Shown: piece after piece, positions 1 to 64,000 of the stretch
Layout: every line of letters begins with the position of its first letter
Numbering within the stretch: the first letter of the stretch is position 1
NCBI RefSeq assembly: GCF_900188225.1
Contig: NZ_FZOC01000003.1
Span: forward strand, 372,001 to 436,000
Direction of reading: 5' to 3'
Origin: Humidesulfovibrio mexicanus
GTDB lineage: Bacteria; Desulfobacterota; Desulfovibrionia; Desulfovibrionales; Desulfovibrionaceae
DNA: 64,000 nt
Program-made: the position numbers and the translations under genes
The notes under the pieces: model-generated
The model's database searches: none
What the model was told of the DNA's origin: nothing
What the model saw: the letters and a program-made list of their open reading frames with translations, nothing else

Positions 1-396
1 CCGGCCGTGGCGCAGGCGCCTGCCCAGGCGGCGGACCCGGACCTGCACGCCGCCCGTCAGCTGGCCGACCTGCGCGCCAGCCAAGTGCGGCCCTCAGCCG
101 ATAAGGAAGCGGCGCTGCGCGAGGCCCCCGCGGCCGCGGACGAGAGCCCCTTCAAACTGTTGCAGCGCAAGAATGGCCGCCGCGAATACGCCATTCAGGT
201 GAATTCCTTCCAGTCGCGTCAGAAGGCCCAGCGTCGGGCCCAGCATCTGGAAAAGAAGGGCCTGCCCGTGAAGGTGGTGGCCACAAGGCTTGGCGGCAGC
301 AAGTGGTATCGCGTGCTGGTGGGCCCCTACGCCGACATCGACGCGGCCAAGAAGACCCGCGACAAGCTTGCACGGGGCGCGGTGAGCGAACAGTAG
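1..396 (+). CDS. SPOR-domain protein, C-terminal part
   Basis: The reading frame is open to the left edge, so the gene is truncated and its true start is outside the window; the GTG at 7 is only an internal in-frame candidate. The last ~75 residues form a SPOR (sporulation-related repeat) domain: YAIQVNSF opens the first strand and WYRVLVGPY the second, with KARGxAVS-like alpha/beta alternation between. SPOR domains bind denuded septal peptidoglycan in the periplasm. The preceding ~55 residues are Ala/Pro-rich and look like a periplasmic linker. The N-terminal membrane anchor expected for this family would lie upstream. A strong hairpin terminator follows, which separates it from the phage genes downstream. 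The domain call is firm; which divisome or cell-wall process it serves is not visible. Confidence 0.85.
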   Translation, partial: PAVAQAPAQAADPDLHAARQLADLRASQVRPSADKEAALREAPAAADESPFKLLQRKNGRREYAIQVNSFQSRQKAQRRAQHLEKKGLPVKVVATRLGGSKWYRVLVGPYADIDAAKKTRDKLARGAVSEQ

Positions 397-433
397 CCCC
401 ATTCCCTGTGTTCCGGCAGCGCTGCTGCCGCCC

Positions 434-477
434 ACGGCCCGGATGCCCTCAGGAGCGTCCGGGCCGTTGTGCTTTTG
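434..477 (+). terminator. Rho-independent terminator after SPOR gene
   Basis: A perfect 10-bp inverted repeat, ACGGCCCGGA (434-443) and TCCGGGCCGT (458-467), encloses a 14-nt loop and is followed by a T-rich tail ending in TTTT. It lies 38 nt after the SPOR stop codon and isolates that gene from the phage cassette. Confidence 0.7.
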
Positions 478-481
478 GCGT

Positions 482-504
482 TTGACAGCATCGACCGCTG
501 TCAA
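482..504. promoter_or_regulatory. Palindrome TTGACAGC-N7-GCTGTCAA
   Basis: Perfect 8-bp arms (482-489 and 497-504) flank a 7-nt spacer in the gene-free stretch 397-721. The form is that of a dimeric regulator operator. It sits about 145 bp upstream of the -35 of the promoter that drives the phage cassette. No regulator for it is encoded in view. The rest of 397-721 holds the terminator, this palindrome and the promoter, and I see no gene there. Confidence 0.45.
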
Positions 505-648
505 CGCGCCATGTCCCTTCTTCTCCCCTCTTTTGCCGATGTCTCCACCCGCCTCGCTGCGTCGCATTTTCGAACCTTTCGGCGCGGCTTCGGCCATCCC
601 TGTCAAGCTGGAAAATGTGTCCTTTTACCGACCAAAATTTGTTTCGTT

Positions 649-677
649 TTGTCCGATGGCAAAACAAGCGCTATACT
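649..677 (+). promoter_or_regulatory. Sigma-70-type promoter of the phage cassette
   Basis: TTGTCC (649-654), a 17-bp spacer and TATACT (672-677) match a host housekeeping promoter well. The local DNA is clearly more A/T-rich than its surroundings. A GGGAGGA Shine-Dalgarno follows at about 709-715, in front of the ATG at 722. Confidence 0.55.
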
Positions 678-721
678 GTGCGCCATGCACGGGGCCGAGC
701 TTCGGGCGGGAGGAAACCATC

Positions 722-1186
722 ATGACAGGACAATTGCGGCTTGCACCGTTGCGGCCGGAGCATGTGTCGGCCTTGCGGCTGCGGCCCCGGGCGGATTCCG
801 TGCTCGCGCGGCTTGGGCGGCCGGAAGCGCTGGCCGCGCGATACGCCGAGGGCGGCCCGGCCTGGACGCTTTTGGCCCATGACTGGCCGCTTGCCTGCGG
901 CGGGGCTGTGCGGTTTTGGCCTGGCGTGGGCGAACTGTGGTGCTGGGCGGGTGAGGGCGTGGAGCGCTTCGGCGTGGGCTTCGCCCGTCAGGCGCGGGCT
1001 GTGGTGGCCCTCCTGGGCGCGACCCACGGTTTCCACCGCCTGCAGGCCCATGTGCTGGAAACGGACCAGCGCGCCAGGAGCTTCGCCCTGTTTCTGGGGC
1101 TTATGCCCGAAGGGCGCTGCCCTGGTTTCGGGCCGGATGGAACAACGTACATGCAGTATGGGAGGTATGCGCCATGGAAGGAGTGA
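722..1186 (+). CDS. GNAT-fold phage protein, T7 gp13-like
   Basis: A 154-residue protein starting at the ATG with a GGGAGGA ribosome site. The layout is that of a GNAT acetyltransferase fold: an N-terminal LRLAPLRPEHV strand-helix, a central strand pair, and a C-terminal HRLQAHVLETDQRARSF helix followed by LGLMPEGRCPGF and a Tyr/Met-rich end. Small GNAT-fold proteins of this kind, including the T7 gp13 family, are encoded just before internal virion proteins in podoviruses, as here. The Q/R-x-x-G-x-A acetyl-CoA loop is not clearly conserved, so catalytic activity is uncertain. Its 3' end overlaps the next gene by 13 nt, which fits translational coupling. An acetylase role is inference from the fold; the phage assignment is from context. 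Confidence 0.6.
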   Translation: MTGQLRLAPLRPEHVSALRLRPRADSVLARLGRPEALAARYAEGGPAWTLLAHDWPLACGGAVRFWPGVGELWCWAGEGVERFGVGFARQARAVVALLGATHGFHRLQAHVLETDQRARSFALFLGLMPEGRCPGFGPDGTTYMQYGRYAPWKE

Positions 1187-1647
1187 ACACCCTGATGCCC
1201 ATCGCGGTGAAGACCGGAATGGGCGTGTTGTCGTCGGCCATCAAGGAGGGGGTGGCCGGGGGGAACGACGCGGTGGAGGACCGGGCCAAGGCCGCCGAGG
1301 CCCAGGCGCGCCGACAGGCCGAGGCCGAGGCCCGCAGCGCGCGTCAGCAGGTGCGCGAGCTGCGCGAGGACGGCCAGCGCAAAAGCGCGCGCGCGCGGGT
1401 GGCCGCGGCCAACTCCGGGCTCACCTTGAGCGGCAGTTCGTTGTTGAACTTGGAGGCCCTGGAGCACGACAGCCTGGAGCAGGTAGGCCGGGTCGCAGAC
1501 GAGAGCGCCCTGCGCGTGCAGGGCCTGCTGGACGCGGGGGCCGAGCAGGCGCGCAGCATCAGGCTGTCCGGGCGTTCCGCCTCCAGCCGCGATGGCGGTC
1601 TCGGCTCCCTGCTGCGCATGGGCTCCCAGTCCGTGCGCGCCTGGTAG
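1174..1647 (+). CDS. Internal virion protein, T7 gp14-like
   Basis: A 157-residue protein with a short hydrophobic N-terminus (MPIAVKTGMGVLSSAI) and then a long Ala/Arg/Glu-rich helix (about residues 35-75) that should form a coiled coil. It ends in a Ser/Gly/Arg-rich tail. The motif 'RVAAANSGLTLSGSSL' resembles the conserved block of T7-type gp14 proteins, which are ejected with the DNA and build a channel in the host outer membrane. It overlaps the preceding GNAT gene, and the nozzle gene begins 9 nt downstream, an order typical of podoviruses. The usual large partners gp15 and gp16 are missing, so a full ejection channel is not encoded here. Confidence 0.6.
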   Translation: MEGVNTLMPIAVKTGMGVLSSAIKEGVAGGNDAVEDRAKAAEAQARRQAEAEARSARQQVRELREDGQRKSARARVAAANSGLTLSGSSLLNLEALEHDSLEQVGRVADESALRVQGLLDAGAEQARSIRLSGRSASSRDGGLGSLLRMGSQSVRAW

Positions 1648-1656
1648 GGGGCGGCC

Positions 1657-3783
1657 ATGTCTCTTGTGCCGGTTCTGCTCACAAACTTCACTTCCGGAGA
1701 GCTGTCCCCGCGTCTGGCCGGGCGCGTGGATGTGTCCAAGTACTTCAATGGCTGCCAAAGTCTGGTGAACTTTCTGGCCCAGCCCCATGGCGGGGTGGTG
1801 CGCAGGGGGGGGATGCGCTTCGTGGCGCGTTCGGCAAGTGGGGCGGGCAAGAGTCTGCTCGTGCCCTATGAGGACGCCTCGGGCTCGGCCTGGGTGCTGG
1901 AATTCAGCCAGGACGCCCAGGGGGAGGGGACTGTGCGCTTCTTCACCGGAGGCGGCCTGGCCCTGGGGGCCGATGGCGCTGCGCTGGGCCTGGCCACGCC
2001 CTACACTGCGGCCCGGCTGGACGGTATGCGCTGGACCCAGGACGGCGGCGATCTGCTGCTGTGCCACCCGGAGGTGGCCCCGCGCGTGCTTTCGCGGACG
2101 GAAGCGGGCTTCGCCCTGGCGGAGATGTCTTTCACCAGCCGCCCGGAGGTTTGGGGCGAGGGGAATTGGCCCGCCCTTTGCTGCCTGCACGAGGACCGTC
2201 TGGTCCTGGCCGCCACGCCCAAGCAACCGTACTCCCTGTGGTTCTCGCGTACGGGCGCGCACAGGGACTTCCGTCTGGCCACCCGCGAGGTTCCCCTGGA
2301 GGACTGGGACGACTTCGAGATCACCGACGGCAACGGCGACACCCTGTCCGACGGCAGGCCCGGCGACACCGTGCTGCTGCTCGCGGGCGACGGCTTCAGC
2401 AAGGGCGACGCCGTGAGCGGCGTCATGCCCGATGGGACCCTGTGCTACTACCGCTACACCGGCGCGCGCACGGTCAAGGCCAGCCTGTCCTCCAGCCTGC
2501 GCATGGCCCTTGCCGCAACGCCTTCCGCCAGCGGCGAGATCGAATCCGTGCGCGACGCGGCGGGCGCGCTGCGCGCCGACTGCTGGGAGCAGTTCAGCAT
2601 CGGCCAACGCATCGAGGCCGACGCGGGCGACGACCCGCTGGACGACGATGCCGTGGAGATCACCCTTTCGGCCCCGCGCGGCGGGCGCATCCGCTTTCTG
2701 GCCCCGCGCGACAGGCTGTGGATCGGCGCCAGCGGCGGCGAGTGGACGGTGTCCGGCAGCTCGCTCAACACCCCGGTCACCCCGGGCGGGGTCAAGGCCA
2801 ATCGCGAGGGCACGGTGGGCGCGGCCCAGGGCGACCCCTGCCAGGCCGGACCGGCCATCCTCTTTGTGCAGCGTTCCGGCAAGAAGGTGCGCGAAATGGC
2901 CTACCGCCTGGATTCCGACGCCTACGCCTCCCGCGATCTGACCCTGCTCGCCGCGCACCTGGGCGAACCGGGCATCATCCAGCTGGCCTACGTGCAGGAG
3001 CCCGACCCCGTGCTCTACTGCGTGCGCGCGGATGGCGTGCTGCTGGCCATGAGCTACCTGCCGGAGCAGGAGGTCTGCGCCTTTTCGCGCATCGAGACCG
3101 ACGGCGCGGTGGAGGCCGCCTGTGCGGTGTTCAACCAGGATCGTTGCCGCGATGAACTGTGGCTTGTGGTGCGCCGCACGGCCATGGTGGACGGCCAGAG
3201 CGTGGCGCGGCGCTGCATAGAGACCCTGGAGCAGCCCCTGGGCGAGGGCGATGTGGGGGTGGGCGAGGCGTTTTATGTGGACTGCGGCTTGAGCTACACC
3301 GGCGATCCCGTGACGCAGGTGGCGGGGCTTGACCATCTGGCCGGGCGCCGCGTGCAGGTGCTGGCCGACGGCGCGCCCCAGCCGGAGCGCGTGGTGGGCC
3401 CGGACGGCTCCATACGCCTGGAGCGCGCGGCCTCCCGCGTGCACGCGGGCCTGGGGTACGTGTCCGTGCTGCGGCCCATGCGGCTGGAGTTCTCCGGCAG
3501 CAGGGGCAGCGCCCAGACGCGCACCAAGCGTGTCACCGAAGTCTCCGTGCGGCTGTTCCGTTCCCTTGGCGGCAAGGTCGGGCCGGACTGCACGCGCCTG
3601 GAGCCGCTGCTTTTCCGCAGCAGCGCCGACCCCATGGACGGCCCGCCCGCGCTGTTTACCGGAGACAAGAGCGTGCGCTTTCCCCAGGGCTGGAGCACCG
3701 AGGGCGTGCTGACCCTGGTCCAGGACCAACCCCTGCCCATGACCGTGTTGTTGATGGCGGCCACCATGGCCATGAACGAATAG
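1657..3783 (+). CDS. Phage nozzle / tail tubular protein B-like
   Basis: A 708-residue protein that opens with the characteristic nozzle-family block NFTSGELSPRLAGRVD, then YFNGCQSLVNF and [11 protein letters not shown]. This signature is shared by tail tubular proteins of the T7 gp12 / 'phage nozzle' family. The protein forms the distal hexameric tube of a short phage tail through which DNA leaves. The length is close to the family norm (about 700-800 residues) and no frameshift is visible. It is mainly beta-rich without transmembrane segments. An internal ATG/GTG start is unlikely because the conserved block begins at residue 9. It lies between the internal virion protein and the tail fibre, as expected. 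The family call is firm; particle function in the absence of a head is unknown. Confidence 0.8.
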   Translation: MSLVPVLLTNFTSGELSPRLAGRVDVSKYFNGCQSLVNFLAQPHGGVVRRGGMRFVARSASGAGKSLLVPYEDASGSAWVLEFSQDAQGEGTVRFFTGGGLALGADGAALGLATPYTAARLDGMRWTQDGGDLLLCHPEVAPRVLSRTEAGFALAEMSFTSRPEVWGEGNWPALCCLHEDRLVLAATPKQPYSLWFSRTGAHRDFRLATREVPLEDWDDFEITDGNGDTLSDGRPGDTVLLLAGDGFSKGDAVSGVMPDGTLCYYRYTGARTVKASLSSSLRMALAATPSASGEIESVRDAAGALRADCWEQFSIGQRIEADAGDDPLDDDAVEITLSAPRGGRIRFLAPRDRLWIGASGGEWTVSGSSLNTPVTPGGVKANREGTVGAAQGDPCQAGPAILFVQRSGKKVREMAYRLDSDAYASRDLTLLAAHLGEPGIIQLAYVQEPDPVLYCVRADGVLLAMSYLPEQEVCAFSRIETDGAVEAACAVFNQDRCRDELWLVVRRTAMVDGQSVARRCIETLEQPLGEGDVGVGEAFYVDCGLSYTGDPVTQVAGLDHLAGRRVQVLADGAPQPERVVGPDGSIRLERAASRVHAGLGYVSVLRPMRLEFSGSRGSAQTRTKRVTEVSVRLFRSLGGKVGPDCTRLEPLLFRSSADPMDGPPALFTGDKSVRFPQGWSTEGVLTLVQDQPLPMTVLLMAATMAMNE

Positions 3784-3807
3784 AACCCGCACACAACGGA
3801 GCCGAAC

Positions 3808-5646
3808 ATGACGATCGCCACACGGACATCCAAGGCCGCCTTCAGCGGCAACGGCGTCACCACGGACTTTCCCCTGCCGTTCCCCTTCAGGCGCGATGCG
3901 GACATCAAGGCCGTGCTGCGCGAAGGCGGAGCCGAAACCCTCTTGCAGCCCGGCTCGCACTTCGTCCTTGTCGGCGCGGGCAGTTCCGAAGGCGGGCAGC
4001 TGACCATGGCCGCCGCCCCGGCCCAGGGGCAGACTCTGGTGGTCTGGCGCGCGCCGGACATCGTGCAGGAGGTGGACTACGTGGAGAACGCGGCCTTTCC
4101 GGCCGAGACCCACGAGGGCGCGCTGGACCTGCTGACCATGGTCTGCCAGTCCCTGCAGGAGCAGATGGACCGCGCCGTGCTCTACCCCGTGAGCACTCCG
4201 GACGGCGAGGTGCTGGACTCCCCGGCCTTCCTCGGCAGCGCCGCAGCCAGTCGCGATGCCGCCCAGCAGTCGGCGCGGGAATCGGCGGCGAGCGCGGAAC
4301 AGGCGGGCCAGTCCGCGGCGCAGTCCGCCGCAAGCGCCGGGCAGGCTGCGCAGAGCGCCGCACAGGCGGAATCCGTGGCCGCCACCCTGGACGGCGCGGT
4401 GAAGGTCTCGGCCTCGGACGCCGTGGCCCGCAGCCTTTCGGCCAAGCTCGCCGTGGCCGACGGCCTGGCAGAAAGCGTGCTGGCCCCCGGCGGCGACGAG
4501 ACCTTGCGCCTTTCCGTGGCCCTGGCCGCCACGCCCGGCTTGGAATTCACCTCGGGTCTTCTGCGGGTGAAGGCGGGCCAGGGCTTGACCCTGTCGGCAT
4601 CGGGCCTGGCCGCCGACGCGGGAACCGGGGCGGGCCAGCTGGTCCGGCTCGACGCTGCGGGGCGGCTGCCCGCTCTGGACGCCCGCAACCTTACCCGTGT
4701 GGCGGACCAGCTCCCGCGCGACCTCGCGGCCATGAACGCGCTTGTGTCCTGGTTGGCCGCCGGACGCGCCAGCGGCCCCGTGCCCGGCGGCTACCTGTGG
4801 ACCTTCTTGTCCGACGAGTGGAATCGCTCGGGGGCAAGCTACAACGCGGAAAGCGACTGCTACGCCGCATCGGTCGCCATCGGCGCGAACTTCCTGCCCA
4901 CGTTCACCACATACACCATGAGCGGCTATACGCTTTCGGCCAACCAGGAAGTGAGCGGGTATCCAGCGTACTACGCGGCGGGAACCGGAAGCGGCACGTG
5001 GCTGACCAGCACCCCTTCCGGGACCAACTGGCTCAAAATAGTCTTCCCGTCCGCACAGCACATCCAAAGCTACGACATCAAGGCGGGAACGGCCTGGGCG
5101 CCGAAGGACTGGCAGCTTGAAGGCTCCAACACCGGGGCCTTTGCCGGAGAGCAGGTCGTTCTCGACGCGAGGAGCGCCATCACGGCCTGGGCCTCAAGCG
5201 TGCAGACCCTCGCATTCGAGTGCGCCAATCCGGGGACGTATTCGCATGTGCGTCTGGTCATCACCGCCAACAACGGCCACGGCTCGCACGGCGGCGGCAT
5301 GAACGGCTTGCTGCTGCGCGGAGCCGGGGCCGTTTCGAACATGACCATCGTAAGCCCGCCGGTCTCGCTGGGGTTCATCCCCGCCAAGGCCACCGCATAC
5401 GTGCTGCACAGGGCCGTGGACGCCGTGGCCCTGAACACGGACATCACGGTCGGGGCCTCGCGCGGGAGCGGCTGGGCCTACGCCACGGACCTGGTCGATC
5501 TTGGGGCCTACAGCGCCAGCTACAAGCTGCTGCGCGCCTCGGCCTCGCTGTCGGCCCTGTCGTCCGGGCAGAGCGGGTACGCGCGGATCGAAACGGCGAA
5601 CCACAAACGTCAGCACATCCGCGCCGTCCTGGCGTGGTTCGAATAG
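3808..5646 (+). CDS. Tail fibre with discoidin-like C-terminal domain
   Basis: A 612-residue fibre. Residues 1-130 match the podovirus fibre attachment domain (TDFPLPFPF near residue 20, then a [21 protein letters not shown] block), which docks on the tail. Residues ~145-190 are an Ala/Ser/Gln-rich heptad stretch that should form the trimeric shaft. Residues ~325-510 look like an F5/8-type C (discoidin) beta-sandwich, with [29 protein letters not shown] and DWQLEGSN as recognisable strands; such domains bind sugars. The last ~100 residues form a separate beta-rich tip. It should be the receptor-binding protein. An unusual run of A/T-richer sequence in the discoidin part suggests domain exchange. 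The receptor is not predictable. Confidence 0.75.
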
Positions 5647-5656
5647 GAGGCGCGCA

Positions 5657-5995
5657 ATGCTTGCCCGAATCATCGAGAACCGCGTGGCCGAAGTGTTTGC
5701 CCAAACGCCGGAACTGGGCGCTGGCGAGTGCGCCCTTGTGGTGGAGGTCGCCCCGGACGTGCAACCCGGCTGGCTGTGGACGCCGGAGGGTTGCACCGCG
5801 CCGCCCGCGCCGTCCGCGCCGGACCCCAACGCCGCCATTGACGCTGAAATACTGGCCATTGAGGCCACCGTGACGCAGCGCCGTCTGCGCGAGGCGCTCC
5901 TTACAGACGAAGGCAAGACGTGGTTGGCGGACGTGGAGGCGCGCATCGAGATGCTGCGGGCGTTGCGTTCGCCCGCCGGCGAAGACCCGGCCTAG
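5657..5995 (+). CDS. Small tail-fibre-associated protein, unrecognised
   Basis: A 112-residue protein starting 10 nt after the fibre stop at an ATG preceded by AGGAGG. Residues 1-45 are beta-rich with a [12 protein letters not shown] segment, followed by a Pro/Ala linker. The C-terminal half ([24 protein letters not shown] through [11 protein letters not shown]) is a helix pair. This shape, a short beta part plus a C-terminal helical pair placed directly after a fibre, is common for fibre assembly chaperones or baseplate accessory proteins. I see no motif that proves it. Position and coupling make it part of the phage cassette. Confidence 0.5.
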
Positions 5996-6011
5996 GCCGG
6001 AGGAGGTGGCC

Positions 6012-6395
6012 ATGAACCAGCCTTGCGCCTTTCACGACCAGAGCATGGAGCAACTGCGCGCCGTGGTGCTCGACCTGAAGGATCAGATGCGCCAGGCCAT
6101 CGAGGGTGTGGCGGAGCAGTCGCGGGCCAACGGCGAGGCCCTTGCGCGGCTGTCGGAGTCCCAGAGCGCCCGGCGCGAGCTGTGCGCCAGGCAGGAGACG
6201 CGGCTTGGCGCGCTGGAGCAGGGTGGCGCGCGCCACCGCGAGACCCATGCCGCCCAGCGCGAGGAGTACCTGGCCGAGCGCGCCGACCTGTGGGCCGCGG
6301 TGAACAAGCTGCGCTTCCATGTCTACGTGGGCCTGGGCGCGGGGCTGGTGTTGCAGATTCTGGCCCCGCTGGCCCTGCGTCTGGCGGTGAAATAA
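6012..6395 (+). CDS. Coiled-coil protein with C-terminal TM (lysis-region)
   Basis: The ATG at 6012 is chosen because AGGAGG sits immediately upstream; an in-frame GTG at 6006 would place the start inside that site. The 127-residue product is a long Glu/Arg/Ala-rich coiled coil (about residues 12-95) with a single C-terminal membrane segment, [18 protein letters not shown]. This topology resembles XhlA-type haemolysin/holin helper proteins and some spanin-like proteins. It lies just upstream of the holin and endolysin, so a role in lysis or in anchoring the lysis machinery is likely. No lipobox or signal peptide is present. Confidence 0.55.
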
Positions 6396-6406
6396 GGAGG
6401 TCCCCC

Positions 6407-6811
6407 ATGTCCCTGCTCAGCTTCATTCCCATCATCGGCGCTGCGGCGCAGAAGCTCATCGACCTGATCCCCGACCCCAACGCGCGGGCCAAGGCGGCGG
6501 AGGAGTACCAGCGCGAGGTGCTGGCCATCGCCGCCAAGGCCGAGGCCGACCAGCGCGACATCAACAAGGCCGAGGCGCAGCACGCCTCCATCTTCGTTTC
6601 GGGCTGGCGCCCGGCCATTGGCTGGGTGTGCGCGGCGGCCCTGGGGTTCCAGTACCTGTTGCGCCCGCTTTTGTGCTGGGCGGGCGGCGTGTGGTGGCCC
6701 GATCTGCCGCCCCTGCCGGGGTTGGACGCCAACCTTTGGGAGCTGATGTTCGGAATGCTCGGCCTGGGCTCCCTGCGCACCTTCGAGAAATCCAAGGGCG
6801 TGGCCAAATGA
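6407..6811 (+). CDS. Holin of the three-TM type
   Basis: A 134-residue protein. The pattern is a short hydrophobic N-terminus (FIPIIGAAAQKLIDLIPDP), a charged helix with KAEADQRDINKAEA, then SGWRPAIGWVCAAALGFQYL and two further hydrophobic segments. The 'F.SGWRP..GW' block is the hallmark of the 3TM holin family found in gene transfer agents and prophages. Holins collect in the inner membrane and trigger lysis. The start is fixed by AGGAGG seven bases upstream. Its last codons overlap the endolysin start (ATGA), so the two are translationally coupled. Confidence 0.75.
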   Translation: MSLLSFIPIIGAAAQKLIDLIPDPNARAKAAEEYQREVLAIAAKAEADQRDINKAEAQHASIFVSGWRPAIGWVCAAALGFQYLLRPLLCWAGGVWWPDLPPLPGLDANLWELMFGMLGLGSLRTFEKSKGVAK

Positions 6812-7236
6812 ACCGGCTGCGGCTGGAAGAACAGCTTCTGGTGGACGAAGGCCTGCGCCTGAAGCCCTACCGCTGCACCGCGGGCAGGCTGACCATCGGC
6901 GTGGGCCGGAACCTGGACGACCGGGGCATCAGCCGGGCCGAGGCCCTCATGCTGCTTGGAAACGACATTACGGACTGCTGGGGGCGGCTTGTGCGCCAGG
7001 CGCCCTGGGTGGCGGCCGCGCCGGAGCCCGTGCAGGAGGCCTTGGTGAATATGGCCTTCAATATGGGCGTGGAGGGGCTGATGGGCTTCCGGCGCACCCT
7101 TGCCCTGCTGGAGGAGGGCCGCTACGCCGAGGCCGCGCAGGAGATGTTGCGCTCCCGCTGGGCCGGGCAGGTGGGCGCGCGGGCCGAGCGTCTGGCCGCC
7201 CGGGTGCGCGGGGCGGCTGGCCCGCCTACGGCCTGA
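6808..7236 (+). CDS. Endolysin, T4-lysozyme-type (GH24) muramidase
   Basis: A 142-residue protein starting at the ATG that overlaps the holin stop. The catalytic block DEGLRLKPYRCTAGRLTIGVG carries the family triad spaced Glu-8-Cys-5-Thr. The middle position is Cys rather than the Asp of T4, a variant known to be active in phage lysozymes. The rest (AFNMGVEGLMGFRRTLALL, SRWAGQVGARAERLA) also matches the GH24 core. It should cleave the MurNAc-GlcNAc bond of peptidoglycan. No signal peptide or SAR segment is visible, so it needs the holin to reach the wall. Its 3' end overlaps the stop of the convergent transporter gene by 11 nt. Confidence 0.85.
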   Translation: MNRLRLEEQLLVDEGLRLKPYRCTAGRLTIGVGRNLDDRGISRAEALMLLGNDITDCWGRLVRQAPWVAAAPEPVQEALVNMAFNMGVEGLMGFRRTLALLEEGRYAEAAQEMLRSRWAGQVGARAERLAARVRGAAGPPTA

Positions 7237-8113
7237 GCTGCGAAAGCACCATGCCGCCGAGCATGAGCCCGCAGCCGATGAGGGCGCGCAGGGCCAGCAC
7301 CTCGCCCAGCAGGAAGTACCCGGCCACGGCCGCGAACACGGCCTCCAGGCTCAGGATGATGGCCGCGTGGGCCGGGTCGGCGTCGCGCTGGGCCACCACC
7401 TGCAGGGTGTAGGCCACGCCAACGCTCATGAGGCCGCCGTAGAGGATGGGCACCGTCGCCGCCGAGATTCCGGCCAGGCTCACGGGCTCGAAGGCCAGGG
7501 CCGCGCCCAGGCTGAAAAGGGAGCAGACCACGAACTGCGTCGCCGCCAGGCGCACCGCGTCCACGCCGTCCATGCCCGGGGAAAGCCTGCCGATAAGCAG
7601 CACGTGCCCGGCCCAGAACACCGCGCCGATGAGCTCCAGCACGTCGCCGTAGGCGATGGTGAAGTCCTCGTTGACGCTCAAGAGATACAGGCCCACGGCG
7701 GCGCCCAGCGCGCCGATCCAGGTGCCCAGCCCGGCGCGGTTGCCCAGGGCCAGGCCGAAGAGCGGCACCATCACCACGTACAGGCCCGTGATGAACCCGG
7801 CCTTGCCCGCCGTGGTGTGCACGATGCCGACCTGCTGCAGGGCCGCCCCGGCGAAGAGCACGCAGCCCGCCAGCGCGCCGCAGCGCACGATGCGCCCTGT
7901 GGACACGCCCTCGCCGCCGCCCTCGCGTCGGCGCGCGTTCTTCATCCACCAGATGAGCGGGGCCAGGGCCAGCGCGCCCAGGGCGAAGCGCACGGCGTTG
8001 AAGGTGAAGGGGCCCACATGGTCCATGCCCATGCGCTGGGCCACGAAGGCCGCGCCCCAGATGAGGGCCGTGAGCATGAGCAGGCCGTCGGCCCGAAGCT
8101 TGTGTGCGAGCAT
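7226..8113 (-). CDS. DMT-superfamily (EamA) transporter
   Basis: A 295-residue inner-membrane protein with about ten hydrophobic segments forming two EamA repeats (GLLMLTALIWGAAFVAQ starts the first; GISAATVPILYGGLMSVGVAY lies in the second). Members export metabolites or amino acids. I chose the ATG at 8113 because AAAGGA precedes it; an upstream in-frame ATG adds a polar, charged extension not typical of the family. Between the repeats the sequence MDGVDAVRLAATQF is cytoplasmic. The substrate cannot be named. The gene is convergent with the phage endolysin and marks the right border of the cassette. Confidence 0.8.
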   Translation of the reverse strand: MLAHKLRADGLLMLTALIWGAAFVAQRMGMDHVGPFTFNAVRFALGALALAPLIWWMKNARRREGGGEGVSTGRIVRCGALAGCVLFAGAALQQVGIVHTTAGKAGFITGLYVVMVPLFGLALGNRAGLGTWIGALGAAVGLYLLSVNEDFTIAYGDVLELIGAVFWAGHVLLIGRLSPGMDGVDAVRLAATQFVVCSLFSLGAALAFEPVSLAGISAATVPILYGGLMSVGVAYTLQVVAQRDADPAHAAIILSLEAVFAAVAGYFLLGEVLALRALIGCGLMLGGMVLSQLRP

Positions 8114-8174
8114 GGCTGTCCTTTCTGGGGGGGAATCCGGGCAAGGCGCAGCCTCCTCCGGTTCCCCTTCGCCA

Positions 8175-8212
8175 AGGGGGATGGTTCCCCCTGGAGCCCC
8201 CAAACGGGGGCT
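8175..8212. repeat. Double C/G hairpin element
   Basis: Two adjacent short hairpins: AGGGGGA-TGGT-TCCCCCT (8175-8192) and AGCCCCC-AAAC-GGGGGCT (8195-8212), each a perfect 7-bp stem with a 4-nt loop. They lie directly downstream of the helicase gene on its strand, without a T-run. They may be a terminator or an interspersed REP-like element. Confidence 0.5.
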
Positions 8213-8243
8213 TGCGCCGGTGCGTGACGGCGGGCGTGTTCTC

Positions 8244-11141
8244 TTACCAGTCCACCGGAAGGCGCGCCTTTTGCCCGGCCTTGTTCTGGAACAGCACGTA
8301 GCGGTGTTCCCGGCCGAAAAGATACAGGTCGCGCGTCACGGCCACGTCCTGGCGGCAGTAGCGGGCGATCTCGTCCACGCGCCCTTCCTTCCACCATTGC
8401 AGGGCTTGCAGGCCATCGGCGCTTTTGCCCACGTTCAGGGTGGCCTGGGCCAGGTTGTCCAGCTTCAGCCGGTAGCCCAGGCGTTCGTGCACATGGGCCA
8501 GCATGTCCAGGGTGGGCAGCCGCCGGTAGGCGAAGGGGTGTACCCCGGCCAGCACGCCGTAGTCAAACCGGATGATGTTGAAGCCCACCACAAGGTCGAA
8601 GGATTTCAGGCGCTCGGCCAGGGCCGGGATGTCCTCCTGCGCATAATCGATGAACTCGTCAGGGCCGGAGTCGTACAGCACGGCCACGCTCACGCCCATG
8701 AGGTCGGGCCGGGTCCAGCCTCCGGCCTCGGCGGCGCTTCTGCGGGTCTCCACATCCAGCACGCCGTAGCGCCTGGGGGTGACGACGGCGGGCGCGCCGG
8801 GCTGCGTTGCTTGTTCAGGCATGGCGTCCTCCTCCTTTGGGGTCGGGGTGATGCTGGGCGGGCGGTCCTCTCCGGGTGCGCCACAGCACAGTTCCTGCAG
8901 CAGAAAGCGCGCAGCGGCCTTGTCGATGGGCCGGTTGCCGCTGCCGCACTTGGGCGAGTGCACGCAGGACGGGCAGCCCAGCTCGCAGGGGCAGTCCGTC
9001 ACCACGGCCAGGGTGCGCGCAAGCAGCTCCTCCGCGCGATTGAAAGCCTCCCGCGCCAGCCCCGCGCCGCCGGGCATGGCATCGTAGATGAATACGGCCG
9101 CGCCGCCGGTTTGCGGATGCATGGGGGTGCTTATGCCGCCCAGGTCGTTCCGGTCGGTCAGCACCAGCAGCGGCAGAATGCCGATGGCCGCGTGCTCCAC
9201 GGCGTGGATGCCGCCCATGAAATGCAGGTACTCGGCCTCGGCTGCGCGCCGGGCCTCGTCGGGCACGTCGAACCAGATGCCTTCCGTCTCGAACACGCTG
9301 GGCGGCATGTCCAGCGCAACCATGCCCAGCAGCTCGCCGCCGCGCGTGGAGCGCTTTTCGTATCCGGTGATGTGCTCGGTGACCTTGAGCCGGGCCAGGC
9401 TGACGCGCGTGCCCAACAGTTCGCGTCGGCCCAGTATTTCGAGGATCTCCGTATCCTTGCTGGAGCGCACGCGGGTGGAGAAGCCTACCCTGGCGGCGCG
9501 CGCCTTCACCGTTGCGCCGGGGATGTCCAGGCTGTGCACCAGGTAGCTGCGGCCCCGGTGCAGGTACACCGCGCCGGGATGCGTCTCGCGCCGGGCGCGC
9601 AGGGAGTCCACCGCGCCGATGACCTCGCCCGTGTCCGCGTCCTCGATGCTGATCTGGCTGCCCGCGCCGCGCAGGTCCACGTTGTGGTGCGGCCGCTTGC
9701 GCGGGGAGAGAACCTCGCGGCCGTCTGCGCTTTCCAGCAGTTCGCCGCTGGCAAGCAGGGAAGCGAGCGCCTGGCGCGCGCCGGGGCCGTCCAGGTAGCT
9801 TTCCCCCCCGCGCGAGAGGTCCAGGGGCAGCTCCGCCGCGGCGCACACCATGTGCCGGGGGAGTATGACCGGGTTGGCCGGGTTCAGCACGGCGTTTTCC
9901 GGCGGCCGGGCGAAGAAGTCCTCCGGGTGGCGCATGAAGTGCTGGTCCAGGGCGTCCTCCTGGGCCACCAGCACCACGGCGCTTTCGCGCATGGCGCGCC
10001 CCACGCGGCCGCCGCGCTGCAGGGTGGCCATGACGCTTCCCGGGTAGCCCACCAGGATGCACAGGTCCAGCCCGCCGATGTCGATGCCGAGTTCCAGGGC
10101 GCTGGTGCTGATGACGGCGAGCAGGTCTCCCGAGGCCATGCGCGCCTCGATCTCGCGGCGCTCTTCCGGCAGAAAACCTGCGCGGTACGCGCTGATCCGG
10201 TCCTTGAAGCGGCCGCTTTTGTCCCCGGCCCACAGGGCGATGAGCTCGGTCATGCGGCGGCTTTTGGCGTACACGATGGTCTTGAGCCCGCGCGACAGCG
10301 CGGCCTGCAGCAGCTGGATGGCGGCGGAAGCGGGCGAATCCTCCGGGTTCAGGAAGATCATGTGCCTGGCCCCGGAAGGGGCGGCGCTTTCGGTGACGGG
10401 CATGGCGTCGAGCCCGGTGAGCTGGCGGCAAAGCTCCGCCGGGTTGCCCACCGTGGCCGAGCAGAACACGAAGCAGGGATCGGAGCCGTAATGGCGGCAC
10501 AGGCGCATGAGCCGCCGCAGCACCTGGCTCATGTGCGCGCCCAGCACGCCGCGGTAGGTGTGGACTTCGTCCAGCACCACGTGGGTGAGGTTGGCCAGGA
10601 CCTGCGCCCAGGCCCCATGGTGCGGCAGCAGGGACAGGTGCAGCATTTCCGGGTTGGTCAGAAGCAGGTTGGGCGGCCGCTTGCGTATCTTGGCCCGTTG
10701 CGAGGGCTTTGTGTCGCCGTCGTAGATGGCGGCGCTGGGGCGCGATGGCTCCGGCAGGCCGCCGGTCAGCTCCGTGAAGCCGCGCAGCTGGTCCTGGGCC
10801 AGGGCTTTCAGCGGGTACACGGCCAGGGCGCGGCTGTCCGGGTTCTGCAGCGCGGCCTCGATGACGGGCAGCTGGAAGCAGAAGGTCTTGCCGCTGGCGG
10901 TGGGCGTGGCCACCACCACGTGCCTGCCCGCGCGCAGCAAATCGGCGGCCAGGGCCTGGTGGGCGTACAGGGCCTCCACCCCGCGCGCGGCCAGCAGTTC
11001 GCCAATGGCCGAGGCCCAGGGCCGTCGGGGCGCGGCGAAGGCGGCCTCGCGGCCGGGCAGCAGGCGGTGGTGGCGCACCTGCCTTCCCAGGCGCTCGCTG
11101 GCGAGCAGGGCTTCGACGTATTCGGCGACCGGCGAATTCAT
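8244..11141 (-). CDS. MrfA-like helicase fused to MrfB-like exonuclease
   Basis: A 965-residue protein. Residues ~55-700 are a superfamily-2 helicase with Walker A ATPTASGKT, a DEVH box (VVLDEVHTYRG), motif III SAT and motif VI QRGGRVGRA. A DUF1998-like region follows with a Cys cluster (CPCELGCPSC...KC) that binds metal in MrfA-type helicases. Residues ~775-965 are an RNase H-like 3'-5' exonuclease: GVLDVETR, NIIRFDYGVL and YCRQDVAVT carry the three acidic motifs. In Bacillus the same two activities are separate proteins, MrfA and MrfB, which act together on mitomycin-C-type damage. Here they are joined in one frame, with a perfect internal ribosome site at the junction. The start at 11141 is the first ATG with a plausible site; upstream in-frame sequence is intergenic in character. 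Confidence 0.8.
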   Translation of the reverse strand: MNSPVAEYVEALLASERLGRQVRHHRLLPGREAAFAAPRRPWASAIGELLAARGVEALYAHQALAADLLRAGRHVVVATPTASGKTFCFQLPVIEAALQNPDSRALAVYPLKALAQDQLRGFTELTGGLPEPSRPSAAIYDGDTKPSQRAKIRKRPPNLLLTNPEMLHLSLLPHHGAWAQVLANLTHVVLDEVHTYRGVLGAHMSQVLRRLMRLCRHYGSDPCFVFCSATVGNPAELCRQLTGLDAMPVTESAAPSGARHMIFLNPEDSPASAAIQLLQAALSRGLKTIVYAKSRRMTELIALWAGDKSGRFKDRISAYRAGFLPEERREIEARMASGDLLAVISTSALELGIDIGGLDLCILVGYPGSVMATLQRGGRVGRAMRESAVVLVAQEDALDQHFMRHPEDFFARPPENAVLNPANPVILPRHMVCAAAELPLDLSRGGESYLDGPGARQALASLLASGELLESADGREVLSPRKRPHHNVDLRGAGSQISIEDADTGEVIGAVDSLRARRETHPGAVYLHRGRSYLVHSLDIPGATVKARAARVGFSTRVRSSKDTEILEILGRRELLGTRVSLARLKVTEHITGYEKRSTRGGELLGMVALDMPPSVFETEGIWFDVPDEARRAAEAEYLHFMGGIHAVEHAAIGILPLLVLTDRNDLGGISTPMHPQTGGAAVFIYDAMPGGAGLAREAFNRAEELLARTLAVVTDCPCELGCPSCVHSPKCGSGNRPIDKAAARFLLQELCCGAPGEDRPPSITPTPKEEDAMPEQATQPGAPAVVTPRRYGVLDVETRRSAAEAGGWTRPDLMGVSVAVLYDSGPDEFIDYAQEDIPALAERLKSFDLVVGFNIIRFDYGVLAGVHPFAYRRLPTLDMLAHVHERLGYRLKLDNLAQATLNVGKSADGLQALQWWKEGRVDEIARYCRQDVAVTRDLYLFGREHRYVLFQNKAGQKARLPVDW
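8820..8838 (-). promoter_or_regulatory. Internal Shine-Dalgarno and ATG at helicase/exonuclease junction
   Basis: On the minus strand AAAGGAGGAGG (8838-8828) precedes an in-frame ATG (8822-8820) by an ideal distance, inside the fused gene. Translation from here would give a stand-alone 192-residue exonuclease (8244-8822). This suggests either an ancestral pair of genes joined by loss of a stop codon, or dual expression of fusion and free nuclease. Confidence 0.55.
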
Positions 11142-11230
11142 GCTCCGCAGTGTAGGGCAGAAGCGCTTCGGGCGGAAGGGGGCGGCCCCATGGCCGGGCC
11201 GCAAGTGTCCGCCATATTTTGCTCCCTGTA

Positions 11231-11288
11231 TTGACATATTACGAATTGCGTGATTAAGGGCAATGCATGTTATTTTTTCACGCTTCGT
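11231..11288 (+). promoter_or_regulatory. hydAB promoter with dyad operator
   Basis: A consensus -35 TTGACA (11231-11236) is followed, after 16 bp, by ATTAAG (11253-11258) as a weak -10. An imperfect inverted repeat, ACGAATTGCGTGA (11241-11253) and TCACGCTTCGT (11278-11288), has its left arm between the -35 and -10. The low match of the -10 and the dyad placement suggest a regulated promoter. No known operator consensus fits exactly. Confidence 0.5.
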
Positions 11289-11352
11289 AACACTGTGCGG
11301 TGTGGTCCGCGCAGTGCGAGGAGAGGTGTGTCCCAAAATCTGGAGGTGCAAG

Positions 11353-12609
11353 ATGCAAGAAATGGAAAAGGTGATGATGAAGGGGAGCGCCCCGAAAAAC
11401 GTCGACCCGAACAGGTTTTCGTTCGTCCAGGTTGACGCGGCCAAGTGCGAGGCCTGCGGCACCTGCGACGAGGTGTGCAAGACCGGAGCCATCCAGCCCG
11501 TGGGCAAGGACGAGAAGCGCCAGGTCGTCGACCCGGCCGCGTGCATCAACTGCGGCCAGTGCCTGGTGAACTGCCCCTACGGCGCCATTTATGAGGAAGT
11601 GTCCTTCGTGGACGAGGTGTTCAAGGCCCTCAAGGATCCCGACACCATCGTGGTTTCCATGCCTGCCCCGGCCGTGCGCTATTCCCTGGGCGAAGCCTTC
11701 GGGATGCCTCCGGGAACGCATGTGGGCGGCAAGATGCACGCGGCCCTGCGCAAGTTGGGCTTCAAGTACGTCTGGGACAACGAGTACACCGCCGACCTCA
11801 CCATCATGGAAGAGGGCACGGAGCTGCTCAACCGCGTGAAGCATCCGAGCCACCACGCGCCCCTGCCGCAGTTCACGTCCTGCTGCCCGGGCTGGGTGAA
11901 GTTCGTGGAGTCCTTCTACCCCGAACTGCTGCCGCACGTGTCCAGCGCGCGTTCGCCCATCGCCATGCTCGGCCCCCTGGCCAAGACCTACGGCGCCAAG
12001 GAGACCAAGACCAATCCGGCGAAGATCTTCACCGTGTCCATCATGCCCTGCATCGCCAAGAAGTACGAGGGGCTGCGGCCGGAGATGTCCGCCAGCGGCT
12101 ACCGCGACATCGACGCCACCATCACCACCCGCGAACTGGCCTACATGATCAAGAAGGCCGGCATCGACTTCAACAAGCTGAAGGACGAGGAAGCCGATCC
12201 GGTGCTGGGCATGGCCACCGGCGCGGCCACCATCTTCGGCACCAGCGGCGGCGTCATGGAAGCCGCCCTGCGCCTGGCCTACGAGGTGCTTTCCGGCGAC
12301 AAGCTGGCCAATGTGGACCTGAAGGCCGTGCGTGCCCACGAGGGCATCAAGACCGCCAGCATCGACGTGCCCAAGTTCGGCAAGGTGAACGTGGCCGTGG
12401 CCAGCGGCCTGGACAACGCCAAGAAGCTCTGCGACGAGGTCAAGGCCGGAAAGAGCCCGCACCACTTCATCGAGATCATGACCTGCCCCGGCGGCTGCGT
12501 GAACGGCGGCGGCCAGATCCTGAACCCCAGCGTGCGGACCGCGGATTCCGGCTGTTCCAAGGTCTTCGCCGAGATCAACAAGCGCCTGGCCATGCGGGCC
12601 AAGGCCTAG
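11353..12609 (+). CDS. hydA: Periplasmic [FeFe] hydrogenase large subunit
   Basis: A 418-residue protein, close to the 421 residues of the Desulfovibrio enzyme. Two ferredoxin motifs lie at residues ~32-42 (CEACGTCDEVC) and ~64-74 (CINCGQCLVNC). The H-cluster motifs are complete: L1 TSCCPGW (175-181), L2 MPCIAKKYE (231-239) and L3 MTCPGGC (376-382); the first Cys of L1 is the proton-relay residue. It interconverts H2 with protons and electrons. There is no signal peptide; in Desulfovibrio the large subunit leaves the cell with the Tat signal of HydB, encoded 28 nt downstream. The ATG at 11353 is chosen because GGAGGT lies just upstream, although the frame is open further. L3 has Thr and Asn at positions often Ala and Cys/other. 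Confidence 0.95.
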   Translation: MQEMEKVMMKGSAPKNVDPNRFSFVQVDAAKCEACGTCDEVCKTGAIQPVGKDEKRQVVDPAACINCGQCLVNCPYGAIYEEVSFVDEVFKALKDPDTIVVSMPAPAVRYSLGEAFGMPPGTHVGGKMHAALRKLGFKYVWDNEYTADLTIMEEGTELLNRVKHPSHHAPLPQFTSCCPGWVKFVESFYPELLPHVSSARSPIAMLGPLAKTYGAKETKTNPAKIFTVSIMPCIAKKYEGLRPEMSASGYRDIDATITTRELAYMIKKAGIDFNKLKDEEADPVLGMATGAATIFGTSGGVMEAALRLAYEVLSGDKLANVDLKAVRAHEGIKTASIDVPKFGKVNVAVASGLDNAKKLCDEVKAGKSPHHFIEIMTCPGGCVNGGGQILNPSVRTADSGCSKVFAEINKRLAMRAKA

Positions 12610-12637
12610 CCCACAGGTTGACAAGGAGGAAACGACA

Positions 12638-12994
12638 ATGAGTGAACACATGGACTGCACCCGCCGCCAGTTCCTGAAGATCGCGGGCACCGCCGCCGCC
12701 GTGGCCGCCGTGGCCACAACCCTTCCCGGCATCGCCACCGAGGCCCAGGCCGCGGAGCTTGACCTGCTGACCAAGCGCCAGACCGGGGTCTACGCCGCGG
12801 ACGCCAATCCCAAGCTGTACAAGCTGCGCAAGTCCCAGGACAATCCCATGATCAAGAAAATCTACGCCAAGGACGGCTTTTTGTCCGAAGGCCCCTGCGG
12901 GCACAAGTCCCACGAGCTGCTGCACACCCACTATGTGGACCGCAGCGCGAGCATCAAGGCCCTCAAGGCCAAGGGCATCAAGCTGAAGGCCTAG
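12638..12994 (+). CDS. hydB: Periplasmic [FeFe] hydrogenase small subunit, Tat signal
   Basis: A 118-residue protein. The N-terminus has a twin-arginine motif CTRRQFLKIAG followed by a hydrophobic Ala/Val stretch and an AQA cleavage site near residue 36. The mature part carries RQTGVYAADA, RKSQDNPMIKKIY and GHKSHELLHTHY, all conserved in Desulfovibrio HydB. This subunit wraps around the large subunit, replacing its missing C-terminal part, and supplies the export signal for the heterodimer. AGGAGG lies eight bases before the ATG. Co-transcription with hydA is near certain. Confidence 0.92.
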   Translation: MSEHMDCTRRQFLKIAGTAAAVAAVATTLPGIATEAQAAELDLLTKRQTGVYAADANPKLYKLRKSQDNPMIKKIYAKDGFLSEGPCGHKSHELLHTHYVDRSASIKALKAKGIKLKA

Positions 12995-13163
12995 CCCAGC
13001 CGGAACAACGCCTGTCGAATCCAGCGGCCTGAGGAGAGGATGCGTCCGAATCCGAGGGCTGCCCTGCACAAGGCTTCATGCGCGACCGCGCGCGGCACCG
13101 GCGCTGTCGCCCAGGGTCGCGCAAGCCCTTCGCGGTGACGCGAACGTACCGGGAATCCGTGAA

Positions 13164-13670
13164 TCAGCGCAGCCGCTTGAGCGCGGCGTCCAGCTCGGCG
13201 CGCACCTCGGCCAGGGAATGCACGAGGATGGGCGGCTTGGGCGCGTCGCTGTCCAGGTAGCGGGAGAAGGCCTGGAAATGCGAACGCGCGGCGTTTCGCA
13301 GCGCCGGGTCGTTGTCGATTGTCGGCGTGCGCAGCAGGGCCTGGCCCATGTTGAAGTGCGCCAGTTGGTAGCCGCCTGCAATGGCCTTGGCGTATTGGGC
13401 CATGGCCAATTCGTCGTCGCCCTGGCGTGCGGCGATGACGCCCAGGTCGCCGTGGGCCTCCGCCGCCTCCGGCGTGCCTTCGTACAGCGCGATGAGCTTG
13501 TCGTAGTTGGCCTTGGCGAAGCCCAGGTTGCCGATGCGCAGGAAGCGCTCTCCCTGGTGCAGCAGCACTGGGGCGGGCTCGGCCGCGCGGGCCGCCGTCG
13601 GCGGCGCGGCGAGTGGCGCGGCAAGGGCCGTAAAAACGGCGAGACACAGAATGCGGGCGGTGCGGGGCAT
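13164..13670 (-). CDS. Secreted TPR-like protein
   Basis: A 168-residue protein. The ATG at 13670 is preceded by GGAGGA and gives a clean signal peptide (ARILCLAVFTALAAPLAAPP, cleavage near ARAA). The mature part has two to three TPR-type helix pairs: GERFLRIGNLGFAKANYDKLIALY, AEAHGDLGVIAARQGDDELAMAQYAKAI, and AHFNMGQALLRTP. It ends in a helical segment. TPR proteins act as protein-binding scaffolds, here in the periplasm. It is convergent with hydB, so the two are not co-transcribed. A role in hydrogenase assembly is possible from location only. Confidence 0.7.
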   Translation of the reverse strand: MPRTARILCLAVFTALAAPLAAPPTAARAAEPAPVLLHQGERFLRIGNLGFAKANYDKLIALYEGTPEAAEAHGDLGVIAARQGDDELAMAQYAKAIAGGYQLAHFNMGQALLRTPTIDNDPALRNAARSHFQAFSRYLDSDAPKPPILVHSLAEVRAELDAALKRLR

Positions 13671-13797
13671 GATTCCTCCAGAATGCTGCATGGACGATAG
13701 TGACACGAATTTTCATATCATGCAATATTTCGGCTATTGGCGACGCGCGCTTCAACGCCAAGGACAGATGGGGCGACATAAATGCTTTCGGCATGGC

Positions 13798-13826
13798 TTG
13801 AAATCGCGGGCCATGGGTGCTACGAA
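13798..13826 (+). promoter_or_regulatory. Possible promoter of TM1266-like/TonB/DHS operon
   Basis: TTGAAA (13798-13803), a 17-bp spacer and TACGAA (13821-13826) form a weak sigma-70-type promoter just ahead of an A/T-rich stretch and the AAGGAG site of the gene at 13860. Confidence 0.35.
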
Positions 13827-13859
13827 ATACAAATAAATAGCACAAAAGGAGCATGTGCC

Positions 13860-14138
13860 GTGACTCAACCTCAGCCCGGCGTCGGCCTGGTGGGTGTCCG
13901 TTTCGAGGATGCCCGCGAGGCCCTTGGGAGCATCGAAGACGTTTTGGCCGCCTTTCCGGATGTGGTGCTGGCCCGCATGAACATACCGCATCTGGATGCA
14001 AGCCCGGAGGTGGCATCCGGCCTGCTTACCCTGGTGGTCCGCGCCAGCACCGACCAGATGGGCGCGCTGGCCGGGCGGCTGGGGATGCTCAAGAACGTGC
14101 GCGTCAAGTCCGTGTTCCTGGAGGAGGCCCCCCTGTGA
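13860..14138 (+). CDS. TM1266-like [FeFe]-hydrogenase-system protein
   Basis: A 92-residue protein with a GTG start behind AAGGAG. It is a single ferredoxin-fold/ACT-like domain: LVGVRFEDAREALGSIEDVL, then LLTLVVRASTDQMGALAGRLGMLKNVRVKSVFLEE. The block 'TD.MGAL.G.LG....VRVK' is the signature of the TM1266 family, described as a putative regulator of iron-only hydrogenase systems and often found near their genes. That it lies about 0.9 kb from hydAB supports the call. It has no DNA-binding domain, so direct transcriptional control is doubtful; ligand sensing or protein contact is more likely. Its stop overlaps the TonB receptor start. Confidence 0.8.
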   Translation: MTQPQPGVGLVGVRFEDAREALGSIEDVLAAFPDVVLARMNIPHLDASPEVASGLLTLVVRASTDQMGALAGRLGMLKNVRVKSVFLEEAPL

Positions 14139-16189
14139 ACCGTTCCGGGCACGCCGCGCGCTGCCGATTCCGCATCAGGATTCCCTTGGGCCTTGGGCTT
14201 GCCGCCGCCCTCTCGCTTGCCCCGCTTGCAGCCTTTGCGGCTGAGGACGGAGGTGCAACGGTGACCCTTGATCCCGTTGTGGTCACCGCGCGCGGCATCC
14301 CGGTCCCGGCGTCCAAGACCCCTGGCGGCGTGGGCGTGGTCACCGAGGAGGAGATCAGGCGGAGCGGCGCGGTGTCCCTGCCGGAGGTTTTGGCCAGGAT
14401 CCCCGGCGTGGCCAAGAGCGGCGACTCGCCCTGGAGCTCGGACGTGAGCATACGCGGCCTGGGGCGCGACTCCGTGGTCATTCTGGTGGACGGCGTGCGT
14501 CTGAACATGACCACGGACATCAACGGCAGGCTCGCCGCCGTGAACCAGAACGACATCGAGCGCGTGGAGGTTCTGAAAGGCCCCATCAGCGCGCTTTACG
14601 GTTCCGGCTCCATCGGCGGCGTGGTGAACATCATCACCAAAAAAGGCCGCTTCACGAAGCAGCAGGAGGTCCATGGACAGGCCTCGCTTGCGGCCTCCAC
14701 CAATCCCCAGGGCCCGGACACCTACGGCAACCTTTCTGTTTCCGGCGAGCGATACTGGCTCATGGGCTCCGGCGGCTGGCGCGAAGGCAAAAGCTATTAC
14801 GACGGCCGTGGCGACAAGCAGCAGAATTCCCAGTTTGAGGATTGGCAGGGCAAGCTGGCCGGGGCCTTCAAGTGGACCGGCGAGCACGAGACCATGCTCC
14901 AGTACCAGTCCGTGGACGGCAGCCAGATCGGCGTGCCCGGCGGCAACTCCGGCGGCCTGCCGGCGAACGCGGACTTGACCCTGCGCGAGAACGACCGCCG
15001 CTTCGTGCAGCTGGTGCATACCTGGACGCCCAGGAATATGGCCCTCACCGAGTCCAGCCTGGACCTGTCCTGGCAGCTCATCGGCCGTTATCCCCGGCTG
15101 GACAACTACAGCTCCGGGGCCATCGCCTGGCAGCAGCCCAGCGCCACCCACGAGACCCTCACCGGCCGCTGGAAGAATGTGCTGCGCCTCAATGACCACA
15201 CGGTGGTGGCCGGGGCCGAGGTATCCAATTGGGACATGCGCTCCCGCGCGCAGGTGATGACCAAGGCGGGCGTGACCAGCAACGCCATGCCCGTGCCGGA
15301 CTCGAGCCAGATGGTTTCCGGAGCCTTTGCCGAGGACGACTGGAAGCTTGCGCCGGACTGGACCCTGAACCTGGGCGGCCGGGTGGACGCGGTGCACATC
15401 ACCAACGGCGGCGGCACGGTGATCTCGCGCTCCGGCGGGGAGAAGAACGACACCAACTGGGGCGGGCACGCGGGCCTCACCTACGTCGTGAGCGACCCCT
15501 GGTCCGTAAGCGCCATCGCCGCGGCCAGCTACCGCACGCCCAACATCCTGGAGCTCTACAAGCGCATCAACCTGGCCGGGGGCATGGTGGAGCAGGGCGA
15601 CCCGAACCTGAAGCCCGAGGAGAACCGCTTCTTTGAGCTGGCCCTGGACCGCGCGGGCGAGACCCTGCGGCTGCATACCAGCCTCTACGCAAACTTCCTG
15701 CACAACTACATCACCCGCGAGCAGACCGGGGCCAGCACCTACACCATGACCAACGTGAACACGGCGGAGATCTACGGGGCGGAGCAGTCCGTGGAATGGG
15801 ACTTCGCCGCGGGCTGGACGGCCTACGCCAACGCCGCCTACACGCAAGGCCGCGATGAAACCCACGGCACCTGGCTGCCGTTCATTGCGCCGTTTTCCGG
15901 CCTTGTTGGCGTGAAGCAGAGCATCGGGGCCTGGTGGTGGAGCGTGGAAAGCCAGTGGGCGGCGGAGCAGAACAACACCACGCCCACAGGGACCAAGGGC
16001 GACTCCTGGGCGGTTGTGAACGCGCGCACCGGGTACAGCCTCATGTCCGGCGAGTACCGGCACGAGTTCACGCTGGGCGTGAACAACCTGACCAACGCCT
16101 CCTACCAGAACTACATGGCCAGCTCGCGCGGGGTCAGCTACCGCGAGCCCGGAATCAACGCCTACGCCAACTGGAAGGTCAGCTTCTAG
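14135..16189 (+). CDS. TonB-dependent outer-membrane receptor
   Basis: A 684-residue receptor with GTG start overlapping the previous stop (GTGA). A signal peptide ends near AAFA (about residue 38). Residues ~45-165 form the plug: VTLDPVVVTARG (TonB-box region), IPGVAKSGDSPWSSDVSIRGLG, VILVDGVRLN and IERVEVLKGPISALYGSGSIGGVVNI are typical. The remainder is the 22-strand barrel, ending YANWKVSF with the C-terminal Phe needed for outer-membrane insertion. Such receptors import iron chelates, cobalamin or other metal complexes with ExbBD-TonB energy. Its coupling to a hydrogenase-linked gene suggests a metal, but the substrate is not shown. GAGGAGG inside the upstream gene serves as ribosome site. 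Confidence 0.88.
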   Translation: MNRSGHAARCRFRIRIPLGLGLAAALSLAPLAAFAAEDGGATVTLDPVVVTARGIPVPASKTPGGVGVVTEEEIRRSGAVSLPEVLARIPGVAKSGDSPWSSDVSIRGLGRDSVVILVDGVRLNMTTDINGRLAAVNQNDIERVEVLKGPISALYGSGSIGGVVNIITKKGRFTKQQEVHGQASLAASTNPQGPDTYGNLSVSGERYWLMGSGGWREGKSYYDGRGDKQQNSQFEDWQGKLAGAFKWTGEHETMLQYQSVDGSQIGVPGGNSGGLPANADLTLRENDRRFVQLVHTWTPRNMALTESSLDLSWQLIGRYPRLDNYSSGAIAWQQPSATHETLTGRWKNVLRLNDHTVVAGAEVSNWDMRSRAQVMTKAGVTSNAMPVPDSSQMVSGAFAEDDWKLAPDWTLNLGGRVDAVHITNGGGTVISRSGGEKNDTNWGGHAGLTYVVSDPWSVSAIAAASYRTPNILELYKRINLAGGMVEQGDPNLKPEENRFFELALDRAGETLRLHTSLYANFLHNYITREQTGASTYTMTNVNTAEIYGAEQSVEWDFAAGWTAYANAAYTQGRDETHGTWLPFIAPFSGLVGVKQSIGAWWWSVESQWAAEQNNTTPTGTKGDSWAVVNARTGYSLMSGEYRHEFTLGVNNLTNASYQNYMASSRGVSYREPGINAYANWKVSF

Positions 16190-16220
16190 GGCGCGGGCAC
16201 AGGGAACATCGGAGCAACAT

Positions 16221-17192
16221 ATGACCAGCGTATCCGCATTCATGGACACGAATTTCCGCCACTTCAACGCCCGCGAGACCCTGGACGCGGCCCGTGCCTG
16301 GCGCGCGCTGCTCGACCGGGGCGGGGCCATGTTCCTGACCATGGCCGGGGCCATGAGCACCGCCGAGATCGGCGTGAGCCTGGCGGAGATGATCCGCCAG
16401 GGCAAGGTGAGCGCCATCTGCTGCACGGCGGCAAACCTGGAGGAGGACCTCTTCAACCTCTTCAATCACGACGAGTACAAGATGGTGCCCGGCTACCGCG
16501 ACCTTTCGCCCCAGGACGAGCACGCCTTGTACGAACAGGGCTTCAACCGCGTCACCGATACCTGCATCCCCGAGGGCGTGTTCCGGCAGGTGCAGGCCCG
16601 CATGACCGCCCTGTGGCGCGAGGCCGCCGAAAAGAACGAGCCGCGCTTCCCCTTTGAGTTCATCTACGCACTGTTGGACGAGCCCGGCGTCCCGGAGCTG
16701 TTCCAGGTTCCGGCGGAGCATTCCTGGGTGCTGGCGGCCAAGAACAAGGGCCTGCCCATCTACACCCCCGGCTGGGAGGACTGCACCCTGGGCAACATCT
16801 TCGTGTCCGAGGTCATGCGCGGCAACCTGGCGCACCACGGGGCCGTGCGCCACGGCACGGAGCAGATGCAGCACCTGGCGCGCTGGTACACGGACATGGC
16901 CGCGCGCAAGGTTCCGGTGGGCTTCTTCCAGATCGGCGGCGGCATCGCCGGGGATTTCCCCATCTGCGTGGTGCCCATGCTCATTCAGGACATGGAGTTG
17001 GAGCAGACGCCCTTTTGGGCCTATTTCGCCCAGATCGGCGACAGCACCACCAGCTACGGCTCCTATTCCGGGGCCGTGCCCAACGAGAAGATCACCTGGG
17101 GCAAGCTCGATGCGGACACCCCACGCTTCATGATCAATTCCGACGCGGCCATCGTGGCGCCGCTCATCTTCTCCTACGTGCTGGGAGAGTAG
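16221..17192 (+). CDS. Deoxyhypusine-synthase-like protein
   Basis: A 323-residue protein spanning the whole deoxyhypusine synthase fold. Seen are AGAMSTAEIGVSLAEMI, CCTAANLEEDLFN, IYTPGWEDCTLGN, FFQIGGGIAGDFPIC, SGAVPNEKITWGK and the C-terminal FMINSDAAIVAPLI. In the eukaryotic enzyme the lysine of WGK forms the covalent imine with spermidine; it is kept here (Lys295). Bacteria lack eIF5A, and characterised bacterial relatives make homospermidine from spermidine or putrescine instead. A polyamine role is therefore likely. It starts 31 nt after the TonB receptor, probably in the same operon, which is an unusual pairing. Confidence 0.85.
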   Translation: MTSVSAFMDTNFRHFNARETLDAARAWRALLDRGGAMFLTMAGAMSTAEIGVSLAEMIRQGKVSAICCTAANLEEDLFNLFNHDEYKMVPGYRDLSPQDEHALYEQGFNRVTDTCIPEGVFRQVQARMTALWREAAEKNEPRFPFEFIYALLDEPGVPELFQVPAEHSWVLAAKNKGLPIYTPGWEDCTLGNIFVSEVMRGNLAHHGAVRHGTEQMQHLARWYTDMAARKVPVGFFQIGGGIAGDFPICVVPMLIQDMELEQTPFWAYFAQIGDSTTSYGSYSGAVPNEKITWGKLDADTPRFMINSDAAIVAPLIFSYVLGE

Positions 17193-17370
17193 CGGTCCTG
17201 GCCGGCCCTGGGGGCGCGGCCGCCTCCGGGTCCGGGCCGCACGGGGCCTGGCGCTGCCCGCTTGGAAAACGTCCGCCGCTTGTGTATGGAGTCCGAAAGG
17301 ACGGCCCGGCCACCCGGCCGGGAGCACCACGCACCCAAGCAGGCAGGCCCCCGCCGCAGCAGGACTCCGC

Positions 17371-19068
17371 ATGAAGTTCATCCCGGCCCAGCTCGCCACT
17401 CTGTTCCAGGACGGGGCCTCCCACCGCAACATCCGCTTCCTGCTCAAGTTCTTGGGGATGCTGGTGGGCGTCATCGTCTTCTACAGCCTGCTCTTCCACT
17501 TCATCATGCAGTGGGAGGGGCGCGAGTTCTCCTGGGTCACGGGCTTCTACTGGACGCTTACGGTGATGAGCACCCTGGGCTTCGGGGACATCACCTTCAC
17601 CAGCGACCTGGGGCGGCTGTTCTCCATCGTGGTGCTTCTGACCGGCATCATCTTCCTCCTGGTGATGCTGCCCTTCACCTTCATCCAGTTCTTCTACGCA
17701 CCCTGGCTGGAGGCGCACTCCCGCTCCCTGGCCCCGCGCGAGCTGCCCCCGGCCACCAGCGGCCACGTGCTGATCATCGGCGCGGACCCCACGGCCCTGA
17801 ACCTGGCGCGGAAGATGCGCCAGTACGGCCACGCCTACGCCCTGCTCTGCCCGGACGTGCAGAGCGCCTTGGCCCTGCACGACCAGGGCTACGCCGTGGT
17901 GGTGGGCGAGCACGACGACGCCGAAACCTACCGCAGGCTCAGGGCCGAAAGCGCGGCCCTGGTGGTGGCCCTCGACAGCGACGTGCGCAATACCAGCATC
18001 GCCTTCACCGTGCGCGAGGTGAGCCAGCACACGCCCATCCTCGGCAAGGTGGACCAGGACGAGTCCCAGGACATTCTGACCCTGGCGGGCTGCACCCACG
18101 TGTTCCCGTTCACCTCCATGCTGGGGCAGGCCATCGCCAGGCGCAGTCTGGGCGGCGAGCGGCGCTCGGGCGTCATCGGGCGTTTTTCCAGCCTCGTGGT
18201 GGCCGAAAGCCCGGTCATGGGCTCGCGGCTGGAGGGCAAGACCCTGCGCCAGTGCGGCCTGCGCAAGGCGGTGGGGGTGAACGTGGTGGGCTTTTGGGAG
18301 CGCGGGCGTTTTTCCCTGCCCGAGCCGGACCTGCCCCTGCACTCGGGCATGGTGCTGGTCATCGCGGGCGACGAGGAGCAGATCCGCTCCTACGACGCCT
18401 TTGCCGGGGCCCCTGCCAAAAACGACGCTCCGGTGATCATCCTGGGCGGGGGCAGGGTGGGCAGGGCCGCGGCCGAGCAGCTGCTCCAGCAGGGCCAGGA
18501 CTACCGCGTGGTGGAGAAAAGCCCCAGGCAGACGGGGCCGCAGGAGCGCCTGGTGGCGGGCAACGCCGCCGACCTGGAGGTGCTGGAGCGGGCGGGCATC
18601 CGCCAGGCCCCGGCCGTGCTCATCACCACCCACGACAACGACATGAACATGTACCTGACCATCTACTGCCGCCGCCTGCGGCCGGACATGCAGATCATCA
18701 GCCGGGCCACCCTGGACCGCAACATCGGCGCGCTGCACAACGCCGGGGCCGACCTGGTCATCTCCCACGCCTCGCTGGTGGCCAACACCGTGGTCAATCT
18801 GCTGAGCCCGGGCAAGGTGCTCATGCTGAGCGAGGGCATCAACATCTTCCGCACGCCTGTGCCCGAGGGCCTGGCCGACAAGACCCTGCTTGAGAGCAAC
18901 ATCCGCGACGAGACGGGGTGCAGCGTGGTGGCGGTGGACTCCGGCCAGGGCCTGCGCATCAACCCCGACCCCGGCCTGCCCCTGCGCAGGGGCGCGGAAC
19001 TGCTGCTGGTGGGCGACAGCGCTTCCGAGCAGCGCTACCTGGAGCGCTTCGGCGGGGGCGAAGGGTAG
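17371..19068 (+). CDS. Potassium channel with tandem RCK (TrkA) domains
   Basis: A 565-residue protein. Two transmembrane helices (about residues 25-47 and 85-110) flank a pore loop with filter TLGFGD, a variant of TVGYGD. Next are two RCK units: the first TrkA-N begins VLIIGADPTALNLARKM (~residue 132), followed by a TrkA-C part (GSRLEGKTLRQCGLRKAVGVNVVGFW); the second starts VIILGGGRVGRAAAEQLLQQG (~355) with its own TrkA-C (LLESNIRDETGCSVVAVDS). Rossmann GxGxxG is full only in the second unit; the first has GADPTA. The protein should gate K+ in response to nucleotides or ions. It stands alone, 178 nt after the DHS-like gene. Confidence 0.85.
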   Translation: MKFIPAQLATLFQDGASHRNIRFLLKFLGMLVGVIVFYSLLFHFIMQWEGREFSWVTGFYWTLTVMSTLGFGDITFTSDLGRLFSIVVLLTGIIFLLVMLPFTFIQFFYAPWLEAHSRSLAPRELPPATSGHVLIIGADPTALNLARKMRQYGHAYALLCPDVQSALALHDQGYAVVVGEHDDAETYRRLRAESAALVVALDSDVRNTSIAFTVREVSQHTPILGKVDQDESQDILTLAGCTHVFPFTSMLGQAIARRSLGGERRSGVIGRFSSLVVAESPVMGSRLEGKTLRQCGLRKAVGVNVVGFWERGRFSLPEPDLPLHSGMVLVIAGDEEQIRSYDAFAGAPAKNDAPVIILGGGRVGRAAAEQLLQQGQDYRVVEKSPRQTGPQERLVAGNAADLEVLERAGIRQAPAVLITTHDNDMNMYLTIYCRRLRPDMQIISRATLDRNIGALHNAGADLVISHASLVANTVVNLLSPGKVLMLSEGINIFRTPVPEGLADKTLLESNIRDETGCSVVAVDSGQGLRINPDPGLPLRRGAELLLVGDSASEQRYLERFGGGEG

Positions 19069-19114
19069 GCCGACCCAGGCCGCGCGGCCAGCGCCCGGCA
19101 GCCTGCGGCGGCGA

Positions 19115-20113
19115 CTACTCCACCTTGCGCAGGGGCTCGCACAATTCGCCCTCGTGGCGGGGATATGCTGCTCGCTCGCGGACGAGGACGCCATTGTCAT
19201 ACGTGTATTTCAGCGGCGGGACGTCGCCGCATTGCGGTTCGGTCATGCTTTTTGGGGAGAAGACGGCGACACCGTCGTACACGTTGGCGACGCCCTCGAA
19301 CGTCCGCGAGAGCGTGGAGGATCTGTTGCAGGTGAAAATGCCCTGCGAGGTTTCCATGAGTTCCACCTGTTTGTACCGGAGGCCGTTGATCTTGGTCGGG
19401 TCTCCCGTCACGGTGATGGTGCGCGTGGTATGAATGCGCGTACGGCTTGCCCGTGTGTAAAACGTTCCTGACCATACGCCCAGGAACTTGGCCTGCTCGC
19501 CCTCCAGGTACGCCGCGTACTGCTTTTCACTGGCCAAGCGGGAGTGCTCCAGTCCGCTGCGCACCTGCGCCAAGTCGACCGGGAAGTGCTCGCCCGTGTG
19601 CAGGAACATCTCCGCGCGCGCATCTTGGCCGGGATTCCCTTCGTTCCAGACGGCGTCTATGAACCCCTCTTCCGGGTCCATGAAAATAACGGCCACGAAG
19701 GGCTGCGTGTCGGTGAAGCTCATGACGTCATAGCGCAGCACCCGCCCATCCCGCTCGACAGACATGCCGAAGAAGATGGAGCCCGGCTTGGCTTCCTTGA
19801 CAAATCGCCGGTACCGTTCCTCGCCAAGGGTTTCCTTGAAGGCCGCAGTGAAGCCGGAGTGATCGAAGAGCATCTGCCCGTTGATTTCCTCATGCGGGGG
19901 TTTCCCTTCCCAAGCCTTCAAGCCGGAGAGGTCGAAGCGCTTGCTCCGGTCGAAGAGCCTGGCAAAAAAACCGCGCGTAGGCGCTTGCGATTCCTGGGCC
20001 GCGGAATGTGCGGCGGGAGGCCCGGCGATCTTGGCCGCCACCCAGCCCAGGGCGATCATGCAGAGGCAGGCCGCAAGGCCCAACAGAATGTTTTTCACGG
20101 TTTTTCCGCCCAT
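19115..20113 (-). CDS. Membrane-anchored periplasmic protein, unrecognised
   Basis: A 332-residue protein, last of the six-gene minus-strand envelope operon. One N-terminal membrane helix (ILLGLAACLCMIALGWVAAKIAG) acts as anchor or uncleaved signal. The rest is soluble and mixed alpha/beta: a region around residues 60-180 with FFGMSVERDGRVLRYDVMSFTDTQPFVAVIF, and a C-terminal beta-rich part with ISVTGDPTKINGLRYKQVEL-type strands and three cysteines. I do not recognise a family. The ATG at 20113 has AAGGAG seven bases upstream and begins 37 nt after the stop of the lipoprotein gene. It should sit in the periplasm with its operon partners. Confidence 0.6.
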   Translation of the reverse strand: MGGKTVKNILLGLAACLCMIALGWVAAKIAGPPAAHSAAQESQAPTRGFFARLFDRSKRFDLSGLKAWEGKPPHEEINGQMLFDHSGFTAAFKETLGEERYRRFVKEAKPGSIFFGMSVERDGRVLRYDVMSFTDTQPFVAVIFMDPEEGFIDAVWNEGNPGQDARAEMFLHTGEHFPVDLAQVRSGLEHSRLASEKQYAAYLEGEQAKFLGVWSGTFYTRASRTRIHTTRTITVTGDPTKINGLRYKQVELMETSQGIFTCNRSSTLSRTFEGVANVYDGVAVFSPKSMTEPQCGDVPPLKYTYDNGVLVRERAAYPRHEGELCEPLRKVE

Positions 20114-20150
20114 GGCCTGCTCCTTCTGTGTGTGCGCCCGAACCGGCTTC

Positions 20151-21149
20151 CTAGTTGAGCTGATCTTCTAGAAGCTGGCTGTTGGCCAGCGCCTTTTCCA
20201 CGCGCGCAAGCCCGTCCGCGATGTCCTGGCTGGGCTCTGGGCAGCGCTGCTCCGCCAGCTTGTAGGCCAGCCGCGCTTGCTGGAAGTCTCCGGCGTGCTC
20301 CGCGCAGACCCCGCGCAGATAGGGCAGGGCATGGCCTTGCGGGTGCGCGGCCTCGGTTTTGCTCCATATGGCGCAGGCCTGGTCCATGTTCCCGGCCTGG
20401 GCGAAATCGACGCCTTTGGCGATGGCCTGCTTGGTGGCCTCATCCATGGCGGAATCGTCCTCGGTGATGAGCGACACCCGGACATGCTCCACATGCGGGG
20501 CCACGGTCTGCAAAAAGGCGGCGATGGCCCGCTTGCGCGCGGTGTCCACCAGCCCGTCGCCGGAGGGCTGCGCATCGCTGGTGCCGCGGCAGAACTCCGC
20601 CTTCTGGCTCTCGGCGAACTCCTGCGCGAAGACGATCCTTCCGGAGGCGATGTTCACCACCTTGGGGGTGAAGGCGAAGCTTCCGGTGCGCCTGGTGCAG
20701 GGAATTTCGTGCACCTCGTACTTGGTGCAGGAGTCGTTCTTGCCGCGCCGGACGCAGATGCTGCGCTTTTTGAGGATGCGCTCGTCGCGCCAGTCGGAGA
20801 AGCTCACCGTGCCGAGCACCAGGCCGCTGGCCTTGGGCCCCTTGGTGCGCTTGCGGTATTCCTGGGTGTCAAAGGTCATGGCCACGCCGTTGGTGTCCTG
20901 GGCGTTGCGCAGGGCGCCCGCGTCCATAAGGGTGAAGTAGGGGCTCGGCCCAAGGGAAAAGGCCCCAAGCGCCTGCTCCACGGCGGCGGTGGTCACGTTG
21001 CCCTCGTCGTTGTGGAAGCGGGCCACGGCGATGCGGCGCAGTTGCGTCACTTCGTGCGCCTTCGCGGGCTCCAGCACGTTCATGGTCACCTGCGGGGCGC
21101 AGCCGCACAGGGCGAGGACAAGCAGCAGGGCGGGAACGGTAGGTCTCAT
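20151..21149 (-). CDS. CsgG/LpoB-like lipoprotein with TPR-type tail
   Basis: A 332-residue lipoprotein: MRPTVPALLLVLALCGC has a clear lipobox (LCGC), so I start at the ATG at 21149 rather than 22 codons upstream. Residues ~30-235 resemble the CsgG/LpoB fold (LRRIAVARFHNDEGN, then ASGLVLGTVSFSDW and a late VNIASGRIVF strand), which builds outer-membrane secretion pores or activates wall synthases. Several cysteine pairs (CVRRGKNDSC) are unusual for a lipoprotein of this type. The C-terminal ~80 residues contain two TPR-like helix pairs (GVDFAQAGNMDQACAIW; LPYLRGVCAEHAGDFQQARLAYKLAEQRC). The fold call is from pattern only. It belongs to the zinc-ribbon envelope operon. Confidence 0.6.
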   Translation of the reverse strand: MRPTVPALLLVLALCGCAPQVTMNVLEPAKAHEVTQLRRIAVARFHNDEGNVTTAAVEQALGAFSLGPSPYFTLMDAGALRNAQDTNGVAMTFDTQEYRKRTKGPKASGLVLGTVSFSDWRDERILKKRSICVRRGKNDSCTKYEVHEIPCTRRTGSFAFTPKVVNIASGRIVFAQEFAESQKAEFCRGTSDAQPSGDGLVDTARKRAIAAFLQTVAPHVEHVRVSLITEDDSAMDEATKQAIAKGVDFAQAGNMDQACAIWSKTEAAHPQGHALPYLRGVCAEHAGDFQQARLAYKLAEQRCPEPSQDIADGLARVEKALANSQLLEDQLN

Positions 21150-21184
21150 CGTCACTCCGGAAAAAGGCGTTCGCAACGCCTGGG

Positions 21185-21559
21185 TCAGTTGGCCTTGCGT
21201 CCGCAGCCCCCGCAAAACAGGTCGTCCTCGGCCAGGGGAGCGCCGCAGTCGGGGCAGAAGCGCTTGCGCAGGGCCTGGCGCGCCGCTTCATGCGTCTGCG
21301 CCAGCCGCGCCGGGAACTGGGAGTCCGGATTCGCCGCCAGCCAGGAATCGGCGTCGTTGGCGGGGGCGGTGTTCTTCGGAAGCGCTGGCGACAAGCCGAC
21401 CATGAGCGTGGCCATGGGCCCGAAGAGCAGTCCCGCGCAAAACCAGGGCACCATGTCCCTGCCCTTTTGCCCGGCGATGTACGCGGCGGGCCAGCAGAAC
21501 AAGAACATCCAAATCAAGAGAGGAATGAGCCCTGCGAGTGGGCTAGAGCTATAGAACAT
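21185..21559 (-). CDS. Small membrane protein with C-terminal zinc ribbon
   Basis: A 124-residue protein with two N-terminal hydrophobic segments (GLIPLLIWMFLFCWPAAYIAG and MVPWFCAGLLFGPMATLMVGL), a ~40-residue polar linker and a C-terminal zinc ribbon, CPDCGAPLAEDDLFCGGCG. The ribbon is identical in protein and almost identical in DNA to that of the next gene. AAGGAGG seven bases before the ATG fixes the start. The ribbon should be on the cytoplasmic side if both helices cross the membrane from an inside N-terminus. The zinc ribbon may bind a partner or nucleic acid. Function unknown. Confidence 0.65.
   Translation of the reverse strand: MFYSSSPLAGLIPLLIWMFLFCWPAAYIAGQKGRDMVPWFCAGLLFGPMATLMVGLSPALPKNTAPANDADSWLAANPDSQFPARLAQTHEAARQALRKRFCPDCGAPLAEDDLFCGGCGRKAN
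21201..21263. repeat. 63-bp identical repeat, copy 1 (zinc ribbon)
   Basis: These 63 bases are identical to 21591-21653. Both copies encode the C-terminal zinc ribbon of adjacent minus-strand genes. Identity at silent positions points to recent duplication or gene conversion. Confidence 0.85.
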
Positions 21560-21571
21560 GCAACGCCTCCT

Positions 21572-22801
<1,230 letters not shown>

Positions 22802-22849
22802 GGGCATTCCCCCCTGGTTCATGTGGTGGTGTGTTCCGCCGAGAAACGC

Positions 22850-24070
22850 CTACTGGATGCCGAGCGCTTCCTTCTTTTTGCGCAACTGCTCGTAGATGTC
22901 GTTTTCCATTTTGCCGGGCGCGCTCGCTGCGCTCCCGCCGACCTTGTCGCCGTTGGAGTCCTTCTTGGCTTTGCCCTTCGCTCCCTCTGTCGTTTTCGCC
23001 GCCGCCTTCGCTGGCTGCGCCTTGTGCGCTGGCGTCGCGGCCTTGGCTTGCGCGCTGTCTCCATCTTCCGGCTTGTCAGACTGTGGCTTGGCTGCGTCCG
23101 TCGGGACGGGAGCCGGGGCGGCAGTTGCGGTCGGTGCCGGTTCGGCCGGTGTCGGTTCGGCTGCGGCATCCGTTTGGGCGGGCGTCTGCTGGCTGCGGAA
23201 GAAGAAGAAGGAGCCCACGGCGATGCCCGCCAGGGCGAGTGCGATGCACAGCCATTTGATGACCCGCAAGGCGCTTGAGGAGCCGCGCGGCGCGTCTTTG
23301 GCCGGTGCGCCGCCGCTTTCGGCGGATTGTGGGGCGGCGTTGCGCGACGCATCGCCGGGGTCCGTCTCTACCGTTTCCGCCGCCGGGGGCATGGGCGCTC
23401 CGCAGGCCTTGCAGAAGCGCGCGCCCGGCTGGACCTCTTTGCCGCAACCGGGGCAGGGGTTCAGGGCCTGGGGCGCTGGCTGGGGCGTCGGCTCTGGCGC
23501 GGGCGTCGGCTCTAGCTGGGGCATCGGCTCTGACTGGGGCGTCGGAGCCGGTTCCGCCTGAGGCTGGGGCTGGACCTCCGGTTCCGGCCCCGGGGCGACG
23601 GGGGGTGGCGTCTCTACAGTTTCCGCCGCCGGGGCCATGGGCGCTCCGCAGGCCTTGCAGAAGCGCGCGCCCGGCTGGACCTCCTTGCCGCAACCGGGGC
23701 AGGGGTTCACGGCCTGGGGCTCTGGCTGGGGCGTCGGCTCTGGCTGGGGCATCGGCTCTGGCTGGGGCATCGGCTCTGACTGGGGCATCGGCTCTGACTG
23801 GGGCGTCGGAGCCGGTTCCGCCTGAGGCTGGGGCTGGACTTCCGGTTCCGGCGTCGGGGTGACGGGGGGTGGCGTCTCTACCGTTTCCGCCGCCGGGGCC
23901 ATGGGCGCTCCGCAGGCCTTGCAGAAGCGCGCGCCCGGCTGGACCTCTTTGCCGCAACCGGGGCAGGGGTTCACGGCCTGGGGCTCTGGCGCGGGTGCCG
24001 GGGCGCCGCAGTGGCGGCAGAACTTCATGTGCGGTGCGAGGGGCTGTCCACAGTTCGAGCAGGTCGACAT
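22850..24070 (-). CDS. Four-zinc-ribbon, single-TM, Pro/Gln-linker protein
   Basis: A 406-residue protein. An N-terminal ribbon CSNCGQPLAPHMKFCRHCG is followed by three near-identical ribbons, each CPGCGKEVQPGARFCKACGAP, separated by 60-65-residue Pro/Glu/Gln linkers rich in PEP and PQ. One membrane helix (VIKWLCIALALAGIAVGSFFFF, about residue 270) comes next, and then a charged Ala/Lys/Pro-rich tail ending in a helix (ENDIYEQLRKKKEALG). With the ribbons preceding the helix, they are probably cytoplasmic and the tail periplasmic. Such double-zinc-ribbon arrays bind partners or nucleic acids. AAGGA precedes the ATG. No known family matches the whole architecture. Confidence 0.7.
   Translation of the reverse strand: MSTCSNCGQPLAPHMKFCRHCGAPAPAPEPQAVNPCPGCGKEVQPGARFCKACGAPMAPAAETVETPPPVTPTPEPEVQPQPQAEPAPTPQSEPMPQSEPMPQPEPMPQPEPTPQPEPQAVNPCPGCGKEVQPGARFCKACGAPMAPAAETVETPPPVAPGPEPEVQPQPQAEPAPTPQSEPMPQLEPTPAPEPTPQPAPQALNPCPGCGKEVQPGARFCKACGAPMPPAAETVETDPGDASRNAAPQSAESGGAPAKDAPRGSSSALRVIKWLCIALALAGIAVGSFFFFRSQQTPAQTDAAAEPTPAEPAPTATAAPAPVPTDAAKPQSDKPEDGDSAQAKAATPAHKAQPAKAAAKTTEGAKGKAKKDSNGDKVGGSAASAPGKMENDIYEQLRKKKEALGIQ
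23370..23985. repeat. Three long tandem repeats in zinc-ribbon gene
   Basis: Three copies of a ribbon-plus-linker unit recur with periods of 246 and 264 bp (the GCGCTCCGCAGG landmark starts at 23395, 23641 and 23905). The DNA of the ribbon part is nearly identical between copies, including silent positions, so the expansion is recent or homogenised. The linkers differ in length. Confidence 0.75.
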
Positions 24071-24106
24071 GGCGCGTCCTTGTCCGGCTTTGGTGCGGCC
24101 GTGCGG

Positions 24107-24619
24107 TTAGTTGAAAAGGCCTCGGAGAAAGGCGTCGAATCCGTTCCGCTTGATGTTCTCTTCCTTCTCGCCGAGCAGGATGATCTCCGTGCGGCGGTTG
24201 AGCTGGCGTCCGGCCTCGGTGTCGTTCACGGCCACGGGGCGCGTCATGCCGAAGCCGCTGGCCTTGATGCGGCCCTTGTCCACGCCGCGCTCAATGAGCT
24301 CCTCCATGACGGTGAGCGCCCGCAGCTCGGAGAGCGCCTGGTTCATCTCCGCCTTGCCGACGTTGTCGGTGTGGCCTTCGATGACGACGCTGCTTTTGCT
24401 CTTGGTGTTCAGGATGGTGGCGACCTGGTCGAGGAAGGGCTTTGCCGTGGGCTTGATGTCGGCTTTGCCGGTGTCGAAGAGGATTCTGTCGCTGGACTGG
24501 ATGACCACACCGCGATCGGTTTGGGTCATGCTGATGTCGTTTTGTGCGTTCTTGCCCGTGGTGGCGCAGGCGCACAGCAGAAGCGGCATGGCGAGCAGCA
24601 GGATGCGAAGTGGCGGCAT
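24107..24619 (-). CDS. OmpA-family peptidoglycan-binding lipoprotein
   Basis: A 170-residue lipoprotein. MPPLRILLLAMPLLLCACATT has a lipobox (LLCAC); the ATG at 24619 has AGGAGGT upstream. The mature part is an OmpA-C domain: ILFDTGKADIKPTAKPFLDQVATIL, VVIEGHTDNVGKAEMNQALSELRA, RIKASGFGMTRPVAVNDTEAGRQLNRRTEI. The Asp and Arg that bind diaminopimelate (HTDN and NRRTEI blocks) are present. It should tether the outer membrane to the wall. It is the first gene of the zinc-ribbon envelope operon, whose genes follow at gaps of 12-48 nt. Confidence 0.85.
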   Translation of the reverse strand: MPPLRILLLAMPLLLCACATTGKNAQNDISMTQTDRGVVIQSSDRILFDTGKADIKPTAKPFLDQVATILNTKSKSSVVIEGHTDNVGKAEMNQALSELRALTVMEELIERGVDKGRIKASGFGMTRPVAVNDTEAGRQLNRRTEIILLGEKEENIKRNGFDAFLRGLFN

Positions 24620-24732
24620 TGCGGGTACCTCCTGATGCCGTGGCGGATGGTGTGGAAACAGGGCGTCGCCGGAGGCGGAGCGCGGCGCGCATCGGGTGCG
24701 CACACGGCGGCTACGGCACAGCCGCGTTCCCG

Positions 24733-24759
24733 AATATAAGTATTTTTTGGGGAAGGCAA
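24733..24759 (-). promoter_or_regulatory. Possible promoter of the zinc-ribbon envelope operon
   Basis: On the minus strand TTGCCT (24759-24754) and TATATT (24738-24733) are separated by 15 bp in an A/T-rich island, about 115 bp ahead of the OmpA start. The short spacer lowers confidence. The gene-free stretch 24620-25038 holds this site, the mob promoter, and no gene I can see. Confidence 0.35.
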
Positions 24760-24851
24760 GACTGTATGCGCGAATGGAACGGAGAATGCGCGAGACGGTC
24801 CACGCGTCCACGCCCAGGCGGCAAGCAGCGCTGGCGCCGATTGGCGCACTG

Positions 24852-24881
24852 TTGACCCCAGTGGCGTTTGTGGCCTATTTT
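24852..24881 (+). promoter_or_regulatory. Promoter of mobB-moeA
   Basis: TTGACC (24852-24857), an 18-bp spacer and TATTTT (24876-24881) give a reasonable sigma-70-type promoter, about 158 nt before the mobB ATG. Confidence 0.5.
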
Positions 24882-25038
24882 CCTGTCTTGCGCCCCATGC
24901 CGCGCACGGCCCCGGCCACCAGGCCGGACAATGCCCTGTCTGTGTCGCCCTGCGTCCGCGTTGGGGCTGGCAAAGGGCGTTTCGGTGTCCGCCGTCCCCA
25001 CGGCCTAGCCACGGAACGTTTCAACACAAGGAGCGCCC

Positions 25039-25740
25039 ATGCGTGCCATCGCCGTCGTCGGCTTCAAGAAGTCCGGCAAGACCACCCTGGCCATGGAGCT
25101 GGCCGAGGCCCTCAGAAAGCAGGGCCTGAGCGTCACCCTGGTCAAGCATTCGCACCACGGCTTTGACGAGAAGGCCGACACGGACACTGCGCGTTTCCGC
25201 CAGCGGGCGGACATGGTGGTGGGGTTTTCGCCCGGCGGCAGCTTCGTCTCCTGGCCGAAGGAGCGGTCCCTGACCGAGCTCATGCCGCTCATCACCACCG
25301 ATTTTGTGGTCATGGAGGGCGGCAAGACGCTGGGGGTCATGCCGCGCATCATCATCGCGGGCGATGAGGCCACGGCGGCGGAACTGGACCCGGAACTGGC
25401 GCTGGCCGCCTACGGCGATCAGGCGTTGGACGAGCTTATGGCCACGCGCGACGTGGCGGGCCTGGCGCGCATTGCGGTCAAGGCGGGCTTCCTGCTGCCC
25501 GGGCTGGACTGCGGGGGCTGCGGCCGCGAGAACTGCCGGGGCCTGGCCGTGGACATCGTGGCCGGAACGGCCACCGTGGCCGACTGCAAGGCCATGAACG
25601 CCAGCATCCGCATCACCGTGGGCGGGCAGCCCATGCCGTTGAACCCCTTTGTGGCGGGCATCTTCCGTAGCGGCATTCTGGGGATGCTCTCGGAACTCAA
25701 AGGCTTCACCTCCGGCACGGTGGATATCCGCATTGCGTGA
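25039..25740 (+). CDS. mobB: Molybdopterin-guanine dinucleotide protein B with Fe-S tail
   Basis: A 233-residue protein. Residues 1-160 are the MobB GTPase: Walker A VGFKKSGKTTL, VTLVKHSHHGFDEKADTDTARF and FVVMEGGKTLG. It helps attach GMP to molybdopterin for formate-dehydrogenase-type enzymes. The C-terminal ~75 residues add a domain with CGGCGRENC...C spaced C-x2-C-x4-C-x16-C (about residues 158-183), the pattern of the [4Fe-4S] 'FeS' domain seen in CODH/ACS and Rnf-type proteins. This fusion is not in E. coli MobB. ACAAGGAG precedes the ATG. It is followed directly, with overlapping ends, by moeA. Confidence 0.88.
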   Translation: MRAIAVVGFKKSGKTTLAMELAEALRKQGLSVTLVKHSHHGFDEKADTDTARFRQRADMVVGFSPGGSFVSWPKERSLTELMPLITTDFVVMEGGKTLGVMPRIIIAGDEATAAELDPELALAAYGDQALDELMATRDVAGLARIAVKAGFLLPGLDCGGCGRENCRGLAVDIVAGTATVADCKAMNASIRITVGGQPMPLNPFVAGIFRSGILGMLSELKGFTSGTVDIRIA

Positions 25741-27019
25741 CGCCGCAGCCAAGCCACTGGACGCACACGGTTTTCTTGATGTGGTGAGCCGGGCCGAGGC
25801 CCTGGCGCTGCTTGTTGGATTTGCCGTGCTGCCAGCAGAGCGCGTGCCCTTGGGCCAAGCCCTGGGCCGCGCGCTGGCCGCGGAACTGCCCGCGCCGGAA
25901 GACCTGCCCCAAAGCGCCCGCGCCAGCATGGACGGCTACGCCCTGGCCGCGCGCGACGCGTTCGGCGCCACCGAAACCAATCCGGCTTACCTGGACTGCG
26001 TGGCCGATCTGCGCATCGACTGGCGCGCGGACGACGGCCAGGTGCGCCTGGGCCCCGGCCAATGCGCGCGCATCCCCACCGGCGGCAGCCTGCCGGAAGG
26101 GGCCGACGCGGTGGTCATGGTGGAGCACACCGGCCTTCTGGACGCGGCGGGCGACGCGGGCACCGTGGAGGTGCGCAAGAGCGCGGCTCCGGGCGAGAAC
26201 ATCATGCTTCCCGGCGAGGACGTGCGCCGGGGCGAGGCCGCCCTGCCCGCCGGGCGCGTGCTGCGCGCCCAGGACGTGGGCCTGCTGGCCGCCCTTGGCA
26301 TCGTGCAGGTCCTGGTGGGAGGGCGGCCGCGCGTGGGCATTCTTTCCACGGGCGACGAACTGACGCCCGTAAGCCACACCCCGCGCCCCGGCCAGATACG
26401 CGATGTGAACAGCCACGCCCTGGCCTGCCTCGCCGCAGAGGCCGGGGCGATCCCCGCGCCCCTGGGCATCGTGCCCGACGACCTGCCCCGCCTCACCTCC
26501 GCCCTGGCCGAGGGGGTGCGATCCTGCGACGTGGTCCTTATGTCCGGCGGCAGCTCGCTGGGTGCGCGCGACCATACCGTGGCCGCCATTCTGGCCCAGC
26601 CGGACGCGCGCATCCTGGCCCACGGCGTGGCCATCAGCCCGGGCAAGCCCACCATCATCGCCAGCGTGGAAGGCAAGGCGGTCATCGGCCTGCCTGGCCA
26701 GGTCACCTCGGCCCAGGTGGTCCACGCCATGCTGGTGAAGCCTTTGCTGCGCAGCCTGGCGGGCGCGGCCAAGGCCCTTTCCCTGGACCCGCCGCCCTTT
26801 GTGGCCGAGCTGGCGCGCAACGTGGCCGGGCGGCCCGGCCGCGAGGACTTCGTGCGCGTGTGTCTGGAGGCCCGGCCCGGCCTGCCGCCCCTGGCGCATC
26901 CTGTGCTGGGCAAGAGCGGGCTCTTGAAGACCCTGCTCGCCGCGGACGGCCTTTTGGCCGTGCCCGCCGAGGCCGAGGGCCTGTACAAGGGCGCGCTGGC
27001 CCCGGTCTGGACGTTGTAG
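25733..27019 (+). CDS. moeA: Molybdopterin molybdenumtransferase
   Basis: About 428 residues. The family blocks are present: RASMDGYALAA, IPTGGSLPEGADAVVMVEHT, GENIMLPGEDVRRGE, VGILSTGDEL, IRDVNSHAL, DVVLMSGGSSLGARD, and GKPTIIA with IGLPGQVTSA. The enzyme inserts molybdate into adenylylated molybdopterin. The start is not certain: no ATG suits, so I take the TTG at 25733, which overlaps the mobB stop and has a GGTGGA-type site upstream; a GTG at 25781 is an alternative that would cost 16 residues. One change from the usual PGNPVS block to PGQVTSA is seen near residue 325. Confidence 0.88.
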   Translation: MRDAAAKPLDAHGFLDVVSRAEALALLVGFAVLPAERVPLGQALGRALAAELPAPEDLPQSARASMDGYALAARDAFGATETNPAYLDCVADLRIDWRADDGQVRLGPGQCARIPTGGSLPEGADAVVMVEHTGLLDAAGDAGTVEVRKSAAPGENIMLPGEDVRRGEAALPAGRVLRAQDVGLLAALGIVQVLVGGRPRVGILSTGDELTPVSHTPRPGQIRDVNSHALACLAAEAGAIPAPLGIVPDDLPRLTSALAEGVRSCDVVLMSGGSSLGARDHTVAAILAQPDARILAHGVAISPGKPTIIASVEGKAVIGLPGQVTSAQVVHAMLVKPLLRSLAGAAKALSLDPPPFVAELARNVAGRPGREDFVRVCLEARPGLPPLAHPVLGKSGLLKTLLAADGLLAVPAEAEGLYKGALAPVWTL

Positions 27020-27073
27020 CGGCGCGGTCTCCCCGGCTTTCCGCCCGATCCCTTGTGCAAAAAGGCGCGCTGC

Positions 27074-27101
27074 TTGACGCCGCGGCGCGGCGGGTTCTAA
27101 T
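27074..27101 (+). promoter_or_regulatory. Promoter of panB
   Basis: TTGACG (27074-27079), a 16-bp spacer and TCTAAT (27096-27101) are each one base from consensus. The panB ATG is 77 nt downstream with AAGGAG in front. Confidence 0.6.
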
Positions 27102-27177
27102 GAGCGCCACGGCCCGGCCCGCACGCGGACGTTCTTCCGTCGGAAGGCGGCCAGGCCAAGCAGCAAGGAGAATTCTC

Positions 27178-28035
27178 ATGCCCTCGAAGCAGCGCACCGC
27201 GCCGGACATCCTCGCCATGAAGGGCGGCGGCAGGATCGCCATGCTCACCGCCTACGACTTTCCCACCGCCCGCCTGGCCGACGAGGCCGGGGCCGACGCC
27301 ATCCTTGTGGGCGACAGCCTGGGCATGGTGTGCCTGGGCCTGCCCGACACCCTGGGCGTGACCATGGACCACATGCTGCACCACACCGCCGCAGTGGTCC
27401 GGGGCGTTGCGCGCGCCCTTGTGGTGGCCGACATGCCGTTTCTTTCCTACCACACCGGGGTCGGCGAGGCCGTGGCCAACGCCGGGCGCTTTCTGCAGCA
27501 GGCCGGAGCCCGCGCGGTGAAGCTGGAGGGCGGGGCGGAGTTCGTGCCGCACATTCAGGCCATGCTGGCCGCAGGCATCCCGGTCATGGGGCACATCGGC
27601 CTCACCCCGCAGCAGGTGGCGCGTTTCGGCGGGTTCAAGGCGCAAGGCAAGACCGCGCGCGCGGCCAAGGCCCTGCTGGCCGACGCCCGCGCCCTGGCCC
27701 AGGCGGGCTGCTTCGCCCTGGTGCTGGAGGCCGTGCCCGCCGAAGTGGCCGAGCGCATCACGGCGGAGATTCCCATCCCGACCATCGGCATCGGGGCCGG
27801 GCCGCGCTGCGACGGCCAGGTGCTGGTGTTCCACGACGTGCTGGGCCTGTGCCCCGGTCTGCGGCCCAGTTTCGTCAAGCAGTACACAGATCTGTGGACG
27901 CCCGCGCGCGAGGCGCTTGCCGCCTATTGCCGCGAGGTGCGCGAGGGCGCGTTTCCGGCCGAGGCCAACACCCGCCGCATGGCCCCGGACGAGCTGGACG
28001 CCTTCCAGGCTGACGACGGGACCGGCCAAGCCTAG
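27178..28035 (+). CDS. panB: 3-methyl-2-oxobutanoate hydroxymethyltransferase
   Basis: A 285-residue enzyme of pantothenate synthesis, adding the hydroxymethyl group of methylene-THF to ketoisovalerate. Seen are MLTAYDFPTARLADEAGAD, ILVGDSLGMV (metal-binding Asp), VVADMPFLSYH, AVKLEGG, VMGHIGLTPQ, LVLEAVPAEVAERI (catalytic Glu) and TIGIGAGPRCDGQVLVFHD. Length and order match the family throughout. The start at 27178 is fixed by AAGGAG eight bases upstream. A membrane-protein gene follows after only 8 nt, so the two are co-transcribed from the promoter at 27074. Confidence 0.95.
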   Translation: MPSKQRTAPDILAMKGGGRIAMLTAYDFPTARLADEAGADAILVGDSLGMVCLGLPDTLGVTMDHMLHHTAAVVRGVARALVVADMPFLSYHTGVGEAVANAGRFLQQAGARAVKLEGGAEFVPHIQAMLAAGIPVMGHIGLTPQQVARFGGFKAQGKTARAAKALLADARALAQAGCFALVLEAVPAEVAERITAEIPIPTIGIGAGPRCDGQVLVFHDVLGLCPGLRPSFVKQYTDLWTPAREALAAYCREVREGAFPAEANTRRMAPDELDAFQADDGTGQA

Positions 28036-28043
28036 CCGCGCGC

Positions 28044-29021
28044 ATGTCCGTCGCCGCCCCGGAAGCCCTCACCGCCGCCGTCCTGTGGCACGGCTTGGCC
28101 CTGCCCCTTGCGCGTCTGCTCGTGTCCGTCAGCGTGGGGCTGTTCGTCGGCACGCTCATCGAGGCCCTGCACTGGACGCGGGCCGTGGCCAAGGTGGCGC
28201 AGCCGCTGGTGCGCCTGGGGCGGCTCAAGGACGTGGCCGGGGCCAGCTTTTCCCTGGCCTTCTTCTCGGGCGCGGCGGCCAACGCCATGCTGGCCGAGGC
28301 CCACGACAAGGGCGAGATGTCCCGGCGCGAGGTGGTGCTGGCCAACCTCTTCAACAGCCTGCCCACCTACTTTCTGCACCTGCCCACGCTGTTCTTCATC
28401 GCCGCGCCCTTCATCGGCCGGGCCGCCGTGCTCTACGTCAGCCTCACCGTGGCCGCGGCCCTCTTGCGCACGCTCGGCATCGTGGTCCTGGGCCGCCTGA
28501 CCCTGCCGCCCCTGCCCGAGGGCTGCGTGGTCTGCCGCCTGGCCGACGACCCCAAATGGGACTGGCGCGCGGCCCTGGGCAAGACCTGGCGGCGCTTCAC
28601 CAAGCGGCTGCCGCGCATGGTCTTCTACACCGTGCCCATCTATGTGGCCTTTTTCTTCCTCAAGCGCTGGGGGGCCTTCGACGCCCTGGAGGGCTGGATG
28701 GCCGAACATGTGGCCTTCCTGGCCTGGCTGCCCCCGCAGGCCATGAGCATCGTGGTGTTCCACATGGCCGCGGAGACCACTGCGGGCTATGCCGCTGCCG
28801 GGGCGCTGGTGCAGACCGGCGGGCTCACCGTGAAGGAGCTGGTGCTGGCCCTGCTCGTGGGGAACATCCTGTCCTCGCCGGTGCGCGCCGTGCGGCACCA
28901 GTTTCCGTACTACGCGGGCATTTTCAAGCCCGCCCTGGCCTTGCACCTCATTGTGAGCAACCAGACCCTGCGCGCCGCGAGCATCGCCCTGGTGACCCTG
29001 GCCTACGCCCTGTGGGGCTAG
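28044..29021 (+). CDS. GATE (nucleoside-recognition)-domain membrane protein
   Basis: A 325-residue integral membrane protein with 7-8 hydrophobic segments. Residues ~20-160 (LLVSVSVGLFVGTLIEALHWTRAVAKVAQPLVRLGRL, SFSLAFFSGAAANAMLAEAHDKGEMSRREVVLANLFNSLPTYF) match the GATE/nucleoside-recognition fold also found in FeoB and spore-maturation SpmA/B proteins. A second such half follows after a cytoplasmic loop with CVVCRLADDPKWDW. The CxxC in the loop may bind metal. Transported substrate unknown. It follows panB by 8 nt, but that gives no clear functional link. Confidence 0.7.
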   Translation: MSVAAPEALTAAVLWHGLALPLARLLVSVSVGLFVGTLIEALHWTRAVAKVAQPLVRLGRLKDVAGASFSLAFFSGAAANAMLAEAHDKGEMSRREVVLANLFNSLPTYFLHLPTLFFIAAPFIGRAAVLYVSLTVAAALLRTLGIVVLGRLTLPPLPEGCVVCRLADDPKWDWRAALGKTWRRFTKRLPRMVFYTVPIYVAFFFLKRWGAFDALEGWMAEHVAFLAWLPPQAMSIVVFHMAAETTAGYAAAGALVQTGGLTVKELVLALLVGNILSSPVRAVRHQFPYYAGIFKPALALHLIVSNQTLRAASIALVTLAYALWG

Positions 29022-29045
29022 GGCGCGGCCGGAGCCGACGGCGGT

Positions 29046-29615
29046 TCACGCGGGGAGCGCCCCGTGCTCCCAGAGTATCCGCAGGCCGATGAGGATGAGC
29101 ACCGCGCCGCCCAGGACTTCCGCGTACGTGCCGAGGCGCTTGGCCTTTACGGCCGTCTTGCCCAAGTGCAGGCCGCCCGCGGTGAAGAGCATGGCGGTGA
29201 GGCCGATGACCAGGGCGGGCGTCCACACGGACACGCCGAGCACGGACAGGCTGAGGCCCACGGCCAGGGCGTCCACGCTGGTGGCGATGGACAACATGAC
29301 CAGGGTCGCGCCGCGCGTGGGGTCTCCGCGCGCCGCGTCCTCCTCCCCGAAGGCCTCGCGGATCATCTTGGCCCCGATGTAGCCCAGCAGCGCGAAGGCG
29401 ATCCAGTGGTCGTAGGCCTCTATGTGGTGGCGCACCGCGCCGCCCAGCAGCCAGCCCGCCACGGGCATGAGGGCCTGGAACAGCCCGAAATGCCAGGCCA
29501 GGCGGAAGGTTTGCCGGGCCGTGACCTGGCGCGTGGCCGCACCCGTGGCTATGGCCACGGCGAAGGCGTCCATGGCCAAGGCCACGGCCAGGGTGAGCAG
29601 TTCGGTGTTGTCCAT
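29046..29615 (-). CDS. mntP: Manganese efflux pump
   Basis: A 189-residue membrane protein with six hydrophobic helices in two halves. Both halves carry the family acidic motif: LAMDAFAVAIATG (first) and ATSVDALAVGLSLS (second); the paired Asp residues line the metal path. It exports Mn2+ across the inner membrane. The ATG at 29615 has AAAGGGA upstream. I checked the leader for a yybP-ykoY manganese riboswitch and did not find its conserved core. It is convergent with the GATE protein gene. Confidence 0.9.
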   Translation of the reverse strand: MDNTELLTLAVALAMDAFAVAIATGAATRQVTARQTFRLAWHFGLFQALMPVAGWLLGGAVRHHIEAYDHWIAFALLGYIGAKMIREAFGEEDAARGDPTRGATLVMLSIATSVDALAVGLSLSVLGVSVWTPALVIGLTAMLFTAGGLHLGKTAVKAKRLGTYAEVLGGAVLILIGLRILWEHGALPA

Positions 29616-29964
29616 CGTGTTCCCTTTCTCTGGCGTTTTGGCGTGGCGCCGCGCACCGCGCATGGCGCGGCCCAGCTTCCCATGGCCGTGAAAAAACTTC
29701 GCATTCGAGCGTCCCCAGATTCTAGCGTCTCCTGGTTGGCGGGGATACCCGAAACCGGACGATTGATGCCCCAAAGTCGGAACCGCGGCCGCGCAGCCGG
29801 AATTCGCGCCGTGCCAGGCCACGCAGGCTGCTTGCGTCCGGCCCGGGATGCCTGCGCGGGGAAAGGGGGCAATCCTTGCGCCCGTGTGCGCAATCTTTGC
29901 CCTGGCGCAGTGACGGCCGCGCAGTGCGTTGTTGAAGAGGCGAATGATAACAGGATGTTCGTGT

Positions 29965-29980
29965 TGGCACGGCCTGTGCT
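29965..29980 (+). promoter_or_regulatory. Sigma-54 promoter upstream of the Lys/Ala-repeat peptide
   Basis: TGGCACG-GCCT-GTGCT fits the -24/-12 consensus TGGCACG-N4-TTGCW at all but one position, with exact 12-base GG-to-GC spacing (29966 and 29978). The next gene on this strand starts at 30233, leaving a leader of about 240 nt. Activation would need an enhancer-binding protein not encoded here. Confidence 0.6.
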
Positions 29981-30090
29981 TTTAGGGAGACTGAGAGGCT
30001 CAGCCGCAGTCCTGCGATCCGCCGACCACGGGCTTGACAATGGCGGACGCAACAGGGACAAGCATAGGCAAGCTGACAAGGAGCGCGCCC

Positions 30091-30177
30091 ATGGTCCTCT
30101 TCGGTGTGCAAGGGCCTGTCCCCGCCGCCGCGAAACGTCGCCCGCCGTTGTCGCATGGGGAGTATCCCCGAGGATGA
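30091..30177 (+). CDS. Possible 28-residue leader ORF
   Basis: ATG at 30091 behind AAGGAG (eight bases), ending with TGA at 30175. The product is short and basic in its middle (AAAKRRPPL). It lies in the leader between the sigma-54 promoter and the Lys/Ala peptide gene. It may be a leader peptide or chance; the good ribosome site is the only support. Confidence 0.3.
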   Translation: MVLFGVQGPVPAAAKRRPPLSHGEYPRG

Positions 30178-30232
30178 CGCGGCCGTCTCTGGAATGGAAA
30201 CGACCTTCAACCCCGCAAAGGAGAATCGCGCC

Positions 30233-30463
30233 ATGCTGAAGAAACTCGCCACCGCCGCCCTGGTCCTCGCCCTGGCTGTCCCCGCCTTCGCCGACAGCGC
30301 CAAGGTCCCGGCCTCCGAGCCCATTCCGACCACCGCCCGTCCGGTGTCCACTCCGGCGGCCAAGAAGGTCGAGAAGAAGGCCGACAAGGCCGAAAAGAAG
30401 GCCGTGAAGGCCGAGCAGAAGGCCGAGAAGAAGGCCGACAAGGCCGAAAAGAAGGCCGAGTAG
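30233..30463 (+). CDS. Secreted Lys/Ala-repeat peptide
   Basis: A 76-residue protein. The signal peptide MLKKLATAALVLALAVPAFA is clear, with cleavage after AFA. After a Pro/Thr/Ser segment the mature part is a run of KKAEKKADKAEKKA-type heptads: Lys, Ala and Glu/Asp only, predicted as one very basic amphipathic helix. Start fixed by AAGGAG nine bases upstream. Such proteins may bind anionic surfaces, nucleic acid or peptidoglycan, or buffer metals; none of this is proven. It probably depends on the sigma-54 promoter at 29965. A strong hairpin follows the stop. Confidence 0.7.
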   Translation: MLKKLATAALVLALAVPAFADSAKVPASEPIPTTARPVSTPAAKKVEKKADKAEKKAVKAEQKAEKKADKAEKKAE

Positions 30464-30489
30464 TCCACATTCCCCTGTCTCCCTCCCTC

Positions 30490-30525
30490 GGCGGCGCGGC
30501 CTTTTGCAGCATGGGCCGCGCCGCC
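30490..30525 (+). terminator. Hairpin after Lys/Ala peptide gene
   Basis: Perfect 12-bp stem GGCGGCGCGGCC (30490-30501) / GGCCGCGCCGCC (30514-30525), 12-nt loop, no long T-run afterwards. It may partially terminate before the membrane-protein gene at 30597. Confidence 0.6.
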
Positions 30526-30596
30526 TGTTCGCATCCTGTTGCCTGTACGGGCGTTCTGTGGCATCACACCGCAAACGTTTCGCAAAGGACGCGGCC

Positions 30597-31079
30597 ATGC
30601 CCAATCCCCTGCTTGTCAGGCTCACCGGACGCAACGCCATCAACATTGTCAATGTCCTGCTCATCCTTCTTCTCGTCCACGGCGTGTGGGTCGTTGCCAC
30701 CAACTTCGCCCGCGTGCACGAGCTCATGAACGAAATGGAAGAGCTCCTGGAGGGCATGGGCACCATCCTGGTGGCCCTGGGCGTGGCCCTGGAGGAACGC
30801 GAGACCCTGCTGAAGTTCCTCGGCGTGTACCCGCAGGGCCTCACCCCCCTGCAGGAGGCCGTGGACCATCACTGCCACGGCTACGGGCTGTTGCTGCTGT
30901 TGTTGGGCCTGTTCGTGGAGGTGGCGGTGTATGTCATCCGTATGCCCAACCTGGACACCATCGACTTCGATCCCCTGCTTATCGCCGCGGGGGCGGTCTT
31001 GAGCGCCCTTGGAGCCCTCGCATTGGCACGGCTTGCCTGGCTTTTGTGGCGCCTGCGCGAGACGCGGGCAGCCGCCTGA
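30597..31079 (+). CDS. Three-TM membrane protein, unrecognised
   Basis: A 160-residue protein with hydrophobic helices at about residues 15-38 (NAINIVNVLLILLLVHGVWVVATNF), 95-115 (YGLLLLLLGLFVEVAVYVI) and 125-152. Between the first two is a Glu/Met-rich, likely helical segment (LMNEMEELLEGMG) and a HHCHG motif at about 88-92 that could bind a metal. The ATG at 30597 is preceded by AAAGGA. I do not recognise a family. It may be co-transcribed with the Lys/Ala peptide if the intervening hairpin is read through. Confidence 0.6.
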   Translation: MPNPLLVRLTGRNAINIVNVLLILLLVHGVWVVATNFARVHELMNEMEELLEGMGTILVALGVALEERETLLKFLGVYPQGLTPLQEAVDHHCHGYGLLLLLLGLFVEVAVYVIRMPNLDTIDFDPLLIAAGAVLSALGALALARLAWLLWRLRETRAAA

Positions 31080-31218
31080 ACAGCCTTGGTTTCCGAGGAA
31101 CGTCCCGGCGGCGGATCGTGCCGGATTCTTCCCTTATGTTTCCGCGCAACACGCCGATGAGCGTGAGAAGCGGGAAGTGGTCCCGAGGCCATGAACTTTC
31201 AGACGCCGAGGAGGGCGG

Positions 31219-32565
31219 GTGGTGCAGCAGCCTGTCCTGACAGAATCCCGCACCGGGCGGTGCGGCCGGGGCTTTGGAGCCGCCTGCGCGCTTTTGGCGC
31301 TGCTGGTCGTGGCGGCGTTTGCCCCGGCGGCCTTGGCCTCTCCGGCGGATGCCGCGGGCATTCCCCCGTACCCCTTCGGCAACCGCTACAAGGCCACGGT
31401 GTTCGGCACCCCGCCGGATGTCCGCCACAAGATTCCCGGCGCGGACGGCCTTTCGCCAGAGACCCGCTCCATCAGGATTTCCGGGCGGCGCGTGCCGGAG
31501 CTGTTCTGGTACTGCGAATCCGTGGAGTACTCCGTGCTGGCGCAGAAGGGCGAGGCCCCGCTGGTGTTCGTCATAGCGGGAACCGGCGGCCGCTTCAACT
31601 CCACCAAGGTCCGCTATCTCCAGCAGCTTTTCCACCAGGCCGGGTACCACGCCGTGGGCCTGTCCTCGCCCACGCACTTCAACAGCATCGTCAGCCTGTC
31701 GCGGCACGGTATCTCCGGCTACGTGCCCTTTGACGTGGACGACCTGTACACCCTCATGGGCTGGGTGAAGCAGGACGTGGAAAAGCGGCTCAAGGTGCGC
31801 GGCTACGCCGTGGCGGGCTACAGCCTGGGCGGCCTGCACGCGGCCTTCCTGGCCAGGAAGGACGCCCGGGACAAGGTTTTCGGTTTTCAGAAGGTGCTGG
31901 CCATCAACCCGGCCGTGGACCTCTACAACTCCGCGCTGGTGTTCGACTCCTGGCTCAAGTCCGAAGCCCCCTCCGCAGGTGGGCCGGAACAGGCCGTGAC
32001 CAAGTTCATCGACCGCTTTTCCGAGTTCTACCGCACCAACCACATCGGGCGGCTGGACTCCGAGGTGCTGTACCGCTTCTTCGACACCCTGGACGCCAGC
32101 GACGAGGAATTGAAGCAGATCATCGCCGTGGGCTTCCGCATCACCGCGTCCTCCATGGTGTTCACCTCCGACGTGTGCCTGGGCGCGGGCTACGTGACGC
32201 CCAGGGACCGCGCCATCGCCACCAGCGAGCCCTTGCTCCCGTATTTCCAGGCCGCCAGCCGCGTGAGCTTCGAGCAGTATTTCGAGGAGTTCCTGCTGCC
32301 CTATCTGCGCCACCGCGACCCCGCCATGACCAAGGAGAAGGCCCTGGCCGACTGCACCCTTGTGGGCATGGCCCGGTTCCTGCGGGAAAGCCCCAACATC
32401 TATGTGGTGGGCAACGAGGACGATCCCATCTTGAACGAGCGCGAGCTGGCCTACCTGAAGGACACCTTCGGCCCGCGCGCCTTTTTCTTCCCGCGCGGCG
32501 GACACTGCGGCAACATGCAGTACGCTGGGTTCGCCCAAAAGCTGCTGGAGGTCATGAAGCCGTGA
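31219..32565 (+). CDS. Secreted alpha/beta-hydrolase paired with MlaA
   Basis: A 448-residue protein with GTG start (31219, or the next codon GTG at 31222) behind GAGGAGG. The N-terminal signal (ACALLALLVVAAFAPAALA) exports it. The hydrolase core has VFVIAGTGGRF, the nucleophile elbow GYSLGG (Ser near residue 208), VLAINPAVDLYNSA, NIYVVGNEDDPILN (acid), and FPRGGHCGNM (His), so the Ser-Asp-His triad is complete. It could act on lipids or esters in the periplasm. Its stop overlaps the mlaA start (GTGA), so the two are coupled. That pairing suggests handling of mislocalised outer-membrane phospholipid. Confidence 0.8.
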   Translation: MVQQPVLTESRTGRCGRGFGAACALLALLVVAAFAPAALASPADAAGIPPYPFGNRYKATVFGTPPDVRHKIPGADGLSPETRSIRISGRRVPELFWYCESVEYSVLAQKGEAPLVFVIAGTGGRFNSTKVRYLQQLFHQAGYHAVGLSSPTHFNSIVSLSRHGISGYVPFDVDDLYTLMGWVKQDVEKRLKVRGYAVAGYSLGGLHAAFLARKDARDKVFGFQKVLAINPAVDLYNSALVFDSWLKSEAPSAGGPEQAVTKFIDRFSEFYRTNHIGRLDSEVLYRFFDTLDASDEELKQIIAVGFRITASSMVFTSDVCLGAGYVTPRDRAIATSEPLLPYFQAASRVSFEQYFEEFLLPYLRHRDPAMTKEKALADCTLVGMARFLRESPNIYVVGNEDDPILNERELAYLKDTFGPRAFFFPRGGHCGNMQYAGFAQKLLEVMKP

Positions 32566-33383
32566 GCAGGGCGGGCAGCATCCATTCCGCAGCCGCCCTG
32601 GGGCGCCTTGTGGCCCTGGCGGCCCTAAGCCTGTTGTTGGCCGCCTGTGCGGCCACGCGCCGCGATCCGGAACGCACCCTGCCGGACACGGGTTTTCGCA
32701 CGGCCGTCTCGCGCCAGATGGACCCGGAGGAGGCCCGTCGCCTGGGCGAGCAGTCCATGCTCTACGTCTACGACCCGGCCGAGAAGGCCAACCGGCTCGT
32801 GTACAACTTCAACGCCCGCTTCGACCGCGCCGTGCTGCTGCCCGTGGTTGCGGCCTATGAGGGGGCCTTTCCCGCGCCTGTGCGCAAAGGCGTGTCCAAC
32901 TTCATCAGCAATTTGAACGAAATGCCGCGCCTGGCCAACTGCGGCCTGCAGGGCGATTTGAACAAGGTCAACGCCACCCTGGTGCGCTTCATGGCCAACA
33001 CCACCTTTGGCCTGGGCGGCCTGTTCGACGTGGCCACGGACATGGGCATCGACAAGGAGGACGAGGACTTCGGCCAGACCCTGAAGGTCTGGGGCGTGCC
33101 GGACGGCGCGTACATCGTGCTGCCGTTCTACGGGCCCTCCAACGCGCGCGACACCGTGGGCACGGCCGGGGACATGGTCTTTTCCTACTACCAGATGGAA
33201 TATCTCTACGACCTGGCCGGGTTCTCGGACCACGCCCTGGCCGGCTACGTCAACACCGCCGTGCGGGCCGTGAACACCCGCGCCGGGGTGCCCTTCCGCT
33301 ACTACAGCACGGACACCCCCTTCGAGTACGACATCCTGCGCTTCGCCTACACCAAGGCGCGCATTCTGCAGGCCCTGGACTAG
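32562..33383 (+). CDS. mlaA: Outer-membrane lipid-asymmetry lipoprotein
   Basis: A 273-residue lipoprotein. GTG start overlaps the hydrolase stop; signal LVALAALSLLLAACAAT has a lipobox (LAAC). The family blocks are YDPAEKANRLVYNFNARFDRAVLLPVV, VSNFISNLNEMPRLANCGLQGD, FMANTTFGLGGLFDVATDMG, EDFGQTLKVWGVPDGAYIVLPFYGPSNARD and PFEYDILRFAYTKARILQ. MlaA extracts phospholipid from the outer leaflet and passes it to MlaC. The rest of the Mla system is not in view. Its stop shares the palindrome CTAG with the convergent gene's stop. Confidence 0.9.
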   Translation: MSRAGSIHSAAALGRLVALAALSLLLAACAATRRDPERTLPDTGFRTAVSRQMDPEEARRLGEQSMLYVYDPAEKANRLVYNFNARFDRAVLLPVVAAYEGAFPAPVRKGVSNFISNLNEMPRLANCGLQGDLNKVNATLVRFMANTTFGLGGLFDVATDMGIDKEDEDFGQTLKVWGVPDGAYIVLPFYGPSNARDTVGTAGDMVFSYYQMEYLYDLAGFSDHALAGYVNTAVRAVNTRAGVPFRYYSTDTPFEYDILRFAYTKARILQALD

Positions 33384-34453
33384 CCTCCCGGTTCGCCGAC
33401 AGGTCCGGCGACAGGCCCGGCCAGCAGGCGCAGCAACGCTTCCGCGTCCTCAGCGCCGCCCAAGTCGAGATGCTGGACCCGGCCCGCAATCCCGTCTCCG
33501 TCCGCCCCGTCTTCTTTCGGCAGCCCGCCCACGGTGAGCCGCGCCGCGCGCGCGCACAACGCCAGTTCCGCCCGCAGGCTTGGCGCGTGCAGATGCCCTT
33601 GCCGCAGGCCCTGCGCGGCCAGCACCTCGAAGCTGGCGCGCTCGCGCGCCTCGTCCTGGGCCTCGGCCCGGCGCAGCAGACCGTCCAGAACCGCCGCACG
33701 TTCGGCCAGGGCCTGGCGCGGCTCGAACGCCTCCCCGGCCAGGTCAAGGAAGCCCAGCATCCAGGCGGCCAACGCCGGAAGCTCGTCCTCCGGCTCGGCG
33801 CGTTCCAAGAGCGTGGCCATGAGGAATTCCCGGCAGGGCGTCCAGTTGAGCCGCCCGTGTCGCAGCAGGGCCCCCAGTTGGTCCGCCTGCGCCCGCTCCC
33901 GCCCGGCCAGGGCCCGCAGCAGCGTGGCCGGGGCCGTGGCCCAGGGCCGCAGCCGCCGCACGAAGTCCGCCACGCATCCGGCCAGGGCCTCGCCCAGGGG
34001 CAGGGGGGCCAGCGGCTGTTTGCCGGGGAGGACTTCGGGCAGCAGCAGCAGGACGGGCAGGGGGGTTTTCGCATCGGGCAGGCAGCGCGCGGCCAGCCTG
34101 TCGGCCAGGGCGCTCGCGGTCGCCTGGTCCAGCCGTGCCCTGGCCAGGGCTGGCTCCAGCTCTTGCCGGGTTTCTTCGCCTGGGGAAAAGGCCAGGGCCA
34201 AAAGCGGCGCGTGCTCGGCGCTGTCCGGGTCCGCCGCCAGCAGGGCGAAGGCGCGCGCGGGGTCGTCCACGCCAAGGGTGCGCAGGATGCACTCCAGGCT
34301 TTGGGCGTCCAGGGGCAGACCCTGTGCGAGACGCTCGGCCAGGGCGTGCTCAAGGGCAGGGACGGCGCAGGCCGCTTCGTCCGTCCGGGGGGCGGTGTCG
34401 CCGGGCGCGGCCTGCGGCCCTGGCGGCGCGGCATCATGGCGGTGTGGGGGCAT
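33380..34453 (-). CDS. Hypothetical helical protein, Leu/Ala-rich
   Basis: About 357 residues, almost entirely helix-forming with Leu/Ala/Arg repeats and no signal, membrane segment or metal motif. Stretches such as ALAERLAQGLPLDAQSLECILRTLGV and SLRAELALCARAARLTVGGL read like stacked helices. I favour the ATG at 34453 with GGAGAAGG upstream over 34465. The C-terminal VQHLDLGGAEDAEALLRLLAG segment is the only clearly different part. No family recognised. A cytoplasmic protein convergent with mlaA. Confidence 0.6.
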   Translation of the reverse strand: MPPHRHDAAPPGPQAAPGDTAPRTDEAACAVPALEHALAERLAQGLPLDAQSLECILRTLGVDDPARAFALLAADPDSAEHAPLLALAFSPGEETRQELEPALARARLDQATASALADRLAARCLPDAKTPLPVLLLLPEVLPGKQPLAPLPLGEALAGCVADFVRRLRPWATAPATLLRALAGRERAQADQLGALLRHGRLNWTPCREFLMATLLERAEPEDELPALAAWMLGFLDLAGEAFEPRQALAERAAVLDGLLRRAEAQDEARERASFEVLAAQGLRQGHLHAPSLRAELALCARAARLTVGGLPKEDGADGDGIAGRVQHLDLGGAEDAEALLRLLAGPVAGPVGEPGG

Positions 34454-34596
34454 GGCCTTCTCCATAGCTTTCGCGATACCCCGGCCGGGGCGGCTAGGCA
34501 AGGCTTCGCCCTGGCGCGCGGCAGGGATTCGTGCTATGCCCCGCGCAAAGAACCGTAGCGTGCGGGCCTGCGCGCCCCCGGCCACAAGGAGTCGCC

Positions 34597-35619
34597 ATGA
34601 TCATGAGTTTGAAACGCCTCGCCCCCCTCGCCTGCCTGGCCGCCCTGTTGAGCGGCTGCGCGCCCACCGTGCTCACCCAGCCCGTGCCCGTGTCCACCGA
34701 CCCGCCGGGAGCCAGCGTGACCGTGGACGGCAAGCCCGGCTGCACCTCGCCCTGCCAGCTGGCCCTCACCCGCAACCAGGACCACATCGTCAGCGTCGCC
34801 AAGGAGGGCTACCGCCAGCAGGATGTGATCATCAAACGCCAGTACCAGAGCAACAAGGTGCTCCTGAACGCCATCAACCAGGGCGCGCAGTCGGCCCAGT
34901 TCTTCAAGGACGGCTGGATGGGCCTGAACCAGGGCGTCATGTCCATGAACAGCCAGGAGGAGACCGGCGAGGCCTACGTGCTCTCGCCCTCCACCCTGAG
35001 CCTGCGCCTGGTGCCCGTGGCGGGCTTTGCCCGGCGCACCGGCCCGGACGAGCTGGCCCAGGCCGCGCAGGCCGCGGCTTCCGGCCTTTCGCCCCTGGAC
35101 ATCATGGACCAGGGCGACCAGCAGATGCTGGAGAACGCGCTGGAGACCAGCAAAAGCGGCGAAGTGAAGGTGTGGCGGAACGCCCAGAGCGGCGCGTCCT
35201 TCTCCGTGTCCCCGGAGGCGGCCCAGGAGCAAAGCGGGCAGGTGCTGCGCTGGTTCGCCCTGGGGGCCAAACAGAACGGCGTAAGCGCCAGCGGCCGCTA
35301 CCCGGCGCATCGCGTGGGGCGCGGGGAATGGGTGGTGGGCCTGCCCCCGGCCCAGGCCGCGACCGGTGCGGACACTGGCATGGACAAGGGCGCGCAAGAC
35401 CTCTCCCGGCGCGAGACCCTCCGCGTCCTGGGCCAGGCCCCGCTGCCGGAGGCCAAGAAGAGCTGGGATCTGGGCTCGTCGAGCTCCACCAAGACCAGCA
35501 CCAGCTCCACCCCTGGCGGCTCCACCACCACCACCACGACCACCAAGACCTCGGCCAAGGCCAGCGTGGGCTTCAACCCCGCGGGCTTGGTCAACGTGCT
35601 CGACGCCCTGCAGCAGTAG
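34597..35619 (+). CDS. PEGA-domain lipoprotein
   Basis: A 340-residue lipoprotein. MIMSLKRLAPLACLAALLSGC has a lipobox (LSGC). Residues ~30-85 form a PEGA domain (VPVSTDPPGASVTVDGKPGCTSPCQLAL, HIVSVAKEGYRQQDVII), with a C-x3-C pair that may form a disulfide. The middle is a mixed region with LSPLDIMDQGDQQMLENALE and a SPEAAQEQSGQVLRWF part resembling a surface-antigen/17-kDa-like tail. The last 50 residues include a run of Thr (SSSSTKTSTSSTP and TTTTTTT), probably a flexible extracellular stalk. ACAAGGAG fixes the start. Function unknown. Confidence 0.7.
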   Translation: MIMSLKRLAPLACLAALLSGCAPTVLTQPVPVSTDPPGASVTVDGKPGCTSPCQLALTRNQDHIVSVAKEGYRQQDVIIKRQYQSNKVLLNAINQGAQSAQFFKDGWMGLNQGVMSMNSQEETGEAYVLSPSTLSLRLVPVAGFARRTGPDELAQAAQAAASGLSPLDIMDQGDQQMLENALETSKSGEVKVWRNAQSGASFSVSPEAAQEQSGQVLRWFALGAKQNGVSASGRYPAHRVGRGEWVVGLPPAQAATGADTGMDKGAQDLSRRETLRVLGQAPLPEAKKSWDLGSSSSTKTSTSSTPGGSTTTTTTTKTSAKASVGFNPAGLVNVLDALQQ

Positions 35620-35623
35620 TCCC

Positions 35624-35662
35624 GGCGGTGGGGGCGGGCCTTACGGCCTGGCCCCCGCCACC
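35624..35662. terminator. Shared hairpin at convergent gene ends
   Basis: GGTGGGGGCGGGCC (35627-35640) pairs with GGCCTGGCCCCCGCCACC (35645-35662), with a TTAC loop and one bulge. It sits just after the PEGA gene and overlaps the last codons of the convergent methyltransferase. No T-run. Confidence 0.5.
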
Positions 35663-36705
35663 ACGCCTGCGTGATTGGGGCCGCTTGTCCCCAGCCGCGC
35701 CACCGGGGCAAGCCCGGCCGCGTGCAGCATGTCCTCGATCATGGCCGCGGAATACGCCTGGCCGCCCTCCGTGCCCAGCAGCATGTTCAGGGAGAACAGG
35801 GCCGGGAACTCCGGGCCGTCCAGGCTGTCGTTCAGCAGAAACTCCTGCACCATGAGCACCCCGCCGGGGTTCAGCGTCTCGGCCGCCTTGCGCACGATGC
35901 GCGCGGCCATGTCCGGCGCTTCACCGTGCAGGATGTGCGACAGCCAGGCCGCGTCGAAGCCCTGGGGCAGACGGTCCTGGGTGTAGTCGCCGGGGATGAA
36001 GGCCAGTCGCCGCCCATCGCCCTCCACGCCGTATCCCAGCCCGAAGCGCTCTGCCGTGGCCTCGGCGAAGGGGTGCGTGGCGGGCAGGTCGAACACCGTG
36101 GCGAAGAGTTCCGGGTGCGCCAGGCAGAAGTGGATGGAGTAGGTGCCGGGGCCGCCGCCCAGGTCGAGCAGACGCTTCTTGCCCGCCAGGCCGGGCAGGC
36201 CCGCGGCCTTGAGCCGGGCGTCCAGCTCCGGGGCCAGCCGCGGGGCGATGGCCATGGCCATGTTGAACATGCCCAGCAGAAAATCCTCCCGGTCGGCCTC
36301 GGCCCATTGGGGGCCGCCGCGCACGGATCTGCCCGTGCGCACCGCCTGCGCCATGTCGCCGAAGGATTTCACCAGGTTTCTGTGGTGCCGGATGATGTGC
36401 CCCTGGTAGCCCGGCGCGCCGCGCACCAGATAGGCCCTGGAGGTTTCCGTAAGTGCGAAGGCCTTGCCCGAGCGCGCCAGCAGGCCCAGGGCGCACATGG
36501 CCGTGAGCAGCATGTCCAGGGCGCGGGCGTCGCAGTCCAGCTGTCGGCCCAGCTCCCGTGCGGTGGCCGGACCGGCGGCCAGCGGGGTGAACAGGTCCAG
36601 GGTCACGGCGGCGTGCAGGGCGCAGGATTTCCAGTACGCGGCGGACATGGCCAAAAGCGGGCCGGGCGTGGTCTCGGGGCGGGATGGACCGGAGAGGCGT
36701 TGCAT
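35641..36705 (-). CDS. Class-I O-methyltransferase (family 2)
   Basis: A 354-residue enzyme. Residues 20-105 are the dimerisation helix-turn-helix domain ([50 protein letters not shown]) typical of acetylserotonin/hydroxyneurosporene-type O-methyltransferases. The catalytic domain carries [16 protein letters not shown] (SAM motif I), [36 protein letters not shown], and [13 protein letters not shown]. The acceptor is not predictable; a pigment or quinone-like small molecule is the usual range. AAGGAGG precedes the ATG. It stands alone on the minus strand. Confidence 0.82.
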
Positions 36706-36888
36706 GGGGGGCCTCCTTCCGAGGGGTTTGGCGTGACGATAGCGCCCTGCGCCGGTTGGCGCAAGGCCGACGTTGTCGCCAAAACGTCACCTTCCGGTTA
36801 CGGCCGCAGCACCAATGCTCCGGCCCGGCGCGGTAGGGCGGGGCCAAGGGCCGCCAGGCCCGAAACCCTCCAAGCAGGAGCATCCCCC

Positions 36889-38814
36889 ATGCGCAACATC
36901 CCGGTTTGGGGCAAGGTGGCCCTCGGGCTCGCCGTCTCGGCCCTCATCACCCTTGTCGTGGCCGCCGTGGGCAGCCTGGGCATAACCCACACCGGCGACG
37001 CCCTTTCCGAGACCGTGTCCCGGCACATGCCCGCCCAGGCGCACCTTGCGGCCCTGCGCACCGCGCTTACCGCCATCCAGCGCGCCGAGCGCACCCTGCT
37101 CATCCCGGAGACCATGGAGAACCCGGCCCTGCTGGAGCAGCAGCGGACCGGCCTGGCCAAGAGCTGGGCCGATGCCGGGCAGGCCATGGCCGCCTTCGAG
37201 GCCTTGCCCTCCGCCAGCGCGCTTGCCGCCCCCGCCGCGGCGGACAACGCCACCGCTCCGGCGGATGCCCCCGCGACCGCCACTCCCGTCCAGCAGGCGG
37301 GCGATACGGCCGCTGGCCCGGCTTCCGGTTCGGGCGACCCGCTTTGGACGGCGTTCAAGGAGGCCTGGGAAGAGTGGGGCGGCAGGCACCACAAGGTGTT
37401 GGAGCTGCTGGAGAACGATATGCGCTTCGGGGCCATGGCCCTGTCCATGCGCGAAGCCCGCGCCTCACTGGAGCGCGTGGAGGCGGCCCTGAACGCCCTG
37501 GAACTGCGCGAACGCGAGCAGGCCCAGGCCTTCGCGGCCAAGGCCCTGCCCCAGGCGCAGCACGAGCGCCTGGCCCTCATGGGCGCGGCCCTGCTGGCCG
37601 TGTTGAGCTCGCTTGGCTTCGGGGCCTATGTCACCAGCGACATCAATCGCCCCCTCAAGAAGACTCTGGCCTTTGCCCAGCGCGTGGCCCAGGGCGACCT
37701 TTCGGCCGAGCTGGCCGTGAACCGGCGCGACGAGCTGGGCAAGATGGCCTTTGCCCTGCGCGCCATGGTCGCGGAGCTGCAGAAGGAGATCGCCCTGGCC
37801 GACGAGCGCGGCCAGGAGGCGGCCAGCGAGGCCGAGCGCGCGCGTTTGGCCGTGGAGGAGGCCAGGGAGGCTGGCCTGCGTGCCGAACTGTCGCGCCGGG
37901 AGGGGATGCGCCAGGCGGCCGGAAGCGTTTCCGAGGCCGTGGACCGGCTGGCGGCCTCGTCCCAGCAGCTTTCCGCGCAGGTGGAGCAGTCCTCGCACGG
38001 GGCGGGCGAGCAGTCGCGGCTTGCGGACGAGTCCGCCGCCTCCGTGGAGCGGCTGCTGGCGGGCGTGGCCGAGGCCGGGGCCGGGGCGTCGCGCGCGGCC
38101 GATACGGCCGAGACCGCCCGTGACATGGCCGGGCAGGGGGCCAAGGCCGTGGGCCAGGTGGCCCGGGTGGTGGCCGCCGTGCAGGACCGCGCCGAAGCCC
38201 TGCGCCACAGCATGGACGCCCTGCGCGCCAAGAGCGAGGACATCGGCCGCATCATCACCGTCATCGACGACATCGCCGACCAGACCAACCTGCTGGCGCT
38301 GAACGCCGCCATCGAGGCCGCGCGCGCGGGCGACGCCGGGCGCGGTTTCGCCGTGGTGGCAGACGAGGTGCGCAAGCTGGCGGAAAAGACCCAGGCCGCC
38401 ACCCGGCAGGTGGGCGAGGCCGTGCGCGGCATCCAGGGCGAAACCAGAGCCAGCCTGGAGCAGGTGGACCAGGCCGGAAGCGCCGTGGCCGAGGCCACGA
38501 GCCAGGCCGACGCTTCGGCCCGCACCCTGGAGGACATCGTGGCCCTGTCCGAGCGCACCTCGCGGGAGATACGCGCCATGGCCGAGGCCAGCGGCCAGCA
38601 GGAGCAGGCCGGGCGCGAGGTGGGCGAGGGCGTTGGGCACATGCGCGCCATCAGTTCCCAGACCAGCAGGGCCATGGAGGAGTCCGCCCGCGCCGTGGCC
38701 GAGCTGGCGCGGCTGGCCAGGGGACTTGGAGAGGTGGTGGAGCGGATCCGCGCCGATGCGGACGACGCTGGGCCTGGTGACGGGATTCTGGCGGGCTCCA
38801 TGCTGGCGGCCTAA
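36889..38814 (+). CDS. Methyl-accepting chemotaxis protein
   Basis: A 641-residue receptor. Helix TM1 ([22 protein letters not shown]) is followed by a periplasmic four-helix-type sensor (residues ~33-225) with an Ala/Pro/Thr insertion near 105-145, TM2 ([21 protein letters not shown]), HAMP ([42 protein letters not shown]), and the signalling coiled coil with its hairpin tip [53 protein letters not shown]. It should signal to CheA/CheW. No C-terminal NWxxF tether is present. AGGAG lies ahead of the ATG. Ligand unknown. Confidence 0.92.
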
Positions 38815-38879
38815 ATGCGCATTGGCGTAACAGGCTGTATTTAGGCGGCCTTTCTTGTTTGCTAGACTGTACGCATTGC

Positions 38880-38895
38880 TGGCACTTCCCTTGCA
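38880..38895 (+). promoter_or_regulatory. Sigma-54 promoter of the methyltransferase gene
   Basis: TGGCACT-TCCC-TTGCA deviates from TGGCACG-N4-TTGCW at one base only; GG (38881) and GC (38893) are 12 apart. The expected start site near 38905 leaves about 52 nt to the ATG at 38958. Confidence 0.7.
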
Positions 38896-38957
38896 CGTTT
38901 AGCGCTGAGCCACGGCCTTCCGGCCGGTGCCGCATCGCCAACCACAGGGGGGAGCAC

Positions 38958-39902
38958 ATGGAAGACATCGCCCAGGTCCGGGCCAAGCGCGCCCGCATCG
39001 ACGCCATTGTTGACGCCCGCCTGCGGGCGGGGAACTTCCGGCACGAGGTGGCCGGATTCGTGCCGCGCGGGGCGAAGAACATTTTGGACTACGGTTTCGG
39101 CGACGGCTCGTTGCTGTTGTGGCTGCGCCGCGAGAAGCACTGCACCGGCCTCTATGGCGTGGAGGTGGACCCTGGCGCCATACAGGCGGTGGACGGGCTG
39201 TACGACAGGACTTGGCTTGTCGACCTGAACCGCGAGGACGCGCACCTGGGGCCGGAATACGAGGGTTTCTTCAGCCACATCCTTATGCCCATGTCGCTGG
39301 AGCACACCTACGACCCTTGGTTCGTGCTCAAGAAGATGAACCGCTATCTGGCCCCGGGCGGCAGCATCATTGTGGAAGTGCCCAACGCCCAGTCCTGGGA
39401 ATGCGCCTACCGCCTGCTCACCGGCGATTTCCCGTATGTTTCCGGCGGCACCTGGGATTTCTCGCACATCCGCTGGTACACCCTGAAGAGCCTGGCCGAC
39501 CTGGGCCATGTATGCGGGTTCCGGCTCACCAGCTACGATCTGCTCTTCCCCGGACAGGTGGATCTGGAGGCCGTGCGCGCACGGGAATCCATCACCAGCC
39601 TGGAACTGCCGCCAAGGGAGCTGCAAAGCTCCTGCCCGCGCATCCGGCTGGAGTTTCCCGTGGACATCAAGGAGGTGTATCCGCTGCTGCTGGCCCATGT
39701 GCTTATCGCGCGGCTTGAGAAGGTCCGCGAGCCCGAGGACCACGAGCCAACTGCCAGGCAAGGCTATCTGGAGTCCTACCGGGTGAGCTTCCGCAACCCT
39801 GCGGAGGGGGTGTCCGGGCTCATTCCCCACCCCATATGCCCGCCCCTGGCGGAGGCCGTGCGCGGCAAGGCCCAGGATCTGCTGGCGCGCGGCGTGTCGT
39901 AG
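38958..39902 (+). CDS. SAM-dependent methyltransferase (class I)
   Basis: A 314-residue protein. Motif I is NILDYGFGDGSLLLWL, then TGLYGVEVDPGAIQAV (acidic end of strand 2), FFSHILMPMSLEHTYDPWFVLKKMNRYLAPGG and IIVEVPNAQSWECAYRLL. This is the type of methyltransferase often found in surface-polysaccharide or flagellin-glycan loci. The C-terminal ~90 residues (SLELPPRELQSSCPRIRLEF...) are extra and unrecognised. The start has GGGGGGAG upstream. Its sigma-54 promoter is strong, which in these bacteria goes with flagellar, envelope or stress genes. Acceptor unknown. Confidence 0.8.
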   Translation: MEDIAQVRAKRARIDAIVDARLRAGNFRHEVAGFVPRGAKNILDYGFGDGSLLLWLRREKHCTGLYGVEVDPGAIQAVDGLYDRTWLVDLNREDAHLGPEYEGFFSHILMPMSLEHTYDPWFVLKKMNRYLAPGGSIIVEVPNAQSWECAYRLLTGDFPYVSGGTWDFSHIRWYTLKSLADLGHVCGFRLTSYDLLFPGQVDLEAVRARESITSLELPPRELQSSCPRIRLEFPVDIKEVYPLLLAHVLIARLEKVREPEDHEPTARQGYLESYRVSFRNPAEGVSGLIPHPICPPLAEAVRGKAQDLLARGVS

Positions 39903-39924
39903 GCCGCTGTCTGATTTTCCGGTG

Positions 39925-39968
39925 CAAAAAAGCGGGCGGCCTCTCCACGCCGGAGGGGCCGCCCGCTT
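39925..39968. terminator. Bidirectional terminator between methyltransferase and argB
   Basis: Perfect 12-bp stem AAGCGGGCGGCC (39930-39941) / GGCCGCCCGCTT (39957-39968) with an inner CTCC/GGAG pairing. An A-run just left of it gives a U-run for argB (minus); a weaker T-rich tail serves the plus strand. Confidence 0.8.
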
Positions 39969-39988
39969 GATTGTTCTTGGCCCGCGCG

Positions 39989-40927
39989 TCAGCGGGTGAT
40001 CTCGGTGCCGATGCCGCAGGCGGTGAAGAGCTCCAGCAGCACGCAGTTCTCCACGCGGCCGTCGATGATGTTGGCCTTCTCCACCCCGGCCATGATGGCC
40101 TCCAGCACGCAGTGCAGCTTGGGGATCATGCCGCCCACCACCACCCCGTCCTCTATGGCCTGGAAGGCTTGGGTGCTGGTCATGGTCGCAATGAGCTTCT
40201 TGTCGCGGTCCAGCACGCCGGGCACGTCGGTCAAGAGGTGCAGGCGCTTGGCCCGCATGGCCCCGGCCACGGCTCCGGCCACGGAATCGGCGTTGATGTT
40301 GTAGGTGCGGCCCTCGTCGTCCACGCCCACGGGCGCGATGACCGGGATGATGCCCGAGCCCATGAGCGAGGTGAGCACCCCGGTCTCGATGGCCGTGACT
40401 TCGCCCACCATGCCCAGGTCGATGATCTCGGGCGGGGCGGATTCGCGGCTGACGGCCAATTCCTTCTTTTCCGCGCGGATGAGCATTCCGTCCTTGCCGG
40501 ACAGGCCCACGGCGCGTCCGCCCGCAAGGTTGATGAGATTCACGATCTCTTTGTTCACCTTGCCCACCAGCACCATCTCCACCACGTCCATGGTGGCGTC
40601 GTCGGTGACGCGCAGGCCCTGGCGAAAATGGCTTTCGATGTTCAGGGCCTTGAGCATTTTGCCGATCTGCGGGCCGCCGCCATGCACGATGATGGGGTTG
40701 ACCCCCACGTACTTGAGCAGCACCACGCTGCGGGCGAAGCTCTGTTTGAGCGTCTCGTCGATCATGGCGTTGCCGCCGTACTTGATGACCACGGTCCGCC
40801 CGGCGAATTCGCGGATGTAGGGCAGCATCTCGATGATCATGCGGGCGCGCTCGGCATCGCGCGAGATGTCGCGCTCCGGGCAGGCCGCGGCGGCAAACGC
40901 GGCCTTGGATTCGTCGGGCTGGGTCAT
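39989..40927 (-). CDS. argB: Acetylglutamate kinase
   Basis: A 312-residue enzyme that phosphorylates N-acetylglutamate in arginine synthesis. Seen are [100 protein letters not shown] and [14 protein letters not shown]. The N-terminal arginine-sensing helix of some relatives is partly present (residues 20-40). GGAGGT precedes the ATG. A strong terminator follows the gene. Confidence 0.95.
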
Positions 40928-41059
40928 GGAGCACCTCCGGCGGGCGAATGCGCGGAAAGGAGGCGTTTTCCAGGCCTTCCGCGTGTGGCGGACAATGGCC
41001 CCAAGGGGCGCGGCTGTCAAGAATCGGCGTGGGCGGGCCGCGCTGCGGCCAGGGGAGGG

Positions 41060-41209
41060 TTATCCCGCCAGCGGGCGGTAGATGGCGCGCTCGTAGCCGC
41101 GGCACAGGCTGCGGGCCAGCGCGCTGGAAAGGCCCAGGCCGCACAGGCGGCAGTACACGTGCAGCGGGTTCAGTCGGTGGGTGATGGCTTCGCGGATGCG
41201 GCGGCTCAT
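41060..41209 (-). CDS. 49-residue conserved-looking small protein
   Basis: ATG at 41209 behind CAGGAG; ends with TAA at 41060. The product is MSRRIREAITHRLNPLHVYC..., strongly basic with six Arg in the second half, two cysteines in a C-R-L-C pair (residues 20-23), and the tail RGYERAIYRPL. It has the look of a translated small protein: a good ribosome site, full codon use in frame, and placement between argB and corA. The C-x2-C pair plus a third Cys may bind a metal. Function unknown. Confidence 0.55.
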   Translation of the reverse strand: MSRRIREAITHRLNPLHVYCRLCGLGLSSALARSLCRGYERAIYRPLAG

Positions 41210-41440
41210 GGTTTTCGCTCCTGCTTGCACGCCTTATCGGCGCATAAGCCAGGGCGCATTACTCCGGCTTGTCCGTGTTTGGCAAGACAATGGACTACGT
41301 ATATTGGGCGCGCAGGGCCTGTTTACCGGAATGTCGAGTTGGCGCGCACGGTTGGCCCGTGTTTACGCCAGCCGGTCGGCGTGTTCCCGTCCGCCGTCGC
41401 TTTGGCCTGATCCCCGGTTGCCTGGACGCGAAAGATCCGT

Positions 41441-42403
41441 TTAGAGCAGTCGGCTGCGTTTCAGGAGGAGCACGATGGCCGTGGTCACGGCGGCCGTGCC
41501 GCCGGCCACAAAGGCGAAGGCGCTCTCATGCCCTTGCAGGGGCAGGTCCACGTTCATGCCGTACATGCTGGTGATGAGGGTGGGAATCATGAGCACCACG
41601 GTGATGGAGGTGAGCACCTTCATGATGTGGTTGACGCTGTTGGAGATGATGGAGGAGTAGACCCCGGAGATGGAGCCCAGGACCTCGTTGAAGATCTTGC
41701 ACATGTAGATGCCCTGCCGGATGTCCGTGAGGGCGTCGTCCAGCACGTCGGCCTCGTCCTCGGTGAAGGCCAGCCTGCCCGCGGCGCCCACGGCCAGCCC
41801 CTTGCGCTCCAGCCGGTCGATGATGAAGTCGTTGGTCTTGAGGGCCGAGTGGAAGTAGGTGACGCTTTTCTGCAGGGACAGAAGCACCATGAGGTCGTCG
41901 TTGGAGCGCGAGCGGGCCAGGTCCTGCTCCACCTCCTGGATGCGCGCGCTGATGTCCTTCAGATAGAGCATGAACAGCATGGCCGCGCCCTTGATGAGCG
42001 CGCAGATGAGCTGCTCGGGCCTTACGGCGGCGTCTTTGGCGCGGATGCGCTCCAGGATGTCGGCCAGGGGCGCGTCGTGGCGGCAGCGGATGGTGACCAG
42101 CGCCCGGCGCGAGAGCACCACGCCCACGGGCATGGTGGAATGGCGCGGGCTCGCCTGGTCGTGATCCTCGCGGTCCGGTCCGCCGCGTGTCTCGATGAAG
42201 GGCGCGCGCAGGATGAGCAGGGTGGCCTCGTCGTCCACCTCGATGCGCGGGCATTCGTGCTGGTCCAAGGCGTGCTCAATGAGCCGGGCGTCCACCCCGG
42301 CCAGCTGCGCGGCGCGGGCCAGTTCGTCCGGCCCCGGCTCGCAGAGGTCGATCCACAGGGCTTGATGCCCGCAGCCGGGATGCTTTTCGTGGATGTGCAG
42401 CAT
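41441..42403 (-). CDS. corA: CorA-family Mg2+/Co2+ transporter
   Basis: A 320-residue protein. The N-terminal ~240 residues form the cytoplasmic funnel with a long helix (TYFHSALKTNDFIIDRLERKGL, ADVLDDALTDIRQGIYMCKIFNEVLGSISGVYSSIISNSVNHIMKVLTSITVVLMIPTLI). Two C-terminal membrane helices flank the signature YGMN (here GMNVDLPLQG). It takes up Mg2+ through a pentamer. The GMN motif is intact. The ATG at 42403 has CGGAGAG upstream. No neighbour is linked to it. Confidence 0.92.
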   Translation of the reverse strand: MLHIHEKHPGCGHQALWIDLCEPGPDELARAAQLAGVDARLIEHALDQHECPRIEVDDEATLLILRAPFIETRGGPDREDHDQASPRHSTMPVGVVLSRRALVTIRCRHDAPLADILERIRAKDAAVRPEQLICALIKGAAMLFMLYLKDISARIQEVEQDLARSRSNDDLMVLLSLQKSVTYFHSALKTNDFIIDRLERKGLAVGAAGRLAFTEDEADVLDDALTDIRQGIYMCKIFNEVLGSISGVYSSIISNSVNHIMKVLTSITVVLMIPTLITSMYGMNVDLPLQGHESAFAFVAGGTAAVTTAIVLLLKRSRLL

Positions 42404-42659
42404 GGGCGTCTCTCCGGAAATGGCGGTGGGTGCACGGCCCGGCGCAATGCGGGCAGGGCAAGTCCTAGCGCGGCGCGGGCGCGCCCGCGCGGCGGTTGGG
42501 TGACGATTGCGTGACGGCGCGCACGGGCGGCGTGCGTGCCGAGGGGCTAAGACCACGCCCCGCCCCGGTTTGTCAATCCCGAAAGGGCATGGTCCGGGCG
42601 GGCCTTGCCGCCAGGCCCGCATTGGCGTATTGGTGGCAAGAGAGCGTGGAGGGCTTCTT

Positions 42660-43151
42660 ATGGACGGCATCTGGTCGGCGCAGGTCATCTGGTTCCTGGC
42701 GGGGGCCGTGTTTTTGGTGGCGGAGCTTGCGCTGCCGGGCTTTGTGCTGCTGTTTTTCGCCGTGGGAGCCTTCGCCGCCTCGCTGGCCGCGCTGGCGGGC
42801 CTTGGGCTGGGCGCGCAGCTTTCCGTATTCATCGCGGCCACCCTGGCCGGGGTGGCGCTTTTGCGGCGGCTGTTCTTGCGCGTGTTCCGGGGGCGCACCC
42901 ATTCCCCCGGCGGCGAGGAGGAAGCGCCCGGCCTCGACGACGTGGGGGCGGGACAGTCCGCCGTGGCCACGCGGGCCATCGCGCCGGGGCGGCCGGGCGA
43001 GATCAAGTTCCGCGGCAGCTTCTGGCGCGCGGAGAGCCATGCCCCCATCGCCGAGGGCGAGGGCGTGGTCATTGTGGGCCGCGCGGCGGGCGACGCCGGG
43101 GCCTACCTGGTGCGCCCGGCCGCGGGCGACGAACGCAAAGGAGGCGCATGA
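42660..43151 (+). CDS. NfeD-like membrane protein
   Basis: A 163-residue protein with two to three hydrophobic segments at the start (VIWFLAGAVFLVAELALPGFVLLFFAVGAFAASLAALAGLGLGAQL) and a C-terminal OB-fold domain (GQSAVATRAIAPGRPGEIKFRGSFWRAES, GEGVVIVGRAAG). This is the short NfeD type that partners SPFH proteins in the membrane. GGAGGG precedes the ATG. The next gene, an SPFH protein, overlaps it by four bases, a textbook pair. Confidence 0.85.
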   Translation: MDGIWSAQVIWFLAGAVFLVAELALPGFVLLFFAVGAFAASLAALAGLGLGAQLSVFIAATLAGVALLRRLFLRVFRGRTHSPGGEEEAPGLDDVGAGQSAVATRAIAPGRPGEIKFRGSFWRAESHAPIAEGEGVVIVGRAAGDAGAYLVRPAAGDERKGGA

Positions 43152-44158
43152 TGGAAGGCGGCGTGGTCATCCTGGTTCTTCTGGCCATTCTGGTTGTCAT
43201 TGTCTTCGCCAAGACGGCGCTGGTGGTGCCCCAGAAGTCCGAGTTCATCGTGGAGCGCCTGGGCAAGTACCACAACACCCTGGGCGCGGGCTTCCACATC
43301 CTCATTCCCTTCATCGACCGCGTTGCCTACAAGCGCAGCATGAAGGAGGAGGTGCTGGAGATTCCGCCCCAGGTCTGCATCACCCGCGACAACGTGTCCG
43401 TCAGCATCGACGGCGTCATCTACCTTGAGGTGCGCGACGCCAAGCTCTCCTGCTACGGCATAGAGAACTACTACCAGGCCGCCATCCAGCTGGCCCAGAC
43501 AAGCCTGCGCTCGGCCATCGGCAAGATCGACCTGGACAAGACCTTCGAGACCCGCGAGACCATCAACCACCAGGTCATCACCGCCGTGGACGAGGCCGCC
43601 CTCAACTGGGGCATCAAGGTGCTGCGCTACGAGATCAGGGACATCAATCCTCCGGCCAGCATCATGGCCGCCATGGAGCTGCAGGTGAAGGCCGAGCGCG
43701 AAAAGCGCGCCGAGATCGCCCGCAGCGAAGGCGAGCGCCAGGCCCGCATCAACATGGCCGAGGGCCAGCGCCAGCAGGCCATCAACGTGAGCGAGGGCGA
43801 GAAGCAGAAGCGCATCAACGAAGCCGCGGGCCGCGCCAGCGAGATTGAGATCGTGGCCCAGGCCACGGCCGAGGGCATCCGCCGCGTGGCCCAGGCCTTG
43901 GACGGCCCCAGCGGCATGGACTCCGCCCGGGTGCGCCTGGCGGAGAAGTACATCGCCGAGTTCGGCAACCTGGCGCGCACCAACAACACCCTCATCCTTC
44001 CGGCCAGCGTGGCCGATGTCTCGGGCCTCGTGGCCACGGCGCTGTCCGTGGTGGACGGGATGCGCGGGACGCATGGCAGTTCATCAACCGATCACGGCGC
44101 GGACGCCGACGAGGCGAGCCCGCTGGGCTTCGGCCCAGGCGGACCGCGCAGGAGCTAA
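43148..44158 (+). CDS. SPFH (stomatin/QmcA-like) protein
   Basis: A 336-residue protein: one N-terminal membrane helix (VVILVLLAILVVIVFAKTALVV), the SPFH domain (QKSEFIVERLGKYHNTLGAGFHILIPFIDRVAYKRSMKEEVLEIPPQVCITRDNVSVSIDGVIYLEV), and a long coiled coil (MELQVKAEREKRAEIARSEGERQARINMAEGQRQQAINVSEGEKQKRINEA). It forms large oligomers in membrane microdomains and often guards FtsH or other proteases. Start overlaps nfeD (ATGATGG). Only the Ser/Asp-rich tail differs from the family. Confidence 0.9.
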   Translation: MMEGGVVILVLLAILVVIVFAKTALVVPQKSEFIVERLGKYHNTLGAGFHILIPFIDRVAYKRSMKEEVLEIPPQVCITRDNVSVSIDGVIYLEVRDAKLSCYGIENYYQAAIQLAQTSLRSAIGKIDLDKTFETRETINHQVITAVDEAALNWGIKVLRYEIRDINPPASIMAAMELQVKAEREKRAEIARSEGERQARINMAEGQRQQAINVSEGEKQKRINEAAGRASEIEIVAQATAEGIRRVAQALDGPSGMDSARVRLAEKYIAEFGNLARTNNTLILPASVADVSGLVATALSVVDGMRGTHGSSSTDHGADADEASPLGFGPGGPRRS

Positions 44159-44164
44159 CGATTC

Positions 44165-45793
44165 ATGGATCACGACGACAAAGAGACCACACGGACCACC
44201 GACACGACCACCGACACGACCAGCGGCCAGCCCGAGGCCGCCCCGACCCGCCAGTACGTGCAGGCCCCCGGCCTGACCCAGGTGCAGAAGGCCCTGCTTT
44301 TTGCCGAGGAACAGGCCAAGGCCCCCCGGCCCGAGGCCGTGGGCGAGATCGCCCCGGAGGACGCCCTGCCAGAGGCCAGCCTCGACACCCTGCCCCAGAC
44401 CCTGCGCGAAGCGTGCACCCGCGCTGGCTGGAACCAGCTCATGCCCGTGCAGGAGAAAGCCCTGCCCTACATGCTGCAAGGTCGCGACATCATGGTCCAG
44501 GCGCGCACGGGCTCCGGCAAGACCGGAGCCTTCCTGCTGCCGCTTCTGGGGCGGCTCAAGCCCGCACAGACCAACTGCCAGGCCCTTATCCTGGTGCCCA
44601 CGCGCGAACTGGCCCAGCAGGTGGCGGCCGAGGCCGCAACCCTCTTCGCCGGAACCGGCGTGGAATGCGTGGCCGTGTACGGCGGCGTGGGCTACGGCGC
44701 GCAGCTCGACGCCTTCAAGCGCGGCGCGCAGATCGTGGTGGGCACGCCGGGGCGCGTGCTGGACCACCTGCTCAAACGCTCGCTGTCCCTGGCGGACTTG
44801 AGCACGCTCATCTTTGACGAGGCCGACCGGATGCTTTCCATCGGCTTCTACCCGGACATGAAGGACATCCAGCGCTACCTGCCCCGGCGCCGCGTCCACT
44901 CCGCCATGTTCAGCGCCACCTTCCCCCAGCAGGTGCTGCGCCTGGCCCAGGAATTCCTGACCGATCCGGGCAGGCTGTCGCTCTCCGAGGGCCAGGTCCA
45001 TATAGCGGACATGACCCACGCCTATTACGAGGTCCCCAGCATGGGCAAGGACCGCTGTCTCATGCGCATCATCGAGATGGAGAGCCCGGAGAGCGCCATC
45101 ATCTTCTGCAACACCAAGGCCGACGTGCACTACCTTACGGCCGTGCTTTCGCGCTTCGGCTACAACGCCGACGAGCTCTCCGCCGACCTCACCCAGTCGC
45201 GCCGCGACCAGGTGCTCTCAAGCGTGCGCGAGGGCCGTCTGCGCTTCTTGATCGCCACGGACGTGGCCGGGCGCGGCATCGACATCCCCGGCCTGTCCCA
45301 CGTGATCCTCTACTCCCCGCCGGAGAACCCGGAGAGCTACATCCACCGCGCGGGCCGCACCGGCCGCGCCGGGGCAGCAGGCACGGTGATCTCGCTGGTG
45401 GACGTGATGCAGAAGATGGAGCTCATGCGCATCTCCCGGCAGTACGGCATCAAGCTGGAGGAGCGGGCGCTGCCCACCGAGGCCGACCTGGCCGCCCACG
45501 TGGCCCAGCGCCTGTCCACCGTGCTGGAGGCCAAGTGGCGCGCCAAGGACAGCCTGGAGCAGGAGCGCGCGCGCCGCTACGCCGACGTGGTGCGCGAAAT
45601 GGCCGCGGACGAGCACCAGGCGCTGCTGCTGGCCATGCTTCTGGACGGCGTCTACCAGAACTCCATGCACGTGCCGCCGCCGCGGCCGGAGGGCAGGAAG
45701 CCCGAGCCCCAGCCCCAGCGTCAGGACGAGGGGGCCGGTTCCGGGGACGCCCGGCCCGGAGGCGCTGGCCGTCGCCGCCGCCGCAAACGCTAG
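44165..45793 (+). CDS. DEAD-box ATP-dependent RNA helicase
   Basis: A 542-residue helicase. The Q-motif region lies near WNQLMPVQEKALP, Walker A is ARTGSGKT, motif Ia PTRELAQQV, motif II DEAD (FDEADRM), motif III SAT (FSATFP), and motifs V-VI are ATDVAGRGIDIPG and YIHRAGRTGRAG. The N-terminal 30 residues are Thr-rich and the C-terminal tail is basic and Pro/Gln-rich (GRRRRRKR), which should bind RNA. It may act in ribosome biogenesis or mRNA decay. It lies 6 nt after the SPFH gene and its stop is directly followed by the GTG of rsmB. Confidence 0.92.
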   Translation: MDHDDKETTRTTDTTTDTTSGQPEAAPTRQYVQAPGLTQVQKALLFAEEQAKAPRPEAVGEIAPEDALPEASLDTLPQTLREACTRAGWNQLMPVQEKALPYMLQGRDIMVQARTGSGKTGAFLLPLLGRLKPAQTNCQALILVPTRELAQQVAAEAATLFAGTGVECVAVYGGVGYGAQLDAFKRGAQIVVGTPGRVLDHLLKRSLSLADLSTLIFDEADRMLSIGFYPDMKDIQRYLPRRRVHSAMFSATFPQQVLRLAQEFLTDPGRLSLSEGQVHIADMTHAYYEVPSMGKDRCLMRIIEMESPESAIIFCNTKADVHYLTAVLSRFGYNADELSADLTQSRRDQVLSSVREGRLRFLIATDVAGRGIDIPGLSHVILYSPPENPESYIHRAGRTGRAGAAGTVISLVDVMQKMELMRISRQYGIKLEERALPTEADLAAHVAQRLSTVLEAKWRAKDSLEQERARRYADVVREMAADEHQALLLAMLLDGVYQNSMHVPPPRPEGRKPEPQPQRQDEGAGSGDARPGGAGRRRRRKR

Positions 45794-47131
45794 GTGGCCG
45801 CGCCCGTGGCCACCCTGCCGCCGGCCCGCGCCGCCGCCCTGGACTGTCTGACCGCCTGCCTGCTGGAAGGCCGCGATCTGCAGGCCGCCCTGGACACCGC
45901 TCTGCGCTCCGATCCGCTCTCGGACCGGGACGCCGGGTTGGTGACCGAGCTTGTCTACGGCTTCTGCCGCCTGAAGGGCCGGGTGGACGCTGTGTTGGAC
46001 CGCTTTCTGGACCCCAACCGGCCCCTGCGCGCGGAGGCCCGGCTGGCCCTTGGCCTTGCCGCGCACGAGATCGTGCACCTGGACCGCGTGCCCGCCTACG
46101 CCAGCGTCAACTGGGCCGTGGACTGGGCCAAGGGCTACCCCAAGGCGCAGCTTTCGGGCCTGTTCAACGCCGTGCTGCGCCGCGTGGCCGACATGGCCGA
46201 GGCCGCCCGCACCCTGGCACCCTACAAGGAGGGCGCGCGCGACGAGGCGGAGGCCCTTTCGCGCTATTATTCCTGCCCGGAATGGATCGTGCGGCTGTGG
46301 CTCAAGGAGTATTCCCGCGAGGACGCCGCGCGCTATTTGAAGGCCCAGGCGCGGCCGCCGGCCCTTGGCCTGGCCGTGGACGCCCAGGCCCTTGGCGAGG
46401 GGGCCGCGCTGGCTCTTTCGCGCAGGTTGGGCGCGCACCCCTCGTGCCTGGCCCGGCAGGGCCTTGGCCTGGCCTTGCGTCCGGGCAGCTCCCTGGACGA
46501 GGTGGTCGACGGGCTGGAGCTTTCTCCGTCCGAGCGCGCCGCCGTGTACCGGCAGGGCTTTGCCGCGCGCCAGGCCCTGGCCGCCCTGTCCCCCGGCCAG
46601 TGGGAGGCCCCGGTGTGGGACACCTGCTGCGGCCGCGGCGGCAAGACCCGCCTTGTGCTGGAGGCGGGCGCAGGCCCCGTGCTGGCCAGCGACCCGCACA
46701 TGGGCCGTCTGCGCGCCTTGGCGCGCGAGCAGGCCCAGGCCGTGGCCGAGGGACGGCTTGTGGTGTTCCGGGCCAGCGCCCTTGACGCGCCGCCGCTTTC
46801 CGTCCAGCCGCGCACCATCCTGCTGGATGCGCCCTGCACGGGACTGGGCACCCTGTCGCGCCGTCCGGACATCAAGTGGAAGCGCACCCCCCAGGATGTG
46901 GACGCCCTGGCCGACATCCAGGCCCGGATGCTGGACGCGGCCTTCCTCGCCTTGCCGCCGGGCGGGCGTCTCTGCTACCTCACCTGCACCCTTTCCCCCC
47001 AGGAAAACCAGCGCCAGACCGCGCGCCTGCTGGAAAACCAGCCCGGGGCCCGCCTGGCCGCGACCTGGACCACGCCCCCCGGCGCGGACACGGGCGAGTT
47101 CTTCTATGCCGCCACCATCGTCAAGGCGTGA
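45794..47131 (+). CDS. rsmB: 16S rRNA m5C967 methyltransferase-like
   Basis: A 445-residue protein with GTG start right after the helicase stop; no separate ribosome site is visible, so translation is coupled. The N-terminal NusB-like helical domain (AALDCLTACLLEGRDLQAALD, ...VTELVYGFCRLKGRVDAVLDRFL) is followed by the m5C-methyltransferase domain: DTCCGRGGKTRLVLE (SAM), LLDAPCTGLGTLSRRPDIKWK (motif IV with catalytic-pair Cys), and LCYLTCTLSPQENQ (motif VI Cys). The order and length fit RsmB. Coupling to the helicase supports a ribosome-assembly role. Confidence 0.88.
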   Translation: MAAPVATLPPARAAALDCLTACLLEGRDLQAALDTALRSDPLSDRDAGLVTELVYGFCRLKGRVDAVLDRFLDPNRPLRAEARLALGLAAHEIVHLDRVPAYASVNWAVDWAKGYPKAQLSGLFNAVLRRVADMAEAARTLAPYKEGARDEAEALSRYYSCPEWIVRLWLKEYSREDAARYLKAQARPPALGLAVDAQALGEGAALALSRRLGAHPSCLARQGLGLALRPGSSLDEVVDGLELSPSERAAVYRQGFAARQALAALSPGQWEAPVWDTCCGRGGKTRLVLEAGAGPVLASDPHMGRLRALAREQAQAVAEGRLVVFRASALDAPPLSVQPRTILLDAPCTGLGTLSRRPDIKWKRTPQDVDALADIQARMLDAAFLALPPGGRLCYLTCTLSPQENQRQTARLLENQPGARLAATWTTPPGADTGEFFYAATIVKA

Positions 47132-47163
47132 GAGAAGAGACGTCGCGTTCGCCCAGTTTTTGT

Positions 47164-47192
47164 TTTACACGTCCGCCGAAGCGAGGTATGCG
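47164..47192 (+). promoter_or_regulatory. Promoter of the PAS kinase gene
   Basis: TTTACA (47164-47169), 17-bp spacer and TATGCG (47187-47192); a start near 47199 would leave a short leader to the ATG at 47222. Confidence 0.4.
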
Positions 47193-47221
47193 TTGGTCTA
47201 ATCCTTCCATCCGGGACGGTT

Positions 47222-49462
47222 ATGGGCGCGAACAGGAAGACGAAGCTGCCGGACGACTTGCTGCACGACCTGCCGGACGGCAGCGTGTTCCGCGCCGCCT
47301 TTGAATCCAGCAGCACCATCATGTTCCTCATCGACCCCGAGAGCGGGCGCATCATCGGGGCCAACCCCGCCGCCTGCGAGTTCTACGGCTACCACCCGGA
47401 GGAAGTGGACAGCATCGCTGCCACCCAGGTGAGCCTGCTCTCCGACGAGCAGCTCATTGCTCTGCTGCGCAGCCTGAGCGCCAAGGGCGGCACGCGCTTC
47501 GCCACCCGCCACCGGCTCAAGGACGGCCAGGTGCGCGACATGGAGCTCGACGCCGCGCCCATCATCCTGAAAAGCGGCCGTTCCTGCCTGTTCTTCGTCG
47601 GCCACGACATCACCGAGCAGAAGCTGGCCGAGCGTTCCCTCAGGCGCAGCGAGACGCTTTTGCGCGCCATTCTGGATTCCGCCGGGGACGGGGTGGCCTT
47701 CCGCGACGCCCAGGGCGTGTACCGCGAGGCGAACCCGGCCTTTTGCCGCATGGCGGGCCTGCCCTGCGGCGAGATCATCGGCCAGCGGCCCGACGGCCTG
47801 TTCGACCGGCGCGAGGTGGCGCAAAGCGTGGAGCGCGACCGCCGCGACGCGGACCGGGCCGATCTGCCTGTCTCCTACGAGCTGGATTGGACCGGCCCGG
47901 AAGGCGAGCGGCACATCAGCGTGCAGCGCTCCCCGGTGCACGACCCCACGGGCGAGCGCCTGGGCGAGGTGTCCATCAGCCGCGACATTACCGAACGGCG
48001 TTTGGCCGAGGCCTCCCTGGCCAAGAGCGAGGGGCTTTTGCGGGCCATGCTCCAGTCCGCCCAGGACTGCATCTTCGTCACCGACGAGAACGACGTGCTG
48101 CGCGAGCTGAACCAGAGCTTTTGCACCCATGTGGGCCTTGCGCGCGAAGCGCTTGTGGGACGGCACCTTTCCGCCGCCTTCGAGGGCGAGGTGCTGCGCA
48201 TCCAGCTTTCCACCAGCGCCCTGGCGCGCAAGACGCGCGAGCCCGTGAGCTTCACCCAGCGTCTGCGCCCCGCCGGGCAGGAGTACTGGATCAGCGTGGT
48301 CAAGAGCGCCGTGGTGGACCCCCAGGGCAATTGTCTGGGCGTGGTGGCCATGGGCCGCGACATGACCGCCCAGCGCCAGACGGAAATGGCCCTGCGCTCA
48401 AGCGAGCGCCGCCTGGCCGGGCTCATCCGGCAGGCCCCGGTGGGCGTGTTCGAGACCGATGCGCGCGGCAGGCTGGTTTTCGCCAACGAGCGGATGCAGC
48501 GGCAGACCGGCCGCACGCTGGAGGCGCTCTCCGGTCTGCGCTGGCTGGACTGCATCATACCCGAGGACCGCGAGGAGTTTCTGGCCCTGTGGAGCGACGC
48601 CCTGGCCAACAAGCGCGAGGTGGACCGCGAGGTGCGCATGACCAACGCCCGGGGCAAGGCCCAGTGGCTGTCCTGCCGCATCCGGCCCATGACCGACGGC
48701 GCCAGCCGCTTCAGCGGCTACATGGGCGTGCTGGGCGACATCTCCGAGCGCAAGAAGGCCGAGGGGATGCGGTCGGACGTGGAAAGCGTGGTGCGCCACG
48801 ACCTCAAAAGCCCGCTGGCTTCTGTGCAGAACGCCATGGAGCTGCTGGAGCTGCTGGGGCCGCTTACCCCGGAGCAGGGTCAGGTGGTGGCCGAGGTGCG
48901 CACGCTCACCCGCCGACTGCAGGATCTGATTCTGCTGTCCATAGACCTGCACGCCATGGAGGCCGGTGTGTTCAAGCCCGCGCTCACCCCGGTGGATCTC
49001 TGCGCCGTGGTGGACGCCCTGCGCGTGGAGCTGCGTCCGCTGGTGGAAGGCAAGGCCCTGCGCATCACCGTGCATTCCGATTGTCCGGGCACGGCGTTTT
49101 TCGTGTTTGGGGAGCGGCGGCTGCTGGATGCCGTGTTCTCCAATCTGCTCAAAAACGCGGCCGAGGCCTCGTCCGAGGGCGGGGAGATCACCGTGCGCCT
49201 GTCCCAGGAAGGCCCGCTTGCCGAGGTGTTCCTGCGCAACCAGGGCGAGGTGCCCGCAAGCGTGCGCGAGCGGTTTTTCGAGAAGTACGCCACGGCCGGA
49301 AAGGCCACGGGCACGGGCTTGGGCACCTATTCGGCGCGTCTCATGGTGCGTGTCATGGGCGGCACCCTCTCCCTCAACACCGAAGAACCCGGCCACACCA
49401 CGCTGATTGTGCGCCTGCCCGCGGCCACGGGCGCCGCGCAGGACGGCCCGCCTGCCGCCTAG
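47222..49462 (+). CDS. Cytoplasmic four-PAS sensor histidine kinase
   Basis: A 746-residue kinase without membrane segments. Four PAS domains begin at about residues 20 (FESSSTIMFLIDPESGRIIGAN), 143 (ILDSAGDGVAFRDAQGVYREAN), 270 (MLQSAQDCIFVTDENDVLRELN) and 398 (LIRQAPVGVFETDARGRLVFAN), each with a PAC tail. The H-box is VRHDLKSPLASVQNAME (His near 524), N-box VFSNLLKNAAEAS, and G-box GKATGTGLGTYSARLMVRVMGG. It should sense an internal redox or small-molecule signal. No response regulator lies next to it. A 1.36-kb non-coding stretch follows. Confidence 0.92.
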   Translation: MGANRKTKLPDDLLHDLPDGSVFRAAFESSSTIMFLIDPESGRIIGANPAACEFYGYHPEEVDSIAATQVSLLSDEQLIALLRSLSAKGGTRFATRHRLKDGQVRDMELDAAPIILKSGRSCLFFVGHDITEQKLAERSLRRSETLLRAILDSAGDGVAFRDAQGVYREANPAFCRMAGLPCGEIIGQRPDGLFDRREVAQSVERDRRDADRADLPVSYELDWTGPEGERHISVQRSPVHDPTGERLGEVSISRDITERRLAEASLAKSEGLLRAMLQSAQDCIFVTDENDVLRELNQSFCTHVGLAREALVGRHLSAAFEGEVLRIQLSTSALARKTREPVSFTQRLRPAGQEYWISVVKSAVVDPQGNCLGVVAMGRDMTAQRQTEMALRSSERRLAGLIRQAPVGVFETDARGRLVFANERMQRQTGRTLEALSGLRWLDCIIPEDREEFLALWSDALANKREVDREVRMTNARGKAQWLSCRIRPMTDGASRFSGYMGVLGDISERKKAEGMRSDVESVVRHDLKSPLASVQNAMELLELLGPLTPEQGQVVAEVRTLTRRLQDLILLSIDLHAMEAGVFKPALTPVDLCAVVDALRVELRPLVEGKALRITVHSDCPGTAFFVFGERRLLDAVFSNLLKNAAEASSEGGEITVRLSQEGPLAEVFLRNQGEVPASVRERFFEKYATAGKATGTGLGTYSARLMVRVMGGTLSLNTEEPGHTTLIVRLPAATGAAQDGPPAA

Positions 49463-50821
49463 CCGTGGAGCTGCACGACGGTGTGCCGTACCGCCTCAAC
49501 CCGGTTGATTGGCTGTTTGTGGCGCTGCGGAGCGTGATTGCTGTAGACGGCATATTCATGGAGCCGGCGGGGCAACTCGCTGGCTGTTTCGTTTGCGCCT
49601 GCGCAGCTGGGGCGCAGGCCCCCTTGCGCGCCCGATTTGGGTGAAGCGTCCGGCCTTGGCGTTGGTCTCTCTCGCCGGGGCAAGCCGGTTCACGAACCGC
49701 GGCGGCCCCCTGTTTCAGGATGAACAGGCGGCGGACTTCCACCCGGCCGGTTCCGCACGGGAAGGCGACACCCCGGTTTGTCGGATGTTCGCCATGAGCG
49801 CGCCTGACACTTCTCTTCAAGCTGCTTCCTGACGGCCACATTCCCCTTTGCCGGTTTCGGGCTGGGGCGGGGCTTCCGGTTCCCTGCGCCGCCGGTCCTG
49901 TCCGCATGGCTCGGCCATGTCGCCGAAGCCTTTGCCCTTGTGGTGCGTGCGCATTTGCCTCTTCTTCGTCAACCGTCCGTCGCTCGGACGGACTCTGAAC
50001 GTGTGCGCCATTTGTTGCGACACATCGCTCCATCTCAGTGATGCACGGTTTTCCTATCGATGTTTTGCTGTCGAATGGTCAAGAAAATCTATGAAACCAT
50101 CAGCCGTCATGAAATGCCTTGACAGCGGATGCATTTTTTTTGCACTCCATTTCTGGAAGTACGTATCATTGCTCAGTTGAAAATCGGTTGTTCTTTCACA
50201 GAGTCTATGGTGCGAATGAAGACCAAACCAATGGGAAATGACCACGGCAATGTCCTTTTCCAGCAGGAGCCATGACGCACTGGCGCAGTTGCACAGTCAT
50301 GCTGTTGCATAGCGACGCATGCAAATCGTGGCGCAGTGACGCGGTGGCGCAGACAAAGCAGCGGGTTGCGTCGAGGTTTCGCTGTGAAAGGACAGGCCCG
50401 CCGCGCCCGTTGCCCCAGGGGGGCAAGGCTCTCTGGCTGGGCGATGCAAAACGCGGCCTACAGCGCACGAGCCGGATGTGCGGTGCGTTGGCGGAACAAG
50501 GAACGCAAAAGGGACGAGTTTGGACGCAGGACCTCTCTCGCCGTCACCACATCGGCGTGATCGTTGGGTTCTTGTCTTGCAATAAGAAAGCTCGATGGGC
50601 ATGGGCTGCCCAACGTCTTGGAGCAGACATGGCTGCTTTTGGAGATTCTTTTTTTGTTGTCCCTCTTGGGGACTCATAGGGGACGCAGACTGGGGGCTGA
50701 GCACGCCAGAGTAAAGGCTTTTCAAGCCCGGTGGGAATGGCTTCAGCGGCGTGCATACACGGTGCACCGCGTGTCCCTGGAAGAGCGGCAGAGAGAATAA
50801 AGCATCTATTGGGAGTGGAAC
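49463..50821. other. 1.36-kb gene-free region upstream of the autotransporter
   Basis: I find no convincing gene. Visible items: a small hairpin (49597-49619, GCCTGCGC/GCGCAGGC) that may end the kinase transcript; a much more A/T-rich segment about 50040-50260; a TTGACA with no matching -10 near 50120; and three copies of TGGCGCAG (50281, 50329, 50345). The open frames here lack ribosome sites and motifs. The sequence looks like degenerate or acquired DNA plus the autotransporter leader. Confidence 0.5.
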
Positions 50822-53080
50822 ATGCTGTTTTTGAAAGGTTCGACTGGTTCTGTGCACAGCGCAAGGTTGTCTTCATTTCCTCGCGCTGCCCTGCGGTATG
50901 CCGCAGCGCTTTCTCTTGGTCTCGCCCTTCTGCTGCCTCAGCATGGCGTTGCCGCTTCCGTTGATTATAGTTCAGATTTTCATGATGTGATAGGCAACGG
51001 GTCTGCTCTTGACTCCCTTTTTAGTATTGGGGGATCAAATAATCTTGCGTCACATGCCGAGAACATCTATGCATCCGGCAACACCGTGAACATACTTGGC
51101 GGTGCTGTCGTCGATTACGGCATATACGGCGGATATCATGACGGAACAACGACCAGCGCCGACCTTGCGGCCAGCAATAATAGTGTGACGATCGCCTCTG
51201 GCTTTGTGGGGCACGGGACTCTGGATATCTTTGGCGGATATGCGAAAACCGCGAATGCGTTTTCCATGACCGCCTCCGATAACACCGTGACCATCAACGG
51301 CGGAACTGCGCGTTACGTATACGGCGGCTACGCTTACATCAACACCTTTGGCGCCATCACCGCAACGGCCTCCGGCAATAGCGTCACCTTCAACGCAGGT
51401 ACACTTGGAAGCATTTATGGTGGCTCGGCATACTCTCACACAGGCGGGACAACACACGCTGTTGCCAACGGCAATACCGTTGCTCTCAGCGGTGGCACAG
51501 TTTCGTCTGTTTACGGCGGGAAAGCCTATGCACATGACGGCAATGCTGAGGCCAAAAACAATAGTGTGACAATCAGCGGGGGTACTGTCCTCTGGTCTGT
51601 TTACGGCGGGTATGCCTATGCAGGGAACGACCCAGCACAGGCAACAGGCAATACCGTGACCATCAGCGGTTCGCCGAATTTGACGGCCGCAAGCCTCTAC
51701 GGGGGAGGAACGGGGTTCGGTAATGCTGAGATTTTCACCGGCAATACGCTGAATGTGAAGACCTCTGGCCTGACGGCGGCTCAGCTAAAGAATTTTCAGT
51801 ATCTCAACTTCTACCTGCCCACCACCTTGGCGGCGGGCGATACGGTGCTGACCGTGACGGGCACGGCGGATTTGACAGGCAGCGCAGGCCGGTCCTCCAC
51901 CGTCAATGTGGGCATCGACGGTGGCTCTTCGTCCCTGCTGGCAGGGGACACCATCACGCTCATCAACGCCGGAACTCTGGTCACGAACAGCGGGCTGAAC
52001 ACCAGCGCGAGCGGCACGGGAATGCAGGGCGTGACCCTGCTCTACAACTTCGACATCTCAACCGTCGGCAACACGCTGTTGGCCACGGTGGCAGCCAACG
52101 CGGGGCTTACGGTCAACGAACAGACCAAGGCGCTTTCGGAAGGGTTTGTTTCCGGCCTGGGCATGGTGACGCAAGGCGCGGACGTGGCCGCCGGGCAGGG
52201 CATGGATTCCGCCGTTGCCGCGGCCAAGGCCGGGGCTGCGGCCGGCGGCGGCGCGCCTGTCGGGTTCGGCGCGGTTTCCGGCGGTTCCGTGCGGTACAAT
52301 ACCGGCTCGCATGTGAATGTGAACAGCGCCTCCCTGATGGCCGGTCTGGCCTGGGGAGCCAAGAATCCGCTCGGCCGCCTGACCTTCGGGCCGTTTGTCG
52401 AATACGGCTACGGCTCGTACAGCACCTATAATTCGTTCAGCAACGCCGCTTCGGTCAAAGGAGACGGCACCACCAGCTACTATGGCGGCGGTGTTCTTGG
52501 CCGCCTGGATTTGCCCGACAGCGGCCCCGGCCACGCCTATGTTGAAGCCTCGACCCGGGCTGGCGGCCTGCAGAACGACTACAAGTCATCCGACCTGCGC
52601 GACGCCTCCGGGCGCAGCGCGGAATACGATTCGTCGTCCATGTATTTGGGTTTTCATTTGGGCACCGGCTATGTCTGGAACATCATGGAGAATGCGTCCC
52701 TTGACCTCTACGGCAAATACTTCTGGACGCGGCAGCTGGGCGACCGCGTCACGCTGTCTACCGGCGACCCCATCGACTTTAAGGATGTGGACTCCAACCG
52801 GCTGCGCATCGGCTCGCGCTTCAGCTACACGATGCATGAGGGGCTCGCCCCCTACGTCGGCGCGGCCTATGAGCATGAGTTTGACGGCAAGGCCCGCGCC
52901 ACCACAAACGGGTATAGCATGAAGGCCCCGTCCATGGGCGGCGATACCGGCGTCTGTGAGCTTGGTCTTGTGTACGCGCCGCTGGAATCGTTGCCGTTTT
53001 CTTTCGATCTTGGCGTGCAGGGCTATGTGGGCAAACGCGAGGGCGTGACCGGCAGCTTGCAGGCCAAGTACGAATTCTAG
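50822..53080 (+). CDS. Autotransporter (type V secretion)
   Basis: A 752-residue protein. The signal (ALRYAAALSLGLALLLPQHGVAAS) is preceded by a ~20-residue polar extension. Residues ~75-300 are a passenger of repeated beta-helix turns with the motif NNSVTISGGTV...VYGGYAY, recurring about every 35-40 residues. Residues ~480-752 are the 12-strand autotransporter barrel ending GSLQAKYEF with C-terminal Phe. Start fixed by GGGAG eight bases upstream. The passenger DNA is richer in A/T and uses codons unlike its neighbours, while the barrel part is GC-rich; this points to a passenger acquired or diverging separately. The passenger probably stays attached as a surface adhesin. Confidence 0.88.
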   Translation: MLFLKGSTGSVHSARLSSFPRAALRYAAALSLGLALLLPQHGVAASVDYSSDFHDVIGNGSALDSLFSIGGSNNLASHAENIYASGNTVNILGGAVVDYGIYGGYHDGTTTSADLAASNNSVTIASGFVGHGTLDIFGGYAKTANAFSMTASDNTVTINGGTARYVYGGYAYINTFGAITATASGNSVTFNAGTLGSIYGGSAYSHTGGTTHAVANGNTVALSGGTVSSVYGGKAYAHDGNAEAKNNSVTISGGTVLWSVYGGYAYAGNDPAQATGNTVTISGSPNLTAASLYGGGTGFGNAEIFTGNTLNVKTSGLTAAQLKNFQYLNFYLPTTLAAGDTVLTVTGTADLTGSAGRSSTVNVGIDGGSSSLLAGDTITLINAGTLVTNSGLNTSASGTGMQGVTLLYNFDISTVGNTLLATVAANAGLTVNEQTKALSEGFVSGLGMVTQGADVAAGQGMDSAVAAAKAGAAAGGGAPVGFGAVSGGSVRYNTGSHVNVNSASLMAGLAWGAKNPLGRLTFGPFVEYGYGSYSTYNSFSNAASVKGDGTTSYYGGGVLGRLDLPDSGPGHAYVEASTRAGGLQNDYKSSDLRDASGRSAEYDSSSMYLGFHLGTGYVWNIMENASLDLYGKYFWTRQLGDRVTLSTGDPIDFKDVDSNRLRIGSRFSYTMHEGLAPYVGAAYEHEFDGKARATTNGYSMKAPSMGGDTGVCELGLVYAPLESLPFSFDLGVQGYVGKREGVTGSLQAKYEF

Positions 53081-53174
53081 CCGCGGGAATGCCCTGCGGG
53101 CCAGTCGAAGGCCAGCGGCTCTCGTGGCCCATGGTGTGCCAGGATTGCGTAAGATTCGCCCAGGATTTCGCTAA

Positions 53175-53228
53175 AGCGCCCACAGGCGCTGCAAGAAGGG
53201 GGGCCAACGCTTTCGTGGAGCGCTGGCC
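53175..53228. terminator. Paired hairpins between convergent genes
   Basis: AGCGCC-CACA-GGCGCT (53175-53190) and GGCCAACGCT/AGCGCTGGCC (53202-53228, one mismatch) lie between the autotransporter and the convergent Hyf-type operon end. No T-run. Confidence 0.35.
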
Positions 53229-53231
53229 TCG

Positions 53232-54011
53232 CTAGCCCGTTTCGCCGCGGCCCAAAAGCCGCAAGAGCCCGTCCAGAATGGTCCAGGGGTGCGGCGCGCA
53301 GCCCGGCACCAAAAGATCCACCGGAAGCATGGCCCCGCAGCCGTCGTGGGCCTCCGCATGGCCCGCGAACGGTCCGCCGGAAATGGCGCAGGACCCGACC
53401 GCGATGGCCACGCGCGGCTCGGGCGTGGCGGCCCAGGTCTTCTCCAGGCCCAGGCGCATGTTCTCGGTCACCGGCCCGGTGACCAGCACCCCGTCGGCGT
53501 GGCGCGGCGAGGCCACGAACTGGATGCCGAAGCGCCCCAGGTCGAAGACCAGGGTGTTCAAGACGTTGGTGTCCAGTTCGCAGGCGTTGCAGCCGCCCGC
53601 GCTCACCTGCCGCAGCTTGAGGGAGCGCTTGAACAGGGCCAGGCGTTCCGGCGGCAGGGCCTCTGCGTGCACAAACGGCCCGCCGCGCAGGATGAGCGCC
53701 TCGCGCCTGCTTGCGGACATGCGGAAGTCGCCCGTGAAGCGTATGGCCCCCTGCGGGCAGGCGGCCGCGCAGTCGGTGCAGAACAGGCAGCGGCCCAGGT
53801 CCAGGGACAGCCCGCCGCTCACGGGGTCGTCCAGGCGGATGGCCCCGGCCGGGCAGGCGGCCGCGCAGGCTCCGGGCGTGGGGCAGCCCGTGCAGGCGGC
53901 GGGGTCTATCTCCGGCCGTCCGGGATAGCGGTCCGGCAGAACGGGCTGCTTGTGCGGGTAGGGCAGGGTGCGGTGGCCTTGGCGCAGGCGGGCGATGACG
54001 TGTTGGATCAT
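53232..54011 (-). CDS. Fused HyfH-HyfI-like ferredoxin/small subunit
   Basis: A 259-residue protein, last gene of the operon. The N-terminal ~95 residues are a two-cluster ferredoxin (CTGCPTPGACAAAC with an enlarged first loop, and CLFCTDCAAAC), as in HyfH/NuoI. The C-terminal ~130 residues are a NuoB/HyfI-type small subunit keeping the cluster cysteines: AGGCNACELD, AVGSCAISGG and VPGCAPHPW. In related complexes these are separate genes. The chain of Fe-S clusters should pass electrons toward the large subunit encoded 10 nt upstream. GGGAGG precedes the ATG. Confidence 0.85.
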   Translation of the reverse strand: MIQHVIARLRQGHRTLPYPHKQPVLPDRYPGRPEIDPAACTGCPTPGACAAACPAGAIRLDDPVSGGLSLDLGRCLFCTDCAAACPQGAIRFTGDFRMSASRREALILRGGPFVHAEALPPERLALFKRSLKLRQVSAGGCNACELDTNVLNTLVFDLGRFGIQFVASPRHADGVLVTGPVTENMRLGLEKTWAATPEPRVAIAVGSCAISGGPFAGHAEAHDGCGAMLPVDLLVPGCAPHPWTILDGLLRLLGRGETG

Positions 54012-54021
54012 GTCCGCCTCC

Positions 54022-55512
54022 CTAAAGGTCGTGTCCGCAGTAGGACAGGCTGAAGCTTTTGTTGCATATGGGGAAGTCCGAAATCTGCTGGTTGCGCAGG
54101 GCCATGGACAGCCCGGCCCAGTTGTGGAAGCTGGGATCCACCACCTTGTAGGCGCAGAAGCGCCCGGTCGCGTCGGTCAGGGCCACGTGGCAGATCTCGC
54201 CCCGCCAGCCCTCCACCAGGGACACGGCCAGGCTTTCCGGGGCCAGGGCGCCCATGGGCGTGGCGAAGCCGCAACGCGACGGGCATTGGGGCAGGTGGGT
54301 CAGGCGCTCGCGCAGGAACTTGTCCGAGTGCAGAAGCTCAATGTGCCGCACAAAGGCGCGCCCGGCCACGTCGCCGGTCTGGGCCACGGCCACGGGAATA
54401 TGGGAGAAGGCGTAGGCCCCGACGGGATAGTCCTGGCGCACGTCGATCTCCACGTCGCAGGCCCGCGCGGCCACGCCCACAAGCCCCAGGGCCAGGGCGT
54501 CCACGCGGGAGACCGGCCCGGTGCGCTCAAGGCGCGACACCACCGAAGGCGTGCTCCACAGAAGCTCCACCGCCTCCACGCACTGCGGGAACACCTCGGA
54601 GAGGTGCGCCAGCACCGCCTCGGCCCTGGCGCGGTCCAGGTCGAAGCGGGTGCCGCCGGGGGTGAGCAGCCCGCGCCCGAAGCGGCTGCCGCACAGGGCG
54701 GCCGTCATGTTCAGAAAATCGCCGCGGATGCGTCCCAAGAACGACGAGGTTGGCAGAAAGCCCAGGTCCATGGCCAGCGCGCCCAGGTCGCCCGCGTGGT
54801 TGGCCAGGCGCTCCAGCTCAAGGGCGATGGCCCGGAACACCTGCGCCCCGGCGGGAACCGGGCAACCGGCCAGGGCCTCCAGGGCCTGGCAGGCCGCCGT
54901 GGCGTGGCCGATGGTCGTGTCGCCGCAGAGGGTCTGCATGTGCTGCAGGAACAGGGGGCCGGGCCCTCCGACAAGCGCGCGCTCCACGCCCCGGTGCTGG
55001 TAGCCTAGGGATATCTCCAGGTTCAGCACGTCCTCGCCGTGGCACAAGAAGCGGAAGTGCCCGGGCTCGATGATGCCCGCGTGCACCGGGCCCACGGCCA
55101 CCTCGTGCCCGCCCTCGCCCTGCGCCTCCATGAAGCGCGCCAGGCCGATCTCCGGACCGTTGGCCGAAGCGTTGTCCGGGGCGCGCTGGGGAAAGCGCAC
55201 CGGCTTCAGCCAGGGGTGTCCCAGGGGGGTGACGCCCCAGGTCTCCCATATCTCGCGCTCGAAAAGATGGGCCTGCGGGCAGTCGGGCGTCAGCGCCGGA
55301 TAGGCCGACCCGGCAGGGGCGGAAATGACATGCAGCACACCCAGGCGGTCTTCGGCCAGCACGGCCAGAAGCCGAAGCTCGTCGGCCACGGGAGCGCAGA
55401 ACAGCGCCGCCAGCCGGGCCTCGTGCAGCACCGCCTCCAGCACCTCGGTGCAGAACTCCTCGGCCGGAAGGCGCGGCACCGCGCGCAGGGGAATGGCCTG
55501 GGCGTTGCGCAT
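54022..55512 (-). CDS. NuoCD/HyfG-like large subunit lacking NiFe ligands
   Basis: A 496-residue protein. Residues 1-110 are a NuoC-like domain; the rest is a [NiFe]-hydrogenase-large-subunit/NuoD fold (GYQHRGVERALVGG, GDTTIGHATAACQALEALAG, DFLNMTAALCGSRFGRG). In true group-4 hydrogenases two CxxC motifs hold the metal. Here the first reads C196-G-D-T199 and the second D-P-S461-F-H-N464, so three of four ligands are gone. It therefore cannot build a normal NiFe site; this matches Ehr-type complexes and complex I. Its start overlaps nothing but lies 3 nt from the previous stop. The reaction partner is unknown. Confidence 0.85.
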   Translation of the reverse strand: MRNAQAIPLRAVPRLPAEEFCTEVLEAVLHEARLAALFCAPVADELRLLAVLAEDRLGVLHVISAPAGSAYPALTPDCPQAHLFEREIWETWGVTPLGHPWLKPVRFPQRAPDNASANGPEIGLARFMEAQGEGGHEVAVGPVHAGIIEPGHFRFLCHGEDVLNLEISLGYQHRGVERALVGGPGPLFLQHMQTLCGDTTIGHATAACQALEALAGCPVPAGAQVFRAIALELERLANHAGDLGALAMDLGFLPTSSFLGRIRGDFLNMTAALCGSRFGRGLLTPGGTRFDLDRARAEAVLAHLSEVFPQCVEAVELLWSTPSVVSRLERTGPVSRVDALALGLVGVAARACDVEIDVRQDYPVGAYAFSHIPVAVAQTGDVAGRAFVRHIELLHSDKFLRERLTHLPQCPSRCGFATPMGALAPESLAVSLVEGWRGEICHVALTDATGRFCAYKVVDPSFHNWAGLSMALRNQQISDFPICNKSFSLSYCGHDL

Positions 55513-55514
55513 GG

Positions 55515-56966
55515 CTAGAACCCTCCCGTTATGCGCGCGGACGCGGCCAGCATGTCGGCCAGGGGCTCCGGGTGCCACAGGCCCAGCAGCAAAACGCAGA
55601 GCATGAGCACAAGCGGCGGCCAGCAGGCGCTCATGCGCTCGGCCTGGCGCGGTTGCGCCCCGTGCCCCTGCGCCATGCGGAAGGCGGCGGTGGTGATGCC
55701 GATGAACGCCATGGCGATGAGCAGCAGGTAAGCCCCGGCCAACAGGGGGCGCGGCCCGGCAAGCGCCGCGCGCAGGATGGCCAGCTCGCTCACGAAGGTT
55801 CCGAAGGGCGGCATTCCGGTGAGGGCCAGCACTCCCGCCACCCACAGGGGGCCGGACCAGGGCAGGGCGCGCACCGCGCCGCGCACCCCGGAGACCTCCT
55901 TGGTCAGGTACAGGGCCAGGACGTTGCCCGCCAGCAGGAACATGGCGCCCTTGGCCGCGCCGTGGGCCAGCATGTGCAGCAGGCTGCCGTGCATTCCCGC
56001 CCCGCCGATGCCCGCGCCAAAGGCCAGAATGCCCATGTGCTCCACGCTGGAATACGCCAGCAGGCGCTTGTAGTCCGTCTGCCGGAGCAGGAACACAGCG
56101 GCCCAGGCCATGCTCGCCAGGCCCAGGGCCACCAGCAGGTCGCCCGCGAACTGGGCCTGCCCGGCGGCGGAAAGCACCTGCCGCACGCGCAGAATGGCCA
56201 AGAACGACACGTTCAGCAGGCAGGTGCTCATGAGGGCAACAAGCGAGGGCGACTCGCTGTACACGTCGGGCAGCCAGGTGTGCATGGGGGCCAGGCCCAT
56301 CTTGGTGCCGTAGCCCACCAGCAGGAACACGAAGGCCGCCTTGAGCAGCATGGGGTCCAGGCTCGGGCCCGCGGCCATGAGCGCGGAAAGGTGCAGCGAC
56401 ACCTCGCCGCCCCCGGCCAGGGCCAGCATGTACGTGCCGAACAGGGCCAGGGCGATGCCCACGGAGCAGAGCAGCAGGTACTTCCAGGTGGCCTCAAGCG
56501 AGCGGTGATGGCGGTGGAAGTAGATGAGCGGGGCCGAGGCCAGGGTGGTGGCCTCCACGCCGACCCACAGAAGCCCCAGGTTGGCCGCCATGCACACAAA
56601 GCTCATGGCGCCCAGGAACAGCAGCAGGCAGCCGGTGAAGCGCGCTTCCGGCGAGTTGGAGAACAGCCCGCCCTCCACCATGTCCGGCCGCTGGCCGCGC
56701 GTCTCGCGGTCCAGGTAGCCCACGGCGTACAGGGCTGCGGCGAAGAACAGCACGCTTGTGGCCAGCAGGAAAATCCTGCCCGGCGCGTCCAGCAGCAGCG
56801 CGCCGTCGAACATGGGCCGCGAGCGCCCGGCAAAGGTGGCCAGGGTGAGGGCCAGGTGCGCCACGGCGGCCGCCACAAGCATGATGCGCCGGGGCCTGTT
56901 CCGGGGAATCACGAAGGCGGCCAGCCCGGCCAGCCCCGGCACGACTATGGTCAGCGCGTCCAGCAT
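55515..56966 (-). CDS. hyfF: HyfF/NuoN-like antiporter-type subunit
   Basis: A 483-residue membrane protein with about 13-14 helices. Typical blocks: GLLWVGVEATTLASAPLIYFHRHHRSLEATWKYLLLCSVGIALALFGTYML, TKMGLAPMHTWLPDVYSESPSLVALMS, DYKRLLAYSSVEHMGILAFG, and HMLAHGAAKGAMFLLAGNVL. These carry the Lys and Glu residues of the proton/ion channel found in Mrp, complex I and hydrogenase-4 subunits. The spacing to the next gene upstream is 6 nt. It should pump H+ or Na+. Confidence 0.9.
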   Translation of the reverse strand: MLDALTIVVPGLAGLAAFVIPRNRPRRIMLVAAAVAHLALTLATFAGRSRPMFDGALLLDAPGRIFLLATSVLFFAAALYAVGYLDRETRGQRPDMVEGGLFSNSPEARFTGCLLLFLGAMSFVCMAANLGLLWVGVEATTLASAPLIYFHRHHRSLEATWKYLLLCSVGIALALFGTYMLALAGGGEVSLHLSALMAAGPSLDPMLLKAAFVFLLVGYGTKMGLAPMHTWLPDVYSESPSLVALMSTCLLNVSFLAILRVRQVLSAAGQAQFAGDLLVALGLASMAWAAVFLLRQTDYKRLLAYSSVEHMGILAFGAGIGGAGMHGSLLHMLAHGAAKGAMFLLAGNVLALYLTKEVSGVRGAVRALPWSGPLWVAGVLALTGMPPFGTFVSELAILRAALAGPRPLLAGAYLLLIAMAFIGITTAAFRMAQGHGAQPRQAERMSACWPPLVLMLCVLLLGLWHPEPLADMLAASARITGGF

Positions 56967-56972
56967 CGTCCG

Positions 56973-57611
56973 CTACTCCTTGAGCGACGCCAGTCTGTCG
57001 GCGTCGATGTGGTCGAATTCGCGGTTGATGCGGAAGATGGCGATGCCCATGACGAACACCGCCACGAACACGTCCAGAAGAATGCCCATCTCCACCAGCA
57101 GTTGGGCCTTGCGCAGGGCCACGGCCCCGAAGGCGAAGATGCCGTTTTCCAGCACCAGGTAGGCCACCACCTGGCTTACGGCCTTGCGCCGGGCCACGAT
57201 GCCGAAAAGCCCCACCAGGATGGTGAAGAAGGCCACCGGGGTAAGCAGCTGCGGCAGGCCCACGGGCATGGGCATCCGGCCGCCCAGCCACACCGAGGCG
57301 GCCAGGGCCGCCACCCCGAAGAGCAGCGAGGCTGAGTAGCCCACGTAGGGCTCCACCTCCGCGCGCACGTGCGCGCTCTCAAGGGAGCGGAACAGCAGCC
57401 AGGGGAACACGCCCCCCTTGAGCACGGCCGTGGCTGCGGAGACGGCAAGCGAGGAGAGCGCCAGCTCCCCGTGGCCCAGCAGCGGCAGAAAGGCCAGCCC
57501 CACGCCCTGGAAGGCCACCATGCGGATGCACAGGCCGATGCGGCTGGTGCCCAGAAGCACCAGATTCGTGAGCACCAGGCCCACCAGGATCAGTTCCACC
57601 AGCGAGTGCAT
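56973..57611 (-). CDS. hyfE: HyfE/NuoK-like subunit
   Basis: A 212-residue membrane protein with six or so helices; VELILVGLVLTNLVLLGTSRIGLCIRMVAFQGVGLAFLPLL and VAYLVLENGIFAFGAVALRKAQLLVEMGILLDVFVAVFVMGIAIFRINREFDHID match the HyfE family. Conserved Glu in the VLENG block is in place. GAGGT lies eight bases before the ATG. It forms the ion-path middle of the membrane arm. Confidence 0.88.
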   Translation of the reverse strand: MHSLVELILVGLVLTNLVLLGTSRIGLCIRMVAFQGVGLAFLPLLGHGELALSSLAVSAATAVLKGGVFPWLLFRSLESAHVRAEVEPYVGYSASLLFGVAALAASVWLGGRMPMPVGLPQLLTPVAFFTILVGLFGIVARRKAVSQVVAYLVLENGIFAFGAVALRKAQLLVEMGILLDVFVAVFVMGIAIFRINREFDHIDADRLASLKE

Positions 57612-57618
57612 TCGTGCA

Positions 57619-58545
57619 TCACCTCAAAAGCAGTATCAGCGCCAGCCCGGAGAGCGCCGTGGCGCCCACCAGCAGGCGCGGCACCATGAGCAGCCGCAGC
57701 CGCGCCATGCTCGACTCCACCACGCCCACCACCAGCGCCAGGGCGAGGATTGCGCCGGTCCCCGCCGCCACGGCGGCCAGGGCCTCCCCGCGCACCGGGA
57801 CGAGCACCCCGGTCAACACCGCGGCCAGGGTCCACAGCTTCACGCCCTGGCCGTACAGAATGAAGGCGAAGTCCGGCCCGGAATGGTCCAGCACCATGAC
57901 CTCGTGGATCATGGTCAGCTCCAGGTGGGTGTTGGGGTCGTCCACCGGGATGCGGCAGGTCTCGGCCAGCAGCACCAGGAACAGCGCCGAGGCCGTGAGC
58001 GCCAGCACCGGGGCGGCGGCCTCCCAGCGCGCGGCGTCGATGCGGGCGAGCATCTCCGCCAGGGAGTAGGCGCCGGTGGCCTGGGCCAGGGCGGCCAGGC
58101 CCAGCACCTGGGCCAGTTCCGCGGGCACGGCGAACTGCATCTCGCGGCTGGCGCCCATGCCCTCGAAGCTGGAGCCCGTGTCCAGGGCGGCGGCGGCGGT
58201 GGCGAAGCGCGACAGGGACAGAAGCCCGGCGAAGAGGAACAGGTCGCCCTCGAAGGAGATGAGCCCCGGCTGTCCGCCCAGGGGGGCCAGGGCCAGGGCG
58301 CACAGGGCGCAGGCCAGACCCAGGGTCGGGCCCAGGGCGAAGGCCCAGCTGGTGCTGCGGCTTATCACCGCGCCCTTGCGCAGCAGCTTGGCCAGGTCGA
58401 AGTAGCTCTGCAGCAGGGGCTGGCCCGTGCGCCCGGCGAACTTGGCCTTCACGCGGTTGATGATCCCGAAGAGCAGCGGGCACAACAACAGGCCAAGGAC
58501 CATGCGCGGCAAGGCGTCCAGGTGGAGCGCGGTCTGGGCGGGCAT
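57619..58545 (-). CDS. hyfC: HyfC/NuoH-like subunit
   Basis: A 308-residue membrane protein of the NuoH/HyfC family: FGIINRVKAKFAGRTGQPLLQSYFDLAKLLRKG (quinone/arm-junction loop), VPAELAQVLGLAALAQATG, CRIPVDDPNTHLELTMIHEVMVLDHSGPDFAFILYGQGVKLW. It joins the Fe-S/large-subunit arm to the antiporter subunits. The start overlaps the previous stop by one base (TGATG), so it is translationally coupled to hyfB. Confidence 0.9.
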   Translation of the reverse strand: MPAQTALHLDALPRMVLGLLLCPLLFGIINRVKAKFAGRTGQPLLQSYFDLAKLLRKGAVISRSTSWAFALGPTLGLACALCALALAPLGGQPGLISFEGDLFLFAGLLSLSRFATAAAALDTGSSFEGMGASREMQFAVPAELAQVLGLAALAQATGAYSLAEMLARIDAARWEAAAPVLALTASALFLVLLAETCRIPVDDPNTHLELTMIHEVMVLDHSGPDFAFILYGQGVKLWTLAAVLTGVLVPVRGEALAAVAAGTGAILALALVVGVVESSMARLRLLMVPRLLVGATALSGLALILLLR

Positions 58546-60527
58546 CAGGAAAGCCCCCATGCGAGCAGCGCCACAAGCGTGGCGGCGATGTAGAGCACGT
58601 ACACGTGCACCTGCCCCTGCTGGAGCCGGTGCAGGGCCTTCAACCGGTCGTCCAGATAGCCGAAGAGCGCCAGAAAGCCCGTGAGGATGCGGTCTTGCGC
58701 CTCGGCAAAGTAGCCCGCGCGCGCGGGGAAAAGCCCCCAGGGCCGCGTGGCCTGGCCGAAGGAGCCGGTGAGCGCCCGGAACATGTCCGCCAGGGGCTGG
58801 GCGAAGGACGAATAGGTGTACTGGATGCGCGCGGTGGGCGCGATGTACCCGCAGTCCCAGGTGGGGCCGTGGCGCAGGTCGCGGCCGCGCAAAAGTCCCC
58901 GGCGCAGCAGCAGGATGCCGCCCAGCAGCGCCAGCAGCAGGGTGAAGGCCATGCTTGCGCTCAAAAGGCCCTCCACAAGGCTTGCGCCCTGTTCCGGCGC
59001 GCCGGGCAGATGCGGGGCCAGGGCGCGCAGGGCGGTTTCCAGCAGCAGGGGCGCGCCCAGGCCGAGGAACAGGCCGAATGTGGCCAGGGCCGCCATGGGC
59101 AGGCGCATGGCAACGGGGGATTCGTGGGCCGCTGCCGCCGTTTGGCTGCGGGGTTCGCCCAGGAACACCACGCCAAAGGCCCCCACGAAGACCGCCGCGG
59201 CCAGCCCGGCGCACAGCACCAGCACGGAGAGCACCGCCAGGCTGGGGATGTCCAGGCTGGGAGTGGGGAGCAAGAGGCCCTTCACGGCGGCCAGGCCAAG
59301 GGTCAGCTCCGAGGCGAAGCCGCCCAGGGGCGGCAGTCCGCAGATGCCCAGCGCCCCCACCAGAAAGGCCGCGCCCGTGGCCGGCATCCGCCGCATGACG
59401 CCGCCCAGGCGGTCCATGCGGGGCTCGCCCGTGCCGTGCAGCACGCTGCCCGCGCAGAAAAAGAGCAGGGATTTGAATACCCCGTGGTTCACCACATGGA
59501 GGAGCGCGGCGGAAAAGCCCAGGGCGGCGATAAGCGGAGCGTCGCAGGCGCGGCCCAGCGCCCCGAGCCCAAGGCCCAGGAGCATCAGCCCGGCGTTCTC
59601 CATGCTGGACCAGGCCAGCAGGCGCTTGAGCTCCGCCTGGCCCAGGGCCCCGCACACGCCCAGCACCGCCGTGGCCCCGCCCAGGGCGATGAGGGTCCAG
59701 CCCCACCAGGGCTCCGGGGGCAAGGCCAGCAGCACGCGCAGGATGCCGTACACGCCGGTCTTGATCATCACGCCGGAGAGCACGGCGGACACATGGCTCG
59801 GCGCGGCGGGGTGCGCCTCGGGCAGCCATACGCCAAGCGGGGCCAGGCCCGCCTTGGAGCCGAAGCCGACGAGGGCCAGCAGAAAGGCCAGCCCGGCCGC
59901 GACGCCCGCGCCCGGCAGGGCCGTCAATTCCGCGCCGGGGCCGCTGGCAAGGCCGGGGGTCGGCGGCCAGGCCGCGCCCGGCAGCAGGCACAGGGCCAGC
60001 AGGAAGGCCGCGCCCAGGTGCGAGGCGATGAGGTAGATGCGTCCGGCACGGCGCACCTGGGCCTCGGCGTCCTCCATGCACACCAGGAAATAGGACGAGA
60101 GCGCCATGCCCTCCCAGAACAGCAGCAGGAGCAGCGGATCGCGCGCGGTGAACACCCCGGCGATGCACGCGGCGAGGATGTTGTAGAAGAACCAGGGCGG
60201 CCCGATGCGCTTGCGGCCCTCCAGATTGGCCAGGTAGCCCCGGCCGTACACCGCGCCCAGGGCGACGAGGACCAGCGCCGGGACCAGGAACATGGCGGAG
60301 ATTCCGTCAATGGCGAGCGAGCCCAGGCCCCAGGGAGGCGGCCAGGCCAGGCGGAGCTCCCAGTCCTGCGGGGCGACCAGGGCCTGCGCGGCGGGGACAA
60401 GGCCCAACAGGCAGCCCAGCACGGCGCTGCCCGCGCCCACGGCGTTGGCGGCGCGGAAGGAGCGCGGCAGCAGTGCGGCCAGCGCGCCAAGCAGGAAGGT
60501 CAGCAGGCAGGCGGCGAAGAGGGTCAT
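58545..60527 (-). CDS. hyfB: HyfB/NuoL-like antiporter-type subunit
   Basis: A 660-residue membrane protein with about 16-17 helices. Blocks: FFYNILAACIAGVFTARDPLLLLLFWEGMALSSYFLVCMEDAEAQVRRAGRIYLIASHLG, GSKAGLAPLGVWLPEAHPAAPSHVSAVLSGVMIKTGVYGILR, ELKRLLAWSSMENAGLMLLGLG and VVNHGVFKSLLFFCAGSVLHGTG. Key Glu/Lys/His residues of the NuoL-type channel are present. The C-terminal part (IQYTYSSFAQPLADMFRAL...GYLDDRLKALHRLQQGQVHVYVLYIAATLVALL) is the HyfB-specific lateral extension. Its start overlaps the regulator stop (ATGA). Confidence 0.9.
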   Translation of the reverse strand: MTLFAACLLTFLLGALAALLPRSFRAANAVGAGSAVLGCLLGLVPAAQALVAPQDWELRLAWPPPWGLGSLAIDGISAMFLVPALVLVALGAVYGRGYLANLEGRKRIGPPWFFYNILAACIAGVFTARDPLLLLLFWEGMALSSYFLVCMEDAEAQVRRAGRIYLIASHLGAAFLLALCLLPGAAWPPTPGLASGPGAELTALPGAGVAAGLAFLLALVGFGSKAGLAPLGVWLPEAHPAAPSHVSAVLSGVMIKTGVYGILRVLLALPPEPWWGWTLIALGGATAVLGVCGALGQAELKRLLAWSSMENAGLMLLGLGLGALGRACDAPLIAALGFSAALLHVVNHGVFKSLLFFCAGSVLHGTGEPRMDRLGGVMRRMPATGAAFLVGALGICGLPPLGGFASELTLGLAAVKGLLLPTPSLDIPSLAVLSVLVLCAGLAAAVFVGAFGVVFLGEPRSQTAAAAHESPVAMRLPMAALATFGLFLGLGAPLLLETALRALAPHLPGAPEQGASLVEGLLSASMAFTLLLALLGGILLLRRGLLRGRDLRHGPTWDCGYIAPTARIQYTYSSFAQPLADMFRALTGSFGQATRPWGLFPARAGYFAEAQDRILTGFLALFGYLDDRLKALHRLQQGQVHVYVLYIAATLVALLAWGLS

Positions 60528-61249
60528 TGGCGTCTCCCCCGGCGGGCGGCGGCGCTGTCGTGCGCGTGTTCCGCGGCGGCCGCGGCGGTGAGCAGGGCGG
60601 CCTCGGACGCGCGGGAAAGCACGGCCTGCCGGAAATCGGCGTCGCGCAGGGCCGCGGCCAGAAGGGCGAGCAGCGTCAGGTGCGCGCGCACCGTGGGCGA
60701 GGCCAGCACGAACACGGCCTCGATGGGCGCGTTGTCCGGGGTGGGCACGGCGGAAAGCGGCAGGGGCCGGGCCGGATAGACCAGCACGATGCGCGGGGTT
60801 TCGCCCAGGATGAGCGGGGCGCGCACGTGCGGGGCCAGCACGCCGCCGCCAACGGCCGTGATGCCCGTGGCCTCGCGGGCCAGCAGCATGGCAAGGACCA
60901 GTTCGCGCTGGTGCTCGGGCGCATCGGGGATCATGTGCCCCACCACCGGGCAGAGCAGTTCCGGCAGGGTGTTGGCGCAGATGCCCCGCATCACCCCACC
61001 GGCGCGCATGGCCCCGGCAAGGGCCGAGACCGTTTCGCGGGCCTGGCCATCGGCTTCGGGCTCCAGTTCGCGGGCCAGGGCCGTGGGGCCCATGCCGTGG
61101 TGCAGGGCCCACTCCAGCAGTTCCGCGCGGTTGAAGTGGTACAGCCCGCCCAGGCGCACGGTGGGCAGGCCCGCGTGGGCGATCCAGCGCAGCACCGTCT
61201 TTTCCGTGCAATCCAGGGAAGCCGCGGCCTCCCGCAGGGTGAGCCTCAT
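60524..61249 (-). CDS. HTH (MerR/excisionase-like) plus PTS EIIA-like regulator
   Basis: A 241-residue protein. Residues 1-50 are an excisionase/MerR-like winged HTH (LTLREAAASLDCTEKTVLRWIAHAGLPTVRLGGLYHFNRAELLEW). Residues ~85-225 read as a PTS type-II EIIA domain (GICANTLPELL, VLAMLLAREATGITAVGGGVLAPHVRAPLILGETPRIVLVYPARPLPL, IEAVFVLASPTVRAHLTLLALLAAALRD); APH carries the phosphorylatable His. The ATG at 61249 has GAGGA upstream. It is translationally coupled to hyfB. Two palindromes upstream (61273, 61353) are candidate binding sites, so it may be autoregulatory. How phosphorylation would link sugar or nitrogen PTS signals to this complex is unknown. Confidence 0.75.
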   Translation of the reverse strand: MRLTLREAAASLDCTEKTVLRWIAHAGLPTVRLGGLYHFNRAELLEWALHHGMGPTALARELEPEADGQARETVSALAGAMRAGGVMRGICANTLPELLCPVVGHMIPDAPEHQRELVLAMLLAREATGITAVGGGVLAPHVRAPLILGETPRIVLVYPARPLPLSAVPTPDNAPIEAVFVLASPTVRAHLTLLALLAAALRDADFRQAVLSRASEAALLTAAAAAEHAHDSAAARRGRRQ

Positions 61250-61272
61250 GCCGCATCCTCGTCGTCCGCTTG

Positions 61273-61286
61273 TGACCAAGCGGTCA
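61273..61286. promoter_or_regulatory. Palindrome TGACC-AAGC-GGTCA (site 1)
   Basis: Perfect 5-bp arms with a 4-nt spacer, 24-37 bases upstream of the regulator ATG. It is also part of the longer match TGACC.AGCGGTCAAAT shared with site 2. Confidence 0.55.
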
Positions 61287-61352
61287 AATCGTGGCCGAAA
61301 GGCTATGGCGCAGAAGCACGCCTCGCCACGGAGAACGGCTGCGCCACCAGCA

Positions 61353-61366
61353 TGACCGAGCGGTCA
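61353..61366. promoter_or_regulatory. Palindrome TGACC-GAGC-GGTCA (site 2)
   Basis: Same arms as site 1, with the center exactly 80 bp away, and the same downstream AAAT. A paired operator for a dimeric regulator, possibly looping, is the natural reading. Confidence 0.55.
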
Positions 61367-61414
61367 AATGCTGGGCGTCACCTATTTCCGGCCACTGGTT
61401 GCGAAAACCGACAC

Positions 61415-61443
61415 ACAAAATGCTTTTGCGTGGCGTTTGTCAA
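61415..61443 (-). promoter_or_regulatory. Promoter of the Hyf-type operon
   Basis: On the minus strand TTGACA (61443-61438), a 17-bp spacer and TTTTGT (61420-61415). The -35 is perfect and the -10 weak. A start near 61408 would place both palindromes in the leader (about +42 and +122), fitting a roadblock or activator role. The region 61250-61461 contains these elements and no gene. Confidence 0.5.
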
Positions 61444-61461
61444 CCAGGAAAATGCGGGGGG

Positions 61462-62196
61462 TCAGGGTTCTCGGCAGTAGTCCATGGCCCGCGCATCCTT
61501 CAGGCGTTGGCATTGCCCCAGGGCGCAGGCCCGTCCATAGTCCTCGCACATGCCACGCACATCGCCCATTTGCGAGCGTGCCACGCCCCGGTTCGCGTAG
61601 GCCGTGGCCTGCCCGGCGTCCAGGGCGATGGCGCGGGTGAAGTCCGCCTCGGCTTCCTGGTGTCGGCCCTGTTCGTCCCGCGCCACGCCCCGGTTGATCC
61701 AGGCCACGGGGTCGTCCGGGGCAAGCTGGATGGCGCGGGTGAAGCTGGCCTCTGCGGCGCGGGGCTGGTCCAGAAGGAAGAAGGCGTCGCCTTGCGCCAG
61801 CAGGGCGGGCGCGTGGCGTGGGTCGAGCATGAGCGCGGTCCGGTAGTCCTCCAGGGCGCGCTCCATGTGCCCCAGCAGGGCGAGGCTCAGGCCACGCTCC
61901 ACAAAGGGTTGGGGCTGGCGGGGGGTGCGCAGGATGAGCCGGTTGGCCTCGGCCACGGCGTCTTCGGGCCTTCCGGCCTGGCGCAGGGCGCGCACGGCTT
62001 CCAGGTCGGCAGCTGCAGGGGCGCTGCGCAGGGCCGGGGCGGCGTCGAGTTGGCCCTGCCCGGAGGGCGGCGCAGGGGCCTGCGCGCAGCCCGCCAGCAG
62101 CGCCGCCAGCAGCGCCGCCAGCAGTCTGGCCAAAACAAGGCGTGCGCAGGCGCGTGCGGCCTTGGGGCCATGGGGCAGAGCGGGACGCGGGGCCAT
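61462..62196 (-). CDS. TPR lipoprotein
   Basis: A 244-residue lipoprotein. LVLARLLAALLAALLAGC has a lipobox; the ATG at 62196 with CAGGAGGA upstream is chosen over more upstream starts that add a polar extension. The mature part is five TPR-type helix pairs (ALRQAGRPEDAVAEANRLIL, VERGLSLALLGHMERALEDYRTALMLDP, ALLAQGDAFFLLDQPRAAEASFTRAIQLAP, AWINRGVARDEQGRHQEAEADFTRAIALD, AYANRGVARSQMGDVRGMCEDYGRACALG). It resembles NlpI-type scaffolds on the outer membrane. Function by partner, unknown. Confidence 0.8.
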   Translation of the reverse strand: MAPRPALPHGPKAARACARLVLARLLAALLAALLAGCAQAPAPPSGQGQLDAAPALRSAPAAADLEAVRALRQAGRPEDAVAEANRLILRTPRQPQPFVERGLSLALLGHMERALEDYRTALMLDPRHAPALLAQGDAFFLLDQPRAAEASFTRAIQLAPDDPVAWINRGVARDEQGRHQEAEADFTRAIALDAGQATAYANRGVARSQMGDVRGMCEDYGRACALGQCQRLKDARAMDYCREP

Positions 62197-62320
62197 ATGG
62201 TCCTCCTGCCCGCGCGGACGGGTCCGGACCGCTGGTCGGGCGCGGTACGCCCGGGGGGGTTGACGGCGGCGGTGAAAACGCGTCATGCACGGCTGTTCTC
62301 CCACGCTAGCGAGGTTTCCC

Positions 62321-62680
62321 ATGTCCCGCAATACAATAGTGACCGTTCTCGTGTTCGCCCTCACCTACGTGGGGAGTTTTTATTTTCGCATCCATGTGGT
62401 GGACACCCCGGTGGGTGTGGATGGGGGAGGCGTCTTGTTTGGGGCCGCTCGCCAGGCCATGCTCTGGGGGCAGCTTTCCGGGGCCTGGGGAGTTGGCAGC
62501 CTCGTCGCCGGCCTTGCGGCGCTGTTCTTCGGGGGGCTTGGACCTGTGCTGGCCTGGAGCGTTTTGACCGCCATGGCCCTGTGCAACTACAATGTCGATC
62601 TTGGGGCCATCGGCTTTGTGCTGGGCTTTTTGCGCCTTGTCCGCTTCCAGCGTCCGGCGCGGGAGCGGTCGGCGGTCTAG
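62321..62680 (+). CDS. Small membrane protein, unrecognised
   Basis: A 119-residue protein with three hydrophobic helices: TIVTVLVFALTYVGSFYF at the start, GVGSLVAGLAALFFGGLGPVLAWSVLTAMALCNYNVD in the middle, and GAIGFVLGFLRLV near the end. Small polar loops lie between (RIHVVDTPVGVDGGG). GAGGT precedes the ATG. No motif is recognised. Its stop shares CTAG with the stop of the convergent gene. Confidence 0.55.
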   Translation: MSRNTIVTVLVFALTYVGSFYFRIHVVDTPVGVDGGGVLFGAARQAMLWGQLSGAWGVGSLVAGLAALFFGGLGPVLAWSVLTAMALCNYNVDLGAIGFVLGFLRLVRFQRPARERSAV

Positions 62681-64000
62681 ACGCCCAGCTGTTCCAGGCG
62701 GGAGAGCAGCCGCTTGCTGGCAGCGTGCTCCGGGTCCTGCTCCAGGGCCGCGTTCAGGTAGAAGCGGGCGTTGCCGATGTCCTTGACCATGGCGAAGGCG
62801 CTGCCCATGTTGTAGGCCACGATGGGCGCCGTCTTGTGGAAGTCCGGGGCGATGCGCCGAACCTGCTCGTAGGCGCCTACGGCCATGCGGTGCAGTTGGC
62901 CGTCGGCGTAGGCCAGGCCCATGTTGTAGATGACGCGCTCATCGGACGGGGACACGGTGAGGGCCTTTTTGTAGTTCTCCACGGCCTCGCGCCACTTGCC
63001 CTGCCGCCGCAGGGCGATGCCCAGCCGGTTGAAGGTGACCATGTCGTCCACGGTGAGGTTGTCGCCCTTCATGTCCAGCAATTGCACATAGTATTTCTCG
63101 GCCAAGTCCGGGGAGGCCTCGGCCACGGATTCGGCGATCTCCTGCACCACGCGGTCCACGTGGTTCAGCGCCTCGCGCTGGGCGTTGGCGATGGCGGCGC
63201 TGAAATACTTGTCGGCGTGCTCCATGTCGTTCTTGCGCACATACACCTTGCCGATCTCGCATTTGCGCTCGGTGTTCAGCGGGCTGATGACGTCGAGCTT
63301 GCGCAGGTAGCGCAGGTAGGCGTCCTCGTCGAGTTCCTTGTGGGCATCGGCCAGCTTTTTGAGCGGCTCCAGGTACAGGCGCGCGCCCACGTGCGCGGTC
63401 TCGTAGGCGCGAATGGCCTCGTCGCGGCGGCCTTCGGCCAGAAAGGCGTCGCCCAGAAGCATGTAGGCCACGGGGCTTTTTTCCTTGAGCCGCAGGATCT
63501 CGGCGCTGATCTGCTTGGCCTTGGCCGTGTCGCCAGCCTCCAGGCTGGCGCGGGCCTCCTGCACCAGTTGGCTGATGCGCCCCTGCGGTTTGATGGCCCC
63601 GGCCATTTTCTCCACCAGGGTGTCGATGCTCACGGGCTTGGTGAGGATGCTGTCCACGCCGATCTCGTAGAGCTGCGAGAGGTCCGCCTTGCTGGTTTCC
63701 TGGGTCATGACCAGCAGGCGCGCCTCGGGGAAGGTGGTCTTGATTGCGCGCATGAACTCCAGGTTCGGTTGGCCGCGCAGCATCCTGTCCGCCAGCACAA
63801 GCACGGGCAGCTTGCGCGAAAGGCGGTCGCGCACGGCCTTCATGGTCTGGTTGGGCTCCGCGTACACCAAAAGGCAGTCGGTCTTGACGGCCAGGGTCTT
63901 GAACACCGCGGTGCGCATGGCGCGCACGAAAAGCTGGTCGTCGGAAAGCATGATCAGCATTCCGGCCTGGTTTTCAAGAAAATCGCGTAGATCCTGGTCG
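62677..64000 (-). CDS. Receiver-domain plus TPR protein, 5' end off window
   Basis: The frame is open to the right edge, so the gene may start beyond it; the ATG at 63960 is a possible start with only a weak ribosome site. Residues 1-120 (from that ATG) form a response-regulator receiver: acid pocket SDDQLF, phospho-Asp in LVLADRM, Thr in VMTQE, and Lys in LTKPVS. The rest is about eight TPR-type helix pairs (AYMLLGDAFLAEGRRDEAIRAYETA, FNRLGIALRRQGKWREAVENYKKALTVSP, AYNMGSAFAMVKDIGNARFYLNAALEQDP). Such proteins act as phosphorylation-controlled scaffolds. The kinase partner is not visible here. Confidence 0.85.
   Translation of the reverse strand, partial: DQDLRDFLENQAGMLIMLSDDQLFVRAMRTAVFKTLAVKTDCLLVYAEPNQTMKAVRDRLSRKLPVLVLADRMLRGQPNLEFMRAIKTTFPEARLLVMTQETSKADLSQLYEIGVDSILTKPVSIDTLVEKMAGAIKPQGRISQLVQEARASLEAGDTAKAKQISAEILRLKEKSPVAYMLLGDAFLAEGRRDEAIRAYETAHVGARLYLEPLKKLADAHKELDEDAYLRYLRKLDVISPLNTERKCEIGKVYVRKNDMEHADKYFSAAIANAQREALNHVDRVVQEIAESVAEASPDLAEKYYVQLLDMKGDNLTVDDMVTFNRLGIALRRQGKWREAVENYKKALTVSPSDERVIYNMGLAYADGQLHRMAVGAYEQVRRIAPDFHKTAPIVAYNMGSAFAMVKDIGNARFYLNAALEQDPEHAASKRLLSRLEQLGV

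Follow-up and report, generated by a model that had tools for sequence, protein, structure and literature searches.

HTH-EIIA, encoded by the first gene of an Ehr (energy-converting hydrogenase-related) cluster, belongs to a gene family whose association with Ehr operons is conserved. The two palindromes upstream of this gene in the window (the whole stretch of DNA analyzed, 64,000 nucleotides) appear to be operators of an mqnD-linked TetR repressor, not of HTH-EIIA itself. We assign this joint model, with HTH-EIIA as partner of an Ehr-type complex and TetR as predicted owner of the palindromes, a probability of slightly under 60%. The data behind it are gene content, conservation, linkage, and site distribution; all binding, phosphorylation, and regulation described below are inferred from them.

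The cluster, located at the end of the window, consists of seven minus-strand genes that run from 61249 down to 53232. The HTH-EIIA gene occupies 60524 to 61249 including the stop codon (coding 60527-61249), starts at the ATG at 61249, and encodes 241 amino acids. It is followed by genes for a HyfB-like antiporter subunit (58545 to 60527; Proton_antipo_M), a HyfC/NuoH-like subunit (57619 to 58563, start approximate; NADHdh), a HyfE-like subunit (56973 to 57611), a HyfF-like antiporter subunit (55515 to 56966), a HyfG/NuoD-like large subunit of the Ehr type without the [NiFe] cysteine pairs (54022 to 55512), and a ferredoxin (HyfH-like) fused to a NuoB/HyfI-like small subunit (53232 to 54011). 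These assignments come from Pfam and, except for HTH-EIIA and the large subunit, also from NCBIfam; alignments were used for the large subunit as well. The HTH-EIIA stop codon overlaps the hyfB start codon, which bears out the coupling by ATGA described in the initial annotation, whose range of 60524-61369 covers the HTH-EIIA gene plus both palindromes. Its statement that the regulator heads an energy-conserving complex holds in that HTH-EIIA is the first gene of the cluster, but what it called hyfB is an Ehr complex gene and not a hydrogenase 4 gene. Upstream, on the same strand, lies a gene for a TPR-repeat protein (61462 to 62364; Pfam) that is also present in close orthologues. On the other side, a large plus-strand gene (50822-53080) faces the Ehr operon; by eye, it is autotransporter-like with repeats in its N-terminal half.

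Ehr complexes are described in PMC6349859 as group 4 hydrogenase relatives that lack the residues holding Ni and Fe and that have antiporter-like subunits. According to Pfam and NCBIfam, the subunit set in the window is that of a group 4 hydrogenase or complex I-like enzyme with antiporter-like subunits. The best alignment of the large subunit was to HycE of formate hydrogenlyase (7z0s), in which the CGIC ligand pair aligns with CGDT in the window protein and with AGD[TAS] in its relatives. In 10/10 sequences, an invariant CNKSFxLSYCGxDL takes the place of the C-terminal CxxC. Scores for the NCBIfam hydrogenase 4 subunits stayed below the cutoffs (for HyfB, 518 versus 667 bits). We rejected a hydrogenase 4 or formate hydrogenlyase reading on the basis of these scores and the missing [NiFe] cysteine ligands; judged by its sequence, the complex in the window is an Ehr complex, and a complex of this type probably pumps protons. 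It resembles known Ehr complexes in its HyfB/HyfF antiporter-like subunits and in its NuoD-like large subunit without Ni/Fe ligands, and differs in that the operon begins with an HTH-EIIA gene. Ehr complexes are widespread, and we found no regulator of theirs in the open literature searched; a search by term of the one open-access Ehr paper that we consulted (PMC6349859) found no occurrence of "regulator".

A Pfam scan of HTH-EIIA returned exactly two domains, HTH_17 at residues 3-48 (PF12728; 1.2e-8, 35.5 bits versus a gathering score of 27) and PTS_EIIA_2 at residues 117-220 (PF00359; 2.4e-10, 41 bits versus a gathering score of 27), with no PRD and no sigma-54 domain. The predicted phospho-acceptor, His141, lies within GGGVLAPH, is invariant across a 14-row alignment, and falls opposite the active-site region when aligned to PtsN. 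By simple pattern matching, 48 of the 50 proteins in the tree set carry the phospho-acceptor motif. Adjacent genes for EI and HPr, the latter with LGLHARPA, are present in the genome, as well as one more EIIA of the same type, and the EI/HPr relay may phosphorylate HTH-EIIA. The PRD/EIIA transcription regulators CelR, LevR, and MtlR are likewise PTS-phosphorylated proteins in which an EIIA domain is joined to a DNA-binding domain. HTH-EIIA differs from them in having neither a PRD nor a sigma-54 domain, and its presumed target is a respiratory complex rather than a sugar operon.

Linkage to Ehr genes extends well beyond the window. Full-length HTH-EIIA matches at E ≤ 1e-59 numbered 41 in 395 genomes of the phylum, and 36 of them have an Ehr large-subunit gene no more than 15 kb away on the same contig (counts tallied from printed tables). 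Three of the remaining five have an adjoining hyfB at a contig end. A wide search of genome contigs with the protein, a method that depends on short conserved peptides, returned only one relative; the others came from the search of genomes. Ehr genes adjoin HTH-EIIA in 12/13 loci that we read, and the 13th stops at a contig edge. The position within the operon varies, from the head in the clade of the window to a place after or before a hyfB copy: in other congeners, HTH-EIIA is flanked by the small-subunit gene and a copy of hyfB, whereas a Planctomycetota MAG and members of another family have it adjoining a hyfB copy, often between two. In the reverse direction, HTH-EIIA is nearby for 41 of 94 Ehr large-subunit matches, and many Ehr operons have no HTH-EIIA, including two that we read from one genus (g34); HTH-EIIA is therefore not an obligatory partner. 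In that genus, a nucleotide-sugar epimerase-like gene stands before hyfB instead.

None of thirteen further HTH-EIIA matches (1e-53 to 1e-45) has an Ehr large subunit nearby. In 9/9 loci read from this set, a ClC channel gene lies directly downstream, and in a maximum-likelihood tree a single branch, supported at 100/100, separates the ClC set from the Ehr set. The ClC channels in these nine genomes of the phylum carry CBS domains and are often followed by a conserved gene without a Pfam match. With the sister clade tied to ClC and the main clade tied to antiporter-like subunits, what the two have in common is a membrane protein that translocates ions. This shared factor is also what could be expected if HTH-EIIA worked chiefly by touching the membrane complex and kept its HTH for autoregulation only. 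PtsN controls K+ transport in this manner, acting on TrkA and KdpD of Escherichia coli by direct contact (PMC13104625), and the HTH-EIIA gene is often inside the operon instead of at its head. PtsN, the EIIA of PTS-Ntr, is similar in its type 2 EIIA domain with a GxGxxxPH phospho-acceptor and in the theme of ion-transporter control; HTH-EIIA differs by its N-terminal HTH_17 fusion and by the location of its gene in the operon of the presumed target. Both clades, however, retain the HTH, an argument that the protein binds DNA, and we consider an action mainly through protein contact unlikely, though by no means negligible. Some direct effect on the membrane complex, favored by the ClC branch, is a serious alternative. 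The open literature searched held no paper linking HTH-EIIA with Ehr or ClC. The initial annotation had proposed a phosphorylation-controlled regulator that senses PTS status and controls the complex, with the paired palindromes as operators. The conserved His141, the EI and HPr genes, and the strong conserved link to the complex speak for the first part of that model, whereas the assignment of the paired palindromes to HTH-EIIA is not supported. A PTS-linked regulatory role for HTH-EIIA, devoted to membrane proteins that translocate ions, is credible.

The palindromes themselves are as first described: two exact copies of TGACC-N4-GGTCA with identical arms, centers 80 bp apart, upstream of HTH-EIIA. 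Palindrome 1 (TGACCAAGCGGTCA) is located at 61273 to 61286, 23 bp before the HTH-EIIA ATG, and palindrome 2 (TGACCGAGCGGTCA) at 61353 to 61366; both are probable TetR sites. They share TGACCRAGCGGTCAAAT (17 bp, 1 mismatch). When the 212-bp intergenic region was shuffled with its dinucleotides preserved, two same-arm palindromes arose in only 1 of 5,000 trials, and no direct repeat matched the 17-bp one in length in 300; the pair is beyond chance in this region. Elsewhere in the window, 5-N4-5 palindromes with the same arms form two other pairs within 150 bp, which makes pairing alone a weaker sign than location. The suggested DNA looping between the two sites finds no backing in their spacing, since 80 bp corresponds to 7.6 turns at 10.5 bp per turn and places the palindromes out of helical phase.

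The proposed search of the genome for further sites yielded one more exact copy. Across 3.52 Mb there are three exact matches to the palindrome, all in promoter regions: the two upstream of HTH-EIIA and a third located 50 bp before a TetR-family gene (PF00440) on another contig. This tetR gene is divergent from a menaquinone-biosynthesis gene (PF02621, VitK2_biosynth) that has no NCBIfam match and that we call mqnD-like from our reading of its sequence. Among orthologues of this TetR (42 to 100% identity, from 40 related genomes), 17/17 carry an exact TGACC-N4-GGTCA upstream, in most cases as AATGACCACCYGGTCATT, and 17/17 have the divergent mqnD-like gene. At two of these loci (L126 and L127), the operator copies are in tandem, 22 bp apart. 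The arrangement resembles that of TetR repressors with local operators, having a palindrome beside the regulator gene and a divergent metabolic gene in all orthologues tested, and differs in the two extra copies before an unrelated operon on another contig. We infer, if thinly, a regulon of two promoters for the mqnD-linked TetR. The sites in the window match the full consensus AATGACCACCYGGTCATT only in the TGACC/GGTCA arms: their spacer is RAGC versus ACCY at the tetR gene, and the outer bases of AATGACC/GGTCATT are not kept. The affinity could therefore be low. The open literature searched included no paper on the TetR motif.

A genus-wide scan found 1 to 8 sites per genome, compared to 0 to 5 for a reversed control pattern. 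The extra sites that we read include five loci at which the site, mostly TTGACC-N4-GGTCAA, stands right before a second TetR gene. Standing before both families of TetR genes, the palindrome represents a type of TetR operator in this genus. The sites of the second family lie within ~50 bp of the start codon (L152 2691-2721, L153 2970, L155 2944, L157 2990, and L160 2050), and at L152 the palindromes are paired 17 bp apart. The window sites might accordingly belong to this second family and not to the mqnD-linked TetR: exact sites are present at 5/5 of its loci in the genus, and the minus strand of both window sites reads ATTTGACC-GCTY-GGTCA, in which one 6-bp arm is TTGACC, a better fit to one outer arm than the mqnD-linked consensus gives. 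Every second-family orthologue that we read has an exact site before its own gene, but this genome has no fourth exact site, so that the second tetR gene is either missing here or its site has drifted, and we did not find the gene beside 20 near-match sites of this genome. This assignment has a small chance of being right, and the mqnD-linked TetR remains our preferred owner of the palindromes.

Comparison of the leader with those of relatives suggests how the sites arrived. In four congeneric orthologues (72 to 78% identity), the TPR gene, the TTGACAAA element, the start region, and the HTH are all preserved, but the leader is ~90 bp shorter and has no palindrome. By alignment, the additional, lineage-specific stretch spans 61270 to 61372 (edges approximate) and holds both palindromes. 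We rejected a REP/MITE or other repeat origin for it, as there is no second copy in the genome. Within TTGACAAA, a -35-like TTGACA (61438 to 61443, minus strand) is kept in all five close orthologues. Allowing ≤1 mismatch and 350 bp upstream, the palindrome occurs in 0 of 41 distinct Ehr-linked loci, including the four close orthologues; the 41 are what remained of 46 entries after five duplicates were collapsed, and one of them has only 72 bp of upstream sequence.

The initial annotation read the palindromes as HTH-EIIA operators and named their absence upstream of orthologous operons as the outcome that would refute this; the sites were indeed absent, with 0/41 loci carrying them, and TetR fits the motif better. 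An HTH-EIIA dimer that binds both palindromes, autoregulates the operon, and forms a DNA loop under the control of phosphorylation would explain why the pair lies, beyond chance, directly before the gene of a protein with an HTH and a predicted phosphorylatable EIIA domain. The HTH is nevertheless well conserved in proteins whose loci lack the sites, the tetR genes account well for the motif, and the 80-bp spacing is out of phase. In addition, BldC, the best-studied stand-alone MerR-like HTH protein, recognizes head-to-tail direct repeats instead of palindromes (PMC5859096). BldC and the excisionase-type HTH_17 proteins share with HTH-EIIA the N-terminal DNA-binding domain (PF12728, TIGR01764); BldC is an HTH only, whereas HTH-EIIA carries an EIIA domain as well. 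We regard binding of both palindromes by HTH-EIIA as improbable. Most likely, the pair is a recently acquired TetR target, with binding predicted from the motif.

The extra leader could also act as RNA, its palindrome stem-loops controlling translation or attenuation of the first gene. The stems are CCAGCA..TGACCGCTCGGTCA..TGCTGG and CCGCTTGGTCACAAGCGG, of which the second lies just before the Shine-Dalgarno sequence and close to the start codon, and the leader folds more stably than its shuffles (z = -2.15, with 4/200 as stable). That z-score is weak, however, and the leader is lineage-specific and has no match to a known RNA family in Rfam, while the same motif is promoter DNA at the tetR genes. 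A role as RNA is thus very improbable.

Under the joint model, HPr and EI would phosphorylate the EIIA domain at His141, and HTH-EIIA would thereby report PEP/pyruvate status. Phosphorylation might switch either DNA binding by the HTH at the operon promoter or the contact of HTH-EIIA with the membrane complex. The mqnD-linked TetR is predicted to bind its own promoter just behind a conserved TTGACA element, and its other targets would be the tetR gene itself and probably the mqnD-like one. The palindromes were apparently acquired by this species inside the ~90-bp extra leader, which would have brought the Ehr operon under the TetR repressor; bound ~70 and ~150 bp downstream of the TTGACA of the Ehr leader, TetR could be a roadblock to transcription, and HTH-EIIA would be a second, operon-encoded input beside it. 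A wider proposal, that HTH-EIIA proteins are dedicated PTS-phosphorylation sensors coupling PEP status to ion-translocating machines in an Ehr branch and a ClC branch, with the Ehr operon here captured by a quinone-linked TetR, seems possible to us but on balance doubtful. The open literature searched contained no experiments on the HTH-EIIA, Ehr, or TetR proteins of this study. A conserved, co-encoded EIIA regulator offers a handle on the signal that Ehr complexes answer, and its ClC counterpart hints that the rule may be general. If true, the TetR link would tie the Ehr complex to menaquinone supply and hint that the complex works with quinones.

Our scan of the Ehr leader found no convincing -10 and no canonical sigma-70 promoter, only the conserved TTGACAAA element. 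This element is flanked by an imperfect inverted repeat, CTGGTTG...CAACCAG (61395-61447), with related half-sites in some orthologues, and this repeat could be the real target of HTH-EIIA.
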